Assembly: GCF_013407835.1 (NCBI RefSeq)
Contig: NZ_JACCBI010000001.1
Location: forward strand, 1 to 64,000
Source of the DNA: Agromyces atrinae
GTDB taxonomy: Bacteria; Actinomycetota; Actinomycetes; Actinomycetales; Microbacteriaceae
Length of the DNA stretch: 64,000 bases
Direction of reading: 5' to 3'
Part shown: positions 1 through 64,000 of the stretch, piece by piece
How the letters are laid out: the number at the start of each line of letters is the position of its first letter
Numbering within the stretch: position 1 is the first letter of the stretch
The notes under the pieces: model-generated
Seen by the model: the letters and a program-made list of their open reading frames with translations, nothing else
Told to the model about the DNA's origin: nothing
The model's database searches: none
Translations under genes and position numbers: made by a program

Positions 1-596
1 TCGGGGTCGGCGTCGAGGCGCTCGATCGCCGCGACGACCTCGGCGACGGTGCGGTCGCCCTGCACGGCCGCGTGCTCGACGCGGAACTCGACGGCGGGCC
101 AGCGCAGCTGGGCATTGCGGATGACGTCCTTCTCGGCATCCGAGTCCTTGCCGGTGACGAGACCGATGCGCCCGGGCAGGAAGGGCAGACGCCGCTTCCG
201 CGAGACGTCGAAGAGGCCTTCGCCGGCGAGCTGCTTGCGGAGCTTCTCGAGGCGTTCGAGGAGATCGCCGAGGCCGACGTGGCGCATCTCGAAGACCTGC
301 ATCGAGAGCGAACCGCCCTTGACCCACCAGCTCGGCTTGATGAGCGCGATGACGCGGTCGCCCTGGCGGAAGTCGGAGTCGAAGCGCGAGCGCACCGACG
401 ACCACACGGTGAAGCTCACCGTGGCGTCGACGCTCAGGTCTTTGAGCTTGCCGTACACGTTGCCGTTCGAGACGCCCCACTGGGTGACCTCGCCCTCGAC
501 CCACACGGAGCCGAGCCGATCGATGTAGTCGCGCAGCTTCTGGGAGAGGCCGGCGACGGGCCACGGATTCTCGCGGGTCGACGGGGCGTCGGTCAT
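1..596 (-). CDS. xseA: Exodeoxyribonuclease VII large subunit, N-terminal part (cut by window edge)
   Basis: XseA is the large subunit of exonuclease VII, which degrades single-stranded DNA to oligonucleotides in the cytoplasm. The 198 codons visible start MTDAPSTRENPWPVAGLSQK. The nucleic-acid-binding OB fold follows, with the family signature VWVEGEVTQW and the GNVYGKLKD stretch at about residues 30-60. The beginning of the catalytic region (RLPFLPGRIGLVTGKDSDAE, about residues 130-150) comes next. The ATG at 594-596 was chosen because the OB-fold signature begins shortly after it. The 3' end lies outside the window. The gene is divergent from ispH, with only 47 bp between the two starts. 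The small subunit XseB would be expected just downstream, outside the window. Confidence 0.93.
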   Translation of the reverse strand, partial: MTDAPSTRENPWPVAGLSQKLRDYIDRLGSVWVEGEVTQWGVSNGNVYGKLKDLSVDATVSFTVWSSVRSRFDSDFRQGDRVIALIKPSWWVKGGSLSMQVFEMRHVGLGDLLERLEKLRKQLAGEGLFDVSRKRRLPFLPGRIGLVTGKDSDAEKDVIRNAQLRWPAVEFRVEHAAVQGDRTVAEVVAAIERLDADP

Positions 597-631
597 CTCT
601 CGCCTCCCAGTAGTCGTCCATCGTGCCGCCC

Positions 632-637
632 TAGACT
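632..637 (+). promoter_or_regulatory. Leaderless -10 box (TAGACT) for ispH
   Basis: TAGACT lies six bases upstream of the GTG start of ispH. With a usual -10 to +1 distance, transcription would begin at or next to the start codon, giving a leaderless mRNA. No Shine-Dalgarno sequence is present in this gap. The same arrangement recurs at several other genes in the window. Confidence 0.6.
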
Positions 638-643
638 GACGGG

Positions 644-1717
644 GTGACCAGCACGACGGATTCTCCGCGCATCGGACTCGGGATGCCTCGTGTTCCCGGC
701 GCGCGCGGCCGACTCAAGAATACCCCCGCGCCCCAGCCGAAGAAGGTGCTGCTCGCGGCGCCCCGCGGCTACTGCGCCGGCGTGGATCGCGCCGTCATCG
801 CCGTCGAGAAGGCGCTCGAGCACTACGGCGCTCCCGTCTACGTGCGGAAGCAGATCGTGCACAACGTGCACGTCGTGAGCGAACTCGAGTCGAAGGGGGC
901 GATCTTCGTCGACGAGGTCGATGAGGTGCCCGAGGGCGCCCACATCGTCTTCAGCGCCCACGGGGTCTCGCCCGCCGTCGTGAACGCCGCCGCCGACCGC
1001 GGCCTGCACGCGATCGATGCGACATGCCCGCTCGTGACGAAGGTGCACCGCGAGGCCGTGCGATTCGCGCGCGACGACTTCGAGATCCTGCTCATCGGTC
1101 ACGAGGGCCACGAAGAGGTCGAGGGCACGGCGGGCGAGGCGCCCGATCACGTGACGCTCGTCACGAGCCCCGACGAGGCCGACCGTATCGAGGTGCAGAA
1201 CCCCGACAAGGTCGTGTGGCTGTCGCAGACGACGCTCTCGGTCGACGAGACGATGGAGACCGTCCGGCGCTTGCGTGAGCGGTTCCCGAACCTCCAGAAC
1301 CCGCCGTCGGATGACATCTGCTACGCCACCCAGAACCGCCAGGTCGCCATCAAGAAGGTCGCCGGAGACGCCGAGCTCGTCATCGTCGTCGGCTCGGCGA
1401 ACTCGTCGAACAGCGTGCGCCTCGTCGAGGTCGCGCTCGAGTACGGCGCGCGTGCGGCGTACCGCGTCGACTACGCGAGCGAGGTGCAGCAGCACTGGCT
1501 CGACGGCGTCTCGACCGTCGGTGTGACGAGCGGCGCCTCGGTGCCCGAGGAACTCGTGACCGAACTTCTGCAGGACCTCGCCGACGCCGGCTTCGGCGCC
1601 GTCGAGGAAGTCAAGACAGCGGAGGAGGACCTCATGTTCTCGCTCCCGAAGGAACTCCGAACCGATCTGCAGGGAAAGACCGACGCGCGAGCGCTCGGCG
1701 GAAGGCAACGCGCATGA
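644..1717 (+). CDS. ispH: 4-hydroxy-3-methylbut-2-enyl diphosphate reductase
   Basis: IspH (LytB) is the last enzyme of the MEP isoprenoid pathway; it reduces HMBPP to IPP and DMAPP with an iron-sulfur cluster. The 357-residue protein has the three cluster cysteines in their usual motifs: C44 ([10 protein letters not shown]), C128 (DATCPLV) and C226 (CYATQNRQ). It also has substrate-site motifs [14 protein letters not shown] and SANSSNS. The N-terminal ~34 residues are low-complexity and extend beyond the usual core. The GTG start is supported by the TAGACT box six bases upstream. Its stop overlaps the ATG of the following membrane protein by 4 bp, so the two are probably translated together. 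Confidence 0.97.
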
Positions 1718-2307
1718 CCGATTCACCCGGGGCTCGTCCCCGCCCGCAGTACGGCGAATACGCGACTCCCGAGGAGCAGCGCGCCCGAATCCAGGAACCG
1801 CCGACGTGGATGCTCGAGCCGGTCGCGCCCCCGGCGCCCGGCGGCCCGGAGGCGGGGGATGACCCGGCGAAGGCTCCGGCTCCCGCAGCCCATCCGGTGG
1901 CGGGCGCAGCGGTCGTCGCTCCGAAGAAGCGCGCCGACCGGTTCGTGACGCTCGCACTCCTCGCCATCGGCCTCTACACGGTGCTGTCATCGGTGTTCAC
2001 CGCGACCGATTTCCGGGCGTTCTCCGCTCAGTGGATGGAGATCGCCGGCATCGAGGGCACCTTCACGAACATCGAGCAGGGAACGCTCATGCTCCAGATC
2101 TCGGTCGCCGTCATGGCCGCCGTCTGGGTCATCACGGCGTGGCTCTCGTTCCGGCTCATCGCGCGCGGAAAGATCTCGTGGTGGATTCCGCTCGTCGGCG
2201 GAGTGGTCGCCAACCTCATCTCGTCGGTCCTCATCGGTATCGCCCTCTTCAGCGACCCGGCGGTGATGGACTACATCACGAGCGGCGGCGCGCTCATGGG
2301 CGGCTGA
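1714..2307 (+). CDS. DUF6264-like membrane protein
   Basis: This is a 197-residue integral membrane protein of unknown function. The N-terminal ~75 residues are Pro/Ala-rich and cytoplasmic-looking ([14 protein letters not shown] near the start, a hallmark I associate with the DUF6264 family of Microbacteriaceae). About four hydrophobic segments follow at roughly residues 76-95, 125-147, 155-175 and the C-terminal quarter. The ATG overlaps the ispH stop (ATGA), which suggests translational coupling, although nothing in the sequence points to a role in isoprenoid synthesis. A strong bidirectional terminator follows 18 bp downstream. The family assignment is from recall of the N-terminal pattern. 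Confidence 0.75.
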
Positions 2308-2325
2308 TCCGCCCCCTCGATACGC

Positions 2326-2369
2326 CGAAGGGCGGTCGGCCTCTCCTGAGAGAAGCCGACCGCCCTTCG
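2326..2369. terminator. Bidirectional hairpin terminator between DUF6264-like gene and fba
   Basis: A perfect 15-bp inverted repeat (2326-2340 and 2355-2369, arms beginning CGAAGGGCGGTCGG) encloses a 14-base loop that itself can pair (CTCTC/GAGAG). It sits between convergent genes, so it probably ends transcription from both sides. There is no long T tract on either side, as is common in high-GC actinobacteria. Confidence 0.85.
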
Positions 2370-2392
2370 TGGTGTCGGTGCCGACGCGCGGG

Positions 2393-3418
<1,026 letters not shown>

Positions 3419-3677
3419 GGGACTCCTTACGGCAGGGGTGTGGATGTGGCACCGAGTCTACTGAATGCGCCCCACGCGTCGCCGCCGCATGCCCGGGTGC
3501 CGCCGGCTCTCCCGCCACGTGGACGCGTCCGCGATTCAGGAACGTGCGCGGCGTGTCGCCTCGGCTCCGCCCGAGTTCGGTTCGCGACACGTGTGTCGAC
3601 CTGAATAAGAAACCGGTGGGGCAGCACTCGCTCCACCGCCGGGCTCTGAGGCCGGCCGATCGCGGGATGATGTGACC
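3419..3677. other. Intergenic region between divergent fba and the GlpX-like gene
   Basis: These 259 bp separate the two divergent starts. A 73-bp inverted-repeat element at 3534-3606 occupies the middle (listed separately). A polypurine stretch just upstream of fba (minus strand, CGTAAGGAGTCCC before the ATG) supplies its ribosome binding site. I could not pick a convincing -35/-10 pair for either gene. Confidence 0.6.
3534..3606. repeat. 73-bp interspersed inverted-repeat element, copy 1
   Basis: The element is bounded by ATTCAGG and its exact complement CCTGAAT. It contains a second inner pair, GTGTCGC and GCGACAC. A second element of exactly the same length with the same ends occurs at 37612-37684. 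Both copies also share CGCGACACG followed by eight bases and CCTGAAT. Both lie in intergenic DNA. It could be a small non-autonomous element or a family of structured sequences. Confidence 0.55.
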
Positions 3678-4598
3678 ATGAGCTTCTTGCCTTCCGAGAC
3701 CGTCGACGCCGTCATCCGTGCCGCCCGCGGAGCGGCCCTCGCCGCCCGCCCCCTCGTCGGGCAGGGCGACGGCGACGCGGTCGATGCGGCCGCGGTCGAT
3801 GCTCTGCGGCACGGGCTCCGGACACTGAAGGTCGACGGACGCGTGGTCGCGGGCGAGGGCGAGAAGGATGACGCTCCGATGCTCTACCCCGGCGAGAGGT
3901 TCGGCACGGGCAACGGGCCCGCCGTCGACCTCGTCGTCGATCCGGTCGACGGCACGCGGCTCGCGGCGGCGGGGCGGAGCGGTGCGTTCTGCATCGTCGC
4001 CCTCGCCCCGCGAGACGCGTTCCTCGACATCGGGCCGGCGCACTACGCCGAGAAGGTCGTGAGTGCCGTCGACGGTCCCCGGGTGGGAGTGCCGATCGCC
4101 GAGTCTCTCGCGCTCGTCGCCGCGGCGCGCCAGGTTCCGATCTCCGAGGTGCGCGTCGCCGTGCAGACGAGGCCTCGGAACTCCGAGCATGCTCGCGCCG
4201 TCACCGACGCGGGCGCACAGCTCGTCGGCTTCGAACACGGCGACATCGAGCGGTCGCTCCAGGTGCTGAACGGCGATCTCGATCTGCTCATCGGCGTCGG
4301 GGGCGCTCCCGAGGGCGTGCTCACGGCGGCGCTCGCGCGGACGCTCGGAGGTTCGGTGAGCCTCCGATTCGCGCCGCAGTCGAGGCTCGAGGCGCGCCGC
4401 GTCGAGCAGGCGGGGCTCTCGACCGGGGTCGCCGTCGACACCGACGCCGTGTGCGCCGGCGAACCGCTCGTCGTCGTCGCCTCCGTCACGGGGGTCGATC
4501 TCGGCGGGGGACTCACGCTCGCCCCGGCGACGGATGACGCGGTCGACGTGTGGAGCTCGGTCGCCGAACCTGCTGAACGTTTTGTTAAGAATCGATGA
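3678..4598 (+). CDS. Divergent GlpX-type (class II FBPase-like) phosphatase
   Basis: This 306-residue protein belongs to the GlpX fructose-1,6-bisphosphatase fold. It keeps AGEGEKDDAPMLY, the metal site DPVDGT (88-93) and GGAPEG (208-213). It differs from the adjacent canonical copy: the lysine of the GRGDK motif is glycine here (GQGDG, position 32), the substrate-site DGD is HGD (187-189), and the C-terminal RKG...RTIRR segment is missing. It is therefore about 25 residues shorter. An in-frame GTG at 3672 is an alternative start. The gene precedes glpX by 121 bp and is divergent from fba. It may act on another sugar phosphate or be regulatory; the substrate is not inferable from sequence. 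Confidence 0.8.
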   Translation: MSFLPSETVDAVIRAARGAALAARPLVGQGDGDAVDAAAVDALRHGLRTLKVDGRVVAGEGEKDDAPMLYPGERFGTGNGPAVDLVVDPVDGTRLAAAGRSGAFCIVALAPRDAFLDIGPAHYAEKVVSAVDGPRVGVPIAESLALVAAARQVPISEVRVAVQTRPRNSEHARAVTDAGAQLVGFEHGDIERSLQVLNGDLDLLIGVGGAPEGVLTAALARTLGGSVSLRFAPQSRLEARRVEQAGLSTGVAVDTDAVCAGEPLVVVASVTGVDLGGGLTLAPATDDAVDVWSSVAEPAERFVKNR

Positions 4599-4650
4599 TC
4601 TTTCACTCGTCATCCGCGAAATGAACCCCTGGCCGGCACTGCCCCCTGGC

Positions 4651-4656
4651 TAGGCT
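4651..4656 (+). promoter_or_regulatory. -10 box (TAGGCT) for glpX
   Basis: TAGGCT lies 63 bp upstream of the glpX start, giving a short leader that ends in a good ribosome binding site (GGGAGGA). It suggests glpX has its own promoter, separate from the preceding GlpX-like gene. No clear -35 partner was found. Confidence 0.45.
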
Positions 4657-4719
4657 CGACATGACGACACCAGACGTCGCCCCGCCCCGGGCGACCCAAC
4701 GCCCGTCCGGGAGGACGCC

Positions 4720-5721
4720 ATGATGAGCCCCGATTCCGAGATCCTCCTCGAACACCCCGATCGCAACCTCGCGATGGAACTCGTGCGTGCCACGGAGGCC
4801 GCCGCGATCCGCGCCGTTCCCTGGATCGGCCGCGGAGATAAGCTCGGGGCCGACGGTGCTGCGGTCGACGCGATGCGCGCGTTCCTCGGCACGGTCAACT
4901 TCGACGGTCTCGTCGTGATCGGCGAGGGCGAGAAGGACGCCGCCCCCATGCTCTTCAACGGCGAAGCCGTCGGAAACGGCCGTGGCCCGGCGTGCGACAT
5001 CGCGGTCGACCCCATCGACGGAACGTCGCTCACTGCCGCGGGTCGTCAGAATGCGCTTTCTGTCATCGCCGTCTCCGAACGCGGCACGATGCTGGACGCG
5101 TCATCCGTGTTCTACATGGACAAGATCGTCACCGGTCCCGAGGGCATCGGAGTCATCGACATCCGTCGCCCCATCGCCGAGAACCTCCGCGCACTCGCCG
5201 CCGCCAAGAACAAGGACGTCGGCGACCTCCGCGTCGCCGTGCTCGACCGGCCGCGCCACGAACAGCTCATCGCCGACATCCGCGAGGCCGGCGCCGGAAC
5301 GCGCCTCATGCTCGACGGCGACGTCGCCGGCGGCATCAACGCCGCCCGGTACGAATCGCGCATCGATATGTGCGTCGGCATCGGCGGCAGCCCCGAGGGC
5401 ATCACGACGGCGTGCGCCATCAAGGCGCTCGGCGGGTTCATGCAGGGTGTGCTCGCCCCGCGCGATGACGCCGAACGTGCACGCGGTGAGGCCGCGGGCC
5501 TCGATCTCGACAAGGTCTACGGAGTCGACGACCTCGTGAGCGGCGACAACACGTTCTTCGTCGCGACGGGCGTCACCGACGGCGGGCTCGTGCAGGGCGT
5601 GCGTCGGAAGGGTCCGATCATCCGCACCGACAGCATCGTGCTGCGCTCGCGCTCGGGCACCATTCGCCGCGTGCAGGCGGACCACCTCGTCGAGAAGTGG
5701 CTCGACGAAGCCGACCGCTGA
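4720..5721 (+). CDS. glpX: Class II fructose-1,6-bisphosphatase
   Basis: GlpX hydrolyses fructose 1,6-bisphosphate to fructose 6-phosphate, the committed gluconeogenic step; in actinobacteria this is usually the main FBPase. The 333-residue protein has all family motifs: GRGDKLGADGAAVDAM with K41 and D45, GEGEKDAAPML, DPIDGTSLTAAG (D97, D100, T102), YMDKIVTG, RPRHE, DGDVAGGI, GIGGSPEGI and the C-terminal RKGPIIRT...RTIRRV. A GGGAGGA ribosome binding site precedes the ATG; a second in-frame ATG follows at once. The neighbour upstream is a divergent paralogue and the aldolase is close by. Confidence 0.96.
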   Translation: MMSPDSEILLEHPDRNLAMELVRATEAAAIRAVPWIGRGDKLGADGAAVDAMRAFLGTVNFDGLVVIGEGEKDAAPMLFNGEAVGNGRGPACDIAVDPIDGTSLTAAGRQNALSVIAVSERGTMLDASSVFYMDKIVTGPEGIGVIDIRRPIAENLRALAAAKNKDVGDLRVAVLDRPRHEQLIADIREAGAGTRLMLDGDVAGGINAARYESRIDMCVGIGGSPEGITTACAIKALGGFMQGVLAPRDDAERARGEAAGLDLDKVYGVDDLVSGDNTFFVATGVTDGGLVQGVRRKGPIIRTDSIVLRSRSGTIRRVQADHLVEKWLDEADR

Positions 5722-5764
5722 ACCGCCGCTCGGGCGCCCGCACGGAGCGGGGCCGCGCGCGGCG

Positions 5765-5770
5765 TAGGCT
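5765..5770 (+). promoter_or_regulatory. Leaderless-type -10 box (TAGGCT) for the MFS gene at 5779
   Basis: TAGGCT is followed by eight bases and then the ATG of the transporter. No Shine-Dalgarno sequence fits in between, so a leaderless or near-leaderless transcript is likely. Confidence 0.5.
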
Positions 5771-5778
5771 GACACACG

Positions 5779-7227
5779 ATGCGTGAGTCGAGAGCGGGGC
5801 GAGGTGGCCCCCGAGCCGCACCGCACTGGCTGATCGTCGCTGTTCTCGCCTTCGCGGGCATGAGCGCTGCATTCATGCAGACGCTCGTGCTGCCGATCCA
5901 GTCGGAATTGCCCGAGCTCCTCGACGCGAGTCGCGAAGACACGGCCTGGGTCATCACGGTCACGCTCCTGAGTGCTTCGGTGATCACACCGATCGCCGGT
6001 CGCCTCGGCGACATGGTCGGCAAGCGCCGGGTCGTGCTCGCGCTGCTCGTCGTGCTCGTCGTCGGATCGGTCATCGCCGCGCTCTCCGACTCGCTCGGCG
6101 GACTCATCGTGGGTCGCGCGCTGCAGGGCGCGGCGATCGGCATGATCCCGCTCGGCATCTCGATCATGCGCGACGTCTTGCACGAGCACCGTCTCGCGGG
6201 AGCCATCGCCCTCATGAGCGCGACGCTCGGAGTCGGCGGCGCGCTCGGCCTGCCGGTCAGCGCGCTCATCGCCGAGAACGGCGACTGGCACGCGCTCTTC
6301 TGGCTCGCCGCAGCGCTCGGCGCCGTGAACGCCGTCCTCGTCATCCTCGTCGTGCCCGTCAGCACCCTGCGCACCCCGGGCCGCTTCGACTACGTCGGCG
6401 CGGTGGGGCTCGCGCTCGGCCTGAGCGGAGTGCTCCTCGCCATCTCTCGCGGCAACGAGTGGGGGTGGATGTCGCCGGGAACCCTCATCTCGGGAATCGG
6501 CGGTGTCGCCGTGCTGCTCGGCTGGGGCTGGCTGCAGCTCCGTACACCGGACGCCCTCGTCGACCTGCGCGTCGCCGCGCGGAGGCCCGTGCTCCTCACG
6601 AACCTGTCGTCGATCGCGATGGGCTTCGCGTTCTTCGCGTCGAACATCGCGTACCCGCAGATCCTCGAGCTGCCCGCCGAGTCCGGCTCGGGTCTCGGGC
6701 TCTCGCTCATCCAGGCGAGCCTCGTGCTCATCCCGCTCGGACTCGTCATGATGCTCATGTCGCCGCTGTCGGCGCGACTCAATCGCATCTTCGGCGCGCG
6801 TGTGCTGCTCATCTCGGGTGCGCTCGTCATCGTCGCGGCATACGTCTTCTCGTTCGAGTTCCACACCGAGGTGTGGCAGATCCTGCTCGCGAACATCATC
6901 ATCGGCGTGGGGATCGGTCTCGGCTACGCCGCGATGCCGCTCCTCATCATGCACGCCGTGCCCGCGCGCGAGACGGCCGCCGCCAACGGACTCAACTCGC
7001 TCATGCGGTCTCTCGGCACGAGCGTCGCCGCGGCCCTCATCGGCGCGGTGCTCGCGACCTGGTCGATGCCCTTCGGCTCGGCGGTCGTTCCGACCGACGA
7101 GGGATTCCGCATCGCGTTCGCGCTCGGGGCGGCGGCCGCGCTCGTGAGCGCCGTGCTCGCTCTCTTCATCCCGGCGCGCGGCTCGGTCGCCGAACCGCGG
7201 CCGTCGTTGCCGAGCGGGTTCGAGTAG
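5779..7227 (+). CDS. MFS drug-type exporter, DHA2-like
   Basis: A 482-residue polytopic membrane protein with about 14 hydrophobic segments. This count and the length fit the DHA2 drug:H+ antiporter branch of the major facilitator superfamily. The loop 2-3 motif GRLGDMVGKRRV (about residues 74-85) is the MFS motif A. ALQGAAIGMIPLGISIMRD resembles the conserved segment of TM4. The C-terminal half ends with a short cytoplasmic tail (RGSVAEPRPSLPSGFE). The exported substrate cannot be told from the sequence, and there is no linked regulator. Another MFS gene follows 84 bp downstream on the same strand, but it belongs to a different subfamily. Confidence 0.85.
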   Translation: MRESRAGRGGPRAAPHWLIVAVLAFAGMSAAFMQTLVLPIQSELPELLDASREDTAWVITVTLLSASVITPIAGRLGDMVGKRRVVLALLVVLVVGSVIAALSDSLGGLIVGRALQGAAIGMIPLGISIMRDVLHEHRLAGAIALMSATLGVGGALGLPVSALIAENGDWHALFWLAAALGAVNAVLVILVVPVSTLRTPGRFDYVGAVGLALGLSGVLLAISRGNEWGWMSPGTLISGIGGVAVLLGWGWLQLRTPDALVDLRVAARRPVLLTNLSSIAMGFAFFASNIAYPQILELPAESGSGLGLSLIQASLVLIPLGLVMMLMSPLSARLNRIFGARVLLISGALVIVAAYVFSFEFHTEVWQILLANIIIGVGIGLGYAAMPLLIMHAVPARETAAANGLNSLMRSLGTSVAAALIGAVLATWSMPFGSAVVPTDEGFRIAFALGAAAALVSAVLALFIPARGSVAEPRPSLPSGFE

Positions 7228-7311
7228 CCGCTCGCCGGCGCACGGCCGTCGGCGGCCGGATTTCCCGGGTAATCCTCGACTTTGTCGGTGGTCGGTGGAA
7301 ACCTCGACTAC

Positions 7312-8628
7312 ATGTCACCGTCGACCCGATGGCCGCGGGCGATCCGACCCCTCGCCGTCGGACAGTACCGCCTGCTGACGAGCGCCCTCCTCTTCTCGCT
7401 CTTCAGCGCAGGATGCTGGATCGTCGCCGCCGTCTGGCAGGTCGTGCAGCTCGGCGGAACACCCGTCGATCTCTCGCTCGTCGCCGTGGGCGGCAGCGTC
7501 GGCCTCGTGCTCGCCGTGCTCTTCGGCGGGGTGCTCGCCGACCGGGTGCCGCAGCGGTTTATCCTGCTCACCGTCGAGGTCGTGCGGGGTCTCGCCTTCG
7601 GCGTCGCCGCGTTCCTCGCGCTCACCGGAGTGATCGAGGTCTGGCACCTCGCCGTGCTGTCGTTCGTCATCGGCGTCGCCGACGGCTTCTTCTACCCCGC
7701 CTACTCGGCCTGGCTGCCGGCGATCCTCCCCGCCGATCAGCTGCTCGCCGCGAACGGCATCGAGGGCGTGCTGCGACCGACGATGCAGAACGCCGCCGGC
7801 CCCGCGGCGGCGGCCGCCCTCATCGCGATCGGCTCGCCGGGGCTCGCGTTCGTTGTCGTCGCGCTCGTACAGGTCGGCGCTGCGGCGGCCCTCATCGCGA
7901 TGCGGACCACGCCCGTACGCCGCGAGTTCGAGGAGGAGAAGCGCGGCCTGGTGTCGGCGACGTTCCGCGACCTGAGCGGCGGGTTCCGATACATGGTCTC
8001 GACGCGCTGGCTGCTCGCGACGCTGCTCTTCTCCATCGTGCTCGTCCTCGTGCTGATGGGACCGATCGAGGTGCTGCTTCCCTTCGCCGTGAAGGATCAG
8101 ACGGGCGGGGGAGCCGGCGCGTTCGCGTTCGCGCTCGCGGCCTTCGGAGTCGGCGGCGCCGTCGGCTCGATCGCCGTCGCCTCGTTCCGCCTGCCACGCC
8201 GGTACCTGACGCTCATGATCCTCGCGTGGGGAGTGGGATGCCTGCCGCTCGCGATCATCGGATTCACCGACCAGCTCTGGGTGATGGTCGTCGCGCTCTT
8301 CGTCTGCGGGCTGCTCTTCTCAGGTGCGCAGGTCGTCTGGGGCACGCTGCTCCAACGCCGGGTGCCGCCCGCGATGCTCGGCCGGGTGTCGAGCCTCGAC
8401 TTCTTCGTGTCGCTCGCCCTCATGCCGATCTCGATGGCGATTGCCGGTCCGGTCGGCGAGTGGTTCGGCATCGCACCGACGTTCCTCGTCGCCGGTACGG
8501 TTCCCGTGCTGCTCGCGATCGTGACGCTCGTCATCGCGCGACTCGGCAGCGACGAACTCGCGCACCCGCTCCGGGATGAGCCCGAGGAGGCGCCGGCGAG
8601 CGAGGAGAGCGAGGAGCGGTCGGTCTGA
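7312..8628 (+). CDS. MFS transporter, EntS/MFS_3-like
   Basis: A 438-residue membrane protein with roughly 12 transmembrane segments. The N-terminal region with FGGVLADRVPQRFILL (motif A variant), and DGFFYPAYSAWLPAILPADQLLAANG in the middle of the N-terminal half, are typical of the MFS_3 group that includes enterobactin exporter EntS and macrolide efflux relatives. A long acidic tail (EEAPASEESEERSV) ends the protein. I chose the ATG at 7312; an in-frame GTG at 7282 would add ten residues but has no better ribosome binding site. Substrate unknown. Confidence 0.83.
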   Translation: MSPSTRWPRAIRPLAVGQYRLLTSALLFSLFSAGCWIVAAVWQVVQLGGTPVDLSLVAVGGSVGLVLAVLFGGVLADRVPQRFILLTVEVVRGLAFGVAAFLALTGVIEVWHLAVLSFVIGVADGFFYPAYSAWLPAILPADQLLAANGIEGVLRPTMQNAAGPAAAAALIAIGSPGLAFVVVALVQVGAAAALIAMRTTPVRREFEEEKRGLVSATFRDLSGGFRYMVSTRWLLATLLFSIVLVLVLMGPIEVLLPFAVKDQTGGGAGAFAFALAAFGVGGAVGSIAVASFRLPRRYLTLMILAWGVGCLPLAIIGFTDQLWVMVVALFVCGLLFSGAQVVWGTLLQRRVPPAMLGRVSSLDFFVSLALMPISMAIAGPVGEWFGIAPTFLVAGTVPVLLAIVTLVIARLGSDELAHPLRDEPEEAPASEESEERSV

Positions 8629-8646
8629 CTGCTCAGCGAAACCGGC

Positions 8647-9960
8647 TCAGAGTGAGCGGAGCTCGTCGGGGAGATCGGCCAGGGGTTCGTCGAACTCGGC
8701 CGCGGTGAGTCGGCGGGGCTGGTCGTGCACGGCGGCGGGTGCCGTGAGCAGTTCGATCTTCGTCTCGTCGATGCCGGGGAACTGTCGCGCGGTCACGAGC
8801 ACACGGGACTCGAGCGAGTTCGCGAACTGGTTGTAGCTGCTCACCGTGCGTTCGATCGCCTTGCGCAGCGCATCGGTGTGGCCGGCGAGCGTGCCGATGC
8901 GCTGATAGAGCGTGTTGCCGAGATCGAAGAGCTTCTTCGCCTCGTCGGAGACGGACTGCTGCTGCCACGTGAAGGCCACCGTCTTGAGCACGGCCCAGAG
9001 GTTCACCGGCGAGGCGAGCGCGACCCGCTTGCCGAAGGCGTAGTCGAGCAGGGCCGGGTCGGCCTCGAGCGCCGCAGCGAGGAGCGACTCGCTCGGGATG
9101 AAGGCGATCACGAACTCGGGGCTCGCCTCGAGGCCCTCCCAGTAGGTCTTCTTCGCGAGTGCGTCGATGTGCGCGCGCATCGCCTTGACGTGACGGCCGA
9201 CGAGCTCTGCGCGACGCGCGCCCTCGTCGCCCGTCGCCGTGACGGCGATCTGACTCGCTTCGAGGTAGTGCTCGAGAGGAACCTTCGCGTCGAGCGGAAT
9301 CCACTTGTTGCCGGGCAGACGCACGACCATGTCGGGGCGCCCGGCACCGGCATCCGTCGTGAGGGAGGCCTGCGTGTAGAAGTCGACGTACTGGGTGAGG
9401 CCCGCGGCCTCGACGACGCGGCGGAGCTGCGTCTCGCCCCAGACCCCGCGCGTGCTGTTCGAGCGCAATGCACTCGCGAGAGACTCGGTCGTCGCGCGGA
9501 GTTCTTCGTCGGACTGCTGCGCGCGCTTCAGCTGCTCGGCGAGCGAACCGTACTGTTCGCTGCGCTGGCGTTCGAGTTCGGAGACCTTCGTCTGCATCGA
9601 CTGCAGCGTCTCGCGCACGGGGCTGAGCGCCTGCAGCACCGCACTCTCGCGCTTGTCGCGCTCGGCGCGCTCGACCTGGTCGCTGCGGTTCTGCTCGACG
9701 AGTTCGCGGTACTGCAGCCGCTGCGCCTCGACCTGTCGTTCGAGCGCTTCGGCGGTCGAGAGCGCGGCGGAGAGCTCGGACTGCAGGTTCGCGCGCACCT
9801 CGCCCTCGCGCACGCGGAGCTCGCTCAGCTGCGCGTCGTGACGCGCCTGGACGAGCGCCGGGTTCTCACCGCGGGAGCCCGAGCGGGCGAAGAACGCGGT
9901 GATGAGGGCGCCGAGCGCGGCGCCGACGACGAGACCGAGGAGGAGGAACAGGATGTCCAT
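8647..9960 (-). CDS. rmuC: DNA recombination protein RmuC
   Basis: RmuC proteins limit DNA rearrangements at inverted repeats and have a nuclease-like core. The 437-residue protein begins with a single N-terminal membrane anchor (about residues 3-25, LFLLLGLVVGAALGALITAF). A long coiled coil follows (about 45-170, rich in Glu, Gln, Leu and Arg). The RmuC domain comes next, with GVWGETQLRRVVEAAGL, DMVVRLPGNKWIPLDAKVPL and FVIAFIPSESLL. This domain order is the normal family layout. It is the last gene of a minus-strand run that also holds an exonuclease and two caspase-clan protease genes; the gap upstream is 72 bp. Confidence 0.93.
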   Translation of the reverse strand: MDILFLLLGLVVGAALGALITAFFARSGSRGENPALVQARHDAQLSELRVREGEVRANLQSELSAALSTAEALERQVEAQRLQYRELVEQNRSDQVERAERDKRESAVLQALSPVRETLQSMQTKVSELERQRSEQYGSLAEQLKRAQQSDEELRATTESLASALRSNSTRGVWGETQLRRVVEAAGLTQYVDFYTQASLTTDAGAGRPDMVVRLPGNKWIPLDAKVPLEHYLEASQIAVTATGDEGARRAELVGRHVKAMRAHIDALAKKTYWEGLEASPEFVIAFIPSESLLAAALEADPALLDYAFGKRVALASPVNLWAVLKTVAFTWQQQSVSDEAKKLFDLGNTLYQRIGTLAGHTDALRKAIERTVSSYNQFANSLESRVLVTARQFPGIDETKIELLTAPAAVHDQPRRLTAAEFDEPLADLPDELRSL

Positions 9961-10032
9961 GTCGACAGTGTCGCAGCAGCCTCCGACACGGGCGCCGGGG
10001 CGCGCGGACCGTCGGCAGCGCGGCGGGATCGT

Positions 10033-10650
10033 CTACTGCAGGGCCATCGGGCCGTGCACCGACGCGTGCTGAGCGACGGCGACGGGACCGATCGCCCCGA
10101 TCTTCACGCGGGTGATGTGCGCGAGGCGCTCGAGGTCGTCGACCTCGTGACGCTCGGCGGCGTGCACCATGATCGCGGCGCACGCTTCGGCATCGGCGAG
10201 GGCGTCGTGGTGACGGAAGCCCTCGAAGCCCGCGGCCATCGCGGCGACGGGGAGCCGGTAGGAATCGAGGTGGTACGTGCGGCGCGCGACCTGGAGGCTG
10301 CAGAGGTAGCGGTAGTCGGGCACCGACAAGCCCGCCGTCGTCGCCGATGCCTTGATGACGCCCATGTCGAAGCCGGCGTTGTGGGCGACGAGCCAGTCGT
10401 CGCCCGCGAAGCCGAGGAGATCGTTCTGCAGCTCGCCCCAGCCTGCGGCGCCCGCGACCATGTCGGGCGTGATGCCGTGGATCTTGATGTTCCACTCGAG
10501 GAACGCGTCGTGCCCGACGGGCGGCCGGATGTACCAGTGCGCGGTGTCGACGACGCGGCCGTCGCGCACCTTGACGAGCCCGACCGAGCACGCGGAGGCG
10601 CTCGAGGAGTTCGCGGTCTCGAAGTCGATGGCGGTGAAGTCGATGGGCAC
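10033..10650 (-). CDS. DnaQ-like 3'-5' exonuclease (DEDDh)
   Basis: A 205-residue exonuclease of the DEDDh family, related to the proofreading epsilon subunit of DNA polymerase III. Three exonuclease motifs are visible: DFTAIDFETAN near the N-terminus (first Asp/Glu pair), VAHNAGFDMGVIK in the middle, and FRHHDALADAEACA with the catalytic His and Asp near residues 165-175. The protein is shorter than replicative epsilon subunits that bind the polymerase. It looks like a stand-alone housekeeping exonuclease, common in actinobacteria. It lies 48 bp downstream of the metacaspase fusion gene on the same strand, so cotranscription is possible. Confidence 0.9.
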   Translation of the reverse strand: MPIDFTAIDFETANSSSASACSVGLVKVRDGRVVDTAHWYIRPPVGHDAFLEWNIKIHGITPDMVAGAAGWGELQNDLLGFAGDDWLVAHNAGFDMGVIKASATTAGLSVPDYRYLCSLQVARRTYHLDSYRLPVAAMAAGFEGFRHHDALADAEACAAIMVHAAERHEVDDLERLAHITRVKIGAIGPVAVAQHASVHGPMALQ

Positions 10651-10698
10651 GACACCATACTCACACGCTCCTCCGACAGGCCCCGCCCGGCACGCGGT

Positions 10699-12792
10699 TC
10701 AGTCGGAGACGATCAGGTCGGCCACACCCCGGAGGATCGCCGCGATCGCCGCGTCGCGGGGCGAGGCGGTGCGGGCCGAAGCGGGCGCGCCGTCAGCGCC
10801 CCCGTCGACGATGGATGCCGGGCTGCCGAGTTCGACGGCGAGGAAGGGTGAGCCCTCGACCGCCGACGAGCCGTCGATGCGCGGCGTCTGACGTGTCGAG
10901 GGAAAGTCGATGAGCAACGCGTCGTAGAACGCACGATTCGTCACTCTGCCGATGTGCTCGCGCACGAGCGGCGCGACGTGCGACGTGAAGTCGCCGTGTC
11001 CGCTCGTCTCCCACGCGAGCTCGTCGTCGTCGCACGCGGCGAACAGCACCTCGCGACGCACTCCCGACGCCTGCGGTACCGCGCGCGAACCGTTCTCGGC
11101 GGCATCGGAGGCCTCTGCCGCGCGTGTTCGGCCACGCGGCCCGGCGACGCCGCGCGCGACCCGGTACGCCCGCTCATCGGCATCCGTCAGCTCGACCGCT
11201 CTCGGGCGCGAGTCGCCGCGCATCCCGCCCGGCGCACGATTCGCTCCACCGGAATGGCAGGAGTCGAAGAAGATGCTGAGGCTCACGCCGTCGGCGGCCA
11301 GATCCCACAGGGCCCCGAGGTCGTCGTCGATGATGACGCGGCCCGTGCCGCGGAAGTCGACCGGGCAGAGCGCACTGTCGGGTTCGCCCTCGCCCTCGTC
11401 GGCGTTCAGGTCGGGCGTGCGCGTGCCGTGCCCCGAATACTGCACAGCCAGGACGTCGCCGGGCTGGGCCTCGGTGATGAGCTGGAAGATCGAACCGACG
11501 ATCTGCTCGCGCGTGGCCTCGGCGTTCGTGAGGAGTGTCGTCTCGAACGCTGCCGCCGAGAACATGTCGCGCCAGGCGCGGGCGTCCGCCACGGCACCGC
11601 TCAGGCGATCCGCGGTCTGCGGGTACTCGTCGATGCCGATGCAGAGAGCTCGCTTCGCGCCGCCGAGCGATCGCGACGAGTCGGCGGGCACTGGCGGCAC
11701 GGAGTCGCGCGGTTCCACCGAGCGGCTGTCGGCGGTGAACGGCACGATGTCGTCACGCTCGAGAATCCGCCGGGCGACGCTGTTCATCGTGGGAGGGTCG
11801 TTGTCGAAATCGCCGTGGTGCTCCGCCGCCGTGCCGCTGCGGTCGGTGCGCTCGTTCGGGCCGAGGACGAGGTCGCCGCCGTCGCCGTCGAGGAACCGGC
11901 TGACGCGTTCGTTCTGCTCGATCGAGGCGGCGAGACCGAGGATCGGCGTGCCGACGACGGGCTCGAACGCCCGAGAGACGAGGTAGAGCAGCGACTTGCC
12001 GTAGACGTCGAGGCACGTGTCCTCGTGTTCGGCCGCGTCGTGCATCGTGAAGACAGCGAGTGAACCGATCGAGTCGGCGCGGGGGAGGAGCATCTTCTCG
12101 AACGTGTCCATGCGGACGGCCGGAGCAAGGAAGGTGACCGTCCGGAACTCGGGAACGTTCTCGTCGAGCGCCATCGGAATGAAGTGCGAGTGGAAGATCG
12201 AGCCCGCGCTGTGGCCGATCGCGTGCACGCTCACGCGGCTCGCACGAGGGTCGGCGCCCATCCACGCTCCGAGCTGCGTCGCGAACACGCGCGCGCCGCC
12301 GTGCGGGTCGCTCGACGCGGCCGCATCGAGTTTCATGTCGTTCCAGATGGCGCCGCCGCCGAGGAGGCGCGCACCCTTCTCGACGAGGAGGTCCTTCGTC
12401 TCGTCGAACCAGCCGCGGGTGCCGCCGGTCAACCACCGCACGATCGCATCGGAGAGGGCGCCGACGAGGCCGGTCCGCCACACGAAGTGGATCGGGTAGA
12501 CCCCGTTCGCCTTCCACCACGCGACCTGCCGTTCGGCGATCTCGAAGCCCGATTCGAGGTCGACGAGGCCGCCGTGCGCAAAGATCACGATCGGCACGTC
12601 TGCCGGGTCGTGGGCGTCGATGAAGGCGGGCAGGTGCGTCTCGACGATCGCCCGGATGTCGGCGGTGACCGTGGTGAACTCGGCGATGCTCTGCGGATCG
12701 AGGTTCTCCTCGGAGGACCGGTCGAGTCGACCGTCGTCGAGGGTGATGACGTGCGGCTTGAGAGCCTTCAGCTGCGCGGGGGAGAGCGACAT
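10699..12792 (-). CDS. Alpha/beta-hydrolase-like plus metacaspase (C14) fusion protein
   Basis: A 697-residue protein with two enzymatic parts. The N-terminal half looks like a serine hydrolase: IVIFAHGGLVD at about 68-78 and the nucleophile elbow GHSAG with S195. The C-terminal half is a caspase-like cysteine protease of clan CD. RALCIGIDEYP opens the fold, H455 lies in YSGHGT and C512 in FDSCHSGG. An acidic stretch (DLNADEGEGEPDSALCPVDF) follows the histidine, as in calcium-dependent metacaspases. There is no signal peptide or membrane segment, so it should act in the cytoplasm. It lies 18 bp downstream of a CHAT protease gene with its own GAAAGG ribosome binding site. Function is unknown; a role in a proteolytic or cell-suicide response is inference. 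Confidence 0.85.
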   Translation of the reverse strand: MSLSPAQLKALKPHVITLDDGRLDRSSEENLDPQSIAEFTTVTADIRAIVETHLPAFIDAHDPADVPIVIFAHGGLVDLESGFEIAERQVAWWKANGVYPIHFVWRTGLVGALSDAIVRWLTGGTRGWFDETKDLLVEKGARLLGGGAIWNDMKLDAAASSDPHGGARVFATQLGAWMGADPRASRVSVHAIGHSAGSIFHSHFIPMALDENVPEFRTVTFLAPAVRMDTFEKMLLPRADSIGSLAVFTMHDAAEHEDTCLDVYGKSLLYLVSRAFEPVVGTPILGLAASIEQNERVSRFLDGDGGDLVLGPNERTDRSGTAAEHHGDFDNDPPTMNSVARRILERDDIVPFTADSRSVEPRDSVPPVPADSSRSLGGAKRALCIGIDEYPQTADRLSGAVADARAWRDMFSAAAFETTLLTNAEATREQIVGSIFQLITEAQPGDVLAVQYSGHGTRTPDLNADEGEGEPDSALCPVDFRGTGRVIIDDDLGALWDLAADGVSLSIFFDSCHSGGANRAPGGMRGDSRPRAVELTDADERAYRVARGVAGPRGRTRAAEASDAAENGSRAVPQASGVRREVLFAACDDDELAWETSGHGDFTSHVAPLVREHIGRVTNRAFYDALLIDFPSTRQTPRIDGSSAVEGSPFLAVELGSPASIVDGGADGAPASARTASPRDAAIAAILRGVADLIVSD

Positions 12793-12810
12793 GAGAGGGG
12801 CCTTTCGGAT

Positions 12811-14922
12811 TCAGGAGAACGTGACGGTGGCGCGGGGGTCGGCGTAGGCGACGTAGGCGAGCCAGTTGAGATCGCCGCGGCTCCGGGCTCGTTCGCGCGC
12901 GGCCGCCAGCGCATGGGCGACGGATGACGGCGGGCGCCCGAGCAGTCGCGTATAGAACTCGCGCACGAAGATGCCGGCCGACTGGTCGTCGACGGCCCAC
13001 GAGCATCCGATGAGGGCACCGATCCCGCCGCGGAGGAAGACCTCGGGAAAACCGCCGGCCCCGGCCGAACTCGAGGCGAGTCGACCGACGTCGCACGCGT
13101 TGAGGAAGACGATCGGCCGAGCGCCGTCAGCGTCACGAGCGGCGAGATCACGCCGCAGGTCGTCGGCGCTGTACGCCGCGCCCTCCACCGCGTCGGTGGG
13201 GTCGAACCCCGCGAGGAGCAGGCGGGGGTGAGGCGGGTCGCCCGTCGTCCACTCGCCGTGACCCGCGAAGTGCAGCAGGTCGAACGGACCGCTCAGGAGA
13301 CCGGTGACTCCGCCCGCGTCATCCGGGTCGACAGCGCGCGAATGCAGTCTCCTCGTGACGAACTGGCGCTCGGCCTCGACGAAGGGCAGCCGATAGGCCG
13401 GGGCGCGGTAGTCGGGGCAGATGTGCCGAGTGCGCGTGCGGGCGACGTCGAAGTGCTGAGGGAGCGCGGGCCCGTAGACCCATCGCGTCAGCCCGTGGTC
13501 GCCGAGGAACCGATGAGCCGGGTCGATGTCACCGTCGGGGGAGACGAGGTGCACGATCTCCCAGGGGATGTCGAACTCGCCCGTCGTCTGGATGATGAGG
13601 CCGTCGAGGGACGCACGGTTGTTCCAGAGCAGGAGCCGCGCGGGCTCATCGAAGAGCGAGACGAAGAGTCGGGTGCCGATGTCTTCGAGTCCGGAGTCCG
13701 CCGCCGCACGTCTGTCGGCCGGGCGGTGCGCGGCAGCGACCCGCGAGCGCACCGTCGCCAAGCCCTCGAGCACGCGACGGATGTACATGCGCTTGTCGGG
13801 GATGACCTTGACGCACGAGGCCGACTCGTCACCGATCACGAGTGAGAAGGTGAGGGTCGAGACGCCCTCCGCGAGCGACTCGTCGACACTGATCGTCGGC
13901 AGCGCCACGATCGCGGGGTCGGGCTCGGTCGCGACGGCTCGACTCCGGGCGATGCGCCCTCGAAGCCGTGTCTCGGCGGGACGGATGTCTGTCGAGACGA
14001 GGATCGTCGCGATCGGCAGCGGCGTCGACTGTCGGAGAACGACGGTCACTTCGGCGCGGCCGACGTCGACGGCGACGAGATCGAACGTGCACGAGTCGAC
14101 GTCGCGCTCGCCGCGGGGCAGGTGCAGCCTCTGCTCGGCCGGCTGCTCTGGAGCGAGCCGGTAGCCGCGCGGCGAGAGCGTCACGATGACGTCGTCGTCG
14201 GGGATGACGCTCGGACGAGCCGTGCCCGATGCCGCGTCGCAGGTGGCCTCGAGTTCGGTGCGGCTGAGCGAGACGGTCACGGTCACGACGTCGTCGACGC
14301 GTGACGACGCCGGCATCTCGGCGAGCACGTGGGCGTCGACGGGTGCGGAGCCGAGTGAATCGTCGAGACGGCGGGGACTGGGCGTCGCGAGGATGGGGCC
14401 GACATCGGCGCGCGGCACGGCGACATCGTCGATGCGGGGGAAGGCTTCGCCGAGCGGCTCGTCGAGCGTCTTCTCGTCACCCGCATCGCCGAATCCGGTC
14501 TCGTCCCCGGGCGGCGGAAGATGCTCGCCCTCGGGGGTGAGCGAGAACCACGTGACGCAGTTCTCGGCGTCGGAGACGCTCTCGAACTCGAGCACGAAAC
14601 CGTCGATCGGGAAGCGCTCGGCCGTGAGTGCGGCGCTCGCGGTGTCATCCGTGCCGGCCGAGAACCGCACGGCGCGGGCTGCCCCGGGCTCCCGCACGAG
14701 TACGACGAGTCGCGCGGCGTCCGCGTCGTGAACGGTGATGGTGAGCCGCACCGGAACCTCGGCGTACTCACCACCGTCGCTCGAGGCGAAGGCGAAGGTC
14801 TCGAGCACGGTCGCTCGCACGCCGGGCGGGAGGCCGGCGGCATCCGTCGAGGCCTCGGGCAGCGACGCCGCATCCGTTCGGGCGGGACCGTCGAACCGCA
14901 CATCGACGCGGTTCGTCACCAT
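12811..14922 (-). CDS. CHAT-domain (caspase-clan) protein
   Basis: A 703-residue protein whose C-terminal ~280 residues form a CHAT domain, a caspase-related cysteine protease fold. The catalytic pair is visible as H555 in HFAGHGE and C610 in VFLNACDVG, followed by family-typical FPEVFLRGGIGALIGCSW and FVREFYTRLLG. Residues about 200-320 are beta-rich and may form an Ig-like module; the first 200 residues are acidic and variable. No membrane segment is seen. The ATG at 14920-14922 has a GGAG ribosome binding site. It is the first gene of a tight pair with a metacaspase fusion. CHAT proteins are often cut-and-activate partners in bacterial immunity (for example Craspase systems), but no nuclease effector complex is adjacent here. 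Confidence 0.87.
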   Translation of the reverse strand: MVTNRVDVRFDGPARTDAASLPEASTDAAGLPPGVRATVLETFAFASSDGGEYAEVPVRLTITVHDADAARLVVLVREPGAARAVRFSAGTDDTASAALTAERFPIDGFVLEFESVSDAENCVTWFSLTPEGEHLPPPGDETGFGDAGDEKTLDEPLGEAFPRIDDVAVPRADVGPILATPSPRRLDDSLGSAPVDAHVLAEMPASSRVDDVVTVTVSLSRTELEATCDAASGTARPSVIPDDDVIVTLSPRGYRLAPEQPAEQRLHLPRGERDVDSCTFDLVAVDVGRAEVTVVLRQSTPLPIATILVSTDIRPAETRLRGRIARSRAVATEPDPAIVALPTISVDESLAEGVSTLTFSLVIGDESASCVKVIPDKRMYIRRVLEGLATVRSRVAAAHRPADRRAAADSGLEDIGTRLFVSLFDEPARLLLWNNRASLDGLIIQTTGEFDIPWEIVHLVSPDGDIDPAHRFLGDHGLTRWVYGPALPQHFDVARTRTRHICPDYRAPAYRLPFVEAERQFVTRRLHSRAVDPDDAGGVTGLLSGPFDLLHFAGHGEWTTGDPPHPRLLLAGFDPTDAVEGAAYSADDLRRDLAARDADGARPIVFLNACDVGRLASSSAGAGGFPEVFLRGGIGALIGCSWAVDDQSAGIFVREFYTRLLGRPPSSVAHALAAARERARSRGDLNWLAYVAYADPRATVTFS

Positions 14923-15147
14923 GACGTGCTCCGCGGAACGCGCATCTCGACCTCCGCCAGTGGATGGCCTGCCGACAGAAAGGCGAGCAATGCTCGCGTT
15001 GGTGTCGAGCGCAGCATATTCCTGTGACGAGCCTCTGCGCCAGAGGGGGTTTCCGGCCCGCGTGCGCGGCGTTCGGCGGGCGTGTGGCGCGCGCGTCCGT
15101 CATCCGCCGCTCGGCACTGTCGGCCGCCGCCGGTAGACTGACCCCCC
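14923..15147. promoter_or_regulatory. Divergent region between the CHAT gene and ychF
   Basis: The 225 bp hold the start regions of both genes. On the minus strand TATGCT (15013-15018) is the best -10 candidate for the CHAT gene and would give a leader of about 85 bases. Downstream of it, a short palindrome GCGAGCAATGCTCGC (14984-14998, six-bp arms) lies in that leader and could be an operator or a hairpin. I see no convincing -35. The ychF -10 lies at 15134-15139. Confidence 0.4.
15134..15139 (+). promoter_or_regulatory. Leaderless-type -10 box (TAGACT) for ychF
   Basis: TAGACT is followed by eight bases (GACCCCCC) and the GTG start of ychF. There is no ribosome binding site in the C-rich gap, which fits a leaderless transcript. 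Confidence 0.55.
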
Positions 15148-16221
15148 GTGGCTCTCACTATCGGTATCGTCGGTCTGCCCAACGTCGGCAAGTCCACCCT
15201 TTTCAACGCTCTGACCAAGAATCAGGTGCTCGCAGCGAACTACCCGTTCGCGACGATCGAGCCGAACGTCGGAGTCGTGAACCTTCCCGACCCGCGTCTC
15301 GCGACGCTCGCCGGCATCTTCGGCTCCGAGCGCATCCTGCCCGCCGCGGTGTCGTTCGTCGACATCGCCGGCATCGTGCGCGGTGCGAGCGAGGGTGAGG
15401 GGCTCGGTAACAAGTTCCTCGCGAACATCCGTGAGGCCGACGCGATCGCTCAGGTCGTGCGCGGCTTCGACGACTCCGACGTCGTGCACGTCGACGGCAA
15501 GGTCGACCCGAAGTCCGACATGGAGACGATCAACACCGAGCTGATCCTCGCCGACCTCGAGACCCTCGAGCGCGCCATCCCGCGCTTCGAGAAGGAGATC
15601 AAGGGCAAGAAGCTCGACCCCTCGGTTCTCGCCGCTGCCATCGAGGCGCGCGATGAGCTACAGAAGGGCACGCCGCTCTCGGCCGCGTCGGTCGACCTCG
15701 AGCCCATCGCGGAGCTCGGTCTGCTGACCGCCAAGCCCTTCATCTACGTGTTCAACGTCGATGAGGCCGTGTTGACGGATGACGCGAAGAAGGCCGAACT
15801 CGCGGCCCTCGTCGCTCCCGCCGAAGCCGTCTTCCTCGACGCGAAGATCGAGTCGGAGCTCATCGACCTCGACCCCGAAGACGCGGCCGAGCTCCTCGCG
15901 TCGACCGGTCAGACCGAGTCGGGTCTCGACCAGCTCGCCCGCATCGGCTTCGACACGCTCGGCTTGCAGACCTACCTCACGGCCGGTCCCAAGGAGTCGC
16001 GCGCGTGGACGATCCACAAGGGCTGGAAGGCCCCTGCTGCGGCCGGCGTCATCCACACCGACTTCGAGCGCGGCTTCATCAAGGCCGAGGTCATCTCGTT
16101 CGCCGACCTCGTCGAGACCGGTTCGGTCGCTGAGGCCCGCGCGAAGGGCAAGGCCCGCATGGAGGGCAAGGACTACGTCATGCAGGACGGCGACGTGGTG
16201 GAGTTCCGCTTCAACGTGTAG
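15148..16221 (+). CDS. ychF: YchF-type (Obg-family) ATPase
   Basis: YchF is a near-universal ribosome-associated P-loop ATPase of the Obg family, linked to translation and redox stress. The 357-residue protein starts MALTIGIVGLPNVGKSTLFN, the P-loop with the NVGKS form. It has the switch region NYPFATIEPNVGVV, the DIAGIVRGASEG motif, and the family NVDE nucleotide-specificity motif (FIYVFNVDE) in place of the NKxD of GTPases. The C-terminal TGS-like domain ends with YVMQDGDVVEFRFNV. The GTG start is set by the P-loop position. Its 3' end overlaps the convergent TPR gene by 11 bp. Confidence 0.96.
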   Translation: MALTIGIVGLPNVGKSTLFNALTKNQVLAANYPFATIEPNVGVVNLPDPRLATLAGIFGSERILPAAVSFVDIAGIVRGASEGEGLGNKFLANIREADAIAQVVRGFDDSDVVHVDGKVDPKSDMETINTELILADLETLERAIPRFEKEIKGKKLDPSVLAAAIEARDELQKGTPLSAASVDLEPIAELGLLTAKPFIYVFNVDEAVLTDDAKKAELAALVAPAEAVFLDAKIESELIDLDPEDAAELLASTGQTESGLDQLARIGFDTLGLQTYLTAGPKESRAWTIHKGWKAPAAAGVIHTDFERGFIKAEVISFADLVETGSVAEARAKGKARMEGKDYVMQDGDVVEFRFNV

Positions 16222-16726
16222 ACGGGCCGTCCGCGCTCGGCGACTCGGTGAGCGCCGCGGCGTAGCCCCGCATCGAGCGTTGGTAGCGGGGAAGGGTATC
16301 GATCTGCGCCTCGATGGCGACGCGGAGCGCCTCGTCCTTCCGGCCTGCACTGTGCAGCGCGAGAGCCAGCACGACACGCGGTGCCGAGCCGGTCGACTCG
16401 TGGGTCGGCGCGGCGCTCAGCACAGCGATGGCTTCGTCGAGTCGACCGAGGTTCCGCAGGGTCGACCCGTATTGCACCGCGAGCTGAGCATGCCGAGCAT
16501 CGTCGAGGCCGAGCTCGAGCGCACGCTCGTACTCGATGCCGGCCTCGGCCTCGTAGCCCATCGAGTCGTACATGCCCGCGAGCTCGAAGGCCGCCCTTCC
16601 GTCGCTCGCCGGGCACGCGTCGGCGAGCGCGCGCATCGCCGCAACGCCGTCGTCGCGGCTCAGAGAGTCGAATCTCTCCCACAGTTCCGCGACGGACTCT
16701 TCCCATCGGTCGATCTCTGCTGTCAT
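16211..16726 (-). CDS. Small TPR-type protein
   Basis: A 171-residue, probably cytoplasmic protein made of helical repeats. The segments RAAFELAGMYDSMGYEAEAG, YGSTLRNLGRLDEAIAVL and VLALALHSAGRKDEALRVA are recognisable tetratricopeptide units, each about 34-38 residues apart. Such proteins usually mediate protein contacts; no enzymatic motif is seen. The start at 16724-16726 (MTAEIDRWEES) was preferred over an upstream extension that is Arg-rich and not repeat-like. Downstream it overlaps ychF by 11 bp tail to tail. The YciI-like gene lies 70 bp upstream on the same strand. Confidence 0.75.
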   Translation of the reverse strand: MTAEIDRWEESVAELWERFDSLSRDDGVAAMRALADACPASDGRAAFELAGMYDSMGYEAEAGIEYERALELGLDDARHAQLAVQYGSTLRNLGRLDEAIAVLSAAPTHESTGSAPRVVLALALHSAGRKDEALRVAIEAQIDTLPRYQRSMRGYAAALTESPSADGPSTR

Positions 16727-16796
16727 GGGGTCCAGTGTGGCAGGCGGGAGGGTGCGTTCCCTGCCGCGCGCTGCACGCATGCGCGCAGCAGATTCC

Positions 16797-17135
16797 TCAG
16801 AAGATCCGCCGCACCTCCTGCGGCCATCCGCACGCCTCGGCGAGTCTGCCCGCCCACATCCTCGCCGTACCGTCGTCGGCGACATCCACGATCGTGAGCC
16901 CGCCGAGGTGGTGCTCGAAGGGTGCCACGGGGCCGTCGGAGACCTCGAGCGACCCGTTCGTCGCGTCGACGCTCACGGCCGTGCTGATGTCTTCGAGGCC
17001 GCCCGCGTAGATGTAGACGCCCGCGTCCTTCATCTCGTCGACGACCGCCGAGGCGAGTGGGCCGCGCTCGCGGAACCACTCATCGCCGTGGTCGCCCACC
17101 CACTGCTGGTTGAAGTAGATGATGTAGTGCGTCAT
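16797..17135 (-). CDS. YciI-like (DGPF family) protein
   Basis: A 112-residue protein of the YciI-like ferredoxin-fold family. The start MTHYIIYFNQQW, the segment AGVYIYAGGLED, and DGPVAPFEHHLGGLTIVDV (with the DGPF-like DGPV motif) fit this group. Members are common in actinobacteria, often near ECF sigma factors, but none is present here. The biochemical role is not established. I chose the ATG at 17133-17135 because it directly precedes the first predicted strand; a CCCCG/CGGGG inverted repeat at 17139-17155 lies just upstream of it. Confidence 0.75.
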   Translation of the reverse strand: MTHYIIYFNQQWVGDHGDEWFRERGPLASAVVDEMKDAGVYIYAGGLEDISTAVSVDATNGSLEVSDGPVAPFEHHLGGLTIVDVADDGTARMWAGRLAEACGWPQEVRRIF

Positions 17136-17199
17136 GCTCCCCGTTGTATTCGGGGTGGTGCACTCCGTCAACCCCCGTCGGGCCGGGTTTGCCCGGTCA

Positions 17200-17275
17200 C
17201 GGATGCTGCAGATTTCGGTGACACGCCGCCGGAGGCATCCGACCTGCCGAGACGACGCCGGCTTCGCAGCATCCG
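17200..17275. repeat. 10-bp inverted repeat with 56-base spacer downstream of the 505-residue gene
   Basis: CGGATGCTGC (17200-17209) and GCAGCATCCG (17266-17275) are perfect complements. They lie just past the stop of the minus-strand gene ending at 17302. A smaller CCGGG/CCCGG hairpin (17183-17196) sits next to it. Together they could end that transcript, but there is no T tract. Confidence 0.4.
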
Positions 17276-17301
17276 CGCACGGGCGGATGACGGCGGCCGG
17301 G

Positions 17302-18819
17302 TCAGCGGCCGCCGAAGGGCGTGAAGCGGTGGATGTCGACGTTCTCGGGCGGCTCGCTGCTGACGGTGATCGTCGTGATGGCGGTGCCGTCGGCCGAGAG
17401 CACGTGGATGCACCCCTGATCGAAGTAGCGCAGATCGTCGTGGTCGCCGGAATCGTGCGGTTTGCCGAACGGGATGTCTGAGCGGGTCGGATCTGCCGTC
17501 ATCCCTTTCACGAATGCCGGGAATCGCTCGGACTGGTAGCCGCGCCCGCCGATCTCGACGCTCGCGATGCGTCCGCGCCGTGAGCCGAGACGCACGCCGG
17601 GAAGCCCGCGCACGTGAGCCACGAGCGGATCGTCTTCGGGGCGGCCGAGCGCGTCGAGGAAGAGCGTGAACTCGCCCGAGCGCCAGCGGTGGATACCGTG
17701 CGAGATGCTCACACCGACGGGAACCGCCGTGATCGAGAGCGGCGTCTCTCCGGCCGAACCGAGTTCGTACTCGACGAGGAGATCGCGCGTGCCGTACCGG
17801 TGCAGATCGGTCGCGCCGCTCGATGCCGCCGGAGCGCCGAGCACTCCGTGCATGTCGTCGCGAGTCGGCGGCCACGCGACCCCCGACAGGAGCGTCTCGG
17901 TGTGCCGATACGAGCCGCCATCGGCATCCTCGCGCAGTCGAATGCGCGCGCTCAGAACCCGCCCGCCCTCGACCTGCATGTCGACGCCGCCGTCGAACAC
18001 GACGAGACGACGCGGAAAACCGGACGACACGGCCCATCGCTCGATCGCGGCACCGGCCAGGCGCGCGACGGCCGCGTACTCCTCGCCGAACTCCGGCGTT
18101 CCGAGCACGTCGAGGAATGCGCGGAGCTGGCCGGCGGGCGGAGGTACAGGAGCGGGCCGTTCGAGCACGATCTCGGAGAGCCGATCTTCGGTGAAGACCA
18201 GACGAACGCGGTCGGCTTCGAGCGCGAAGAGATCGGATGACGGGTCGAGCGCCGCGCCCAGAACCTCACGTGCCCGATCGCGATCGCTGCGGGCGTCGAG
18301 GCCGGCGATGAGGGCGGCCGGCCGGGGATAGGCGCCCTCGCCGACCAGGGAGAACGTCATACGCTGCGCGCCGTCAGAGTCGATCGTGGGCGGGGCGGTG
18401 CCCGCGGCGAGGGCCTGCGAGAGCTCGACCGCGTCGCTGTCACTCGCTTCGCCGAGCGCGTCGATGTGCCGCCAGATCTCGCCCGTGATGGTCGGAGTGA
18501 GCGGCCGGCTGCGGAGCGGATGCCAGCTCTCGGGTCGCCATGATCCGCCGCCCGGGTGGAACATCAGCACGTCATTCCGCTGACCGTTCCAGCACGCACT
18601 CATGAACTCGCGGAGCTCCCAGCCGTTGGCGAGGCCTGTGGCGTACTGCTCGTCGGTGAGAGCGAAGAGGGCGTCGCCCGATCCGTGACCGACCTGCTGG
18701 TCGACACCGACCCAGGCGCGCCCTGTCGAGACCTCGACTCCGAGGCTCGGGCGCTCGGCGATCTCGACGAAACGCCTCAGGTCGGGCTTCCTGTCCTTGT
18801 CCGCCTTGCGCTTCGACAT
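17302..18819 (-). CDS. Uncharacterised 505-residue protein with internal duplicated modules
   Basis: I do not recognise the family. The start MSKRKADKDRKPD was chosen because upstream extension is not protein-like. Two kinds of module recur. One has the form VLG-x-P...DLxRY...hydrophobic strand: about 192-220, 323-366 and 449-488 (best seen as VLGAPAASSGATDLHRYG and FGKPHDSGDHDDLRYFD). The other begins FLDxLGxPE (235 and 387: FLDVLGTPE, FLDALGRPE). No signal peptide, membrane segment or catalytic motif is seen, so it is probably cytoplasmic. The repeated small strand-rich units resemble those of some immunity or adaptor proteins, but that is only an impression. It is divergent from the molbindin gene. 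Confidence 0.7.
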   Translation of the reverse strand: MSKRKADKDRKPDLRRFVEIAERPSLGVEVSTGRAWVGVDQQVGHGSGDALFALTDEQYATGLANGWELREFMSACWNGQRNDVLMFHPGGGSWRPESWHPLRSRPLTPTITGEIWRHIDALGEASDSDAVELSQALAAGTAPPTIDSDGAQRMTFSLVGEGAYPRPAALIAGLDARSDRDRAREVLGAALDPSSDLFALEADRVRLVFTEDRLSEIVLERPAPVPPPAGQLRAFLDVLGTPEFGEEYAAVARLAGAAIERWAVSSGFPRRLVVFDGGVDMQVEGGRVLSARIRLREDADGGSYRHTETLLSGVAWPPTRDDMHGVLGAPAASSGATDLHRYGTRDLLVEYELGSAGETPLSITAVPVGVSISHGIHRWRSGEFTLFLDALGRPEDDPLVAHVRGLPGVRLGSRRGRIASVEIGGRGYQSERFPAFVKGMTADPTRSDIPFGKPHDSGDHDDLRYFDQGCIHVLSADGTAITTITVSSEPPENVDIHRFTPFGGR

Positions 18820-18890
18820 GGTTCCATTCTGTGCGTCGCGGGCTGCGATTTCTGACGGCCCGCACGCACGCGCCGTCTGAACGGCGGGCC

Positions 18891-18896
18891 TAGGAT
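18891..18896 (+). promoter_or_regulatory. -10 box (TAGGAT) for the molbindin gene
   Basis: TAGGAT lies 32 bp upstream of the ATG at 18929. A GAGGGA ribosome binding site follows in the short leader. No -35 was identified. Confidence 0.45.
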
Positions 18897-18928
18897 CGAG
18901 CGCAACCGACCCATACGAGGGAGCACCC

Positions 18929-19138
18929 ATGCGCATCAGTGCACGCAACCGTCTGAAGGGCACCATCGTCGAGGTGACGAAGGGCGCGACGACCGCCCAC
19001 GTTCGCATCGACGTGGGCGGCTCCCTCGTCACGGCCTCCATCACGAATGACGCGGTCGACGAGCTCGGGCTCGTCGCGGGCGGCGAGGCCTATGCCGTCG
19101 TCAAGGCCTCCGACGTCATGGTCGCCGTCGACGACTGA
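18929..19138 (+). CDS. Molybdopterin-binding (TOBE/Mop domain) protein
   Basis: A 69-residue single Mop/TOBE domain (molbindin). It starts MRISARNRLKGTIVEVTKGA, the typical Mop opening, and continues with VRIDVGGSLVTASITNDAVDELGL and AYAVVKASDVMVAVDD. Such proteins bind molybdate or tungstate oxyanions as oligomers and are thought to store or shuttle them in the cytoplasm. The length equals one domain. No molybdate ABC transporter or cofactor gene is next to it, so the physiological context is unclear. A possible partner is the small gene that starts six bases after its stop. Confidence 0.9.
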   Translation: MRISARNRLKGTIVEVTKGATTAHVRIDVGGSLVTASITNDAVDELGLVAGGEAYAVVKASDVMVAVDD

Positions 19139-19143
19139 GCCTC

Positions 19144-19413
19144 GTGCGAGAGATTCGACTGTTCCCTGAGGTCGTCACCGATTGGCCACTCTGGGATGAC
19201 GAAGGCGATGACACGAGCGCCGAAGCTCTCGGGCTGTCGCCGCAACTGGCCGAGCGACTGATCCGCTGGAACGACATGTGGCAGACCTGCCGAGACCCCA
19301 TTCGCGGCTGGCGTCGAGAGTCGGATCGTTCGGCTTGGGAGGCCGGGCGGCCGCGCCTCGTGCGTGCCCTCGCGGCTGAGCTTCGCGGCGTCGCGACGGT
19401 CATCGACGGGTAA
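19144..19413 (+). CDS. Small hypothetical protein
   Basis: An 89-residue protein starting at a GTG six bases after the molbindin stop. It has a Trp-rich middle (DWPLWDDEGDD, LIRWNDMWQTC, IRGWRRESDRSAWEAG) and is otherwise helical. I recognise no domain. The close spacing to the molbindin gene suggests cotranscription. The start has no strong ribosome binding site of its own, so translation may be coupled. Codon use looks like the rest of the window (mostly G or C at third positions), which supports real coding. Confidence 0.55.
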   Translation: MREIRLFPEVVTDWPLWDDEGDDTSAEALGLSPQLAERLIRWNDMWQTCRDPIRGWRRESDRSAWEAGRPRLVRALAAELRGVATVIDG

Positions 19414-19565
19414 GGGCACGGGGCATCCCCTCAGTGGAGAAGGAGATCGGGCGCGACACGCCGCTCGGCGGCATCCGCCGCGCCGCATCGTGCGCGGGAT
19501 CTCCGTATCGGTCGCGCACGGCGGATGCGAGAAGATGACGGGATGCATGTCTCGGGAGGGGAGAG

Positions 19566-20240
19566 GTGAACGTGGCGACGCCCCGACTGTTCCCCTTCGA
19601 TCGCGTGGTGACACGCGCCGGTGTCGGGCGCGCCGGCGAGTTGCAGGGCCGGGCGTGCGTGCTCATCCCGTTCGTGCCCTTCGACGGCATGTGGGACTTC
19701 CACGACATCGATGCCGCCGCGCCGGGCGACTACGAGGCGTCAGCGTGGCGCGGTGACGACGCCTCGCGTCGACAGTTCCGCGAGTGGGACATCGAGTGGG
19801 TGCCGCAGAGCGAGGTGCGCGCGTTCGTCGCGGCGCATTTCTGGCACCTCGATGCGGATCGCCTGCCCCTCGGTGAACCCAATGGCAGCGGCGCGCTCCT
19901 CGCCGCACTCGTCGTCGACGCGATCGCCGACCGATACCCCTCAGTCGCTGTCGAGTACGTGCCGGCGGGTTCCGAGCGTCATTTCGCAACCGCGATCTTC
20001 ACGCCGCAGAATCGAGACGGCGCCGTGGTGACGCTGTACGTGAATCACGACGAGTCGTTCGAACTTCACGTGAGAAGTTTCATCGTCGTCGATATGCCGG
20101 CCACCGAGGGAAGCGTCCCGGAACGGGCGTCGGCGATCGTGACCATGATCGTCGCTGTCGCGTCGAACGGGATTCGCCGCGGGCTGCCCGATCGACTGAT
20201 CGGAAACGGATTCAGGCGTGTCGGGCCGTGGCGCACGTGA
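19566..20240 (+). CDS. Hypothetical protein
   Basis: A 224-residue protein with no recognised domain. It begins at a GTG with a strong purine-rich ribosome binding site (GGGAGGGGAGAGG). Readable features are an N-terminal VLIPFVPFDGMWDFHDID, a central ALLAALVVDAIADRYPSVAVEYVPAG, and a C-terminal amphipathic region (RASAIVTMIVAVASNGIRRG). No signal peptide is evident. It overlaps the next gene by 4 bp (GTGA), so the two are probably translated as a unit. Third-position GC bias supports coding. Confidence 0.6.
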   Translation: MNVATPRLFPFDRVVTRAGVGRAGELQGRACVLIPFVPFDGMWDFHDIDAAAPGDYEASAWRGDDASRRQFREWDIEWVPQSEVRAFVAAHFWHLDADRLPLGEPNGSGALLAALVVDAIADRYPSVAVEYVPAGSERHFATAIFTPQNRDGAVVTLYVNHDESFELHVRSFIVVDMPATEGSVPERASAIVTMIVAVASNGIRRGLPDRLIGNGFRRVGPWRT

Positions 20241-20752
20241 GCAGTCGCGGGAGAGGGAATCGATTCCTCAACAGAATCGCCGAGGTGGTGAACCTCGTCG
20301 CAACGGCCGTCGTGGCGTGCGTCCTCGTCGTCGCGGTGATCCTCGGCGTCGTCCAGATCCTCGACGTGAACCAGCCGGTCGTCTGGGGCACGTTCCGACA
20401 CGAGTACTGCGTCGATCGACCCCGAGGCGGATGCTCGAGCATCGGCCGGTGGACGAGCGACGACGGCGCCATCGAACTGCTCAGCGTGAGGCTCGACGGA
20501 AACGTCGATTCGCGGGGCCTGGCGCGGGCCAGCTATCAACCGGAGGGGGTGTCGAACGATGCTGACAACAACATCGTTCACGGCGAGTTCGGCACGAACG
20601 TGGCATTCTGGGCGCCCTGGCTCCTCGCTGTCGTGATCGCCGGCCTTCTCGCCGTGCGCACCGGCTGGGTGAACAGATTCACGCTCAGGGGCGGACGCAT
20701 CGTCCGGAAGCCGCGTCGACCCGCGGGAGTCGCGCCGAGGCATCGTGCATGA
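20237..20752 (+). CDS. Hypothetical two-TM membrane protein
   Basis: A 171-residue membrane protein. An N-terminal hydrophobic segment lies at about residues 16-40 (VVNLVATAVVACVLVVAVILGVV) and a second at about 123-143 (FWAPWLLAVVIAGLLAV). Between them is an ~80-residue loop with two cysteines (EYCVDRPRGGCSS) that could form a disulfide outside the cell. The tail is basic. The start is the GTG at 20237, which overlaps the stop of the preceding hypothetical gene in the usual 4-bp way; a GTG at 20228 is possible. Function unknown. Confidence 0.6.
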   Translation: MSSRGRGNRFLNRIAEVVNLVATAVVACVLVVAVILGVVQILDVNQPVVWGTFRHEYCVDRPRGGCSSIGRWTSDDGAIELLSVRLDGNVDSRGLARASYQPEGVSNDADNNIVHGEFGTNVAFWAPWLLAVVIAGLLAVRTGWVNRFTLRGGRIVRKPRRPAGVAPRHRA

Positions 20753-20792
20753 GTCGAGGGATGCCTCGCAGGAGGTCTGACGCGCGCGCATC

Positions 20793-20820
20793 TTGACTCC
20801 CGGCGGCAGCGGCGTATGCT
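20793..20820 (+). promoter_or_regulatory. Consensus promoter (TTGACT-16-TATGCT)
   Basis: TTGACT at 20793-20798 and TATGCT at 20815-20820 are separated by 16 bases. This is the closest match to a housekeeping sigma-70 promoter in the window; most others here have only a -10. Transcription should begin near 20827, directly in front of a LexA-type palindrome. Confidence 0.75.
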
Positions 20821-20829
20821 CGTTAACTC

Positions 20830-20845
20830 TCGAACATGCGTTCGA
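20830..20845. promoter_or_regulatory. Perfect LexA/SOS box
   Basis: TCGAACATGCGTTCGA matches the mycobacterial-type SOS box TCGAACNNNNGTTCGA at every fixed position. It overlaps the predicted transcription start of the promoter at 20793-20820, the standard place for a repressor operator. It lies 24 bp upstream of the ATG of the DUF6504-like gene. Confidence 0.8.
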
Positions 20846-20869
20846 TGAGTGCCTGCCCCGGAGACGACT

Positions 20870-21139
20870 ATGACCACGATGACCGACACGTTGACCGTCT
20901 GGACGACGACCCGAGGCGTACCCGAGCGCATCTTCTGGCGCGGGCGGCGGTGGAACGTCATCGATATCCCGACGCCGTTGCACGGTGAGGCGATCGATGT
21001 GCCCGACCTCATCACCCACCCGCCCATGCGACGCATCGGCTGGAGGTTCACGGTGCGCACGCCCGATCACTCCGACGTCAGACTCATCGACGTGCGCCAC
21101 GACGGCGAGCACTGGAGCCTCATCCGCGACCTCGGCTGA
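20870..21139 (+). CDS. DUF6504-like protein, predicted SOS-regulated
   Basis: An 89-residue protein of unknown function. The stretch PERIFWRGRRWNVIDIPTPL and the closing RRIGWRFTVRTPDHSDVRLIDVRHDGEHWSLIRDLG resemble the DUF6504 family as I recall it; members often lie beside Y-family or ImuB-like polymerase genes in actinobacteria. No polymerase gene is next to it here. The ATG at 20870 has a GGAG ribosome binding site six bases upstream. A near-consensus promoter and a perfect LexA box precede it, so it is probably silent until DNA damage. It may be a small accessory factor for damage tolerance; that is inference from regulation and family context. Confidence 0.72.
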   Translation: MTTMTDTLTVWTTTRGVPERIFWRGRRWNVIDIPTPLHGEAIDVPDLITHPPMRRIGWRFTVRTPDHSDVRLIDVRHDGEHWSLIRDLG

Positions 21140-21194
21140 GCGCGGCGGGCGTCATCGAACGCGACCGGGGTCGCGAATGCGACAGGATGACGGG

Positions 21195-21884
21195 ATGGAC
21201 GCCATCGCGCGAGCTCGGGAGCTGTACACCCGGGGCAATCACCGTGCGGCGATCGATCTGCTCCGTCCCGCAGCCGAGGCCGACAGTACGCCGTACGAGG
21301 CGAGGCTCGCGCTCGCGGAGATCTACCGCGACATGGGCTGCCCCGATCAGGCGGGTCGGTGGGGCATCGCGATCGACGGGTGGACGACCGAGCGGGAGCG
21401 CGATCGGCTCGCATCGTTGCTCGCCGCGACGGGAGTGTCGGATCGACGGGTCCGGAGCTTCCTCCGCATTCCGGCCGAAGCATCCGAGCCGATCGATCTC
21501 GGTGAGCTCATCAGCGCACTTCCCGTGGAGCACCGTCGTCTGAGGGCCCGTCTGCGCCCCGCTCCCGGCGCGCCGGCCGCCGAGCGCGCTGCCGGCTTCG
21601 CGCTCGTCGCTGCTGTTCTCTTCGGCCTCGCGAGCGTGCTGATCATGGCGATCGGTCTCGTCGGCACGTACCTCAGCGTTCTCCTCTCCGCCGAGAGTTC
21701 TCCGGCGCTCGTGCAGTGGAGTGCGGTCTCTGCTCTGCTGAGCGGAGCCGCGGCGCTCGTGGCGAGCGCGATCGCCGTGATCATCTCGCGGGCTCCGGGC
21801 GCTGTGTGGCGAATCGTGTCGGCCGGCATCCTCGTGCTCATCGGCCTTTCTCTGAGCGGCATGTTCTCGGGTATCGCCGCCTGA
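21195..21884 (+). CDS. DUF6584-like membrane protein
   Basis: A 229-residue protein. The N-terminal ~75 residues form a TPR-like helical region (RARELYTRGNHRAAIDLLRPAAEAD, LAEIYRDMGCPDQAGRWGIAIDG), which matches the DUF6584 family pattern as I recall it. The C-terminal half has about three hydrophobic segments (FALVAAVLFGLASVLIMAIGLVG, ALLSGAAALVASAIAVII, GILVLIGLSLSGMFSGIAA). It is therefore likely membrane-anchored with a cytoplasmic helical domain. Start ATG at 21195 with an upstream AGGA. No function is known to me. Confidence 0.65.
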   Translation: MDAIARARELYTRGNHRAAIDLLRPAAEADSTPYEARLALAEIYRDMGCPDQAGRWGIAIDGWTTERERDRLASLLAATGVSDRRVRSFLRIPAEASEPIDLGELISALPVEHRRLRARLRPAPGAPAAERAAGFALVAAVLFGLASVLIMAIGLVGTYLSVLLSAESSPALVQWSAVSALLSGAAALVASAIAVIISRAPGAVWRIVSAGILVLIGLSLSGMFSGIAA

Positions 21885-21961
21885 CCGAGCGCGTGGCCCC
21901 ACCCCGCATCTCACAAACGCTGCAGCGCGGATGAGCGCAGACCTTTACACGAGAGGTCACC

Positions 21962-21997
21962 CCGAGACGTCTCGGCGAAACGGCCGCTGCCTAGCGT
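21962..21997 (+). promoter_or_regulatory. Palindrome plus -10 box upstream of the FNT channel
   Basis: CCGAGACGTCTCGG (21962-21975) is a perfect 14-bp palindrome. TAGCGT (21992-21997) is a possible -10, and the palindrome covers where its -35 would be. This fits a regulator binding site controlling the channel gene that starts at 22052. Confidence 0.4.
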
Positions 21998-22051
21998 CGA
22001 GGCAGGTCGTCATGTGCGGCCGTCCACTTCTGAAGCGCTCGGAGCATCCCC

Positions 22052-22957
22052 TTGTCCTATGTGAAGCCCGCCGAACTCGTCACGACTCTGATCGACGCCG
22101 GTGAGACGAAGATCTTCCTGTCCACCCGCGACACCATCATCCGTTCGACGATGGGCGGTGCGCTCCTCACGATCGCTGCCGCGTTCGCGGTCACGGTGAG
22201 CGTCACGACCGGGGTGCCGCTGCTCGGCGCCGTCCTCTTCCCCGTCGGCTTCATCATGCTGTACCTGCTCGGATATGACCTGCTCACGGGCGTCTTCGTG
22301 CTCGGCCCCCTCGCGTGGATGGACAAGCGACCCGGCGTCACGATCGGCGGAGTCCTCCGCAACTGGGGCCTCGTCTTCGTCGGCAACTTCATCGGAGCGT
22401 TCACGGTCGCCGTGCTCATGGCGATCGTTGTGACGTACGGCTTCTCGGAGGCACCCAACGAGGTCGGCGTCGCGATCGGGCACATCGGTGAGGGCCGCAC
22501 CGTCGGCTACGCCGATCACGGGGCGGCGGGCATGCTCACGCTCTTCATTCGCGGAGTGCTCTGCAACTGGATGGTCTCGACGGGCGTCGTCATGGCGATG
22601 ATCGCCAAGGATGTGCCGGGCAAGGCGATCGCCATGTGGATGCCCATCATGCTGTTCTTCTTCATGGGCTTCGAGCACTCGATCGTCAACATGTTCCTCT
22701 TCCCGTCGGGCCTCCTCCTCGGCGCGCAGTTCACGATCATGGACTACCTCGTCTGGAACGAGATCCCCACCGTCCTCGGCAACCTCGTCGGCGGACTCGT
22801 CTTCACCGCCATCCCGCTCTACGTCACGTACGCCCGCGCGAAGGCACCTCGTAACGAGACGCCCCGCCGCCCGGTCGAACCGCGCGTCTCACGCCGCCGC
22901 GGCCTCGCCGGCAGCGTCGCGTCGTCGGCGGCCTCCGCGCCCACCGCGAAGGTCTGA
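22052..22957 (+). CDS. Formate/nitrite transporter (FNT) family channel
   Basis: A 301-residue member of the FNT family of pentameric anion channels (FocA, NirC, HSC). About six membrane segments are visible. Family-type motifs include LGYDLLTGVFVLGPLAWMD, RNWGLVFVGNFIGAF, the central-histidine region FFFMGFEHSIVNMFLFPSG, and RGVLCNWMVSTGVVMA. The start is a TTG preceded by CGGAG; a GTG nine bases later is an alternative. The C-terminal 40 residues are basic and cytoplasmic. The anion (formate, nitrite or other) cannot be chosen from the sequence, since no metabolic partner gene is adjacent. Confidence 0.88.
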   Translation: MSYVKPAELVTTLIDAGETKIFLSTRDTIIRSTMGGALLTIAAAFAVTVSVTTGVPLLGAVLFPVGFIMLYLLGYDLLTGVFVLGPLAWMDKRPGVTIGGVLRNWGLVFVGNFIGAFTVAVLMAIVVTYGFSEAPNEVGVAIGHIGEGRTVGYADHGAAGMLTLFIRGVLCNWMVSTGVVMAMIAKDVPGKAIAMWMPIMLFFFMGFEHSIVNMFLFPSGLLLGAQFTIMDYLVWNEIPTVLGNLVGGLVFTAIPLYVTYARAKAPRNETPRRPVEPRVSRRRGLAGSVASSAASAPTAKV

Positions 22958-22993
22958 GCGGTCCGGGCGGCTCGCGGGGGGAGAGCGCGAAAG

Positions 22994-22999
22994 TAGGCT
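22994..22999 (+). promoter_or_regulatory. -10 box (TAGGCT) for the ABC-F gene
   Basis: TAGGCT lies 53 bp upstream of the ABC-F start, with an AAGGAA ribosome binding site in between. No -35 partner was identified. Confidence 0.45.
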
Positions 23000-23052
23000 G
23001 GTGGGGCGGATGACGCGTGCCCGCGACTCCCACCGAACCGAAGGAAGCCTGC

Positions 23053-24630
<1,578 letters not shown>

Positions 24631-24705
24631 GCCCCCGGCATCCGCGCCGGACCCGCCGACGGATGACGGCGAGAACGCCCCTCGCCGCGCGTGCCCCGCG
24701 CACCG

Positions 24706-24711
24706 TACACT
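24706..24711 (+). promoter_or_regulatory. -10 box (TACACT) for the CWB2-M23 gene
   Basis: TACACT lies 80 bp upstream of the ATG at 24792. The leader ends in GGGAGGGGAG, a strong ribosome binding site. I looked for a cyclic-di-AMP (ydaO-type) riboswitch, often found before actinobacterial cell-wall hydrolases, and did not see one in this short leader. Confidence 0.4.
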
Positions 24712-24791
24712 TCATGATGCAACGTGCGGATCGGGCGTGAGATCTACCACGGGGCTGCTGGGTAGTCAGCGCCGACGGGAGGGGAGCCCGG

Positions 24792-26522
24792 ATGTTCCGA
24801 ACTCATGCCATTGCGGCGGCGATCGCGGCGATCGCGATCGTCAGCGGAGGTGCGCTCGCACCCGTGCACGCGGCGGAGGAGCCGGCGCCGATCACGTCGG
24901 CGACGAGTACGCCCGCACCGAATACGCCGGCACCGAGTACGCCGGCGCCGAGCGATGCGCCGGGCGGGGATGAATCGCTTCAGCACATTCCAGTGGAGAC
25001 CGAGGCTCCGGTGGCGACGTCGGCGCCCACCGAGCCTGCGCCGGTCGACCCGGCACCGGCCGAGACGCCGGCACCGCAGGCACCCGTCGAGACCGCGACG
25101 CCCGAGCCCGTCATCCCGACGCCTGCGCCCACCCCGCTCGCGCCGCAGTCGACGACGAAGCCCGATGTGCGCGCCGCGTCCCAGACCGTCATCGCGCCGT
25201 TCCCCAACGGCGTCAACCGCCTCGCGGGCGTCGACCGCTTCGAGACCGCGATCGCCGTCTCGAAGCGATTCGCACCGAGCATCCCCGTGCTCTACATGTC
25301 GACGGCGACCGACTTCCCCGACGCGCTCACCGCCGCCGCAGCCGCGGCGAAGGGCGGCGGACCCCTTCTTCTGACCTATGCCGATGTGCTGCCGCCGGCG
25401 GTCAAGGCCGAGATCCAGCGACTGTCGCCCGAGCGCATCATCGTCGTCGGCGGCGAGGCGATCATCGGCGGTGCGGTCTTCAACGAACTGTCGAATCTCG
25501 CTCCGCGCATCAGCCGCCTCGGCGGAAGCGACCGCTACCAGACCGGCGAGATCCTCGCGCTCGAGGCGTTCAACTCCTCCGCCGAGGCATTCATCGCGAC
25601 GGGCCGCGACTTCCCCGACGCCCTCGCCGCTTCGGCCGCCGCCGGTGCGCGCTCCGCGCCCGTGCTGCTCGTCGACGGCCTCGCCGACACAGTGCGCGAG
25701 AGCACCGTGCGGGCCTTGCGCTCGCTCGGGGTGACCTCCGTGCGCCTCGCGGGCGGCACCGGAGCGGTGAGCGCCGGCATCGAGTCCGCTCTCCGATCGT
25801 TCGGTTTCTCGATCGAGCGGTATCAGGGCGAAGACCGGTACCTCACGGCATCGGCCATCAACACGGCGGTCTTCGGTTCGAACATCCGCACCGTGTTCTT
25901 CGCGACCGGGCTCGAGTTCCCCGACGCGTTGGCCGGTGCGGCCCTCGCGGGCGGAATGAAGATGCCGCTCTACATCACGCGCGTCGGCTGCATCCCGCAC
26001 CCCGTGCACACCGCGCTCAACGCGATCAACCCGCCCGCCCGCGTCATCCTCGGAGGCGAAGGAGCGGTCAACTCTTCGGTCGAGACCAACACGGCGTGCG
26101 CCGCCGCGTGGACGAAGCCCGCGAACGGACGCATCACCGACGTCTACGGCCCGCGCACCCCGATCTGCACGCCGGGAGGCTGCTCGAACAGCTTCCACTA
26201 CGGCACCGACATCGGCACGGGCTGCTGGTCGCCGATCTACGCCGCCGCCGGTGGCCGCGTCACCCACGCGTCGTGGCTCGGCACGTACGGCAACTACATC
26301 AAGATCTCGCACGGCTCCTCGATCGATACGGGCTACGCGCACCTCGTGAACGGGGGATACCTCGTGAAGGTCGGTGACGTCGTCTCGACGGGTCAGCAGA
26401 TCGGTTGGTCGGGCACGACGGGCGCATCGACCGGATGCCACCTCCACTTCGAGGTGTTCTCCTCGGGCCTCCGCATCGATCCGCAGCCGTTCATGCTCCA
26501 GCGGGGCGTGCGTCTCGGCTGA
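24792..26522 (+). CDS. Secreted cell-wall hydrolase: CWB2 repeats plus M23 peptidase
   Basis: A 576-residue exported protein. A signal peptide (about 1-27, ending PVHA) is followed by a Pro/Thr/Ala-rich linker to about residue 130. Three cell-wall-binding repeats (CWB2) follow, marked by RLAGVDRFETAIAVSKRF (143), RLGGSDRYQTGEILALEAF (242) and RYQGEDRYLTASAINTAVF (343). A C-terminal M23 LytM-type peptidase domain ends the protein, with H469 and D473 in HYGTDIG, H517, and the HLHFEV motif (550-555). It should cut peptidoglycan cross-links while held to the wall. The fusion order of wall anchor then peptidase is the main feature. Cysteines near 458-464 could form a disulfide. Confidence 0.92.
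   Translation: MFRTHAIAAAIAAIAIVSGGALAPVHAAEEPAPITSATSTPAPNTPAPSTPAPSDAPGGDESLQHIPVETEAPVATSAPTEPAPVDPAPAETPAPQAPVETATPEPVIPTPAPTPLAPQSTTKPDVRAASQTVIAPFPNGVNRLAGVDRFETAIAVSKRFAPSIPVLYMSTATDFPDALTAAAAAAKGGGPLLLTYADVLPPAVKAEIQRLSPERIIVVGGEAIIGGAVFNELSNLAPRISRLGGSDRYQTGEILALEAFNSSAEAFIATGRDFPDALAASAAAGARSAPVLLVDGLADTVRESTVRALRSLGVTSVRLAGGTGAVSAGIESALRSFGFSIERYQGEDRYLTASAINTAVFGSNIRTVFFATGLEFPDALAGAALAGGMKMPLYITRVGCIPHPVHTALNAINPPARVILGGEGAVNSSVETNTACAAAWTKPANGRITDVYGPRTPICTPGGCSNSFHYGTDIGTGCWSPIYAAAGGRVTHASWLGTYGNYIKISHGSSIDTGYAHLVNGGYLVKVGDVVSTGQQIGWSGTTGASTGCHLHFEVFSSGLRIDPQPFMLQRGVRLG
24906..24950 (+). repeat. Three tandem 15-bp repeats in the linker of the CWB2-M23 gene
   Basis: Three near-identical 15-bp units (form ARTACGCCSGCRCCG) encode the repeating TPAP-S/N pentapeptide of the linker. 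In-frame 15-bp units allow expansion or loss without a frameshift, so linker length could vary between strains. Confidence 0.7.
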
Positions 26523-26545
26523 GCCGGGCCGGCACGAATCCGCAC

Positions 26546-26551
26546 TACGAT
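26546..26551 (+). promoter_or_regulatory. Leaderless -10 box (TACGAT)
   Basis: TACGAT lies six bases before the GTG at 26558. The gap (CGGCGG) is too short for a ribosome binding site at normal spacing, so a leaderless mRNA is likely. Confidence 0.5.
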
Positions 26552-26557
26552 CGGCGG

Positions 26558-26950
26558 GTGAGCTCTGACGACTTCCGTGCCCTGGGCGATGAGCCCTTCG
26601 TCCTCCTGACGACGTTCCGCCGCACCGGCGAGCCCGTGCCGACCCCCGTGTGGATCGTGCGCGACGGCGACCGTCTGCTCGTGACGACCGTCGCGAACTC
26701 CGGCAAGGTCAAGCGCATCGGTCACACGTCGCGCATCGAACTCGTCGCGTCGGATCGCGTCGGCGTCGTCACGGAGGGCGCTCCCGTCATCGTCGCGGAA
26801 GCGCGAGCGGATGACTCGGACGAGGTGCGATCGGTGCTCGACGACGCTCTCGTCGCGAAGTACGGCGACCGCTACCGCGAGGTGCGCTCGGCGCGTGAGG
26901 CGAGTCGCCCCGACCTGCGCTCGACCGCGCTCGTCATCACTCCGGTCTGA
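26558..26950 (+). CDS. PPOX-class (F420/flavin-binding) oxidoreductase-like protein
   Basis: A 130-residue protein of the pyridoxamine-phosphate-oxidase-like split-barrel fold. FVLLTTFRRTGEPVPTPVWIVRDGDRLLVTT and SGKVKRIGHTSRIELVASDRVG are the typical opening strands and loop of the PPOX class F420-dependent group common in actinobacteria (Rv2061c type). The basic loop KVKRIG would contact the cofactor phosphate. The substrate is unknown. The GTG start is fixed by the fold and by a leaderless -10 box. The gene stands alone between the wall hydrolase and the minus-strand SDR gene. Confidence 0.8.
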   Translation: MSSDDFRALGDEPFVLLTTFRRTGEPVPTPVWIVRDGDRLLVTTVANSGKVKRIGHTSRIELVASDRVGVVTEGAPVIVAEARADDSDEVRSVLDDALVAKYGDRYREVRSAREASRPDLRSTALVITPV

Positions 26951-27004
26951 GGCCCGTCGCCGTCATCCGCCGGTCGCCGTCATCCGCCGGTCGACTGGGC
27001 CGCC

Positions 27005-27799
27005 CTACGGCAGGATCGAGTCGATGTAGCCGCCGTCGACACGCACGGCCGCCCCGGTCGTCGCCGAGGCGAGCGGTGAGCTCAGGTACACGACCATGTT
27101 CGCGATCTCGGCGGGTTCGATGAGGCGTTGCAGCAGCGACTGCGGGCGGTGCACGCGCATGAACTCGCGCTGCGCCTCGTCCCACGGCAGCGCCGGGTCG
27201 ACGAGCTCGTAGACGAAGTCCTCGACGCCGCCCGTGTGCGTCGGGCCGGCGAGCACCGAGTTGACCGTCACTCCGCTTCCCGCGGCGGCCTTCGCGAATC
27301 CGCGCGAGACTCCGAGCAGGGCCGTTTTCGAGACGCCGTAGTGGATCATCTCGGCCGGGGTCACGACCGCCGAATCGCTGCCGATGTATTGGATGCGGCC
27401 CCAGCCGCGCGCCATCATTCCGGGAAGGTAGAGGCGTGTGAGTCGCACGGCGGCGAGCACGTTGACCTCGAAGTAGCGGCGCCACTCCTCGTCGCTGATC
27501 TCGAGAGCCGTCGTCGCGCCGAAGATGCCGAGGTTGTTGATGAGGATGTCGACGTCGGGGTAGCGCTCGGCCGCCGTGAGCGCACCTTTCTCGGTCGCGA
27601 TGTCGGCCACGAACTTCTTGATGTCGGCGTCGGGCACGGCGCGGGTGAGGGTTTCCGCCGCCCGTGTCACACTGCGGGAGTTCCGGCCGTTGAGGATGAC
27701 GGTCGCACCCGCTCGCGCGAGACCCTCGGCGATCGCCGCACCGATTCCCTGACTCGAGCCGCTGACGAGCGCCGTCTTACCGCCGAGGTCGATCTGCAT
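27005..27799 (-). CDS. SDR family oxidoreductase
   Basis: A 264-residue short-chain dehydrogenase/reductase. The Rossmann dinucleotide motif is SGSSQGIGAAIAEGLA near residue 14. NNLG replaces the common NNAG strand motif. The catalytic residues appear as S in IGSDSAVV and Y/K in the YGVSK motif. The C-terminal VVYLSSPLASATTGAAVRVDGGY is typical of the family. The cofactor and substrate are not inferable; the N-terminal LNGRNSRSV after strand 2 would suit NADP. Start at 27797-27799 (MQIDLGGKTALV). It is divergent from the Fpg-like glycosylase gene. Confidence 0.92.
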   Translation of the reverse strand: MQIDLGGKTALVSGSSQGIGAAIAEGLARAGATVILNGRNSRSVTRAAETLTRAVPDADIKKFVADIATEKGALTAAERYPDVDILINNLGIFGATTALEISDEEWRRYFEVNVLAAVRLTRLYLPGMMARGWGRIQYIGSDSAVVTPAEMIHYGVSKTALLGVSRGFAKAAAGSGVTVNSVLAGPTHTGGVEDFVYELVDPALPWDEAQREFMRVHRPQSLLQRLIEPAEIANMVVYLSSPLASATTGAAVRVDGGYIDSILP

Positions 27800-27931
27800 G
27801 AGAGTCCTTCCGTCGAAGCGGGCATCTCTAGTGTGAACCACCGCGCTCTCGAGAACATGCCCGAGTGCGGGGGATACCTGCGACACACGCTCGCCCTCGA
27901 CGGCGTCGGCGGTCGGTGCGAGCATGGGGGC

Positions 27932-28792
27932 ATGCCGGAGTTGCCCGAGGTCGAGGCGCTCGTCGGATACCTCGACGGGCGAATGCGTGGTCTCACGGTC
28001 GCGCGCGTGCAACTCGCGTCGTATGCGGCTCTCAAGACCGTCGACCCGTCTCTCGACTCGCTCGTCGGCGAGCCCGTCCGCGGCGTGAGTCGGCACGGCA
28101 AGTTCATCGACATCGCGATCGGCGACGCGCACCTGGTCGTCCACCTCGCGCGGGCCGGGTGGCTGCGGTGGAGCGATGCCGTCTCGTCGGCCGTCATCAA
28201 GCCCGGCCGATCACCGATCGCGCTGCGCGTCGTCCTCTCCGACGGCAGCGGCTTCGACCTCACCGAGGCGGGGTCGAAGAAGTCGCTGTCGATCTCGGTG
28301 GTGCGAGCCCCCCGCGACCTCCCCGGTGTCGCGCGGCTCGGCCCCAACCCGCTCGATCCGGCGTTCACCCGCGCCGACTTCGGCAGGGCGCTCGCCGGGC
28401 GGCGCACCCAGATCAAGGGGCTGCTGCGCGACCAGAGCGTGTTCGCGGGCATCGGAAATGCCTACTCCGACGAGATCCTGCACGCGGCGCATCTCTCACC
28501 GTTCGCGATCGCCGCCACCCTGCCCGAGGCCACCGTCGACGAGCTCTTCGCCGCGCTGAGATCGACCCTCGAGCGCGCCATCGCCGAGGCGAGCGGTCGC
28601 CCGCCCGCCGAGCTGAAGGACGCGAAGCGCGCGCGTCTCGCGGTGCACGGGCGCACGGGCGAGGCCTGCCCCGTGTGCGGTGACACGGTGCGCGAGGTGC
28701 GCTTCGCCGATTCGTCGCTGCAGTACTGCCCGACCTGTCAGACCGGCGGAAAGGTGCTCGCCGACCGCGTCCTCTCGCGGTTGCTCAAGTGA
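27932..28792 (+). CDS. Fpg/Nei family DNA glycosylase
   Basis: A 286-residue base-excision-repair enzyme. The N-terminus PELPEVEALVGYL carries the catalytic proline and glutamate right after the initiator Met. The GKFIDI strand, the helix-two-turn-helix region (RTQIKGLLRDQSVFAGIGNAYSDEIL) and a C-terminal zinc finger (CPVCGDTV...YCPTCQT) follow. It should remove oxidised bases and nick the abasic site. Whether it prefers 8-oxoguanine (MutM) or pyrimidines (Nei) is not clear from the sequence. Its stop overlaps the GTG of the methyltransferase gene by 4 bp. Confidence 0.92.
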   Translation: MPELPEVEALVGYLDGRMRGLTVARVQLASYAALKTVDPSLDSLVGEPVRGVSRHGKFIDIAIGDAHLVVHLARAGWLRWSDAVSSAVIKPGRSPIALRVVLSDGSGFDLTEAGSKKSLSISVVRAPRDLPGVARLGPNPLDPAFTRADFGRALAGRRTQIKGLLRDQSVFAGIGNAYSDEILHAAHLSPFAIAATLPEATVDELFAALRSTLERAIAEASGRPPAELKDAKRARLAVHGRTGEACPVCGDTVREVRFADSSLQYCPTCQTGGKVLADRVLSRLLK

Positions 28793-29559
28793 CGGGCGCG
28801 GCGGATGACGTGGCGCGGCGGCTGCGCGCCGCCGGATGCGTGTTCGCCGACGATGAGGCGCGACTCATCGTCGACGCGACCGCACCGGGCGCCGACCGTG
28901 AGCGTCTCGTCGCGCGCCGTGTCGCGGGAGAACCGCTCGAACACCTGCTTGGGTGGGCCGAGTTCTGCGGCTTGCGCATCCCCGTCGACCCGGGTGTCTT
29001 CGTGCCGCGCTCCCGAACCGCTCAGCTCGCGCTCGCGGCACTCGACGTGACGCCGGCGGGAGGCCGTGTGCTCGACCTCTGCTGCGGGTCGGGTGCGATC
29101 GGCATCGTGCTCGCGACGCGCGGGGCCGGTCTCGAGGTCTACGCCTCCGACTCCGACGCGGTCGCGACACGGTGCGCGTCGCGCTCTCTGGCACGCGTGT
29201 TCACCGGCGACCTGTTCGACGCGGTGCCCCTCGCGCTGCGCACAGCTTTCGACACCATCGTCGCGAACGTTCCGCACGTGCCCGAGGATCAGCTCGAGTT
29301 CATGCCGTACGAGGCGCGCGAGCACGAACCCGAAGCGACCCGTAACGGCGGCCCCGATGGTCTCGTCATCGCCCGCCGGGTCGTCGCCGAGGCTCCGCGC
29401 TGGCTCGCGCCCGGGGGAGCCTTGCTCATCGAGATCGATGAAGGACAAGCGGACGCCCTGAGCGACGCGTTCACCGAACGGGGCTTCGCCGTGCGGTTCG
29501 AGAGCGCTGACGACCCCGACCTCGACACGGTGGTCGCGATCGGTCGTCTCAGCGATTGA
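28789..29559 (+). CDS. PrmC-related protein N5-glutamine methyltransferase-like protein
   Basis: A 256-residue SAM-dependent methyltransferase related to PrmC/HemK, the enzyme that methylates a glutamine in release factors. Helical N-terminal domain to about 75, then VPRSRTAQLALAAL, the SAM-binding VLDLCCGSGAIGIVLA and the acidic ASDSD. The catalytic NPPY of PrmC is NVPHVP here, with His instead of Tyr. FMPYEAREHEP, NGGPDGL and PGGALLIEID follow. This variant is typical of a separate PrmC-like branch of unknown substrate, not the housekeeping enzyme. The GTG overlaps the glycosylase stop. The 3' end overlaps the convergent AhpD-like gene by 11 bp. Confidence 0.8.
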   Translation: MTGAADDVARRLRAAGCVFADDEARLIVDATAPGADRERLVARRVAGEPLEHLLGWAEFCGLRIPVDPGVFVPRSRTAQLALAALDVTPAGGRVLDLCCGSGAIGIVLATRGAGLEVYASDSDAVATRCASRSLARVFTGDLFDAVPLALRTAFDTIVANVPHVPEDQLEFMPYEAREHEPEATRNGGPDGLVIARRVVAEAPRWLAPGGALLIEIDEGQADALSDAFTERGFAVRFESADDPDLDTVVAIGRLSD

Positions 29560-30124
29560 GCGGGGCGAGCAGCGCCGCCTGCAGCTCGTCGCTCAGGTCG
29601 ATCTCGTCGACGGGAACCGCGAGGGCCTGGATCGCACGGCTGTAGTAGTTGCGCGCGGCGGCCGCGAGGGCGATATCGACGATCTCGCGGTCGGTGAACC
29701 CCGCGCCTCGGAGGCGTGAGCTGTCGTCATCCGTCATCGATGACGCATCGGACGACACCTTCTCCGCGAACTCCATCATGGTGATCTCCGCGGCGCTGAG
29801 AGAGGGAGCCGATCGGTAGTCGCGTGCAATCGCGACGAGGTCGCCTTCGTCGACGATCGACAGAGTCTTCTTTCCATGCGCGAGTCGGCAATGCGTCGAT
29901 CGGGCACCGAGCGCTGCGGCTAGGGTGACGAGTTCGTAACGGCGCTTACCCATCGATGCCGCGATCGCGCCGATGAGGTTCTCCCACGCATCGTAGGCGT
30001 CGATATTGATCGTCATGATGCGTGTGTGTGCGGCGACGAAACCCTGGTCGTCGATGTCCGAGGCGTAGATCTCGGCGACGCGATCGTCGAGCTCATGGTC
30101 GTTCGTCGGTCTGATGATCGTCAT
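29549..30124 (-). CDS. Carboxymuconolactone decarboxylase/AhpD-like protein
   Basis: A 191-residue all-helical AhpD-like protein. In this family a CxxCxxxH motif gives a redox-active disulfide. Here the region is STHCRLAHG: C79 and H83 are kept but the first cysteine is S76. The general shape matches peroxidase-related AhpD-like proteins (RYELVTLAAALGAR before the site, FTDREIVDIALAAAARNYYSRAIQALAV after it). The loss of one cysteine suggests a one-cysteine mechanism or another activity. Transcription is convergent with the PrmC-like gene. The start at 30122-30124 fits MTIIRPTNDHELDD. Confidence 0.8.
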   Translation of the reverse strand: MTIIRPTNDHELDDRVAEIYASDIDDQGFVAAHTRIMTINIDAYDAWENLIGAIAASMGKRRYELVTLAAALGARSTHCRLAHGKKTLSIVDEGDLVAIARDYRSAPSLSAAEITMMEFAEKVSSDASSMTDDDSSRLRGAGFTDREIVDIALAAAARNYYSRAIQALAVPVDEIDLSDELQAALLAPLNR

Positions 30125-30194
30125 CGGGTGACCCTTCGTCGGAGTTGCCCTCTGGCATACTCCGACGAAACCGTGCGGTCAACCCGGCGACGCC

Positions 30195-30356
30195 CTACGG
30201 CGCGGGAGCGGGACCGTCGGTCGGAACACCCTCGGGCAGCCAGCCCTTCAGTGCGGCGTCTTCGTCGACGATCTCGCTCTCAAGCAGGCGAGCCTCGGCG
30301 AGTTCGGCGGCGGGGTCGGCGTCGGGGGTCTCGGGCGTGGGCGTGGAGTCAGTCAT
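30195..30356 (-). CDS. Small acidic hypothetical protein
   Basis: A 53-residue protein starting MTDSTPTPETPDADPA. It is very acidic and Pro/Thr-rich at the N-terminus, with a short helix AAELAEARLLESEIVDEDAAL. No domain is seen. It lies immediately downstream of the DHA2 exporter on the same strand (23 bp gap), so it may be read on the same transcript. Coding is supported mainly by position and by third-position GC, so confidence is moderate. Confidence 0.45.
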   Translation of the reverse strand: MTDSTPTPETPDADPAAELAEARLLESEIVDEDAALKGWLPEGVPTDGPAPAP

Positions 30357-30379
30357 GACCCCACGATACCGCCGCCCGA

Positions 30380-31879
30380 TCAGTGACCGGCGCCGACCGG
30401 AGCGACCATGTCGGCGGGCTTCTTGACGAAGAACGCACCGACGATCGTGAGGAGCGAGAGCACCGCGCCGATCGTGAAGGCCGCGCGCACTCCGCCCGCC
30501 GCCGCCGCGTCGGCGCCCGCACCCGCGGTCGCGAACACGATCGTCTGCGACGCCATGATCGTGATGAAGAGCGCCGTACCTGCGGCACCGGCGACCTGCT
30601 GGATCGTCGAGACGATCGCGCTGCCGTGCGAGTAGAACCGCGGCTCGACCGATCCGAGCGCCGACGTGAAGAGCGGCGTGAACATGAGAGAGAGTCCGAG
30701 GCTCAGGGTGACGTGCGCGGCAAGGATGACGAAGGGCGACGTCGTCTCGGTGACCGTCGTGAGGAACCACAGGGCGGAGCTCACGATGATCGAGCCGGGA
30801 ACGAGGAGCACGCGCGGGCCGTGCCGGTCGAAGAGACGACCGACGATCGGGCCCATGAGACCCATGAGCAGGCTGCCGGGAAGCAGGAGGAGGCCGGTCT
30901 GCAGCGGGTCGAGCTGGATGACCTCCTGCATGTAGATCGGCAGCACGATGAGCGTTCCGAAGAGCGCGATCGTGACGATCGTCATGACGCCCATCGCGAC
31001 CGAGAAGTTGCCCGAGCGGAAGGTGCGGAGGTCGAGGAGTGCGCGGTCGCGACGCTGCAGGAGCAGCTGGCGGATGATGAACGCCGCGAGGCCGACGACG
31101 CCGACCGAGAGCGCGACGATCATCGTCGTCGTGTTCGCCGACGCGGCAGCGGCGTCACCGCCGTGGCCTCCGCCGATCTGGCTCAGCCCGTAGACGAGCC
31201 CGCCGAAGCCGAAGGCCGAGAGGATGACGGAGAAGACGTCGATCGGAACCCGTCGCGGCTCGGTGACGTTCTCGACGCGGCGGTAGCCGATGACGAGCAT
31301 GACGAGGGCGATCGGCAGCACGATCCAGAACATCCACCGCCACGTGAGGTAGTTGAGGATGAGGCCCGAGATCGTCGGGCCGATGGCCGGCGCCACGGAC
31401 ATCACGATCGAGACACGGCCCATGAGACGGCCGCGATTGGCCGGCGGCACGAGGGTCATGATCGTCGTCATGAGGAGCGGCATCATGATCGCCGTTCCCG
31501 ACGCCTGGATGACGCGCGCGCCGAGCAGCACCTCGAAGCCGGGCGCAAGCGCGGCGACGAGCGTTCCGAGCGAGAACAGCGACATCGCGGCGATGAACAT
31601 CGATCGCGTCGAGAAGCGCTGCAGCATGAAGCCCGTGATCGGGATGACGACGGCCATCGTGAGCATGAACGCCGTCGTCAGCCACTGGGCGGCGATCGAG
31701 TCGATGCCGAGGTCGACCTTGAGGTGCGGGATCGCGACGCCCATGATCGTCTCGTTGAGGATGACGACGAAGGCGGCGGCGAGGAGCAGCCAGATGACGC
31801 GGTTGTTGCGTGCGCTGTGATCGACGGTCTCGATCGAACCGGTCGATGCGGGTGATTCGCTCACACGGGCGTCGCTCAT
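30380..31879 (-). CDS. MFS multidrug exporter, DHA2 family
   Basis: A 499-residue transporter with about 14 membrane segments. It begins IWLLLAAAFVVILNETIMGVAIPHLKVDLG, in which the NETI and following residues match the first DHA2 segment. QWLTTAFMLTMAVVIPITGFML is the second, and GRLMGRVSIVMSVAPAIGPTISGLI contains the motif C-like antiporter signature (APAIGPTISG). The likely role is proton-driven export of toxic compounds. A palindromic site (31917-31933) and a run of nine G (plus strand, 31905-31913) lie in the leader. No regulator gene is adjacent. Confidence 0.9.
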   Translation of the reverse strand: MSDARVSESPASTGSIETVDHSARNNRVIWLLLAAAFVVILNETIMGVAIPHLKVDLGIDSIAAQWLTTAFMLTMAVVIPITGFMLQRFSTRSMFIAAMSLFSLGTLVAALAPGFEVLLGARVIQASGTAIMMPLLMTTIMTLVPPANRGRLMGRVSIVMSVAPAIGPTISGLILNYLTWRWMFWIVLPIALVMLVIGYRRVENVTEPRRVPIDVFSVILSAFGFGGLVYGLSQIGGGHGGDAAAASANTTTMIVALSVGVVGLAAFIIRQLLLQRRDRALLDLRTFRSGNFSVAMGVMTIVTIALFGTLIVLPIYMQEVIQLDPLQTGLLLLPGSLLMGLMGPIVGRLFDRHGPRVLLVPGSIIVSSALWFLTTVTETTSPFVILAAHVTLSLGLSLMFTPLFTSALGSVEPRFYSHGSAIVSTIQQVAGAAGTALFITIMASQTIVFATAGAGADAAAAGGVRAAFTIGAVLSLLTIVGAFFVKKPADMVAPVGAGH

Positions 31880-31904
31880 GCGCGAATCCTCTCGGCAGGG
31901 TGTC

Positions 31905-31933
31905 GGGGGGGGGTCTGTCGCAGACGGTGCGAC
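31905..31933 (-). promoter_or_regulatory. Leader of the DHA2 exporter: homopolymer and GTCGCA/TGCGAC inverted repeat
   Basis: GTCGCA-GACGG-TGCGAC (31917-31933) is a 6-bp-arm inverted repeat 38 bp upstream of the ATG. Between it and the start is a run of nine G (nine C on the coding strand). The repeat may be a repressor site; the homopolymer may be prone to slippage. Confidence 0.35.
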
Positions 31934-31995
31934 GTCTCATAGCGTAACGATGGCGTCCGACACGGCATTCCCGCCAACGGCCAATCGTCCGAAAG

Positions 31996-33135
31996 TCAGT
32001 TCCGTCCGATGCCCGTCACCGTCTCGACCGCCGCGATGAGGGACGCCGCGGTCCGGTCGATCTCCTCGGCCGAGGCGCCTGTGCCGAGGGTGAGCCGCAC
32101 GGCCGTCTGGGCGAGTTCGCGCGAGAGGCCGAGGGCCGTGAGCACGTGCGACGGCTCGTCGCTTCCCGCCGCGCACGCCGATCCGCTCGAGCAGACGATG
32201 CCGACCCGTTCGAGTTCGAGCAGCACGGCTTCGCCGCTCGTACTCGCGAAGACGAACGACGCCGTTCCCGGCAGACGGAGCGACGGATGCCCCGTGAGCC
32301 GTGCGTCGGGAAGGGCCGCGAGCACACGTTCGATGATGACGTCGCGAAGAGTGGAGACTCGCGCCGCGGCATCCTCTCGCTCGGCCTCGGCGAGGGTGAG
32401 GGCCGTCGCGAGCGCGACCGCGCCGGCGACGTTCTCCGTGCCGCTGCGGCGACCGCGTTCCTGACCGCCGCCGTGCACGAGGGGTTCGAGCGGGGTGCGC
32501 CCGCGCACGATCGCGACACCGCTGCCCTTCGGAGCGCCGACCTTGTGGCCCGAGAGCGACAGCGCGTCGACGCCGAGGCCTGCGAGCGGGAGCCAGCCGG
32601 CGGCCTGCACGGCATCCGTGTGGAAGGGAGCACCGGCGGCGTGCGCGACGGCAGCGAGCTCGCTGATCGGCTGCACCGTGCCGATCTCGTTGTTCGCGTA
32701 CTGGATCGTCACGAGCGCCGTGTCGGGCCGCACGGCGGCGGCCAGTTCGGCGGGGTCGACGAGTCCCGTCGCATCGGTCGGTACGAACGACGCCTCGAAA
32801 CCGTGCACGCGCACGAGGTAGTCGACCGACTCGAGCACGGCGTCGTGCTCGATCCGCGTCGTCACGAGGTGGCGCCCGCGCGTCGAGGCGAGCGCGATGC
32901 CCTTGATCGCGAGGTTGTCGGCCTCGGTTCCGCCGCTCGTGAAGATGATGTCGCTCGCGCGGCACCCCGCCACGGCCGCGACCGCGCGGCGTGCGGCGTC
33001 GAGCCCGCGAGCGGCGGACGCGCCCATGTCGTGCGCGCTCGACGGATTACCGAAGTCGTTCGTGAGGTACGGCCACATCGCCTCGAGAGCCTCGCGGCGC
33101 ACGGGCGTCGTCGCCGCGTTGTCGAGGTAGATCAC
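31996..33135 (-). CDS. Cysteine desulfurase of the NAD operon
   Basis: A 379-residue PLP-dependent cysteine desulfurase (NifS/IscS type). MIYLDNAATTP at the N-terminus, SGGTEADNLA, SIxEHDAV-like IEHDAVLES, the PLP lysine K198 in SLSGHKVGAPKGSG, and the active-site cysteine loop CSSGSACAAGS are all present. Its start overlaps nadC by 4 bp. It is the fifth gene of the nad operon. In this setting the enzyme is thought to supply sulfur for the iron-sulfur cluster of NadA, as NifS/NadR-linked desulfurases do in Gram-positive bacteria. No general isc or suf partner is adjacent. Confidence 0.93.
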   Translation of the reverse strand: MIYLDNAATTPVRREALEAMWPYLTNDFGNPSSAHDMGASAARGLDAARRAVAAVAGCRASDIIFTSGGTEADNLAIKGIALASTRGRHLVTTRIEHDAVLESVDYLVRVHGFEASFVPTDATGLVDPAELAAAVRPDTALVTIQYANNEIGTVQPISELAAVAHAAGAPFHTDAVQAAGWLPLAGLGVDALSLSGHKVGAPKGSGVAIVRGRTPLEPLVHGGGQERGRRSGTENVAGAVALATALTLAEAEREDAAARVSTLRDVIIERVLAALPDARLTGHPSLRLPGTASFVFASTSGEAVLLELERVGIVCSSGSACAAGSDEPSHVLTALGLSRELAQTAVRLTLGTGASAEEIDRTAASLIAAVETVTGIGRN

Positions 33136-33989
33136 GCGGAATCGATGACGACGTCGAGCCCCAGGTCGAGAGAGCGCACGCTGTGCGTGAGCGCGCCGAC
33201 CGAGATGACGTCGACTCCGGTCTGGGCGATCGCGCGCACGGTCTCGAGGTTCACCCCGCCGCTCGCCTCGACGACGGCACGGCCGTCGATGCGTTCGACG
33301 CCGGTGCGCAGATCGTCGAGGTCGAAGTTGTCGAGCATGATCGTGTCGACGCCCGCGGCGAGCACGGCGTCGAGCTGATCGAGACGATCGACCTCGACCT
33401 CGAGGTGCGTCGTGTGCGGCATCCGTTCGCGCGCCGAGCGCAATGCGACGGTCAGGTCGGTGCCGTCGGCGGTGAGGACGGCGAGGTGGTTGTCCTTCGC
33501 CATGACGGCGTCGGAGAGCGAGTGCCGGTGGTTCCGGCCCCCGCCGTCGCGCACGGCCTGCCGTTCGAACGCTCGCAGGCCGGGGGTCGTCTTCCGCGTG
33601 TCGACGATGCGCGCCCGGGTGTCGGCGACCTCGGCGACGTAGCTCGCCGTGAGCGTCGCGATTCCCGCCATGCGCTGCACGAAGTTCAAGCCGATGCGCT
33701 CGGCCTGGAGCACCGCTCGGGCGCGCCCCGTGACGCGGGCGAGCACGTCGCCCCGGGCGAAGGCCGAGCCGTCGGCGACGAGCACCTCGACGACGACCGC
33801 GGGGTCGGTGAGTCGGAACGCGGCGTCGAAGACCGCGCCTCCGCTCATGACGCCGGCCTCACGTGCGACCAGCTCGGCGCTCGCCGTGGCGAGCTCGGGG
33901 ATGAGCGTCTCGCTCGTGATGTCACCCCACGGAGCGTCTTCGTCGAGGGCGGCCTGGACGGTGCGATCGATCTGTGAACGGCTGAGCAT
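33132..33989 (-). CDS. nadC: Nicotinate-nucleotide diphosphorylase (carboxylating)
   Basis: NadC converts quinolinate and PRPP to nicotinate mononucleotide with loss of CO2, the third step of de novo NAD synthesis. The 285-residue protein has family motifs EDAPWGDITSE, ERIGLNFVQRMAGIATLT, DTRKTTPGLR, RDGGGRNHRHSLSDAV and the C-terminal barrel stretches VDTIMLDNFD, VEASGGVNLE, and VDVISVGALTHS. The start at 33987-33989 overlaps the nadB stop, and the stop overlaps the start of the desulfurase gene; all gaps in this operon are overlaps or a single base. Confidence 0.97.
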   Translation of the reverse strand: MLSRSQIDRTVQAALDEDAPWGDITSETLIPELATASAELVAREAGVMSGGAVFDAAFRLTDPAVVVEVLVADGSAFARGDVLARVTGRARAVLQAERIGLNFVQRMAGIATLTASYVAEVADTRARIVDTRKTTPGLRAFERQAVRDGGGRNHRHSLSDAVMAKDNHLAVLTADGTDLTVALRSARERMPHTTHLEVEVDRLDQLDAVLAAGVDTIMLDNFDLDDLRTGVERIDGRAVVEASGGVNLETVRAIAQTGVDVISVGALTHSVRSLDLGLDVVIDSA

Positions 33990-35473
33990 CAGGCGGCCTC
34001 TTCGTCGTGGGCGGGGAAGTCGAGGCGTGCGTGCGCGCCGCGGGATTCGGTGCGGGCTCGTGCGCTCGCCACCGTGAGGCGCGCGAGATCGAGCAGATTG
34101 CGGTCTTCGATGCTGCGGCGGTCGAGGGGTTCCGGCGCACTCCAGCCGTCGAGCGCCGTGGATGCCGCGGACAGGCCGTTCTCGTCGCGGTGCAGTCCGA
34201 CGTGCTGCCACATGAGCTGCTGCAGGGCGCCGCGATCGACGGGACGTGCCGCGACCGACGTCGGCGCAGCGGCCGCCGCAACGAGAGGGGCCGGCGGGAA
34301 CACCGCCGGCATCGGCAGGCCGAACGCGTGCACGGCGCGGTGGGCGAACACCGCGGCCTCGAGGAGCGAGTTGGAGGCGAGGCGATTCGCCCCGTGCACA
34401 CCCGTGCACGCGACCTCGCCGACGGCGAAGAGCCCCGGAAGGGAGGTGCGGGCGTCGATGTCGGTCGCGACGCCGCCCATCGCGTAGTGCGCCGCCGGTG
34501 TGACGGGAACGGGCTCGGTCGACCAGTCGAAGCCGGCACGTCGCGTCGCGGCGTCGAGTCCGGGGAAGCGACGGGAGAGGAACGCGGCGCCGAGGGCAGT
34601 CGCGTCGAGGAAGACCGGGCGCCCGCCCTGCAGCGTCATCCGTTCGGCGATGGCCCGGGCGACGACGTCGCGCGGAGCGAGTTCGCCGCCGGGTGTGCCC
34701 GCGAGGAATCGCACGCCGTTCTCGTCGCGCAGCACGGCACCCTCGCCGCGCACCGCCTCGGAGAGGAGGGGAGTGCCCGGCGCGGCGAGCGCCGTCGGAT
34801 GGAACTGCACGAACTCGAGATCGCGCACCGCGGCGCCCGCCCGCCAGGCCGCAGCGACGCCGTCGCCGGTCGCGACGTCGGGGTTCGTCGTGTGCGAGAA
34901 GAGCTGACCGGCGCCCCCGGTCGCGAGCACGACGATGTCGGCGTCGATCGAGAAGTTCTGCTCGGCGGCGCCCTGCACGAGCGCTCCCGTCACATGCCCG
35001 TCGGCGACGATGAGGTCGACGAGGGTCGTGTGCTCGTGCAGCCGCACGGCGCGCGAGCGCACGGTCGCGACGAGTGCGCGCTCGATCTCGGCGCCCGTCG
35101 CGTCGCCGCCGGCGTGCAGGATGCGGGCGCGCGAGTGCGCCGCCTCGAGGCCGCGGGCGAGCCCCGAGTCGTCGGTGTCGAATCGCGCACCGAAGCGGAT
35201 GAGCTCGCGCACGCGAGCCGGCCCCTCCTCGCACAGGACGCGCACGGCGACGGGGTCGGAGAGGCCCGCGCCCGCCCGCATCGTGTCGTCGATGTGGGTC
35301 TCGACGGAATCGCCGGGGAAGAGCGCCGCCGCGATGCCGCCCTGGGCGTAGCGCGTGTTCGATTCGACGAGCTCGGTCTTCGTCGCGACGGTGACGTCGT
35401 GCCCGGCATCCGTCGCCGTGATGGCGGTGAGCAGACCGGCCAGCCCGCTGCCGACGACGAGCACGCGAGCCAT
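33989..35473 (-). CDS. nadB: L-aspartate oxidase
   Basis: NadB is an FAD enzyme that oxidises L-aspartate to iminoaspartate, the first step of de novo NAD synthesis. The 494-residue protein has the N-terminal FAD motif VVGSGLAGLLTAITATDAG. TRYAQGGIAAALFPGDS, HAGGDATGAEI, and LEFVQFHPTAL follow, and AAHYAMGGVATDIDARTSLPGLFAVGEVACTGVHGANRLASNSLLEA is the substrate and FAD region (shown in part by GVHGANRLASNSLLEA). It is followed downstream by nadC with an overlap and lies 1 bp after nadA. The product is unstable and is passed to NadA. Confidence 0.97.
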   Translation of the reverse strand: MARVLVVGSGLAGLLTAITATDAGHDVTVATKTELVESNTRYAQGGIAAALFPGDSVETHIDDTMRAGAGLSDPVAVRVLCEEGPARVRELIRFGARFDTDDSGLARGLEAAHSRARILHAGGDATGAEIERALVATVRSRAVRLHEHTTLVDLIVADGHVTGALVQGAAEQNFSIDADIVVLATGGAGQLFSHTTNPDVATGDGVAAAWRAGAAVRDLEFVQFHPTALAAPGTPLLSEAVRGEGAVLRDENGVRFLAGTPGGELAPRDVVARAIAERMTLQGGRPVFLDATALGAAFLSRRFPGLDAATRRAGFDWSTEPVPVTPAAHYAMGGVATDIDARTSLPGLFAVGEVACTGVHGANRLASNSLLEAAVFAHRAVHAFGLPMPAVFPPAPLVAAAAAPTSVAARPVDRGALQQLMWQHVGLHRDENGLSAASTALDGWSAPEPLDRRSIEDRNLLDLARLTVASARARTESRGAHARLDFPAHDEEAA

Positions 35474-35474
35474 G

Positions 35475-36785
35475 TCAGGCCGCCGGGGGCTTCGCCGCGA
35501 GCATGCGCTCGAGCGCGACGCGGGCGGGCGCGGCGACCGAGTCGTCGACCTCGATGCGGTTGACGACGCGCCCCGCGACGAGCTCTTCGAGCACCCACGC
35601 GAGGTAGCCGGGGTGGATGCGGTACATCGTCGAGCACGGGCACACGACGGGGTCGAGGCAGAAGATCGTGTGCTGCGGGTACTCGGCGGCGAGGCGCTGC
35701 ACGAGGTTGACCTCGGTGCCGATCGCGAACGTGGAGCCGGCGGGGGCCGCCTGGATCGCCTTCACGATGAAGTCGGTCGAGCCGGCCGAGTCGGCGGCGT
35801 CGACGACTGGCATGGGGCACTCGGGGTGCACGATGACGTGCACTCCCGGGTGGGTGCGGCGGGCCTCGTCGATCTGGTCGACCGTGAAGCGCTTGTGCAC
35901 CGAGCAGAAGCCGTGCCACAGCAGCACGCGGGCATCGAGCAGCTCGGTCTCGGTGCTCCCGCCGAGGGGCTTCCGCGGGTTCCACATCGGCATCTGCTCG
36001 AGCGGCACCCCCATGGCCTTGGCCGTGTTGCGACCGAGGTGCTGGTCGGGGAAGAAGAGCACGCGCTGACCGCGTTCGAACGCCCACTCGAGCACGGTCG
36101 CGGCGTTCGAGGACGTGCAGACGATGCCGCCGTGCTCGCCGACGAAGCCCTTGAGTGCTGCGGAGCAGTTCATGTAGGTGACGGGGATGACGGGAACGCG
36201 GCCGTCGGCGTCGGGCTCGGTGCCGTAGAGCTCTTCGAGCTGCTCCCAGCACTCGGTCACGTCGTCGAGGTTCGCCATGTCGGCCATCGAGCAGCCGGCC
36301 GCGAGGTTCGGCAGGATGACGGCCTGATCCGGTCCCGACAGCATGTCGGCCGTCTCGGCCATGAAGTGCACGCCGCAGAAGACGATCGCCTCGGCGTCGG
36401 GCTTGCCCTTCGCGGCGTTCGCGAGCTGGAACGAGTCGCCCACGAAGTCGGCGTGCTGCACGACCTCGTCACGCTGGTAGAAGTGGCCGAGCACGACGAC
36501 GCGGTCGCCGAGGGTCGCCTTCGCCGCGCGGATGCGCTCGTGGAGCTCGTCGTTCGCCGCCTCGCGGTAGGCGGTCGGCAGCTGCCCCTGACGGGGCGAG
36601 CCGGTGGGGATGACGTCGCCCATCGACGATCCCGGTCCGTAGGCGACGGGGCCCGAGTCGAACTCCCACGGACCCTTGACGAGCTCGGGGGAGCAGGCTG
36701 CGCCGTCGGCCGCCCCCGTCGAGATGAGCTGCAGCGTGAGGTCGACGGATGCCGCGGCACGCGTCGTGGGTTCGGTGAGAGTCAT
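35475..36785 (-). CDS. nadA: Quinolinate synthase
   Basis: NadA condenses iminoaspartate with DHAP to quinolinate using a [4Fe-4S] cluster. The 436-residue protein is of the long actinobacterial type. RVVVLGHFYQRDEVVQHADFVGDSF, FCGVHFMAETADML (C137), ILPNLAAGCSMADM, YMNCSAALK, GIVCTSSNA (C223) and VVCPCSTMYRIHP (C382, C384) are visible; the cluster ligands are among these cysteines. The first 35 residues are a variable extension. Start at 36783-36785, which overlaps the NrtR-like stop by 4 bp. It is the first biosynthetic gene of the operon. Confidence 0.96.
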   Translation of the reverse strand: MTLTEPTTRAAASVDLTLQLISTGAADGAACSPELVKGPWEFDSGPVAYGPGSSMGDVIPTGSPRQGQLPTAYREAANDELHERIRAAKATLGDRVVVLGHFYQRDEVVQHADFVGDSFQLANAAKGKPDAEAIVFCGVHFMAETADMLSGPDQAVILPNLAAGCSMADMANLDDVTECWEQLEELYGTEPDADGRVPVIPVTYMNCSAALKGFVGEHGGIVCTSSNAATVLEWAFERGQRVLFFPDQHLGRNTAKAMGVPLEQMPMWNPRKPLGGSTETELLDARVLLWHGFCSVHKRFTVDQIDEARRTHPGVHVIVHPECPMPVVDAADSAGSTDFIVKAIQAAPAGSTFAIGTEVNLVQRLAAEYPQHTIFCLDPVVCPCSTMYRIHPGYLAWVLEELVAGRVVNRIEVDDSVAAPARVALERMLAAKPPAA

Positions 36786-37513
36786 GTCCGCATCCTCGGG
36801 TGGGGCTTGATGGGGTCGGGTTTGCCCGGGGGAATCCGGGTTGTGAAGGTGCCGTCGGTGAGGTTCGTCGCGACGTCGTAGCGGTAGAGCATGGGAGGCC
36901 GGTGCGGCGTGCCCGCGAGGCGTTCGCCCGTGGCGGCGACGGTTCCCGTCGATTCGATCGTCCGGCGGAAGTTCGCGGGGTCGAGGGGCTTCTGGAGCAC
37001 GGCCTCGTAGACCTCGCGGAGCTGGGCGAGCGTGAACGTCTCGCCGAGGAAGGCGTGCGCGATGCGCGCGTACTCCATCTTCGTGCGGAGCCGCCAGAGG
37101 GCGTAGCCGATGATCGCGTTGTGGTCGAAGGCGAGTGCGGGGAGATCGTCGGCGGCGAACCACTGCACGTTCTCGCCGACGGCGGCGCGCTCGGCCTCGT
37201 CGGACTGCACGAGGGCCCAGTAGACGACCGAGATGACGCGGTCGCCGGGCGAGCGGTCGACGCCGCCGAAGGTATAGAGCTGTTCGAGGTATTTCGGAGC
37301 GAGTCCGGTGGTCGAGCGCAGGGTGCGGGCCGCGGCCGCCTCGAGTTCTTCGTCGGAGGGGAGCCAACCGCCGGGCAGCGCCCACTGGCCGAGGTGCGGG
37401 TCGCGGGTGCGGCGGACGAGCGGGGTCCAGAGTGTCGCGAGGCCGTCGTCATCGGTGCGCAGCGCGAAGATGACGGTCGAGACGGCCAGACGTGAGGCAC
37501 GTGCATCGCTCAT
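36782..37513 (-). CDS. nrtR: NrtR-type Nudix transcriptional regulator
   Basis: A 243-residue regulator with an N-terminal Nudix domain (about 5-150) and a C-terminal winged-helix region (about 160-240, with ARIAHAFLGETFTLAQLREVYEAVL and NFRRTIESTG). The Nudix box is degenerate: GGWLPSDEELEAAAARTLRSTTGL lacks the catalytic glutamates of the REUXEE motif, as is usual for NrtR. NrtR proteins repress NAD genes and are released by ADP-ribose. It is the first gene of the nad operon and overlaps nadA. Its own promoter contains the likely operator (37544-37580), so it should be autoregulated. The ribosome binding site is GGGGAGG. Confidence 0.93.
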   Translation of the reverse strand: MSDARASRLAVSTVIFALRTDDDGLATLWTPLVRRTRDPHLGQWALPGGWLPSDEELEAAAARTLRSTTGLAPKYLEQLYTFGGVDRSPGDRVISVVYWALVQSDEAERAAVGENVQWFAADDLPALAFDHNAIIGYALWRLRTKMEYARIAHAFLGETFTLAQLREVYEAVLQKPLDPANFRRTIESTGTVAATGERLAGTPHRPPMLYRYDVATNLTDGTFTTRIPPGKPDPIKPHPRMRT

Positions 37514-37543
37514 CGGAACCTCCCCTCGAACAACTAAAAGTCA

Positions 37544-37595
37544 GAGTGACACTAAGTTCGGATTCATCTTAGGGTCACTCGTACCCGAAGTCCAA
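37544..37595 (-). promoter_or_regulatory. nad operon promoter with NrtR-like operator
   Basis: On the minus strand TTGGAC (37590-37595) and TAAGAT (37566-37571) are spaced 18 bases, a good promoter for the nad operon. A 13-bp inverted repeat with one mismatch (GAGTGACACTAAG at 37544-37556; CTTAGGGTCACTC at 37568-37580; 11-base spacer) covers the -10 and the start point. A second imperfect palindrome of the same half-site (37532-37558) overlaps it. This is the best candidate for the NrtR binding site. Confidence 0.75.
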
Positions 37596-37611
37596 TCCCG
37601 CCGTGTTCGCA

Positions 37612-37684
37612 ATTCAGGAGTGGAGCGGCGCGTCGAGGTGACTGAGTGCGCAGGAGGCCTCGCGACACGAATGCGGGCCTGAAT
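37612..37684. repeat. 73-bp interspersed inverted-repeat element, copy 2
   Basis: Bounded by ATTCAGG and CCTGAAT with an exact total of 73 bp, as for the copy at 3534-3606. The outer pairing extends to 14 of 15 bases (TGTTCGCAATTCAGG with CCTGAATTGCGCACA). It lies between the nad promoter and the gcv promoter. Confidence 0.55.
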
Positions 37685-37719
37685 TGCGCACAGGGCGAGG
37701 GGTGTGCGAGGGCGACTGG

Positions 37720-37725
37720 TAGGCT
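37720..37725 (+). promoter_or_regulatory. -10 box (TAGGCT) for the gcv operon
   Basis: TAGGCT lies about 30 bp upstream of the first glycine aptamer, where the gcv transcript should start. I found no good -35. Confidence 0.5.
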
Positions 37726-37756
37726 CGCCGGACAACCTCATATCGGGCCCATGACG

Positions 37757-37923
37757 CGTCGCGGGAGAGTCGGATCAACCGACACCGAAGGAGCAAGCCT
37801 CCCCGCCAATCTCTCAGGTCACTTCACCGCGACGACCAGGCCACTCTGAAAAGTGGATGCTCCGGCATCCCGCCCATGGTGAAAGCGCTCGCGCGTGAAA
37901 CTCTCAGGCTCATGACAGAGGGG
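37757..37923 (+). ncRNA. Tandem glycine riboswitch
   Basis: Two glycine aptamers lie in tandem in the gcvT leader. The first (about 37761-37820) has GGGAGAGT, the conserved CACCGAAGGAGCAAGCCTCC core and the closing CTCTCAGG. The second (about 37841-37920) has CACTCTGAAAAGTGG, a variable stem, and GCGTGAAACTCTCAGGCT, closed by CTCTG/CAGAG. Glycine riboswitches of this kind turn on glycine cleavage genes when glycine is abundant. The following hairpin is the expression platform. Confidence 0.93.
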
Positions 37924-37973
37924 GAGTTCTCGAACGGCGATCGTGCCGTGCATTCCTGCACCCTGGAGAACTC
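37924..37973 (+). promoter_or_regulatory. Expression-platform hairpin that hides the gcvT ribosome binding site
   Basis: GAGTTCTC (37924-37931) is a perfect complement of GAGAACTC (37966-37973). The second arm contains the ribosome binding site (GGAG, 37965-37968) and ends at the base before the gcvT GTG. When formed, it would block initiation. The first arm begins three bases after the second aptamer, so aptamer folding could decide whether it forms. Confidence 0.75.
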
Positions 37974-39104
37974 GTGACCGATAGATTCAGCCCGCTCCAC
38001 GACATCCATCGTGCCGCCGGCGCCGCATTCACCGACTTCGGGGGATGGCAGATGCCCGTGCGGTACTCGAGCGATCTCGCCGAGCACCACGCCGTCCGCT
38101 CCGCCGCAGGACTCTTCGACATCTCGCACATGGCCGAGTTCCTCGTCGGCGGCCCCGGGGCCGGCGCGTTCCTCGACTACGCCCTCGCGGGCAAGCTCTC
38201 CGCCATCGCGGTCGGCAAGGCGAAGTACAGCCTGCTCCTCGCCGAGACGGGCGGCATCATCGACGACCTCGTCGTCTACCGCCTCGCCGACGAGCGTTTC
38301 CTCGTCGTCGCGAACGCGGGCAATCGCGAACCCGTCGCCGAAGCGCTCGAGCAGCGTGCTCCCGGCTTCGACGTGCGCATCGCCGACCAGAGCGACCAGC
38401 TCGCGCTCGTCGCCGTGCAGGGTCCTGCCTCGCGCGGCATCCTCGAGTCGATCGCGGAGATCACCGAGCTCGGCACGCCGCTCGCCGATCTGCCCTACTA
38501 CGCGATCACCGAGGCGTTCTTCAGCGGTCGACCCCTCCTCGTCGCCCGCACCGGCTACACGGGTGAAGACGGCTTCGAGCTGTACATCCACGTCGAGGCC
38601 GCCTCCTACCTCTGGAACGCGCTCGTCGAAGCGGGCGAGCCCGTCGGCCTCGTCCCGGCCGGCCTCGCCGCGCGCGACACGCTCCGCCTCGAGGCGGGCA
38701 TGCCGCTCTACGGTCACGAGCTCTCGATCGAGACGCTCCCCGTGCAGGCCGGCCTCGGCCGCGTCGTCGCGCTCTCGAAGGAGGGCGACTTCGTCGGTCG
38801 TTCGGGCATCGAGGCCGGTCCGGCCGACGGCGCGCGCGTGCTCGTGGGGCTCGCCGCCGAGGGGCGTCGCGCGGGGCGCGCGGGCTACGCGGTGGTCGAG
38901 ACGGATGACGGCAGCGGGGCCGTCGTCGGAGAGATCACGAGCGGTGCCCTGTCGCCGACCCTCGGCCATCCGATCGCCATGGCGTTCGTCGACGAGCGCG
39001 TCGCGAGCCCCGGCACCACCCTGTACCTCGACGTTCGCGGAACGCTCATCCCGGCATCCGTCGTCGCCCTTCCCTTCTACACGCGAGCCAAGGAGTCCTC
39101 ATGA
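37974..39104 (+). CDS. gcvT: Glycine cleavage system T protein (aminomethyltransferase)
   Basis: GcvT releases ammonia from the aminomethyl-lipoyl arm of GcvH and transfers the C1 unit to tetrahydrofolate. The 376-residue protein has the typical [24 protein letters not shown] opening ([10 protein letters not shown]), [45 protein letters not shown] and [21 protein letters not shown]. The GTG start is set by the abutting regulatory hairpin and its GGAG. Its stop overlaps the gcvH ATG by 4 bp. Controlled by the glycine riboswitch at 37757. Confidence 0.97.
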
Positions 39105-39496
39105 CCGACACGAACGCCCTGAAGTACACCGACGAACACGAGTGGATCCTCGTCGACGAAGACCCCGCGGTCGCCGTCGATGCGGGCAGCGTCGTCGTGG
39201 GCATCACCGACTACGCCGCCGACAAGCTCGGTGACGTCGTGTTCGTCGACCTCCCCGCCGTCGGCACGGCCGTCACCGCGGGCAGCGTCATCGGCGAGAT
39301 CGAGTCGACGAAGTCGGTCGGCGAGCTGTTCGCTCCGGTCGACGGCACGATCGTCGAGGCGAACCAGGCCGTCATCGACAGCCCCGAGCTCGTGAACTCC
39401 GACCCGTTCGGAGAGGGCTGGCTGCTGAAGATCGCCGTCGCCGAGCTGCCCGAGCTGCTCACGCGCGAGCAGTACACCGCCATCACGGGGGAGTGA
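39101..39496 (+). CDS. gcvH: Glycine cleavage system H protein
   Basis: GcvH carries the lipoyl arm that shuttles the aminomethyl group between P, T and L proteins. The 131-residue protein has the conserved [28 protein letters not shown] and the lipoylation site K71 in [18 protein letters not shown]. It sits between gcvT (4 bp overlap) and gcvP (10 bp gap). The L protein (dihydrolipoamide dehydrogenase) is not in the window, as usual. Confidence 0.97.
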
Positions 39497-39506
39497 ACGC
39501 CACACG

Positions 39507-42383
<2,877 letters not shown>

Positions 42384-42420
42384 CCGGCATCCCCACGGGC
42401 CTTGCGCCCCACCCGAACCA

Positions 42421-42485
42421 CAGTCTCGGCGTCACGAATGTGCTGTTCGCGGCTCGCGAGCAGCACATTCGTGACGCCGAGACTG
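42421..42485. repeat. Long palindrome with perfect 25-bp arms between gcvP and the peroxiredoxin gene
   Basis: Arms 42421-42445 (beginning CAGTCTCGGCGTCACGAATG) and 42461-42485 are exact complements. The 15-base centre is itself almost palindromic (TTCGCGGCTCGCGAG), so nearly all 65 bases can pair. It separates convergent genes and can act as a bidirectional terminator. The perfect arms, which are longer than a terminator needs, make a dispersed palindromic element likely. Confidence 0.8.
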
Positions 42486-42513
42486 CTTCGGGGGTGCCGA
42501 GAGTCGGCCAGGG

Positions 42514-42996
42514 TCAGGGGGAGACGAGGGCGAGCTGGTCGTGGAGCGCGTCGACGCTCGACCAGTGCACGCCGAGGATGCCGACGCGCTTCCAGCGCAC
42601 CACTCCGTCGGCGTCGATGAGGAACTCCGAGCGGCGCGTGCCGACTCCCGCGAGGCTCACGCCGTAGGCGGAGACGACCGAGCCGGTCTCGTCGGCGAGG
42701 AGCGGCAGCTCGAGGCCTTCCTTCCGCGCGAAGTGCTCGTGGCTCACGACGTCCTGGCGGCTGACCGCCCAGACCTCGGCGCCGAGTGCGCTGAGCGAAC
42801 CGAGCCCCGAGCTGTACTCGCAGAGCTGGGCGGTGCATCCGGGCGTCTCGTCGCCGGGGTAGAAGACGAGCAGGAGCGGATGACCTCGGTGGGCGGAGAG
42901 CGTGTACTCCCCACGCACCGGGCGGCCGTCCTTCAGGACGGTTCCGGGCAAAGTGAAATCAGGGGCGATCGATCCGATCGCGGGCGACGCGGCCAT
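42514..42996 (-). CDS. Peroxiredoxin (Bcp/AhpC-TSA type)
   Basis: A 160-residue thiol peroxidase. APDFTLPGTVLKDG, LLLVFYPGDETPGCTAQLCEYSS with the peroxidatic cysteine in the usual PxxxTxxC-like setting (GDETPGC), and the C-terminal GVGTRRSEFLIDADGVVRWKRVG are of the Bcp (PrxQ) type. A second cysteine five residues later (C-TAQL-C) is the usual resolving cysteine of this group. It reduces hydrogen and alkyl peroxides with thioredoxin. Start at 42994-42996; a slightly longer start is possible. Convergent with gcvP. Confidence 0.93.
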   Translation of the reverse strand: MAASPAIGSIAPDFTLPGTVLKDGRPVRGEYTLSAHRGHPLLLVFYPGDETPGCTAQLCEYSSGLGSLSALGAEVWAVSRQDVVSHEHFARKEGLELPLLADETGSVVSAYGVSLAGVGTRRSEFLIDADGVVRWKRVGILGVHWSSVDALHDQLALVSP

Positions 42997-43034
42997 GGAT
43001 GACACATTACGCCCGTTTTCGGAGGTGTCGGCCG

Positions 43035-43829
43035 TCAGCCCGTCGCGCCGAAAATGCCCGGCCACCAGGCCAGCGCGAGGGGGTAGCCGATGAACGAGAG
43101 CATGTCGAGGATCCAGTGCGCGACGACGAGCGGCATCGTGCGACCCCAGCGGGCGTAGCACCAGCCGAACACGACGCCCATCGCGACGTTGCCGAAGAAC
43201 GGTCCGATGCCCTGGTAGAGGTGGTAGCTGCCGCGGAGGACGGCGCTCGAGAGGATGATCGTCCACTTCGAGAAGCCGAGCTCCGAGAGCCTCGTGAAGA
43301 GATATCCGACGACGATGATCTCCTCCGTGAGGGCCGCCCGCAGCGCGGAGAGCACGAGGATCGGCACCGTCCACCAGAAGGCGTCGAGGGGAGCGGGCAC
43401 GACGGCGACCGTGATGCCCGCGAGGCGACCCACGGTGTACAGCGCGATGCCGGGGATCCCGATGACGGCGACGAGGAGCACGCCCGATCCGATGTCGCGC
43501 CCCGGCCGGGTGAGGTCGAATCCGATGCGGCGGAACGCGCTCTGACCGGGCCGCCAGAGCAGGTACAGCACGAGGGCGACGGCGAAGAGGGCGAAGAAGA
43601 TGGAGAGGAACTGATACGTGAAGTCGAGCCATTCGCGGCTGTCGCGCGACTGGTTGATCGACGCCGATTGGTCGGCGAGAGGCGTCTCGTCGGTGAGCCG
43701 CGACACGATCGACACGATCGAGTACACGGCGGACGCGCCGAGCGAGAGGCCGAGCACGATCGCGATCTCGACCCAGAGGCGTCGGCGCTCGGCGGGTTCG
43801 CGCACGACTGTTGCGTTCGTCATCGACAT
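43035..43829 (-). CDS. CPBP family intramembrane metalloprotease
   Basis: A 264-residue membrane protein of the CPBP (CAAX protease and bacteriocin-processing) family. About seven hydrophobic segments are visible. The three active-site motifs are present in order: ALTEEIIVVGYLFTRL (Glu-Glu), LRGSYHLYQG (His) and VVAHWILDM (His/Asp). Such enzymes cut within membranes; in bacteria they act in immunity to bacteriocins or in prenyl-like processing, and the substrate here is unknown. The start could be the ATG at 43829 or the one at 43823. It is transcribed away from the ABC importer operon. Confidence 0.88.
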   Translation of the reverse strand: MSMTNATVVREPAERRRLWVEIAIVLGLSLGASAVYSIVSIVSRLTDETPLADQSASINQSRDSREWLDFTYQFLSIFFALFAVALVLYLLWRPGQSAFRRIGFDLTRPGRDIGSGVLLVAVIGIPGIALYTVGRLAGITVAVVPAPLDAFWWTVPILVLSALRAALTEEIIVVGYLFTRLSELGFSKWTIILSSAVLRGSYHLYQGIGPFFGNVAMGVVFGWCYARWGRTMPLVVAHWILDMLSFIGYPLALAWWPGIFGATG

Positions 43830-44118
43830 CCGAACATTTTTGCACCACCGCCGCTCGAACCTGCGCATCCGTTGCGTTTCGAGCCGGTGGGGCGGTGCGA
43901 GAGATGAGAGATCCCCGACTATGAAGTCGCAATAATCGTGCATTTCGCCGCACAAATTCGCACAATCGTGATCTCAACGACAAGATCCTGCGATGAGCGT
44001 TACTACTCGGTAACGAAATCCGACGTCGTTTGGCCCGCGCTCGGCACCCGCTTAGGGTCTACGTATTGCTATCGGTGGGCACTATCCTGCCCGCCAGCAT
44101 TTCATTCAGGAGGAACAA
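43830..44118. other. Divergent intergenic region upstream of the peptide ABC importer
   Basis: These 289 bp are distinctly less GC-rich than the neighbourhood. AATCGTG occurs twice, at 43933 and 43964, with GCACAA repeated in between (direct spacing about ten bases). The opp promoter (44030-44058) and the AGGAGG ribosome binding site for the SBP gene are also here. The repeats may bind a regulator of the importer. Confidence 0.5.
44030..44058 (+). promoter_or_regulatory. Promoter candidate for the peptide ABC operon
   Basis: TTGGCC (44030-44035) and TAGGGT (44053-44058) are spaced 17 bases. Transcription would begin near 44065, giving a leader of about 54 bases that ends in AGGAGG before the GTG at 44119. 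Confidence 0.45.
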
Positions 44119-45921
44119 GTGAGATTCAAGAGTCAGGGATCGCGACGGGTGGGCGTTGCGCTCGCCGTCGCCGGCGTCTCCGTGCTCGCGCTCGCCGCGT
44201 GCACGACCGACCCCAATACTTCTGGTGGCGGTGAGGCCGGTGACACGATCACGGTCGCCGTTACGAACGAGGCCACCTCGTTCAACAGCTCCACGCCGCA
44301 GGGCAACCTCGACACCAACGGAATGATCCAGTACCTCACGGGTACGACGGGTACCTCCGGCGGCGCGAGCCTCGGCGGCTTCTACACGCTCGACAGCGAG
44401 TTCCAGATCGTCCACAACGACAGCATCGGCTCGTTCGAGAAGATCTCCGACGACCCCCTGACGGTCGAATACAAGCTCAACGAGGGCCTCAAGTGGTCCG
44501 ACGGCGAGCCCATCACCGCTGACGACATGCTCGTCGCGTGGGCCATCGGCTCCGGCTACTACGACGACGCGACGCTCGACGCCGCGACCGGCGAGGTCTC
44601 GAGCGGAACGCAGTACTTCACGCTCGCCGGCAGCACCGACGGTCTCGACACCACCGCGTTCCCCGAGTTCGGTGACGACGGTCTCTCGATGACCATCACC
44701 TACGGCGCTCCGTTCGTCGACTGGGAGCTCGGCAACATGCTCGACAAGCCGGCTCACGTGCTTGCCGACAAGGCCGGCGTCTCGCTCGAGGAGTTCGTCC
44801 AGACCCTGAAGGACACCCCCCAGGGTGACCCGGCCGCTCCGGTCGAGGCCAACCCCGTCATCAAGGCGGCGGCCGACTTCTGGAACACCGGCTACGACTT
44901 CACGTCGTTCCCCGAAGACGAGTCGCTCCTCGTCGCCAGCGGCCCGTTCGTCGTCTCGGCGTACACGCCCAACCAGTCGCTCACGTTCTCGAAGAACCCC
45001 GAGTACAAGGGTGCTGACGAGCCTGCCTACGAGGAGCTCGTGCTGCGCTTCATCGGCGACTCGAACGCTCAGGTCACGGCCCTCCAGAACGGTGAGGTCA
45101 ACGTGATCTACCCGCAGGCCTCCGCCGACACGCTCACCGCGCTCGAGAACGCGAACCTCGAGGTCCTCGAGGGCGACCAGCTCTCGTACGACCACCTCGA
45201 CCTGAACTTCGGCTCGCCCGTCTTCCAGGACCCGGTCGTCCGCGAGGCGTTCCTCAAGACCATCCCGCGTCAGCAGATCCTCGAGTCGATCGTCACCCCG
45301 GTCAACCCGAGCGCTGAGGTCCTGAACTCGCAGATCTTCGTGCCGGCCAACCCCGAGTACACGGACTCTGTCGCTGCGAGCGGCTACGACGCCTTCGCCG
45401 AGCCCGACATCGAGGGCGCCAAGGCCCTCCTCGCCGGTGCGACCCCGACGGTCCGCATCCTCTACAACACCGAGAACCCGAACCGTGTCGACTCGTTCCA
45501 GGCCATCCAGGCCTCGGCAGCTGAGGCCGGCATCACGGTCGTCGACGCCGGATCGCCCGACTGGGGCTCGCTGCTCCCCGGTGGCGACTACGACGCCGCG
45601 ATCTTCGGTTGGATCTCGCCGGGCGCCGGTAACGCCGCTCTCGCGCAGATCTTCAAGACCGGTGGTGGTGGAAACTACAACAAGTACACCAACGCCCAGG
45701 TCGACGCCCTCGTCGACCAGGCGCAGACCGAGCTCGACACCGACGCCCTGAGCCAGCTGAAGATCGAGATCGACGCGTTCACGGCGCAGGACTTCTACGG
45801 TCTGCCGCTGTTCCAGTCGCCTGGTCTCTTCGCCTCGAACGGCTCTGTTGACGGCCTCGAGTTCTTCGGTAACCAGACCGGTGTGGTCTGGAACGCCCAG
45901 AAGTGGACGATCGCGGAGTAA
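44119..45921 (+). CDS. Peptide-type ABC transporter substrate-binding lipoprotein
   Basis: A 600-residue extracellular solute-binding protein of family 5 (oligopeptide/dipeptide type). A lipoprotein signal peptide ends in LALAAC with C28 as the lipid-bearing residue. VEYKLNEGLKWSDGEPITADDMLVAW is the family signature region, and FVVSAYTPNQSLTFSKNPEYKG and AQVTALQNGEVNVIYPQA follow. It delivers peptides or similar solutes to the permeases encoded downstream. A strong hairpin 28 bp after the stop probably sets a higher mRNA level for this gene than for the rest of the operon. GTG start with AGGAGG. Confidence 0.93.
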   Translation: MRFKSQGSRRVGVALAVAGVSVLALAACTTDPNTSGGGEAGDTITVAVTNEATSFNSSTPQGNLDTNGMIQYLTGTTGTSGGASLGGFYTLDSEFQIVHNDSIGSFEKISDDPLTVEYKLNEGLKWSDGEPITADDMLVAWAIGSGYYDDATLDAATGEVSSGTQYFTLAGSTDGLDTTAFPEFGDDGLSMTITYGAPFVDWELGNMLDKPAHVLADKAGVSLEEFVQTLKDTPQGDPAAPVEANPVIKAAADFWNTGYDFTSFPEDESLLVASGPFVVSAYTPNQSLTFSKNPEYKGADEPAYEELVLRFIGDSNAQVTALQNGEVNVIYPQASADTLTALENANLEVLEGDQLSYDHLDLNFGSPVFQDPVVREAFLKTIPRQQILESIVTPVNPSAEVLNSQIFVPANPEYTDSVAASGYDAFAEPDIEGAKALLAGATPTVRILYNTENPNRVDSFQAIQASAAEAGITVVDAGSPDWGSLLPGGDYDAAIFGWISPGAGNAALAQIFKTGGGGNYNKYTNAQVDALVDQAQTELDTDALSQLKIEIDAFTAQDFYGLPLFQSPGLFASNGSVDGLEFFGNQTGVVWNAQKWTIAE

Positions 45922-45949
45922 TGTAATTCGGCACCGTCCAATTCGACGG

Positions 45950-45982
45950 GGAGGCGCCGGGCCGTTTCGGCCCGGCGTCTCC
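45950..45982 (+). terminator. Hairpin between the SBP and first permease genes
   Basis: A 14-bp stem (45950-45963 with 45969-45982, one G-T wobble) closes a five-base loop (GTTTC). It lies between the SBP gene and its permeases in the same operon. It could be a partial terminator or a 3' stabiliser; both give excess binding protein over permease. Confidence 0.75.
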
Positions 45983-46065
45983 GCTGGACTGGCAGTGCTT
46001 TCGTTAGCTCTTCTTCGACCCCGGCTCAGGGCCCACAAGGCCGTGCGCCACGAGGTGCAACGCCC

Positions 46066-47607
46066 ATGGCGACATACATCCTGAGGCGCATCGGCGTCTC
46101 CATCCTCATTCTTCTCGCGGCGTCGTTCATCATGTACGTCCTCGCTGCGAACTCCGGCGACCCGCTGAAAGACCTTCGCGGCGGCAACGCCGCGAACGAG
46201 GCTCAGCTCATCGCCGCGCGCGTCCAAGCGCTCGACCTCGATGTCCCCGCACCGTTGCGGTGGTTCCTCTGGCTCGGTGGCGCGGCGCAGTGCCTCATCC
46301 CGTTCGCCGACTCGTGCGACCTGGGCCTCACGCTCAGCAACGCGCCCGTCGCGACGATCCTGCCGACGGCGATGGTCTCCACGCTCCAGCTCGTGACCGT
46401 CGCCACCGTCGCCGCGATCCTGCTCGGAGTCGTCGTCGGCATCGTCACGGCGCTCCGCCAGTACAGCGGATTCGACCTCGCGACGACGTTCCTTAGCTTC
46501 TTCCTCTTCTCGCTCCCGTCGTTCCTCGTCGCGGTGCTCCTCAAGGAGTTCATCGCCCTCGGGTTCAACGACTTCCTCCAAGCGGGCCCGGTCATCCCAC
46601 CGGCGGCGATCATCGTCATCGCGCTCATCGCCGGTCTCATCTGGCAGGTGCTCATCGGCGGCGCACTGAGGCGTCGACTGATCGTGTTCGGAGCGTCGAC
46701 GCTGGCCACGGCGGCCGTGCTGTTCTACGTCTCCGCCACCGAGTGGTTCCTCTACCCGGGTCTCGGCCCGATCGGTCTCCTCGTGCTCATCGCGGGTGTC
46801 GCGGTCGTCACGACGATCCTCGTGTCGGGGCTCGCGAACAAGAAGGCGCTCCTCACGGCCGGCATCGGCGCCGTGCTCGTGTACGTCTCGTACTTCGTGC
46901 TGCAGAACCTCTTCAACATCTCGAGCATCTGGACGCTCATCTTCATCTTCGTCGCGGCCGTCGTGCTCGGCGGAGTGATCGGCTTCTTCCTCGGCGGCAA
47001 CGACCGCGGCCAGGCGATCCGAGCCGGAGCGATCACGACGGGCATCAGCATGCTGCTCGTCTTCCTCGACCGGTTCATGCAGGCGTGGCCCGACTACGTC
47101 AACAGCTCGCGCATCAACGGGCGCCCGATCGCGACTGTCGGCTCGCAGACGCCCGGCTTCTCGGGCGACGTGTGGATGACCGGTATCGACTCGTTCACGC
47201 ACCTGCTGCTGCCGACGATCGCGCTCCTCCTCATCTCGTTCGCGCAGTACACCCGGTACGCGCGTGCGGGCCTCCTCGAGGTGCTGAACCAGGACTACAT
47301 CCGTACGGCCCGAGCCAAGGGTCTGCCGGAGCGCACCGTCATCATGCGCCACGCCTTCCGCAACATGCTCATCCCGATCGCGACGATCGTCGCGACCGAC
47401 GTCGGTGCGCTGCTCGGTGGCGCGGTCATCACGGAACGCGTCTTCGCGATCAGCGGAATGGGCAACCTCTTCGCGACGTCGCTCGGCCGCACCGACCTCA
47501 ACCCGGTGATGGGCTACTTCATCGTCATCGCGATCGTCGCCATCACGTTCAACTTCCTCGCCGACCTCGCGTACGCCGCGCTCGACCCGAGAGTGAGAGT
47601 GCGATGA
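46066..47607 (+). CDS. Peptide-type ABC transporter permease (OppB-like) with a membrane insertion
   Basis: A 513-residue permease, much longer than the ~310-340 residues of usual OppB/DppB proteins. The N-terminal ILRRIGVSILILLAASFIMYVLA and the C-terminal EAA loop (RTARAKGLPERTVIMRHAFRNMLIP) are standard. Between about residues 175 and 350 an extra segment with several hydrophobic stretches is inserted (for example VLIGGALRRRLIVFGASTLA and ALLTAGIGAVLVYVSYFVL), which would add membrane helices. The core halves fit a single ABC permease with an accessory domain. It ends in a 4-bp overlap with a 16-codon micro-ORF. Confidence 0.9.
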   Translation: MATYILRRIGVSILILLAASFIMYVLAANSGDPLKDLRGGNAANEAQLIAARVQALDLDVPAPLRWFLWLGGAAQCLIPFADSCDLGLTLSNAPVATILPTAMVSTLQLVTVATVAAILLGVVVGIVTALRQYSGFDLATTFLSFFLFSLPSFLVAVLLKEFIALGFNDFLQAGPVIPPAAIIVIALIAGLIWQVLIGGALRRRLIVFGASTLATAAVLFYVSATEWFLYPGLGPIGLLVLIAGVAVVTTILVSGLANKKALLTAGIGAVLVYVSYFVLQNLFNISSIWTLIFIFVAAVVLGGVIGFFLGGNDRGQAIRAGAITTGISMLLVFLDRFMQAWPDYVNSSRINGRPIATVGSQTPGFSGDVWMTGIDSFTHLLLPTIALLLISFAQYTRYARAGLLEVLNQDYIRTARAKGLPERTVIMRHAFRNMLIPIATIVATDVGALLGGAVITERVFAISGMGNLFATSLGRTDLNPVMGYFIVIAIVAITFNFLADLAYAALDPRVRVR

Positions 47608-47654
47608 CCGAGACGACAGCCGGCATGACCTACGCGAGCGAGGTGCTCCGATGA
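47604..47654 (+). CDS. 16-codon micro-ORF bridging the two permease genes
   Basis: ATG ACC GAG ... CGA TGA encodes MTETTAGMTYASEVLR. Its ATG overlaps the stop of the OppB-like gene (ATGA) and its TGA overlaps the ATG of the OppC-like gene (ATGA). Both overlaps are exact 4-bp coupling junctions. It probably carries ribosomes from one gene to the next; the peptide itself need not have a function. Confidence 0.5.
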   Translation: MTETTAGMTYASEVLR

Positions 47655-48691
47655 GCCAGTCCATGATCGAATCCGATCCCCAGTCACCGCCTCCCACTCA
47701 GGCCGCCGACGCCGTCGCCGGCAAGAGTCAGGGGCGACTGATCTTCGAGCGGTTCCTGCAGAACCGCATCTCCGTCGTCTCGCTCATCCTGCTGGTCGGC
47801 ATTATCGTCTTCACCTTCTCGGCGACGGGCTTCGGTCCGATCCCGGGGTGGTGGAAGTACGACTTCAAGACGCTGAACCCGCAGGCCGGCGGCCCGACGC
47901 TCTCGCTCTGGCCGTTCAGCTTCGGCGATCACCCGTTCGGTCAGAACCGCATCGGTGTCGACTACTTCGCGCTCGTCATGCGCGGCATCCAGAACTCGGT
48001 CATCGTCATGGTCGTCATCGGCGGCCTCGGCACGATCGTGGGCACCGTCGTCGGCGCGATCGCCGGCTACTACCGCGGCTGGGTGGATGCCGTCCTGATG
48101 CGCATCACGGACGTCTTCATCGTCATCCCCGCGATCGTGATCGGCGCCGTCGTCGGCCAGACCGCCGGTGAGAGCGGACTCGGCGTCTGGGTGCTCTCGA
48201 TCCTCCTCGCCCTCGTGTCGTGGATGAGCATCGCGAGGCTCGTGCGGGCCGAGTTCCTCTCGCTCCGCGAGCGCGAGTTCGTCGAGGCGGCCCGCGTCGC
48301 CGGTGCGAGCGATGCGCGCATCATCTTCAAGCACATCCTGCCGAACGCCGTGGGCGTCGTGATCGTGAGCGCGACCCTCCTCGCCGCGAGCGCGATCCTC
48401 CTCGAGACGGGCCTCAGCTACCTCGGCTACGGAATCCGCGCCCCAGAGTCGTCGCTCGGCCTCCTCATCAGCGACAACCAGTCGGCGTTCACAACGCGCC
48501 CCTGGCTGTACTGGTGGCCCGCGGTGTTCATCGTCTCGCTCGCGCTGCTCGTGAACTTCGTCGGCGACGGTCTGCGCGACGCGTTCGACCCGCGTCAGAA
48601 GCGCTTCAAGCGTCGCAAGATGAAGGAGTTCATCGACGCGGGTGCGCCTCGGCCCAAGACCTCGGCCCCGCAGACGTCGACGCCCGAATGA
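47651..48691 (+). CDS. Peptide-type ABC transporter permease (OppC-like)
   Basis: A 346-residue permease of normal length. An N-terminal cytoplasmic tail of ~30 residues, GRLIFERFLQNRISVVSLILLVG as first segment, the periplasmic loop with HPFGQNRIGVDYFALVMRGIQNSV (typical HPFGTDxxGRD-like motif), and the EAA loop LREREFVEAARVAGASDARIIFKHILPNA are present. It forms the translocation channel with the OppB-like subunit. Its start overlaps the micro-ORF at 47604. The PH-domain gene on the other strand begins after it, and the ATPase gene resumes downstream. Confidence 0.94.
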   Translation: MSQSMIESDPQSPPPTQAADAVAGKSQGRLIFERFLQNRISVVSLILLVGIIVFTFSATGFGPIPGWWKYDFKTLNPQAGGPTLSLWPFSFGDHPFGQNRIGVDYFALVMRGIQNSVIVMVVIGGLGTIVGTVVGAIAGYYRGWVDAVLMRITDVFIVIPAIVIGAVVGQTAGESGLGVWVLSILLALVSWMSIARLVRAEFLSLREREFVEAARVAGASDARIIFKHILPNAVGVVIVSATLLAASAILLETGLSYLGYGIRAPESSLGLLISDNQSAFTTRPWLYWWPAVFIVSLALLVNFVGDGLRDAFDPRQKRFKRRKMKEFIDAGAPRPKTSAPQTSTPE

Positions 48692-48699
48692 TGTTCCGG

Positions 48700-49323
48700 C
48701 TAGAACAGTGCGATCGACAGGATCGCCAGGATCGCGCCGACACTGAGAACGGCGAGCGCCGGGATGTTCCACGTGGTCGTCGTCGGAGTCTCGTGGGCGC
48801 TCCCCGCGTCGAGCGCGCCCGAGTCGCGCAGCGCGTGCCAGCGTTCGCGGATGATGCCGGCCGCGCGACCCGACTCGGTCGCGGGCAGGTCTCCGGGGCG
48901 CACGATGTCGGCTTCGACGGTTCCCCGCGCCTGAGCTCGGTGATCGCGCGACGCGCGCAGGGCACCCGTCGCGCCCGGTGCGGGAGCGCACCACACGGCG
49001 AAGGCGCGGCCCGGCACATGGACCGTCAGCGCGTACTTCGTGTCGATGTGCACGAGGGCGTTCCACGGCACGTCGATGCGGCGCGTGACGTTCTCGATGT
49101 GCACGCCGTCGGCGTCGACGGTGAGCGACGGGCGCCACAGCACGAAGTAGGCGCTCACACCGATGTAGACCACGAGGGGCACGACGTCGAGGTACGAGCG
49201 GGTGCCGCTCGTCACGACGAGGCCGATGGCGGCCGCTCCGCACACGATCCAGAACAGCACCGCGAGCACGCGGTTGAACCGAGAGACGAGAGTGACCGGG
49301 GCGTCGGACTGAGTGAGGGGCAT
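48700..49323 (-). CDS. PH-domain-containing membrane protein
   Basis: A 207-residue protein with two membrane segments near residues 20-55 (VLAVLFWIVCGAAAIGLVV, VVPLVVYIGVSAYFVLW) and a C-terminal one (ALAVLSVGAILAILSIALF). Between them is a bacterial PH-like domain (SLTVDADGVHIENVTRRIDVPWNALVHIDTKYALTVHVPG), the form seen in many actinobacterial small membrane proteins. Function unknown. It lies on the minus strand inside an otherwise plus-strand ABC operon. Start ATG at 49321-49323. Confidence 0.8.
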   Translation of the reverse strand: MPLTQSDAPVTLVSRFNRVLAVLFWIVCGAAAIGLVVTSGTRSYLDVVPLVVYIGVSAYFVLWRPSLTVDADGVHIENVTRRIDVPWNALVHIDTKYALTVHVPGRAFAVWCAPAPGATGALRASRDHRAQARGTVEADIVRPGDLPATESGRAAGIIRERWHALRDSGALDAGSAHETPTTTTWNIPALAVLSVGAILAILSIALF

Positions 49324-49412
49324 CAGCCCATTCTCCCAGTCTCCAGCGACTCGACCATCTTCCGTCCGTCCGCAGACGCGGGCGACGGACACGGTGAAAG
49401 GAACACCACCCC

Positions 49413-51173
49413 GTGAGCGACATCCAGCACACCTACCCGGCGGGCACGACCCCCGTACTGACGGTCGACAACCTGTGCGTCGACTTCGGCGTCGACAACG
49501 CCTGGGTCCCCGCGGCCAAGAACCTCTCCTACACGATCGGGCCGGGCGAGGTCGTCGCGGTCGTCGGCGAATCGGGTTCGGGCAAGAGCGCGTCGTCGAT
49601 GGCGATCCTCGATCTGCTGCCGAAGAACTCGCGCGTGCGCGGCACGATCGACGTCAACGGCCGTTCGGTCACGTCGATGAGCCCCCGCGCCCTCCGCGAG
49701 CTCCGCGGTGAAGAGGTCGCCGCGATCTTCCAGGAGCCGATGACGGCCCTCAACCCGGTCTACACGGTCGGCTTCCAGATCGTCGAGACGATCCGCACCC
49801 ACCGCCCGATGCCGCCGTCGGAGGCGGCGAAGAAGGCGATCGAGATGCTCACGCTCGTCGAGATGCCCGACCCGAAGAAGGCCTTCGACTCCTACCCGCA
49901 CCAGCTCTCGGGTGGTCAGCGTCAGCGCGCGATGATCGCTCAGGCGCTCGTGCTCGACCCGTCGCTCCTCATCGCCGACGAGCCGACGACGGCCCTCGAC
50001 GTGACGGTCCAGGCCGAGATCCTCGAGCTCCTCCGCGACCTCAAGGACCGCCTGAAGAGCGCCGTGCTCCTCATCACCCACGACATGGGCGTCGTCGCCG
50101 ACCTCGCCGACTGGGTCGTCGTCATGCAGCAGGGTGTCATCGTCGAGCAGGGTCCTGCCGCGCAGATCTTCGCGTCCCCTCAGGACCCGTACACGCAGGC
50201 GCTCCTGGCCGCCGTTCCCCACCTCGGGCAGAGCGACGGCGAGGAGGTCGACGTGACGGAGACCCTCAGCGAGGTCGCCTCCGAGAGCATCGCCGAGTTC
50301 GCCTCCGCCGAGCGTGAGGCCGCGGTGCACGTCACCGAGCCCGTCCTCGCGTTGAACGACGTCATCATCGAGTACGGCGCGCGCGGCAAGGTCGGAACGT
50401 TCCGCGCCGTCGACGAGGTCTCGCTCGAGATCGGCCGCGGCGAGATCCTCGGTCTCGTGGGCGAGTCGGGCTCGGGCAAGTCGACGATCGGTCGTGCCGC
50501 GATCGGTCTGCAGCCGATCGCGGGCGGTTCGCTCGTCGTCGCCGGCACCGACCTCTCGAAGCACTCGCGGAAGATCGTGAAGACGCTCCGCCGCAAGGTC
50601 GGCATCGTCTTCCAGGACCCGTCGTCGTCGCTCAACCCCCGCCTGCCCATCGGCGAGTCGATCGGCGAGCCCCTCTTCCTCGCGGGCGAGGCCAAGGGCA
50701 AGGTGCTCGACCGTCGCGTCGAGGAACTGCTCGACAGCGTGCGACTGCCGAAGAGCTACCGCAACCGGTTCCCGCACGAGCTGTCGGGCGGCCAGAAGCA
50801 GCGCGTCGGCATCGCCCGCGCCCTCTCGCTGAGCCCCGAGCTGCTCGTCGCCGACGAACCGACCTCCGCTCTCGACGTCTCGGTGCAGGCGACGGTGCTC
50901 GAGCTCCTGAAGGGACTGCAGCGCGAGCTCAACTTCGCCTGCCTCTTCATCAGCCACGACCTCGCCGTCGTCGACATCATGGCCGACCGCATCGCCGTGA
51001 TGCACCACGGAAAGATCGTCGAGACCGGCTCCCGCGACCAGATCCTGCGTTCGCCGAAGGACCCGTACACGCAGCGACTCATCGCCGCCATCCCGGTTCC
51101 CGACCCCGAGCAGCAGCGCGAACGTCGGGAGCTTCGGCGCACCGTGTTGAAGGCCACCGACGACGTCGCCTGA
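49413..51173 (+). CDS. Fused peptide ABC transporter ATPase (OppD-OppF type)
   Basis: A 586-residue protein with two ABC ATPase domains joined by a ~45-residue linker. Walker A: VVGESGSGKSASSMA and LVGESGSGKSTIGR. Signatures: LSGGQRQRAMIAQAL and LSGGQKQRVGIARAL. Walker B: LLIADEPTTALD and LLVADEPTSALD. The C-terminal domain also has the KDPYTQRLIAAIP motif of oligopeptide ATPases. It powers the SBP/permease system encoded upstream. The fusion replaces separate OppD and OppF subunits, as is common in actinobacteria. The GTG start lacks a strong ribosome binding site except GTGAAAGG ten bases upstream. Confidence 0.94.
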   Translation: MSDIQHTYPAGTTPVLTVDNLCVDFGVDNAWVPAAKNLSYTIGPGEVVAVVGESGSGKSASSMAILDLLPKNSRVRGTIDVNGRSVTSMSPRALRELRGEEVAAIFQEPMTALNPVYTVGFQIVETIRTHRPMPPSEAAKKAIEMLTLVEMPDPKKAFDSYPHQLSGGQRQRAMIAQALVLDPSLLIADEPTTALDVTVQAEILELLRDLKDRLKSAVLLITHDMGVVADLADWVVVMQQGVIVEQGPAAQIFASPQDPYTQALLAAVPHLGQSDGEEVDVTETLSEVASESIAEFASAEREAAVHVTEPVLALNDVIIEYGARGKVGTFRAVDEVSLEIGRGEILGLVGESGSGKSTIGRAAIGLQPIAGGSLVVAGTDLSKHSRKIVKTLRRKVGIVFQDPSSSLNPRLPIGESIGEPLFLAGEAKGKVLDRRVEELLDSVRLPKSYRNRFPHELSGGQKQRVGIARALSLSPELLVADEPTSALDVSVQATVLELLKGLQRELNFACLFISHDLAVVDIMADRIAVMHHGKIVETGSRDQILRSPKDPYTQRLIAAIPVPDPEQQRERRELRRTVLKATDDVA

Positions 51174-51220
51174 GCGGCCTACACCTTACTGTCATCCGGG
51201 GGCGGTAAGCTCTATTGTTC

Positions 51221-51238
51221 GACGGTTCGATCCGTCGC
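51221..51238. terminator. Hairpin between the peptide ABC operon and typA
   Basis: CGACGG (51221-51226) and CCGTCG (51233-51238) form a short hairpin with a six-base loop, followed by CGATTTCTC. It may end the ABC transcript or be part of the typA leader. The pairing is short, so confidence is low. Confidence 0.3.
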
Positions 51239-51303
51239 GATTTCTCACGCAGTACGATCGGCTCCGCCCGGCTGCGCCGCACCCCAACCGAAGGACTTCC
51301 CTG

Positions 51304-53208
51304 ATGGCGACTGCCACCCGCTCCGACGTGCGCAACGTCGCTATCGTTGCCCACGTCGACCACGGCAAGACGACCCTCGTCGATGCCATGCTCAAGCAGA
51401 CCCACTCGTTCCGCGACCACCAGCAGGTCGACGACCGCGCCATGGACTCCAACGAGCTCGAGCGCGAAAAGGGCATCACGATCCTCGCCAAGAACACGGC
51501 GGTCGAGTACAACGGCGAGCACTCGAACGGCGTGCCCATCACGATCAACGTGATCGACACCCCGGGCCACGCCGACTTCGGCGGTGAGGTCGAGCGCGGC
51601 CTCTCCATGGTCGACGGCGTCGTCCTCCTCGTGGATGCCAGTGAGGGGCCGCTCCCGCAGACGCGCTTCGTGCTGCGCAAGGCCCTCGAGGGCCGTCTGC
51701 CCGTCATCCTGCTCGTCAACAAGACCGACCGTCCCGACGCGCGCATCGACGAGGTCGTCGCCGAGAGCCAGGACCTCCTGCTCGGCCTCGCCTCCGACCT
51801 CGCCGACGACGTGCCCGACCTCGACCTCGACGCGATCCTCGACGTCCCCGTCGTCTACGCCTCGGGCAAGGCCGGCCGCGCCTCGTCGAACAAGCCCGCC
51901 AACGGCGAGCTGCCCGACGCCGAAGACCTCGAGCCGCTGTTCGCCGCGATCCTCGAGCACATCCCGGCTCCGACGTACGACGACGAGGCCCCCCTGCAGG
52001 CGTGGGTCACGAACCTCGACGCGTCGCCGTTCCTCGGTCGTATCGCCCTGCTCCGCGTCTTCAACGGCACGATCAACAAGGGCCAGACCGTCGCGTGGGT
52101 CCGCGCCGACGGCTCGACGCAGAACGTGCGCATCACCGAGCTCCTGAAGACGAAGGCCCTCGAGCGCTTCCCCGCCGAGAGCGCCGCCCCCGGCGACATC
52201 ATCGCCGTCGCCGGCATCGAGGAGATCACCATCGGTGACACCCTCGCCGACGCCGATGACGTGCGCCCGCTGCCGCACATCACGGTCGACGACCCCGCCA
52301 TCTCGATGACCATCGGCACCAACACGTCGCCGCTCGTCGGCAAGGTGCGCGGCCACAAGCTCACGGCGCGTATGGTCAAGGACCGCCTCGACCGCGAGCT
52401 CGTCGGTAACGTCTCGCTCAAGGTCGTCGACATCGGACGCCCCGACTCGTGGGAGGTCCAGGGCCGCGGCGAGCTCGCCCTCGCCATCCTCGTCGAGCAG
52501 ATGCGTCGTGAGGGCTTCGAGCTCACCGTCGGCAAGCCGCAGGTGGTCACCAAGCAGATCGACGGCAAGACGCACGAGCCCTTCGAGCACCTTACGATCG
52601 ATGCGCCCGAAGAGTACCTCGGCGCCATCACGCAGCTCCTCGCCGCTCGCAAGGGCCGCATGGACGGCATGTCGAACCACGGCACCGGCTGGGTGCGTAT
52701 GGAGTTCATCGTCCCGTCGCGCGGCCTCATCGGCTTCCGCACCGAGTTCCTCACGATCACGCGCGGTACGGGTATCGCCAACGCGATCTCGCACGGCTAC
52801 GAGCCGTGGGCCGGTTCGATCGTCACGCGTTCGAACGGATCGATCGTCGCCGACCGCACCGGTGTCGTCACGCCGTTCGCGATGATCGCCCTGCAGGAGC
52901 GCATGTCGTTCTTCGTGAACCCGACCGAAGAGGTCTACGAGGGCATGGTCATCGGCGAGAACTCGCGCTCCGACGACATGGACGTCAACATCACCAAGGA
53001 GAAGAAGCTGACGAACATGCGTCAGTCGACCTCCGACACCTTCGAGTCGATGACGCCCCCGCGCCAGCTCTCGCTCGAGGAATGCCTCGAATTCGCCCGC
53101 GAGGACGAGTGCGTCGAGGTCACCCCCGAGAAGGTGCGCATCCGCAAGGTCGAGCTCGACGCCACCGCGCGCGCTCGCAACACGAGCCGCCTCAAGAAGC
53201 AGGGCTGA
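51304..53208 (+). CDS. typA: Translational GTPase TypA/BipA
   Basis: A ribosome-associated GTPase of the EF-G/LepA family, linked to stress and cold tolerance and 50S assembly. The 634-residue protein has G1 [15 protein letters not shown], switch/G2 [16 protein letters not shown]3 [16 protein letters not shown] and G4 NKTDRPDAR. The EF-Tu-like second domain and the EF-G III/V-like domains follow, with the TypA-specific C-terminal region ending in [28 protein letters not shown]. It is transcribed alone: a hairpin terminator lies 22 bp downstream. Confidence 0.97.
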
Positions 53209-53229
53209 GCGCTCCGAGCGATCCACGAG

Positions 53230-53280
53230 CCGCCGATTCCGGGCTCCCGCACCCTGCGGGACGCCGGGGGTCGGCGGTTT
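53230..53280 (+). terminator. Terminator hairpin downstream of typA
   Basis: CCGCCGA (53230-53236) pairs with TCGGCGG (53271-53277), with inner pairing CCCGCA/TGCGGG and a CCGGG-type stem. It is followed by TTT and lies directly after the typA stop. Confidence 0.7.
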
Positions 53281-53384
53281 CGTCGTCGTGCGGACAGTGG
53301 AGGATGCTCTCAGAAACCGCCGGTACCGTAGCGGAGTTGCCTTCGGGCAGAGCTCCTGACTTCGACGAGATGCATACGTAACGA

Positions 53385-54239
53385 ATGACTTCACCCTCCC
53401 CCCGCGGCCGCCGCGCCGCACCCCGCACGCCCCTGCGCTCGCGCCGCCGCACCAACACCCGGTCGGCCGCGCCCCGACGAGCGACAGTGAAGCCCGCCGC
53501 AAGCGCGCCCGCGCAGCGTCGACCCGGCACCCGCCGCCGCAGCGTGCTCTCGATGCTCGCGATGTCGTTCACCGTCGCCATCGCCCTCGCGACGGGGCTT
53601 CCCTCGACCGTCCTCCCCGCGATGGATGTCGCGGGCGCAGCATCGATCTACGAGACGGTCGCTCCCTCCTCCGACATCCGTCTCGCACCGCAGTCGTTCG
53701 CCTCCGACGCGACGGCGGAGCTCAACGTGACGCGTGAGTCGTACTCGGCCGAGGCCGCGCCGCCGCCCATCATCTCGGAGGTCGCGAGCATGGGATCGGT
53801 CGAACTCATCGAGACCGAGCTCGTCGTCTGGCCCATTCCGTCGAACTCGCGCGTCTCGTCGGGCTTCGGGCCGCGCGCGGCACCGTGCGACGGCTGCTCG
53901 ACGATGCACGACGGCATCGACTTCAACCCCGGCAACGGGTCGCCCATCGTCTCGATCGCCGACGGCGTCGTCGTGCTCGCGACCGAGAACGGCGGGGGAC
54001 TCGGCGTCAACGTCGAGGTGCAGCACAACATCGGCGGTCGCCTCGTCACGTCGAGCTACGGCCACATGCAGTACGGCTCACTCGCCGTCTCGCGCGGAGA
54101 CATCGTCACCGCGGGGCAGCTCATCGGGCTCGTCGGCTCGACCGGTCAGTCGACGGGGCCGCACCTGCACCTCGAGATGTTCTACGAGGACGGCGTGCGT
54201 TTCGACGGACTCGCCTGGCTGCAGAGCTACGCGGGCTAG
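53385..54239 (+). CDS. M23 family peptidase (LytM type)
   Basis: A 284-residue exported peptidase. It starts with a basic ~50-residue N-terminal tail (RRAAPRTPLRSRRRTNTR) before a hydrophobic signal or anchor segment at about 54-76 (VLSMLAMSFTVAIALATGLP). The M23 domain occupies the C-terminal ~130 residues: SGFGPRAAPCDGCSTMHDGIDFNPGNG (zinc His and Asp in HDGIDF), VQHNIGGRLVTSSYGHMQYGSLAV and HLHLEMFYEDGVRFD. It should cleave peptidoglycan peptides outside the cell. Its stop codon shares CTAG with the opposite-strand enoyl-CoA hydratase gene. Confidence 0.92.
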   Translation: MTSPSPRGRRAAPRTPLRSRRRTNTRSAAPRRATVKPAASAPAQRRPGTRRRSVLSMLAMSFTVAIALATGLPSTVLPAMDVAGAASIYETVAPSSDIRLAPQSFASDATAELNVTRESYSAEAAPPPIISEVASMGSVELIETELVVWPIPSNSRVSSGFGPRAAPCDGCSTMHDGIDFNPGNGSPIVSIADGVVVLATENGGGLGVNVEVQHNIGGRLVTSSYGHMQYGSLAVSRGDIVTAGQLIGLVGSTGQSTGPHLHLEMFYEDGVRFDGLAWLQSYAG

Positions 54240-55033
54240 AACCGCGGCGCGCGCTTCTCGAGGAACGCCGCGACGCCCTCGCGCATCTCATCGGTCGTGA
54301 AGGCCTCGCGGAAGCCCGCGAGTTCGCGTTCGACCGCGTCATCGGTCGGCCGCCCCGCCGAATCGACGAGCACCGCCTTCGCGATGCCGACCGCGGATGC
54401 CGCGTTGGCGGCGATCGCCTCGATGAGCGTGCGGGCCGCATCGAAGAGGTCGTCGCGCGAATCGACCACGTCGAGCACGAGGCCGAGACGCTGGGCTTCG
54501 GCCGCATCGATCGTGCGGCCCGTGTAGATGAGCTCCTTCGCGCGCGCGAGCCCCACGGCGCGGGGGAGGCGCACGGTTCCGCCGAAGCCGGGGATGAGAC
54601 CGAGCTTCACCTCGGGCTGGCCGAAGCGCGACGCGGTCGTCGCGAGGATGAGGTCGCATGCGAGGGCGAGCTCGCACCCGCCGCCGAGGGCGAAGCCGTC
54701 GACGCACGCGATGACCGGAACCGGCAGGCCTTCGATGAGGGCGGCGACGTCGTGGCCGAGTCGTCCGATCGTCTCGCCCTCGTCGGGGCTCAGCGTCGAC
54801 ATGGCGCGGATGTCGGCGCCCGCGACGAACGCGCGGCCACCCGCCCCGGTGAGGATGACGCCGCGCACACCGTTCTCGCGATCGAGGGCCACCTCGCGGC
54901 GGAGCCGGAGGAAGACCTCTCGGAGCCCCGCGAGGACCTCGCCCGACAACGCGTTGAGCGCATCGGGGCGATCGATCGTGACGGTCGCGATGCGCCCGTC
55001 GATGTCGAGGGTGACCGTCGGCTTCTCGTTCAT
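54236..55033 (-). CDS. Enoyl-CoA hydratase
   Basis: A 265-residue crotonase-family enzyme that hydrates enoyl-CoA in fatty acid or amino acid degradation. The oxyanion-hole region is RAFVAGADIRAMS. Both catalytic glutamates of true hydratases are present: GGGCELALACDLILA and FGQPEVKLGLIPGFGGTVRLPRAVG. The C-terminal part (AKAVLVDSAGRPTDDAVERELAGF) is typical. No other beta-oxidation gene is adjacent. The ATG at 55031-55033 has a palindromic hairpin upstream (55048-55066). The stop overlaps the M23 stop. Confidence 0.93.
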   Translation of the reverse strand: MNEKPTVTLDIDGRIATVTIDRPDALNALSGEVLAGLREVFLRLRREVALDRENGVRGVILTGAGGRAFVAGADIRAMSTLSPDEGETIGRLGHDVAALIEGLPVPVIACVDGFALGGGCELALACDLILATTASRFGQPEVKLGLIPGFGGTVRLPRAVGLARAKELIYTGRTIDAAEAQRLGLVLDVVDSRDDLFDAARTLIEAIAANAASAVGIAKAVLVDSAGRPTDDAVERELAGFREAFTTDEMREGVAAFLEKRAPRF

Positions 55034-55047
55034 GACCCACCGTTCTC

Positions 55048-55066
55048 CGGCCCGACGATCGGGCCG
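55048..55066. promoter_or_regulatory. Palindromic hairpin between the enoyl-CoA hydratase and lipoprotein genes
   Basis: CGGCCCGA-CGA-TCGGGCCG forms a perfect 8-bp stem with a three-base loop, 15 bp upstream of the enoyl-CoA hydratase ATG. It could be a repressor site or a leader hairpin. Confidence 0.4.
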
Positions 55067-55172
55067 TCATGATTCAGACTACGGGGGAGTCCCCCCGGGT
55101 GCGAGGGCGCTCGAATCGCTACTCTGAGATGTCGACACCGGCGCGCTCGCGCCCCACTACCGGAGGACCGTC

Positions 55173-55631
55173 ATGCCCCGTCTCAGCCGCCGCTACAGCA
55201 TCCCGCTCGCGATCGTCATCGCCGCCGCAGCCGCCCCCGCACTGACCGGATGCTTCGGCAACCCGATCGAGAACATCGTGAACAACGGTGTCGAGCAGGC
55301 CGTCGAGGGTGCGACCGGTCAGGACGTCAGCCTCGGCGGCAAGCTGCCCGACGGGTGGCCGGCCGAGGTCCCCGTCGTCGAGGGCGAGATCGGTCCCGGC
55401 GGCGGGACGTCGGGCACCGACAGCGGATGGGCCGTGCTCATCACGAGCACGGCAGCAGACCCGCTCGCCGAGGCGAAGGCATCGCTCGAGGGTGCGGGCT
55501 TCACCGCCGACTCGAACTTCGCGGGTGCAGAGGGCGGCATCATCGCGTTCACGAACGGCACGTACGAGGTCGTCGTCGTCGGCAGCCCCGACGGACTGCT
55601 CTACACGGTCACTCCCGCGACCGCGCCGTAG
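55173..55631 (+). CDS. Putative lipoprotein
   Basis: A 152-residue exported protein. A lipoprotein signal peptide ends with ALTGC (C27). The mature part has the sequence DVSLGGKLPDGWPAEVPVVEGEIGPGGGTSGTD, then AEAKASLEGAGFTADSNFAGAEGGIIAFTNGTYEVVVVGSPDGLLYTV, an alternating-strand pattern of a small alpha-beta domain. I have seen similar DGWPxxxP lipoproteins in actinobacteria but cannot name the family. A -10 candidate (TACTCT, 55120-55125) and a GGAGGA ribosome binding site precede the ATG. Confidence 0.75.
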   Translation: MPRLSRRYSIPLAIVIAAAAAPALTGCFGNPIENIVNNGVEQAVEGATGQDVSLGGKLPDGWPAEVPVVEGEIGPGGGTSGTDSGWAVLITSTAADPLAEAKASLEGAGFTADSNFAGAEGGIIAFTNGTYEVVVVGSPDGLLYTVTPATAP

Positions 55632-55677
55632 TCCGCACGCCCGCCGTGGGCGCGCCCGCGGCGGGCGTTCTCGCAGG

Positions 55678-56985
55678 TCAGGCGAACAGCGTCTCTCCCA
55701 CGAAGCCGCCCGCCGTCGCGCCCGGGGGCACGGCGAAGATCGCGGAACCCACGTGGCGGATGTACTCGTTGAGTCCATCCGTCGCGAGCGTACGCTGCAC
55801 CGTGATGAACTGCTCGGGCGAACGCTGGTACGACAGGAAGAACAGGCCGGCGTCGAGGCGGCCGAGCTCGTCGTTGCCGTCGACGTAGTTGTACCCGCGA
55901 CGGAGCAGCCGCACGCCCGAGTTCTGGGCGGGGTGTGCGAGACGCACGTGAGCCGTCGGGTCGATGAGCGGTTGGCCCGCGGCTCCGCTCGCGTCGAAGT
56001 CGGGCTCCGTGAACTCGGTGCCGCCCGAGAGCGGTGCGCCCTGGGCCTTGTCGCGGCCGATCACGAGCTCCTGCTCCTGGAGCTGCGTGCGATCCCAGTT
56101 CTCGATGAGCATGCGGATGCGCCGGGCGACGAGATAGCTGCCGCCCGTCATCCACGCGGCGTCCTCGCCCGCACCGACCCAGACGTGCTCGTCGACGGCC
56201 GCGGCCTCCTCCGACTTCACGTTGGCCGTGCCGTCCTTGAACCCGAAGAGGTTGCGCGGGGTGGCCTGGCTCGTGGAGGTCGACGAGGTGCGGCCGAAGC
56301 CGAGCTGCGACCAGCGCAGCGACGCACGCCCGAAGGCGATGCGACTGAGGTTGCGGATGGCGTGCACGGCGACCTGCGGGTCGTCGGCGCAGGCCTGGAT
56401 GCAGAGGTCGCCATCGGTGTACTCGGGCTTCAGCGCATCGCCCTGGAAGCGCGGCAACCGCACGAGCGACTCGGGCCGGCGGTCGGCGATACCGAATCGG
56501 TCGACGCCGTCAGCCGTCTCGAAGAGCGAGGGGCCGAAGCCGAACGTGATCGTGAGGCCGCTCGCGGGAAGTCCGAGCGCCTCGCCCGTGTCTTCGGGCG
56601 GCGCGAGATCGGAACCGCCGACGGCGCCCGTCTCACCGATCTCGAGACCCTGGGTGAGCTGCGCCGCGGCGGCGCTCCACTCGACGAGCAGTTCGCGCAG
56701 TTCCTCGCGCGTCGTGCGTTCGCCGACGTCGAAGGCCGCGAAGTGCAGCCGGTCCTGTGCGGGAGTCGTGATCCCGGCCTGGTGTGCGCCGAAGAACGGA
56801 TACACGCGCGACGCGGGTGTCGTCGCCTGCGCCGCGACGGCCGCGGTGACCCCCGCGCCTCCCGCGGCGCCGAGTGCGAGACCGGCGGCCCCCGCACCGA
56901 GCAGGCCGAACAGCCCGCGGCGTGAGACGCCGGCGGGCTGTTCGGATTCGGCGTCTGCTGAGGGGACGCCGGTCTCGTCGCTCAT
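55678..56985 (-). CDS. efeB: Deferrochelatase/Dyp-type peroxidase EfeB
   Basis: EfeB is the Dyp-type heme peroxidase of the EfeUOB iron uptake system, exported by the Tat pathway. The 435-residue protein has a twin-arginine signal (SRRGLFGLLGAGAAGLALG, 21-39), the distal aspartate in GFKDGTAN (D251), and FLSYQRSPEQFITVQ near the C-terminus. The likely role is oxidation of ferrous iron or recovery of iron from heme outside the membrane. The start at 56983-56985 is 10 bp after the efeO stop. It is the last gene of the operon. Confidence 0.95.
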   Translation of the reverse strand: MSDETGVPSADAESEQPAGVSRRGLFGLLGAGAAGLALGAAGGAGVTAAVAAQATTPASRVYPFFGAHQAGITTPAQDRLHFAAFDVGERTTREELRELLVEWSAAAAQLTQGLEIGETGAVGGSDLAPPEDTGEALGLPASGLTITFGFGPSLFETADGVDRFGIADRRPESLVRLPRFQGDALKPEYTDGDLCIQACADDPQVAVHAIRNLSRIAFGRASLRWSQLGFGRTSSTSTSQATPRNLFGFKDGTANVKSEEAAAVDEHVWVGAGEDAAWMTGGSYLVARRIRMLIENWDRTQLQEQELVIGRDKAQGAPLSGGTEFTEPDFDASGAAGQPLIDPTAHVRLAHPAQNSGVRLLRRGYNYVDGNDELGRLDAGLFFLSYQRSPEQFITVQRTLATDGLNEYIRHVGSAIFAVPPGATAGGFVGETLFA

Positions 56986-56995
56986 GGCGATCGGA

Positions 56996-58213
56996 CTACT
57001 CCGCGGGCTCGGCGACGCCGAGCACGGTGTGGGTGAGCTGTGAGAGCGGCTCGGACAGGGCGTTGACCTGGTCGGAGAGCGCCTTCTTGTCGGCGTCGTC
57101 GAGCTCGGCGTAGTTGATGAATCCCGCGTCGATCGAACCGTACTCGCCGAGCAGGCCCTCGAGGGCGGCGAACTCGTCGTCGATGTCGGCGGCGAGCGTC
57201 GTGCCCGCCTCGCCCTTCGACTCGGCGATCGCACGCACGTTGCCGAACGCGACCGATGCGCCCTGGACGTTGGCGGCGAAGTCGGTGAGGTCGGTTCCCG
57301 ACCACCAGTCCTCCTCGCCCGTGATCTTGCCCGCGGCGACCTCGTCGAGGAGGCCGATGGCGCCGTTCGAGATGTCGCCGAGCGAGACCGAGAACGACGG
57401 GTCGGAGACGAGCTCGTGGAGCTCCGCGACGTCGGCGACGAGCTGATCGGCGAACTCGGCGCGCTGCTCGGGCGTCGAGGGAGCCCAATCGATGAGGGCA
57501 TCCTGGCCGTCGGAGTTCACGTCGCCGACCTCGGGCGCCCAGAGGTCCTTCTCGATGCGGTGGAAGCCGGTCCACTCGAGACCCTCGGCGACGGCGTCGA
57601 CCTCGCGGTAGTCGATCTTCGGATCGAGGTCGCCGAATGCCTCGGCGGTCGGCTCGATGCGCTCGTAGAAGACGCGCGTCGACGCGAAGAGCGAACGGGC
57701 GGTGTCGTCGTCGCCCGCGGCGTAGGCGGCCGTGAGCGCGTCGACGGCGGGGATCAGCTCGGCGGCCTGCGAACGCACGTAGGCGATGTAGTTCGTGACG
57801 GCCTCGTCGGTGAGCTCCTGCTCGTCGGCCGAGACGGCGCTCGCCTCACCGGTCACCGTGAACTCGGCGAGCCCGATGGGGGCACCCACCTGCTGGAACT
57901 TGCACGCCGTGTAGTACGTGCCGGGGCCGAGCTGGGCGACGTACGAGACGGTCTGGCCGGGCGTGATGTTCTCCTTCTCGCCCACGATGCGCAGCTTGTC
58001 GTCGGCGAGGATCTCGAACTCGTTGACATCCGTGCCCGTGTTCGAGGCGGTGAAGGTGATCGCGCCGGCTTCGGTCGTCGCGACCGAGACATCGCACGCG
58101 TCATCCGTGATCGCGACGGCGATCGCATCGCCCGTCGGCGTGTTCGAGACGCAGCCGGTCAAGGCGAGGGTGGCGACGCCGAGTGCGGCGAGGCCGGGGA
58201 GGGTTCTCTTCAT
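56996..58213 (-). CDS. efeO: Iron uptake protein EfeO
   Basis: EfeO is the periplasmic iron-binding component of EfeUOB. The 405-residue lipoprotein has lipobox TLALTGC (C21). An N-terminal cupredoxin-like domain follows (about 25-125), then an M75 peptidase-like helical domain with the metal motif HxxE (H218, E221 in GFHRIEKDLW). This two-domain form is that of full-length EfeO. It should collect iron and hand it to EfeU. It starts in a TAATG junction with the efeU stop. Confidence 0.95.
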   Translation of the reverse strand: MKRTLPGLAALGVATLALTGCVSNTPTGDAIAVAITDDACDVSVATTEAGAITFTASNTGTDVNEFEILADDKLRIVGEKENITPGQTVSYVAQLGPGTYYTACKFQQVGAPIGLAEFTVTGEASAVSADEQELTDEAVTNYIAYVRSQAAELIPAVDALTAAYAAGDDDTARSLFASTRVFYERIEPTAEAFGDLDPKIDYREVDAVAEGLEWTGFHRIEKDLWAPEVGDVNSDGQDALIDWAPSTPEQRAEFADQLVADVAELHELVSDPSFSVSLGDISNGAIGLLDEVAAGKITGEEDWWSGTDLTDFAANVQGASVAFGNVRAIAESKGEAGTTLAADIDDEFAALEGLLGEYGSIDAGFINYAELDDADKKALSDQVNALSEPLSQLTHTVLGVAEPAE

Positions 58214-59124
58214 TACTGACTCCTGGGAACGGTGGTCGAAGCGGGGCGTGCGGGGTCGGTGGCGTCGACGGATGACGCGGGAGGCGATTCCGTCGACGAG
58301 ACCGGCCGCGGGGCGACGCTGCGGCGAGACCGGAGATGCAGGAGGAACAGGGGAGTGACGATGGCGAGGTAGCCGAGCCAGGCGCCGAACTGGAGCCAGG
58401 TCGGTTCGGGGGTGTAGCCGAAGAGGCCGCCGAGGAGGGCGCCGTACCAGGTGCTCAGCGAGGCGACCGCTGCGAGGCTGAACGCCGCTGTGCCCCAACC
58501 CGGCAGCACACCGGCCTCCTGCAGCTCGCCGACGGCGTACGCGAGGACGCCGGCCGCGACGAGGATGAGGAAGAGGCCCGTCCACTTAAAGAAGCGCGTG
58601 AGGTTGATGCGAACGAGGCCGCGGTAGATCAGGTACGCGATCACAATCGCCGTGAGGATGCCGAGGACGGCGCCGATCGTGCCGAGCAGCGCATCGCCCG
58701 AGGACGACACGTTCGCCCAGACGAACAGGGCCGTCTCGATGCCTTCGCGACCGACGCTCACGACTCCGATCGCGACGATGCCCGTCGTCGATCCGGCGAG
58801 GGCGGCGTCGACCTTCGAGCGGAGTTCACGAGAGATGCCTGCGGCGTGCGCCGACATCCAGAAGATCATCCACGTGACGAGGGCGACGGCGAGGATCGAG
58901 AGGACGCCGCCGAGGATCTCCTGCGCCTGGAAGCTCAGACCGTACGGTCCCCACGTCAGGATGGCGCCGACGGCGAGCGAGAGCGCGACGGCGAGGCCGA
59001 TGCCGAACCAGAGTCGCGGCAGCACGTCGCGTCGCCCGATCTTGCCGACGTAGGCGATGAGGACGCCGACGACGAGTCCGGCTTCGAGGCCTTCACGCAG
59101 GCCGATGAGGTAGTTTGCGAGCAC
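58213..59124 (-). CDS. efeU: Iron permease EfeU (FTR1 family)
   Basis: A 303-residue membrane permease of the Ftr1/EfeU family with about seven segments. Both iron-binding REGLE motifs are present: REGLE at 10-14 (LIGLREGLEAGL) and REGIE at 126-130 (VGREGIETALFVW). It transports ferric iron through the membrane with EfeO and EfeB, which follow. GTG start at 59122-59124. An IdeR/DtxR-like site lies ~40 bp upstream, which fits iron-dependent repression. The first gene of the operon. Confidence 0.95.
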   Translation of the reverse strand: MLANYLIGLREGLEAGLVVGVLIAYVGKIGRRDVLPRLWFGIGLAVALSLAVGAILTWGPYGLSFQAQEILGGVLSILAVALVTWMIFWMSAHAAGISRELRSKVDAALAGSTTGIVAIGVVSVGREGIETALFVWANVSSSGDALLGTIGAVLGILTAIVIAYLIYRGLVRINLTRFFKWTGLFLILVAAGVLAYAVGELQEAGVLPGWGTAAFSLAAVASLSTWYGALLGGLFGYTPEPTWLQFGAWLGYLAIVTPLFLLHLRSRRSVAPRPVSSTESPPASSVDATDPARPASTTVPRSQ

Positions 59125-59160
59125 GCGACTTTTCGAGGATGAGGGGCGGGGGGAAGCTAC

Positions 59161-59174
59161 TTAGGGTGACCTAA
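59161..59174. promoter_or_regulatory. IdeR/DtxR-like iron box upstream of efeU
   Basis: TTAGGGTGACCTAA has the TTAGG/CCTAA half sites of the iron-box class. Extended to 19 bases it matches about 13 positions of the IdeR consensus. It lies about 40 bp upstream of efeU and about 70 bp from the opposite-strand membrane protein, so it may control either. Confidence 0.6.
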
Positions 59175-59245
59175 CGTGGTGACTGTACTCCTGCACCCTG
59201 GTCGTGTCCAGTTCACGTCGTACCCAGTCACTCAGGAGGAGATCG

Positions 59246-59635
59246 ATGGAGAAGGCCAGTCTCGGTTCGCGCATCGCCGTCTACGCGGTCTCCGCGCTCG
59301 CCGGAGCCGTCTTCGGCTTCTTCGCGACCTTCGGTCATCAGGCTCAGACCGTCGTGGCCGGCGTGTCGATCCCGTGGGGCATCGTGCTCGCGCTCCTCGG
59401 CGTCGCGGCGCTCGTTCTCGGCATCCGTCTCATCACGCGCGACCGCTGGGCGTCGTTCTGGACGGCGGGCGGTCTGCTCGCGGTCGTCTTCGTGCTCTCG
59501 CTGCCGGGCATCGGCGGCTCGGTGCTCGTCACCGACTCCGTGCTCGGCACCGTGTGGGCCGTCGGCCCTACGCTCATCGCCGTGCTCATCGTCGCGTGGC
59601 CGACGCTGCCGAACCGTTCGCGCTCGCGCGCGTAG
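59246..59635 (+). CDS. Small DUF6113-like membrane protein
   Basis: A 129-residue membrane protein with four hydrophobic segments ([72 protein letters not shown]). The name follows the DUF6113 family of actinobacterial proteins near fdxA as I recall it. An AGGAGGA ribosome binding site precedes the ATG. It starts 122 bp from the efeU start, with an iron box between. Function unknown. Confidence 0.7.
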
Positions 59636-59638
59636 ACT
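59633..59638 (+). promoter_or_regulatory. -10 box (TAGACT) for fdxA
   Basis: TAGACT sits over the stop of the preceding gene and 35 bp before the fdxA GTG. A GAAGGGA ribosome binding site follows in the leader. Confidence 0.5.
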
Positions 59639-59673
59639 GGAGGCTGACTCATGCTGAAGGGAACCCGCTTACC

Positions 59674-59994
59674 GTGACCTATGTCATCGCCCTTCCGTGT
59701 GTGGACGTCAAAGACCGCGCGTGCATCGACGAGTGCCCGGTGGACTGCATCTATGAGGGTGAGCGCTCGCTCTACATCCACCCCGACGAGTGCGTCGACT
59801 GCGGTGCGTGCGAACCGGTGTGCCCCGTCGAGGCGATCTACTACGAGGACGACCTCCCCGACCAGTGGGCCGACTACTACAAGGCCAACGTCGAGTTCTT
59901 CGACGAGGTGGGTTCGCCCGGCGGAGCCGCGAAGGTCGGCGTGATCGAGAAGGATCACCCGCTCATCATGGCGCTGCCCCCGCAGGCGCACTGA
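59674..59994 (+). CDS. fdxA: 7Fe ferredoxin
   Basis: A 106-residue actinobacterial ferredoxin with a [3Fe-4S] and a [4Fe-4S] cluster. The cysteines are C9 ([10 protein letters not shown]), C17, C21 and C25 ([13 protein letters not shown]), and C40, C43, C46 and C50 ([14 protein letters not shown]). The N-terminal cysteine pattern is that of the FdxA family. It donates electrons to oxidoreductases, P450s or nitrite-type enzymes; the partner is not in the window. The GTG start is fixed by VTYVIALPC. It lies 2 bp before dapC, as in many actinobacteria. Confidence 0.95.
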
Positions 59995-59996
59995 CG

Positions 59997-61100
59997 ATGG
60001 CGCTCGGAGAACTCCCCGACTACCCGTGGGACCTCATGAAGCCCTACCGCGCCGTCGCGGGCGCGCACCCGGGCGGCGTGGTCGACCTCTCGATCGGCTC
60101 GCCCGTCGATGCGACCCCCGAGGTCGTGCGTGCGGCTCTCGCCGCCGCGACCGACGCGCACGCGTACCCGCAGACCGTGGGAACGCCTGCGCTCCGTGAG
60201 GCCATCGTCGACTGGTTCGCCCGTCGCCGCGGCGTCGACTATCTGACGGTCGACCACGTGCTGCCGACGATCGGATCGAAGGAGCTCGTCGCGTTCCTGC
60301 CGTTCATGCTCGGTGTGGGCGAGGGCGACACGATCGTGCACCCGCGCGCCGCGTACCCCACCTACGCGATCGGTGCCGAGCTCTGCGGAGCGCAGGCCTT
60401 CGCCGCCGACGACCCCGCCGACTGGCCCGAGTCGACGAAGCTCGTGTGGCTGAACTCGCCGGGCAACCCCGACGGGCGTGTGCTCTCGGTCGACGAGCTG
60501 AAGGCCGCGCGAGACCGCGCGCTCGCGCTCGACGCGACGATCGTCTCCGACGAGTGCTACGCCGAACTCGGATGGGACGTCGACGAGGTGCCGAGCCTCC
60601 TCGACCCGCGCGTCACCGGCGGCAGCCGCACCAACACGCTCGTCATCTACTCGCTCAGCAAGCAGTCGAACATGGCCGGGTACCGCGCCGCGTTCGTCGC
60701 CGGATGCGGCTCGCGCATCGCGCGACTCGCCAACGTGCGGAAGCACGCGGGCCTCATGCTTCCGGCTCCCCTCCAGGAGGCCATGGTCGCCGCCCTCGGG
60801 GATGACGCGCACGTCGCCGCACAGCGTGAGATCTACGCCGCACGTCGAGCTGTGCTCCGCCCGGCCCTCGAGGCGGCCGGATTCCACATCGACCGCAGCG
60901 AAGCGGGCCTCTACCTGTGGGCCACCGAGGGTCACGACGCGTGGGAATCGATCAGTCGCCTCGCCGAGCTCGGAATCGTCGGCGGACCGGGCGTCTTCTA
61001 CGGCGAGCACTTCCCGCGCCACGTGCGACTTTCACTCACCGCGACCGATGAGCGCATCGCCGAAGCCGCCCGGCGTCTTCGCGAGGCATCGCGCGCCTGA
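59997..61100 (+). CDS. dapC: N-succinyldiaminopimelate aminotransferase
   Basis: A 367-residue class I aminotransferase. The PLP lysine is in YSLSKQSNMAGYR. GSPVDATPEVV, YPQTVGTPALREAI, WLNSPGNPDGRVL and VSDECYAELGWD are typical of the DapC group. In actinobacteria the gene after fdxA is usually DapC, which makes N-succinyl-LL-diaminopimelate for lysine and cell-wall synthesis. No other dap gene is adjacent, so the name rests on the sequence and the conserved fdxA link. Start ATG at 59997, 2 bp after fdxA. Confidence 0.9.
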   Translation: MALGELPDYPWDLMKPYRAVAGAHPGGVVDLSIGSPVDATPEVVRAALAAATDAHAYPQTVGTPALREAIVDWFARRRGVDYLTVDHVLPTIGSKELVAFLPFMLGVGEGDTIVHPRAAYPTYAIGAELCGAQAFAADDPADWPESTKLVWLNSPGNPDGRVLSVDELKAARDRALALDATIVSDECYAELGWDVDEVPSLLDPRVTGGSRTNTLVIYSLSKQSNMAGYRAAFVAGCGSRIARLANVRKHAGLMLPAPLQEAMVAALGDDAHVAAQREIYAARRAVLRPALEAAGFHIDRSEAGLYLWATEGHDAWESISRLAELGIVGGPGVFYGEHFPRHVRLSLTATDERIAEAARRLREASRA

Positions 61101-61202
61101 TCCGTGTCATCCCGGCGTTCTCGCGCCGCGCGCGACCTTGTCAGGAACGGCAACGAGCGTCACGAATCGTTGTCTCTGAACACAATAGCCGCCGGTGGCG
61201 TC

Positions 61203-61208
61203 TAGGCT
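61203..61208 (+). promoter_or_regulatory. -10 box (TAGGCT) for gltA
   Basis: TAGGCT lies about 65 bp upstream of the gltA GTG. The leader ends in GGAGG. No good -35 was found at normal spacing. Confidence 0.45.
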
Positions 61209-61272
61209 GTACGAGGGAAACCGCGCCACGAGCGGGGGGACTCTCACCGTTTCAGAGAGCACTGGAGGCGCC

Positions 61273-62583
61273 GTGGGCGACGTCGAATCGCAGGGTACAA
61301 CTGCCGAACAGCAGAAGGCGACTCTCAGCTTCCCGGGAGGTCGGGCCGAATTCCCGATCCTGCCGTCCGCGGCGGGAGCCTCATCGATCGACGTCTCGTC
61401 GCTCACCAAGCAGTCGGGCCTCACCGCCCTCGACTACGGCTTCGTGAACACCGCGTCGACGCGGTCGGCGATCACCTACATCGACGGCAACGAAGGCATC
61501 CTGCGCTACCGCGGCTACCCGATCGAGCAGCTCGCACAGAACTCGACCTATCTCGAGGTCGCGTGGCTCCTCATCTACGGCGAGCTGCCGACGGCCGACG
61601 AGCTCGGCGCCTTCGACGAGCGCATCCGCCGCCACACGCTCCTGCACGAAGACCTCAAGCGGTTCTTCTCGGCCCTGCCGCACACCGCTCACCCGATGTC
61701 GGTGCTCTCGAGCGCCGTGTCGGCTCTGTCGACGTACTACGAAGACACGTCCGACCCCGAGAACCCCGACCACGTCGAGATGACGACGATGCGACTTCTC
61801 GCGAAGCTGCCCGTCATCGCCGCGTACGCGCACAAGAAGAGCGTCGGCCAGGCATTCCTGTACCCCGACAACTCGCTGTCGTTCGTCGACAACTTCCTGC
61901 GCCTGAACTTCGGCAACCTCGCCGAGCCGTACGAGATCGACCCGACCCTGTCGAAGGCGCTCGACCGCCTCCTCATCCTCCACGAGGACCACGAGCAGAA
62001 CGCGTCGACCTCGACCGTGCGACTCGTGGGCTCAACGGGTGCGAACCTCTACGCCTCGATCTCGGCGGGCATCAACGCCCTCTACGGCCCGCTCCACGGC
62101 GGCGCCAACGAGGCCGTGCTGCAGATGCTCGCCCGCATCCAGGACTCGGGCGAGAGCGTCGCGAAGTTCGTCGAGCGCGTCAAGAACAAGGAAGACGGCG
62201 TGAAGCTCATGGGCTTCGGGCACCGCGTCTACAAGAACTACGACCCGCGCGCGAAGCTCGTGAAGGAGTCGGCGGACGCCGTGCTCGCCGGGCTCGGCGT
62301 CAACGACCCCCTGCTCGACCTCGCGAAGGAGCTCGAGCAGATCGCCCTCGAGGACGACTACTTCAAGGAGCGTCGCCTCTACCCGAACGTCGACTTCTAC
62401 ACGGGCGTCATCTACAAGGCGATGGGCTTCCCGACGCGCATGTTCACCGTGCTCTTCGCGATCGGCCGCCTGCCCGGCTGGATCGCGCACTGGCGCGAGA
62501 TGAACGCCGACCCCGCGACGAAGATCGGCCGCCCGCAGCAGCTGTACACGGGCGCCGGCGAGCGTCAGTTCCCGCAGCGCTGA
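61273..62583 (+). CDS. gltA: Citrate synthase
   Basis: A 436-residue citrate synthase of the type II bacterial form. YIDGNEGILRYRGYPIEQLA, PLHGGANEAVLQML (first catalytic His), MGFGHRVYKNYDPRA (second His) and YPNVDFYTGVIYKAMG (catalytic Asp) are present. It makes citrate from oxaloacetate and acetyl-CoA in the TCA cycle. The GTG at 61273 with GGAGG was preferred over a longer start. A small acidic N-terminal extension (ESQGTTAEQQKATLSFPGG) precedes the domain. Transcribed alone between dapC and sbcC. Confidence 0.97.
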   Translation: MGDVESQGTTAEQQKATLSFPGGRAEFPILPSAAGASSIDVSSLTKQSGLTALDYGFVNTASTRSAITYIDGNEGILRYRGYPIEQLAQNSTYLEVAWLLIYGELPTADELGAFDERIRRHTLLHEDLKRFFSALPHTAHPMSVLSSAVSALSTYYEDTSDPENPDHVEMTTMRLLAKLPVIAAYAHKKSVGQAFLYPDNSLSFVDNFLRLNFGNLAEPYEIDPTLSKALDRLLILHEDHEQNASTSTVRLVGSTGANLYASISAGINALYGPLHGGANEAVLQMLARIQDSGESVAKFVERVKNKEDGVKLMGFGHRVYKNYDPRAKLVKESADAVLAGLGVNDPLLDLAKELEQIALEDDYFKERRLYPNVDFYTGVIYKAMGFPTRMFTVLFAIGRLPGWIAHWREMNADPATKIGRPQQLYTGAGERQFPQR

Positions 62584-62671
62584 GCTGCCCGCGCGTGCTT
62601 CTGACCGCGCCGAAGCTCCGGCAGAACGCCGACGGTGCGGCGAACCACTGGGGCGCGGCGATGGGGGAGCG

Positions 62672-64000
62672 TCAGCGCTGGTCGATGACGCTCCATCCGC
62701 CGTCGGCGACGTCGATGGCGAGCTTCGCCGGGATCTGCTCCTTCATCGCCTCGACGTGACTGATGAGGCCGATCGTGCGGCCGCCCGCCCGCAGGCTGTC
62801 GAGCGTTCCCATCGCGATCTCGAGCGTGTCGCCGTCGAGTGAGCCGAAGCCCTCGTCGATGAAGAGGGTGTCGAGGGTGACGCCGCCCGCACGCCCGGTG
62901 ACGACCTCGGCGAGGCCGAGCGCGAGCGCGAGCGACGCGAGGAACGACTCTCCGCCCGAGAGCGAGTGCGTCGACCGGGGACGACCGGTGTGCAGGTCGA
63001 GCACCTGGAGCCCGAGGCCGGACGACGCCTTGCGGTACGCGAGCGCATCGGAGTGCTCGAGCCGGTAGCGACCACCCGACATCTGCCGGAGCCGCCCGTT
63101 CGCGGCGGCGACGATCTCTTCGAGTTCGGCGGCGAGCACGTACGACTCGAGTTTCATCTTCTTGGTGTTGGGGGTGTCGCCGCGAAGGCTCGCGGCGAGC
63201 GTCGCGACCGTCTCGTACTCGGCGTGCGCCTCGGCGCTCGCGGACGCCGCGGCACGTGCGGCGCTCAGCAGCTCGGCGACGGACGTGTCCCGTTCGATGA
63301 GGGCGTCACGCGCGCTGCGGGCCTCGTCGCGCGCGTGCTCCGAGACGAGGAGCGCCGCGGCCGACGCATCGACGTCGACGGGCTCGCTCGGCAGCCCATC
63401 GAGCTCGGGGTCGGCGAGCGTCGCCTTCGCGATCGCGCGGCCCTCGTCGTGCGCTCGCACGGAGGCCTCGACCTCACCCTGATCGGTCGGTGAGAGGAGA
63501 GCCTGCTCGACCGACTCGGCGTCGGCGAACCCCGACTCGGTGAGCTGCGCGGCGAGGGCCTCGTCGGCGGTCGCGAGCGCCGACAGAGCCGACTCCTCGC
63601 GGCGTTCGGCCTCGGCCACCGAGCGGAGGGCACGGAGTCGCCGTGTCGTGTCGCGCAGGCGCTCGGCGACCGTCGTGAACTCGCCGCGATGCTGCTCGAC
63701 GCGATCGGTCGCCGTCGCGAGTGCAGCGCGCGCCACGGACGCCTCCACGTCGGCGGCATCACGCTTCTCGCGGAGCGCGGCCAGCCGAGCCTCGGCCTCA
63801 TCGAGCTCGCGGCGGAGGGCGTCGCGTTCGGCCGTCTGCGCGACGAGCGTCTCGGCCGCCTCGGCAGCAAGAGCGACCGCACGCGAGGCCGCGGTGACGC
63901 GTTCGTCGAGCGTCGCTCGATCGACGCCGTCGGTGCGCACGCGCTGCTCGCCGATGCGGGCACGCAGCGCATCGGCCGCGGTGCGGGCCTCGTCGGCGCC
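62672..64000 (-). CDS. sbcC: SbcC-like exonuclease subunit, C-terminal part (cut by window edge)
   Basis: The C-terminal part of SbcC, the SMC-like ATPase of the SbcCD nuclease that processes hairpins and DNA ends. A long coiled coil (from the window edge to about 63260) leads to the C-terminal ATPase lobe. That lobe has MKLESYVLAAELEEIVAAANGRL and MSGGRYRLEHSD. The signature HSLSGGESFLASLALALGLAEV, Walker B LDTLFIDEGFGSLD and the D-loop follow. The N-terminal Walker A lies outside the window, and the reading frame is open to base 64000. SbcD would be expected just upstream, outside the window. Confidence 0.93.
   Translation of the reverse strand, partial: GADEARTAADALRARIGEQRVRTDGVDRATLDERVTAASRAVALAAEAAETLVAQTAERDALRRELDEAEARLAALREKRDAADVEASVARAALATATDRVEQHRGEFTTVAERLRDTTRRLRALRSVAEAERREESALSALATADEALAAQLTESGFADAESVEQALLSPTDQGEVEASVRAHDEGRAIAKATLADPELDGLPSEPVDVDASAAALLVSEHARDEARSARDALIERDTSVAELLSAARAAASASAEAHAEYETVATLAASLRGDTPNTKKMKLESYVLAAELEEIVAAANGRLRQMSGGRYRLEHSDALAYRKASSGLGLQVLDLHTGRPRSTHSLSGGESFLASLALALGLAEVVTGRAGGVTLDTLFIDEGFGSLDGDTLEIAMGTLDSLRAGGRTIGLISHVEAMKEQIPAKLAIDVADGGWSVIDQR

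Follow-up and report, generated by a model that had tools for sequence, protein, structure and literature searches.

A lipase-like hydrolase joined to a metacaspase and paired with a DUF7363-CHAT protease: a candidate protease-controlled effector module in Agromyces atrinae

Pairings related to the one considered here are already in print (Kaur 2020; Asplund-Samuelsson 2012). In the MoxR-vWA-VMAP ternary systems, according to the part of the account on which we draw, the VMAP caspase is invariably accompanied by an adjacent alpha/beta-hydrolase gene, and the caspase and the hydrolase are thought to cooperate (Kaur 2020, PMC7159879); the word 'chat' is absent from the main text of that paper by word search. 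The alpha/beta hydrolases of such systems act on membrane lipids according to the available portion of a 2021 paper of the same group (PMC8195603). Four Amidase_2-metacaspase proteins, one of them in Polaromonas, have also been reported and linked to programmed death (Asplund-Samuelsson 2012, PMC3501461), and the portion of that account at hand describes neither a hydrolase in the middle of the chain nor an adjoining second protease.

Here we analyze a pair of adjacent genes in a window of 64,000 nucleotides (the whole stretch of DNA that was analyzed) from Agromyces atrinae. In contrast to the MoxR-vWA-VMAP systems, hydrolase and caspase are here one protein, the partner is a DUF7363-CHAT protein, and no MoxR, vWA or VMAP gene is found among the ten flanking ORFs (Pfam, E <= 1e-5). 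The Amidase_2-metacaspase proteins resemble, by description only, certain long forms among the relatives of the pair, whereas the window's form is without an amidase. The first gene differs from Csx29 / TPR-CHAT (Craspase) and from SAVED-CHAT in having DUF7363 and not TPR or SAVED, and from separase, which its CHAT half resembles, in being bacterial and shorter; the second differs from metacaspases and from GSU0716 (3bij) in that its metacaspase is joined to a hydrolase. The window's form is set apart by the hydrolase and metacaspase in one chain, the DUF7363-CHAT partner, and a scanned flanking set whose only NTPase is YchF. No published description of this pair, and no mention of DUF7363, was found in the literature covered, most subscription literature lying outside its scope.

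Residue conservation was counted in 28 aligned CHAT proteins, in a second CHAT alignment of 29, in 120 aligned fusion sequences, which are the best 120 of the 1546 homologues of gene 2 at E <= 0.001 among 8000 scored, and in an alignment of 87 rows; the sets of 28 and 120 include the window's own proteins. The 87 rows are the window's own copy and the 86 copies of a tree set, which left the window's copy out and combined six genus loci with the best 80 of 364 confirmed loci. The 364 loci with a relative of the fusion came from a wider scan in which each of 84,980 species was represented by one genome. The features of the locus are as follows:

12811..14922, minus strand: gene 1, DUF7363-CHAT protease; ORF of 703 aa; Pfam DUF7363 and CHAT; 28 proteins aligned
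14353..14535, minus strand: low-confidence linker, aa 130-190, joining the N-terminal beta region to DUF7363
13999..14322, minus strand: DUF7363 domain, aa 201-308; Pfam PF24063, E 1.2e-20; beta strands in the model
12814..13920, minus strand: CHAT / separase-like protease region, aa 335-703
13258..13260, minus strand: codon of catalytic His555; H in 28/28 and 29/29 aligned
13093..13095, minus strand: codon of catalytic Cys610; C in 28/28, and in 27/29 of the second alignment
12793..12810, minus strand: intergenic gap of 18 bp, gene 2 directly following gene 1 by coordinates
10699..12792, minus strand: gene 2, hydrolase-metacaspase fusion; ORF of 697 aa; Pfam C14; homologues
11743..12792, minus strand: alpha/beta-hydrolase (lipase-like) half, aa 1-350; GHSAG elbow; alternating strand and helix in the model
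12208..12210, minus strand: codon of the nucleophile Ser195; S in 120/120 and 87/87
12019..12030, minus strand: Glu255-Asp258, candidate triad acid; both in 87/87; after the strand ending at 250
11815..11817, minus strand: codon of His326, candidate triad histidine; H in 87/87; after strand 306-311
10828..11661, minus strand: metacaspase half, aa 378-655
11428..11430, minus strand: codon of catalytic His455; H in 120/120 and 85/87
11257..11259, minus strand: codon of catalytic Cys512; C in 120/120 and 85/87
11053..11250, minus strand: Arg-rich loop, aa 515-580, from the catalytic Cys to the next core strand; candidate self-processing region
10702..10815, minus strand: flexible tether and C-terminal helix tag, aa 660-697, in the gene 2 model
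10033..10650, minus strand: DEDDh-type exonuclease, 48 bp beyond gene 2; Pfam RNase_T 6.5e-18

The two adjacent ORFs, 18 bp apart, are present as a preliminary description of this DNA gave them, and the five catalytic positions that it named are conserved, H555 and C610 in 28/28 CHAT proteins and S195, H455 and C512 in 120/120 fusion sequences. Its remark that no STAND, TIR or Cas gene lies near the pair agrees with the ten flanking ORFs (Pfam, E <= 1e-5), which comprise two FBPase and two MFS genes, RmuC, YchF, a TPR protein and three ORFs without a match. No sensor NTPase was found among the ten ORFs scanned, the only NTPase being the housekeeping GTPase YchF. The exonuclease, which the same description had entertained as a possible member of the module, is a housekeeping neighbor: it is found in 58/60 genus genomes as against 10/60 with a full-length fusion, which rules it out as a third gene. 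Absent from that description were DUF7363 ahead of CHAT, the likely remainder of the hydrolase triad (E255/D258 and H326), and the C-terminal helix tag. A promoter/terminator scan gave no promoter-like site; its one terminator-like site, upstream of gene 1, compares with an expectation of 1.0. With PADLOC 2.0.0 the two genes matched only the general caspase model (3.5e-19, over 5-158 of 453) and BovA (0.0015).

Gene 1 shows the features of the CHAT / separase clan, namely a CHAT domain (Pfam match 4.3e-20, aa 510-681) with a His-Cys dyad. In structure comparison the CHAT half scored best by Z with separase (25.0, rmsd 4.6, 312 aligned), and the SAVED-CHAT structure 8tl0 is among the structure matches listed. 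The model of gene 1 (pLDDT 83.7) has beta strands between residues 198 and 314, covering DUF7363, which occupies the same place in genome G000; pLDDT falls below 50 at 130-176, 178-182 and 187-189. Neither a TPR nor a SAVED domain is matched in gene 1 at E <= 1 (Pfam), and no Cas7-11 partner or SAVED sensor is seen in gene 1 (E <= 1) or in the ten flanking ORFs scanned. Sensing or docking is the probable task of DUF7363 and of the N-terminal beta regions.

The first half of gene 2 has no match in Pfam. In the model of the protein (pLDDT 89.3, pTM 0.86) the GxSxG elbow, the candidate acid and the candidate histidine follow strands 187-194, 242-250 and 306-311, in the order expected of an alpha/beta hydrolase. 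A weak sequence likeness to lipases comes from DUF900, matched in 3/45 relatives (best 0.002), and the Foldseek matches include viral models named lipase, phospholipase-like or DUF676 at E 0.002-0.007, listed without the range aligned. The PDB match lists for gene 2 hold no alpha/beta-hydrolase entries, because caspases filled those lists. S195, E255, D258 and H326 are invariant in 87/87 copies, making the hydrolase half the part under the strictest constraint, as would be expected of an effector; the earlier proposal that this half is the effector is thus supported at the level of sequence.

The second half of gene 2 combines a caspase fold (Peptidase_C14, 2.3e-19, aa 380-607) with a His-Cys dyad, the features of a metacaspase. 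Five acidic positions, D403, D472, D489, D490 and D510, are kept in 87/87 copies and align with the acidic loop of the yeast metacaspase; from solved metacaspases we take them to be calcium-related ligand positions. An Arg/Lys specificity is predicted for this domain, and in the loop after the catalytic cysteine R519 is conserved in 84/87 and R531 in 85/87 copies, an arrangement that would suit self-processing by an Arg-specific metacaspase. In the model the chain then passes through a stretch of pLDDT < 50 at 660-674 into a helix at 678-696. The motif of this tail occurs in 41/86 tails, all 41 actinobacterial, and by neighbor in 25/28 CHAT-paired copies, 14/46 metallopeptidase-paired copies and 2/12 with neither, so it is not specific to CHAT. 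The CHAT-paired copies without it are one cut by a contig end and two of the SAV_2336 type, the decayed copies L026 and L110. Searched across the 12,494 stop-to-stop ORFs in the loci retrieved, the motif gave 39 matches, all hydrolase-bearing and none in a hydrolase-free ORF, which rules out, within those loci, a recruitment tag common to other proteins. It is plausible that the helix tag on its flexible tether is a docking or cleavage site for the partner.

In the genus, 12 full-length fusion genes are found in 10/60 genomes, the window's own included, and a DUF7363-CHAT region adjoins all 12 on the same strand; weaker partial matches to the fusion occur in other genus genomes beyond these copies. 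The claim that the two genes form one unit is borne out by this adjacency and by three copies, counted with the genus copies and making up 3/28 of the CHAT-paired wider set, in which fusion and CHAT share one reading frame. CHAT comes first in L036/L114 (L036, 1497 aa), and the fusion comes first with CHAT last in L026/L111 (L026, 1927 aa) and L110 (1932 aa). For the other 25 CHAT-paired copies the CHAT stop lies <=170 bp from the start of the hydrolase match in 24, and in L034 the CHAT frame overruns that start by 944 bp. Beyond the genus the fusion is present in 6/299 family genomes and 3/197 class genomes, the own genome included in each. Of the outcomes that the preliminary description named as counting against it, those open to sequence analysis did not occur: the homologues are linked, catalytic and patchy rather than housekeeping in distribution (10/60 genus, 6/299 family genomes), and the fusion module is accessory and often lost.

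The loss can be followed at one site, since 9/12 genus copies lie between ychF and the exonuclease gene, as in the window. The 54 complete ychF-exonuclease intervals (a contig end truncates that of G013, which stands outside this number) comprise nine with the full module, five with a CHAT frame but no fusion (G009, G050, G034, G053 and G057), one with a DUF7363 remnant (G041), and 39 with no trace, of which 11 are < 1.2 kb and 28 are of 1.3-5.8 kb. Both His555 and Cys610 of CHAT are kept in 9/9 fusion-bearing genomes at this site as against 0/5 of those with a CHAT frame but without the fusion, a contrast of raw genome counts uncorrected for kinship. By profile match G009 and G050 appeared to hold an intact CHAT without the fusion, which is ruled out by the replacement of Cys610 in both; in G034, G053 and G057 the stretch with both catalytic residues is missing. 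G010 carries the full module together with a second CHAT frame that has no catalytic stretch. At this site, then, only those genomes that retain gene 2 also retain CHAT catalysis. The view that CHAT acts on gene 2 gains support and becomes more credible from this loss of the catalytic residues wherever gene 2 is lost, and the persistence of CHAT frames devoid of catalysis suggests that the scaffold may have other work.

The best 80 loci of the wider scan cover eleven phyla, and a cyanobacterial plasmid adds a further one. Cryobacterium and Polaromonas are over-represented in the 86-copy set, in which the neighbor of the fusion is CHAT (28 copies), a zinc metallopeptidase (46) or neither (12), the genes of the wider set having been predicted with a simple script that makes errors in loci rich in G+C. 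The metallopeptidase class includes two fragments (L044, L074) and a weaker match (L063), and the class with neither includes a contig end (L084), two loci with an adjoining LCAT-like hydrolase-CHAT gene (L071, L090) and one with a separate caspase (L076). From these counts, an adjacent second protease is the norm among the copies of the set, and one kind of protease can be exchanged for another. The CHAT label changes 3 times on the tree versus 23.9 in shuffles, a clustering that near relatives alone can yield, and the tree itself is a quick one with 20/82 inner branches weak. No CHAT-paired copy from outside the actinobacteria was counted in the tree set; the metallopeptidase-like gene accompanies 27/35 non-actinobacterial copies and 19 actinobacterial ones, mostly directly downstream, and divergently upstream in Cryobacterium and two Arthrobacter. 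Its HExxH motif is followed further along by a glutamate (H240, E241, H244 and E267 in 32/32 aligned, of 40 in the cluster), and one of three scanned gave a sub-threshold match to thermolysins. Its apparent fusion to gene 2 in L069 is a gene-calling artefact, the two being in different frames.

Other architectures accompany this exchange. In L103 CHAT adjoins the fusion and a metallopeptidase-like ORF lies ~8.8 kb away, and in Hymenobacter and an Akkermansia MAG the gene adjoining the fusion joins an LCAT-like hydrolase to CHAT. About 25 copies are long forms with an extra amidase domain: Amidase_2 is over threshold in L060 (5.7e-9), one of two long forms scanned, and in 27 aligned long N-termini, of which L048 is a likely gene-calling artefact and L053 is divergent, what we presume by analogy with T7 lysozyme to be the zinc ligands of the amidase are conserved in 25 or 26. 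A Sinorhizobium protein has the hydrolase of the fusion at the C-terminal end of a papain-like C1 peptidase (a match of 25.1 bits against a cut-off of 20.7), and in Eleftheria the hydrolase relative has a C1 match below the cut-off in a record annotated as C1.

Two single-frame copies depart from the rest. L026 combines caspase H455Q with CHAT C610F, and L110 caspase C512S with CHAT C610F, these two being the only exceptions at Cys610 among the 29; both protease centers are therefore lost in each, and the hydrolase triad is kept in each. L110, whose N-terminus is of the SAV_2336 type (8.5e-103), belongs to a run of genes on one strand that also encodes an alpha/beta hydrolase, a caspase-VMAP-C protein and an AAA-ATPase-like one, the last with matches below curated cut-offs, a likeness to the MoxR-vWA-VMAP systems; no vWA protein was found at this locus. 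By clustering, the gene families next to L026 are those of L110, and the two share the start of the N-terminus. The VMAP-C caspase next to each retains SGHG and DAC motifs, so that a live caspase would be at hand beside both. The pattern fits a decay of the built-in proteases where a conflict-type operon supplies a caspase of its own, and their retention elsewhere. Both copies also have H73Q in the hydrolase, and with this and their different gene context they need not report on the mechanism in the window. The operon of VMAP-C caspase and AAA-ATPase-like genes around L026 and L110 speaks against 'stand-alone', the designation given earlier to the pair, as a general rule. No recurrent defense neighbor was seen: 25 of 32 PADLOC families are listed, and each matched one of 113 neighbor proteins (113 of the 197 called in 22 loci, with 18 loci represented), among them the single-protein matches DpdF, PsyrT, ThsB and mad3.

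Taken together, we give a probability of roughly 0.55 to the pair being a protease-controlled effector module, in which the lipase-like serine hydrolase would be the effector and the metacaspase and the separase/Craspase-like CHAT would exert the control. This reading is strengthened by the retention of CHAT catalysis only with gene 2 at the genus site, and the best account of the sequences would have the hydrolase as effector and the exchangeable proteases as its switch. In such a module a stress or infection signal would switch CHAT, which would cleave or dock on the product of gene 2 at the tail helix or the Arg-rich loop; the metacaspase would mature itself, and the freed hydrolase would attack membrane lipid, with the cell being killed or arrested. 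The module is probably envelope-attacking and self-killing, and the amidase-bearing relatives, with peptidoglycan as the likely target, fit with an attack on the envelope. More tentatively, and as a possibility that we would not yet favor, the relatives might constitute a hitherto unrecognised family of bacterial self-destruct modules, spread over about a dozen phyla and mostly free of NTPases, with an invariant lipase-like hydrolase under the control of proteases that are exchanged: a metacaspase or papain on the same polypeptide, CHAT or a zinc metallopeptidase from the adjoining gene. Such modules could also be plugged into conflict-type operons, where their own proteases would decay.

The roles within gene 2 could also be reversed, such that the metacaspase, cutting broadly at Arg/Lys, is the main executor and the hydrolase serves in maturation or immunity, for instance by deacylating or shielding the protease. 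Retention of the dyad in 85/87 copies and of the acidic positions in 87/87 would agree with this, as would CHAT-to-caspase cascades known from elsewhere, such as that of type III CRISPR in which SAVED-CHAT acts on a caspase. We nevertheless regard it as unlikely, given that the hydrolase triad is intact in the two copies whose caspase and CHAT are both dead, and that the Sinorhizobium and Eleftheria relatives keep the hydrolase with another protease. The invariance of the acidic positions aligned with the yeast loop bears equally on a device for damage-triggered autolysis or clearance with no phage role, in which calcium entering through a damaged envelope would activate the metacaspase and thereby free envelope hydrolases, CHAT or the metallopeptidase acting as modulator. 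The amidase domain of the long forms and the ten flanking ORFs without a sensor NTPase point the same way, whereas calcium binding is here a presumption from the ligand positions of solved metacaspases and the L110 copy adjoins an AAA-ATPase-like gene; we hold this reading to be decidedly improbable.

The remaining two readings deserve very little credence. A cytosolic role in protein quality or lipid turnover, without killing, would be in line with the aggregate clearing in which the yeast metacaspase has roles, but full-length copies in 10/60 genus genomes and no trace in 39/54 intervals are unlike a maintenance gene. An antibacterial or secreted weapon, in which amidase, lipase and proteases are released against other cells, finds support in Asplund-Samuelsson 2012 (PMC3501461), where, in the portion at hand, an Amidase_2-lipase-metacaspase protein is called a 'highly destructive weapon'. 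Against it, by eye neither the window's two proteins nor the long forms begin with an evident signal peptide, and no secretion or immunity family is found among the families listed, 25 of 163, for the 113 neighbor proteins.

Should the hydrolase do the killing and the proteases switch it, the pair would offer a minimal two-gene system for testing what bacterial caspases and CHAT proteases act on, and the covalently attached hydrolase would be a candidate protease target. Ready-made controls are provided by the protease swap, by the CHAT genes that lose catalysis with their partner, and by the two copies with dead proteases and a retained hydrolase. Like the lack of a recurrent defense neighbor, the counts from mobile elements weigh against the main reading: none of 50,697 phage records matched at E <= 1e-10, and only 7 of 72,556 plasmid records matched at 1e-20.

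Across the genus (L136-L189), the ychF-exonuclease interval, which is the module's chromosomal site in the window, varies in length from 0.85 to 7.9 kb, and 28 of the 54 complete intervals span 1.3-5.8 kb without any module gene. The DUF7363-CHAT frames of L159, L163, L168, L169, L173 and L186 (in the last at 4827-6017) lack the catalytic residues, either through replacement of the Cys or because the catalytic stretch is missing. One such frame lies directly downstream of a putatively active module in genome G010, where it could serve as a regulator or decoy.

Two further loci each carry a single frame:
L026:6420-12200, one >1900-aa ORF
L110:5797-11595, one >1900-aa ORF
These ORFs combine a SAV_2336-type N-terminus (domain scan run on L110), the hydrolase, a decayed metacaspase, DUF7363 and a decayed CHAT domain, and are adjoined in both loci by genes for an AAA-ATPase-like protein and a VMAP-C caspase.

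Other proteases and hydrolases adjoin the hydrolase-metacaspase fusion or are joined to its hydrolase:
L060:10165-12105, HExxH metallopeptidase-like family example, with relatives elsewhere
L071:9512-13414, CHAT fused to LCAT-like hydrolase, adjoining the fusion
L090:10038-13238 (-), likewise
L190:5164-7119, papain-like C1 peptidase fused to the module's hydrolase
L191:4975-6909, likewise
The widespread HExxH family, whose three scanned members gave no Pfam match over threshold, adjoins the fusion across many phyla; the C1 peptidase fusions are on Sinorhizobium and Eleftheria replicons.

The window also holds two neighbouring genes, one more divergent:
3672-4598 (+), glpX-type fructose-bisphosphatase (Pfam 4.8e-67)
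4720-5721 (+), glpX-type fructose-bisphosphatase (Pfam 3.2e-128)
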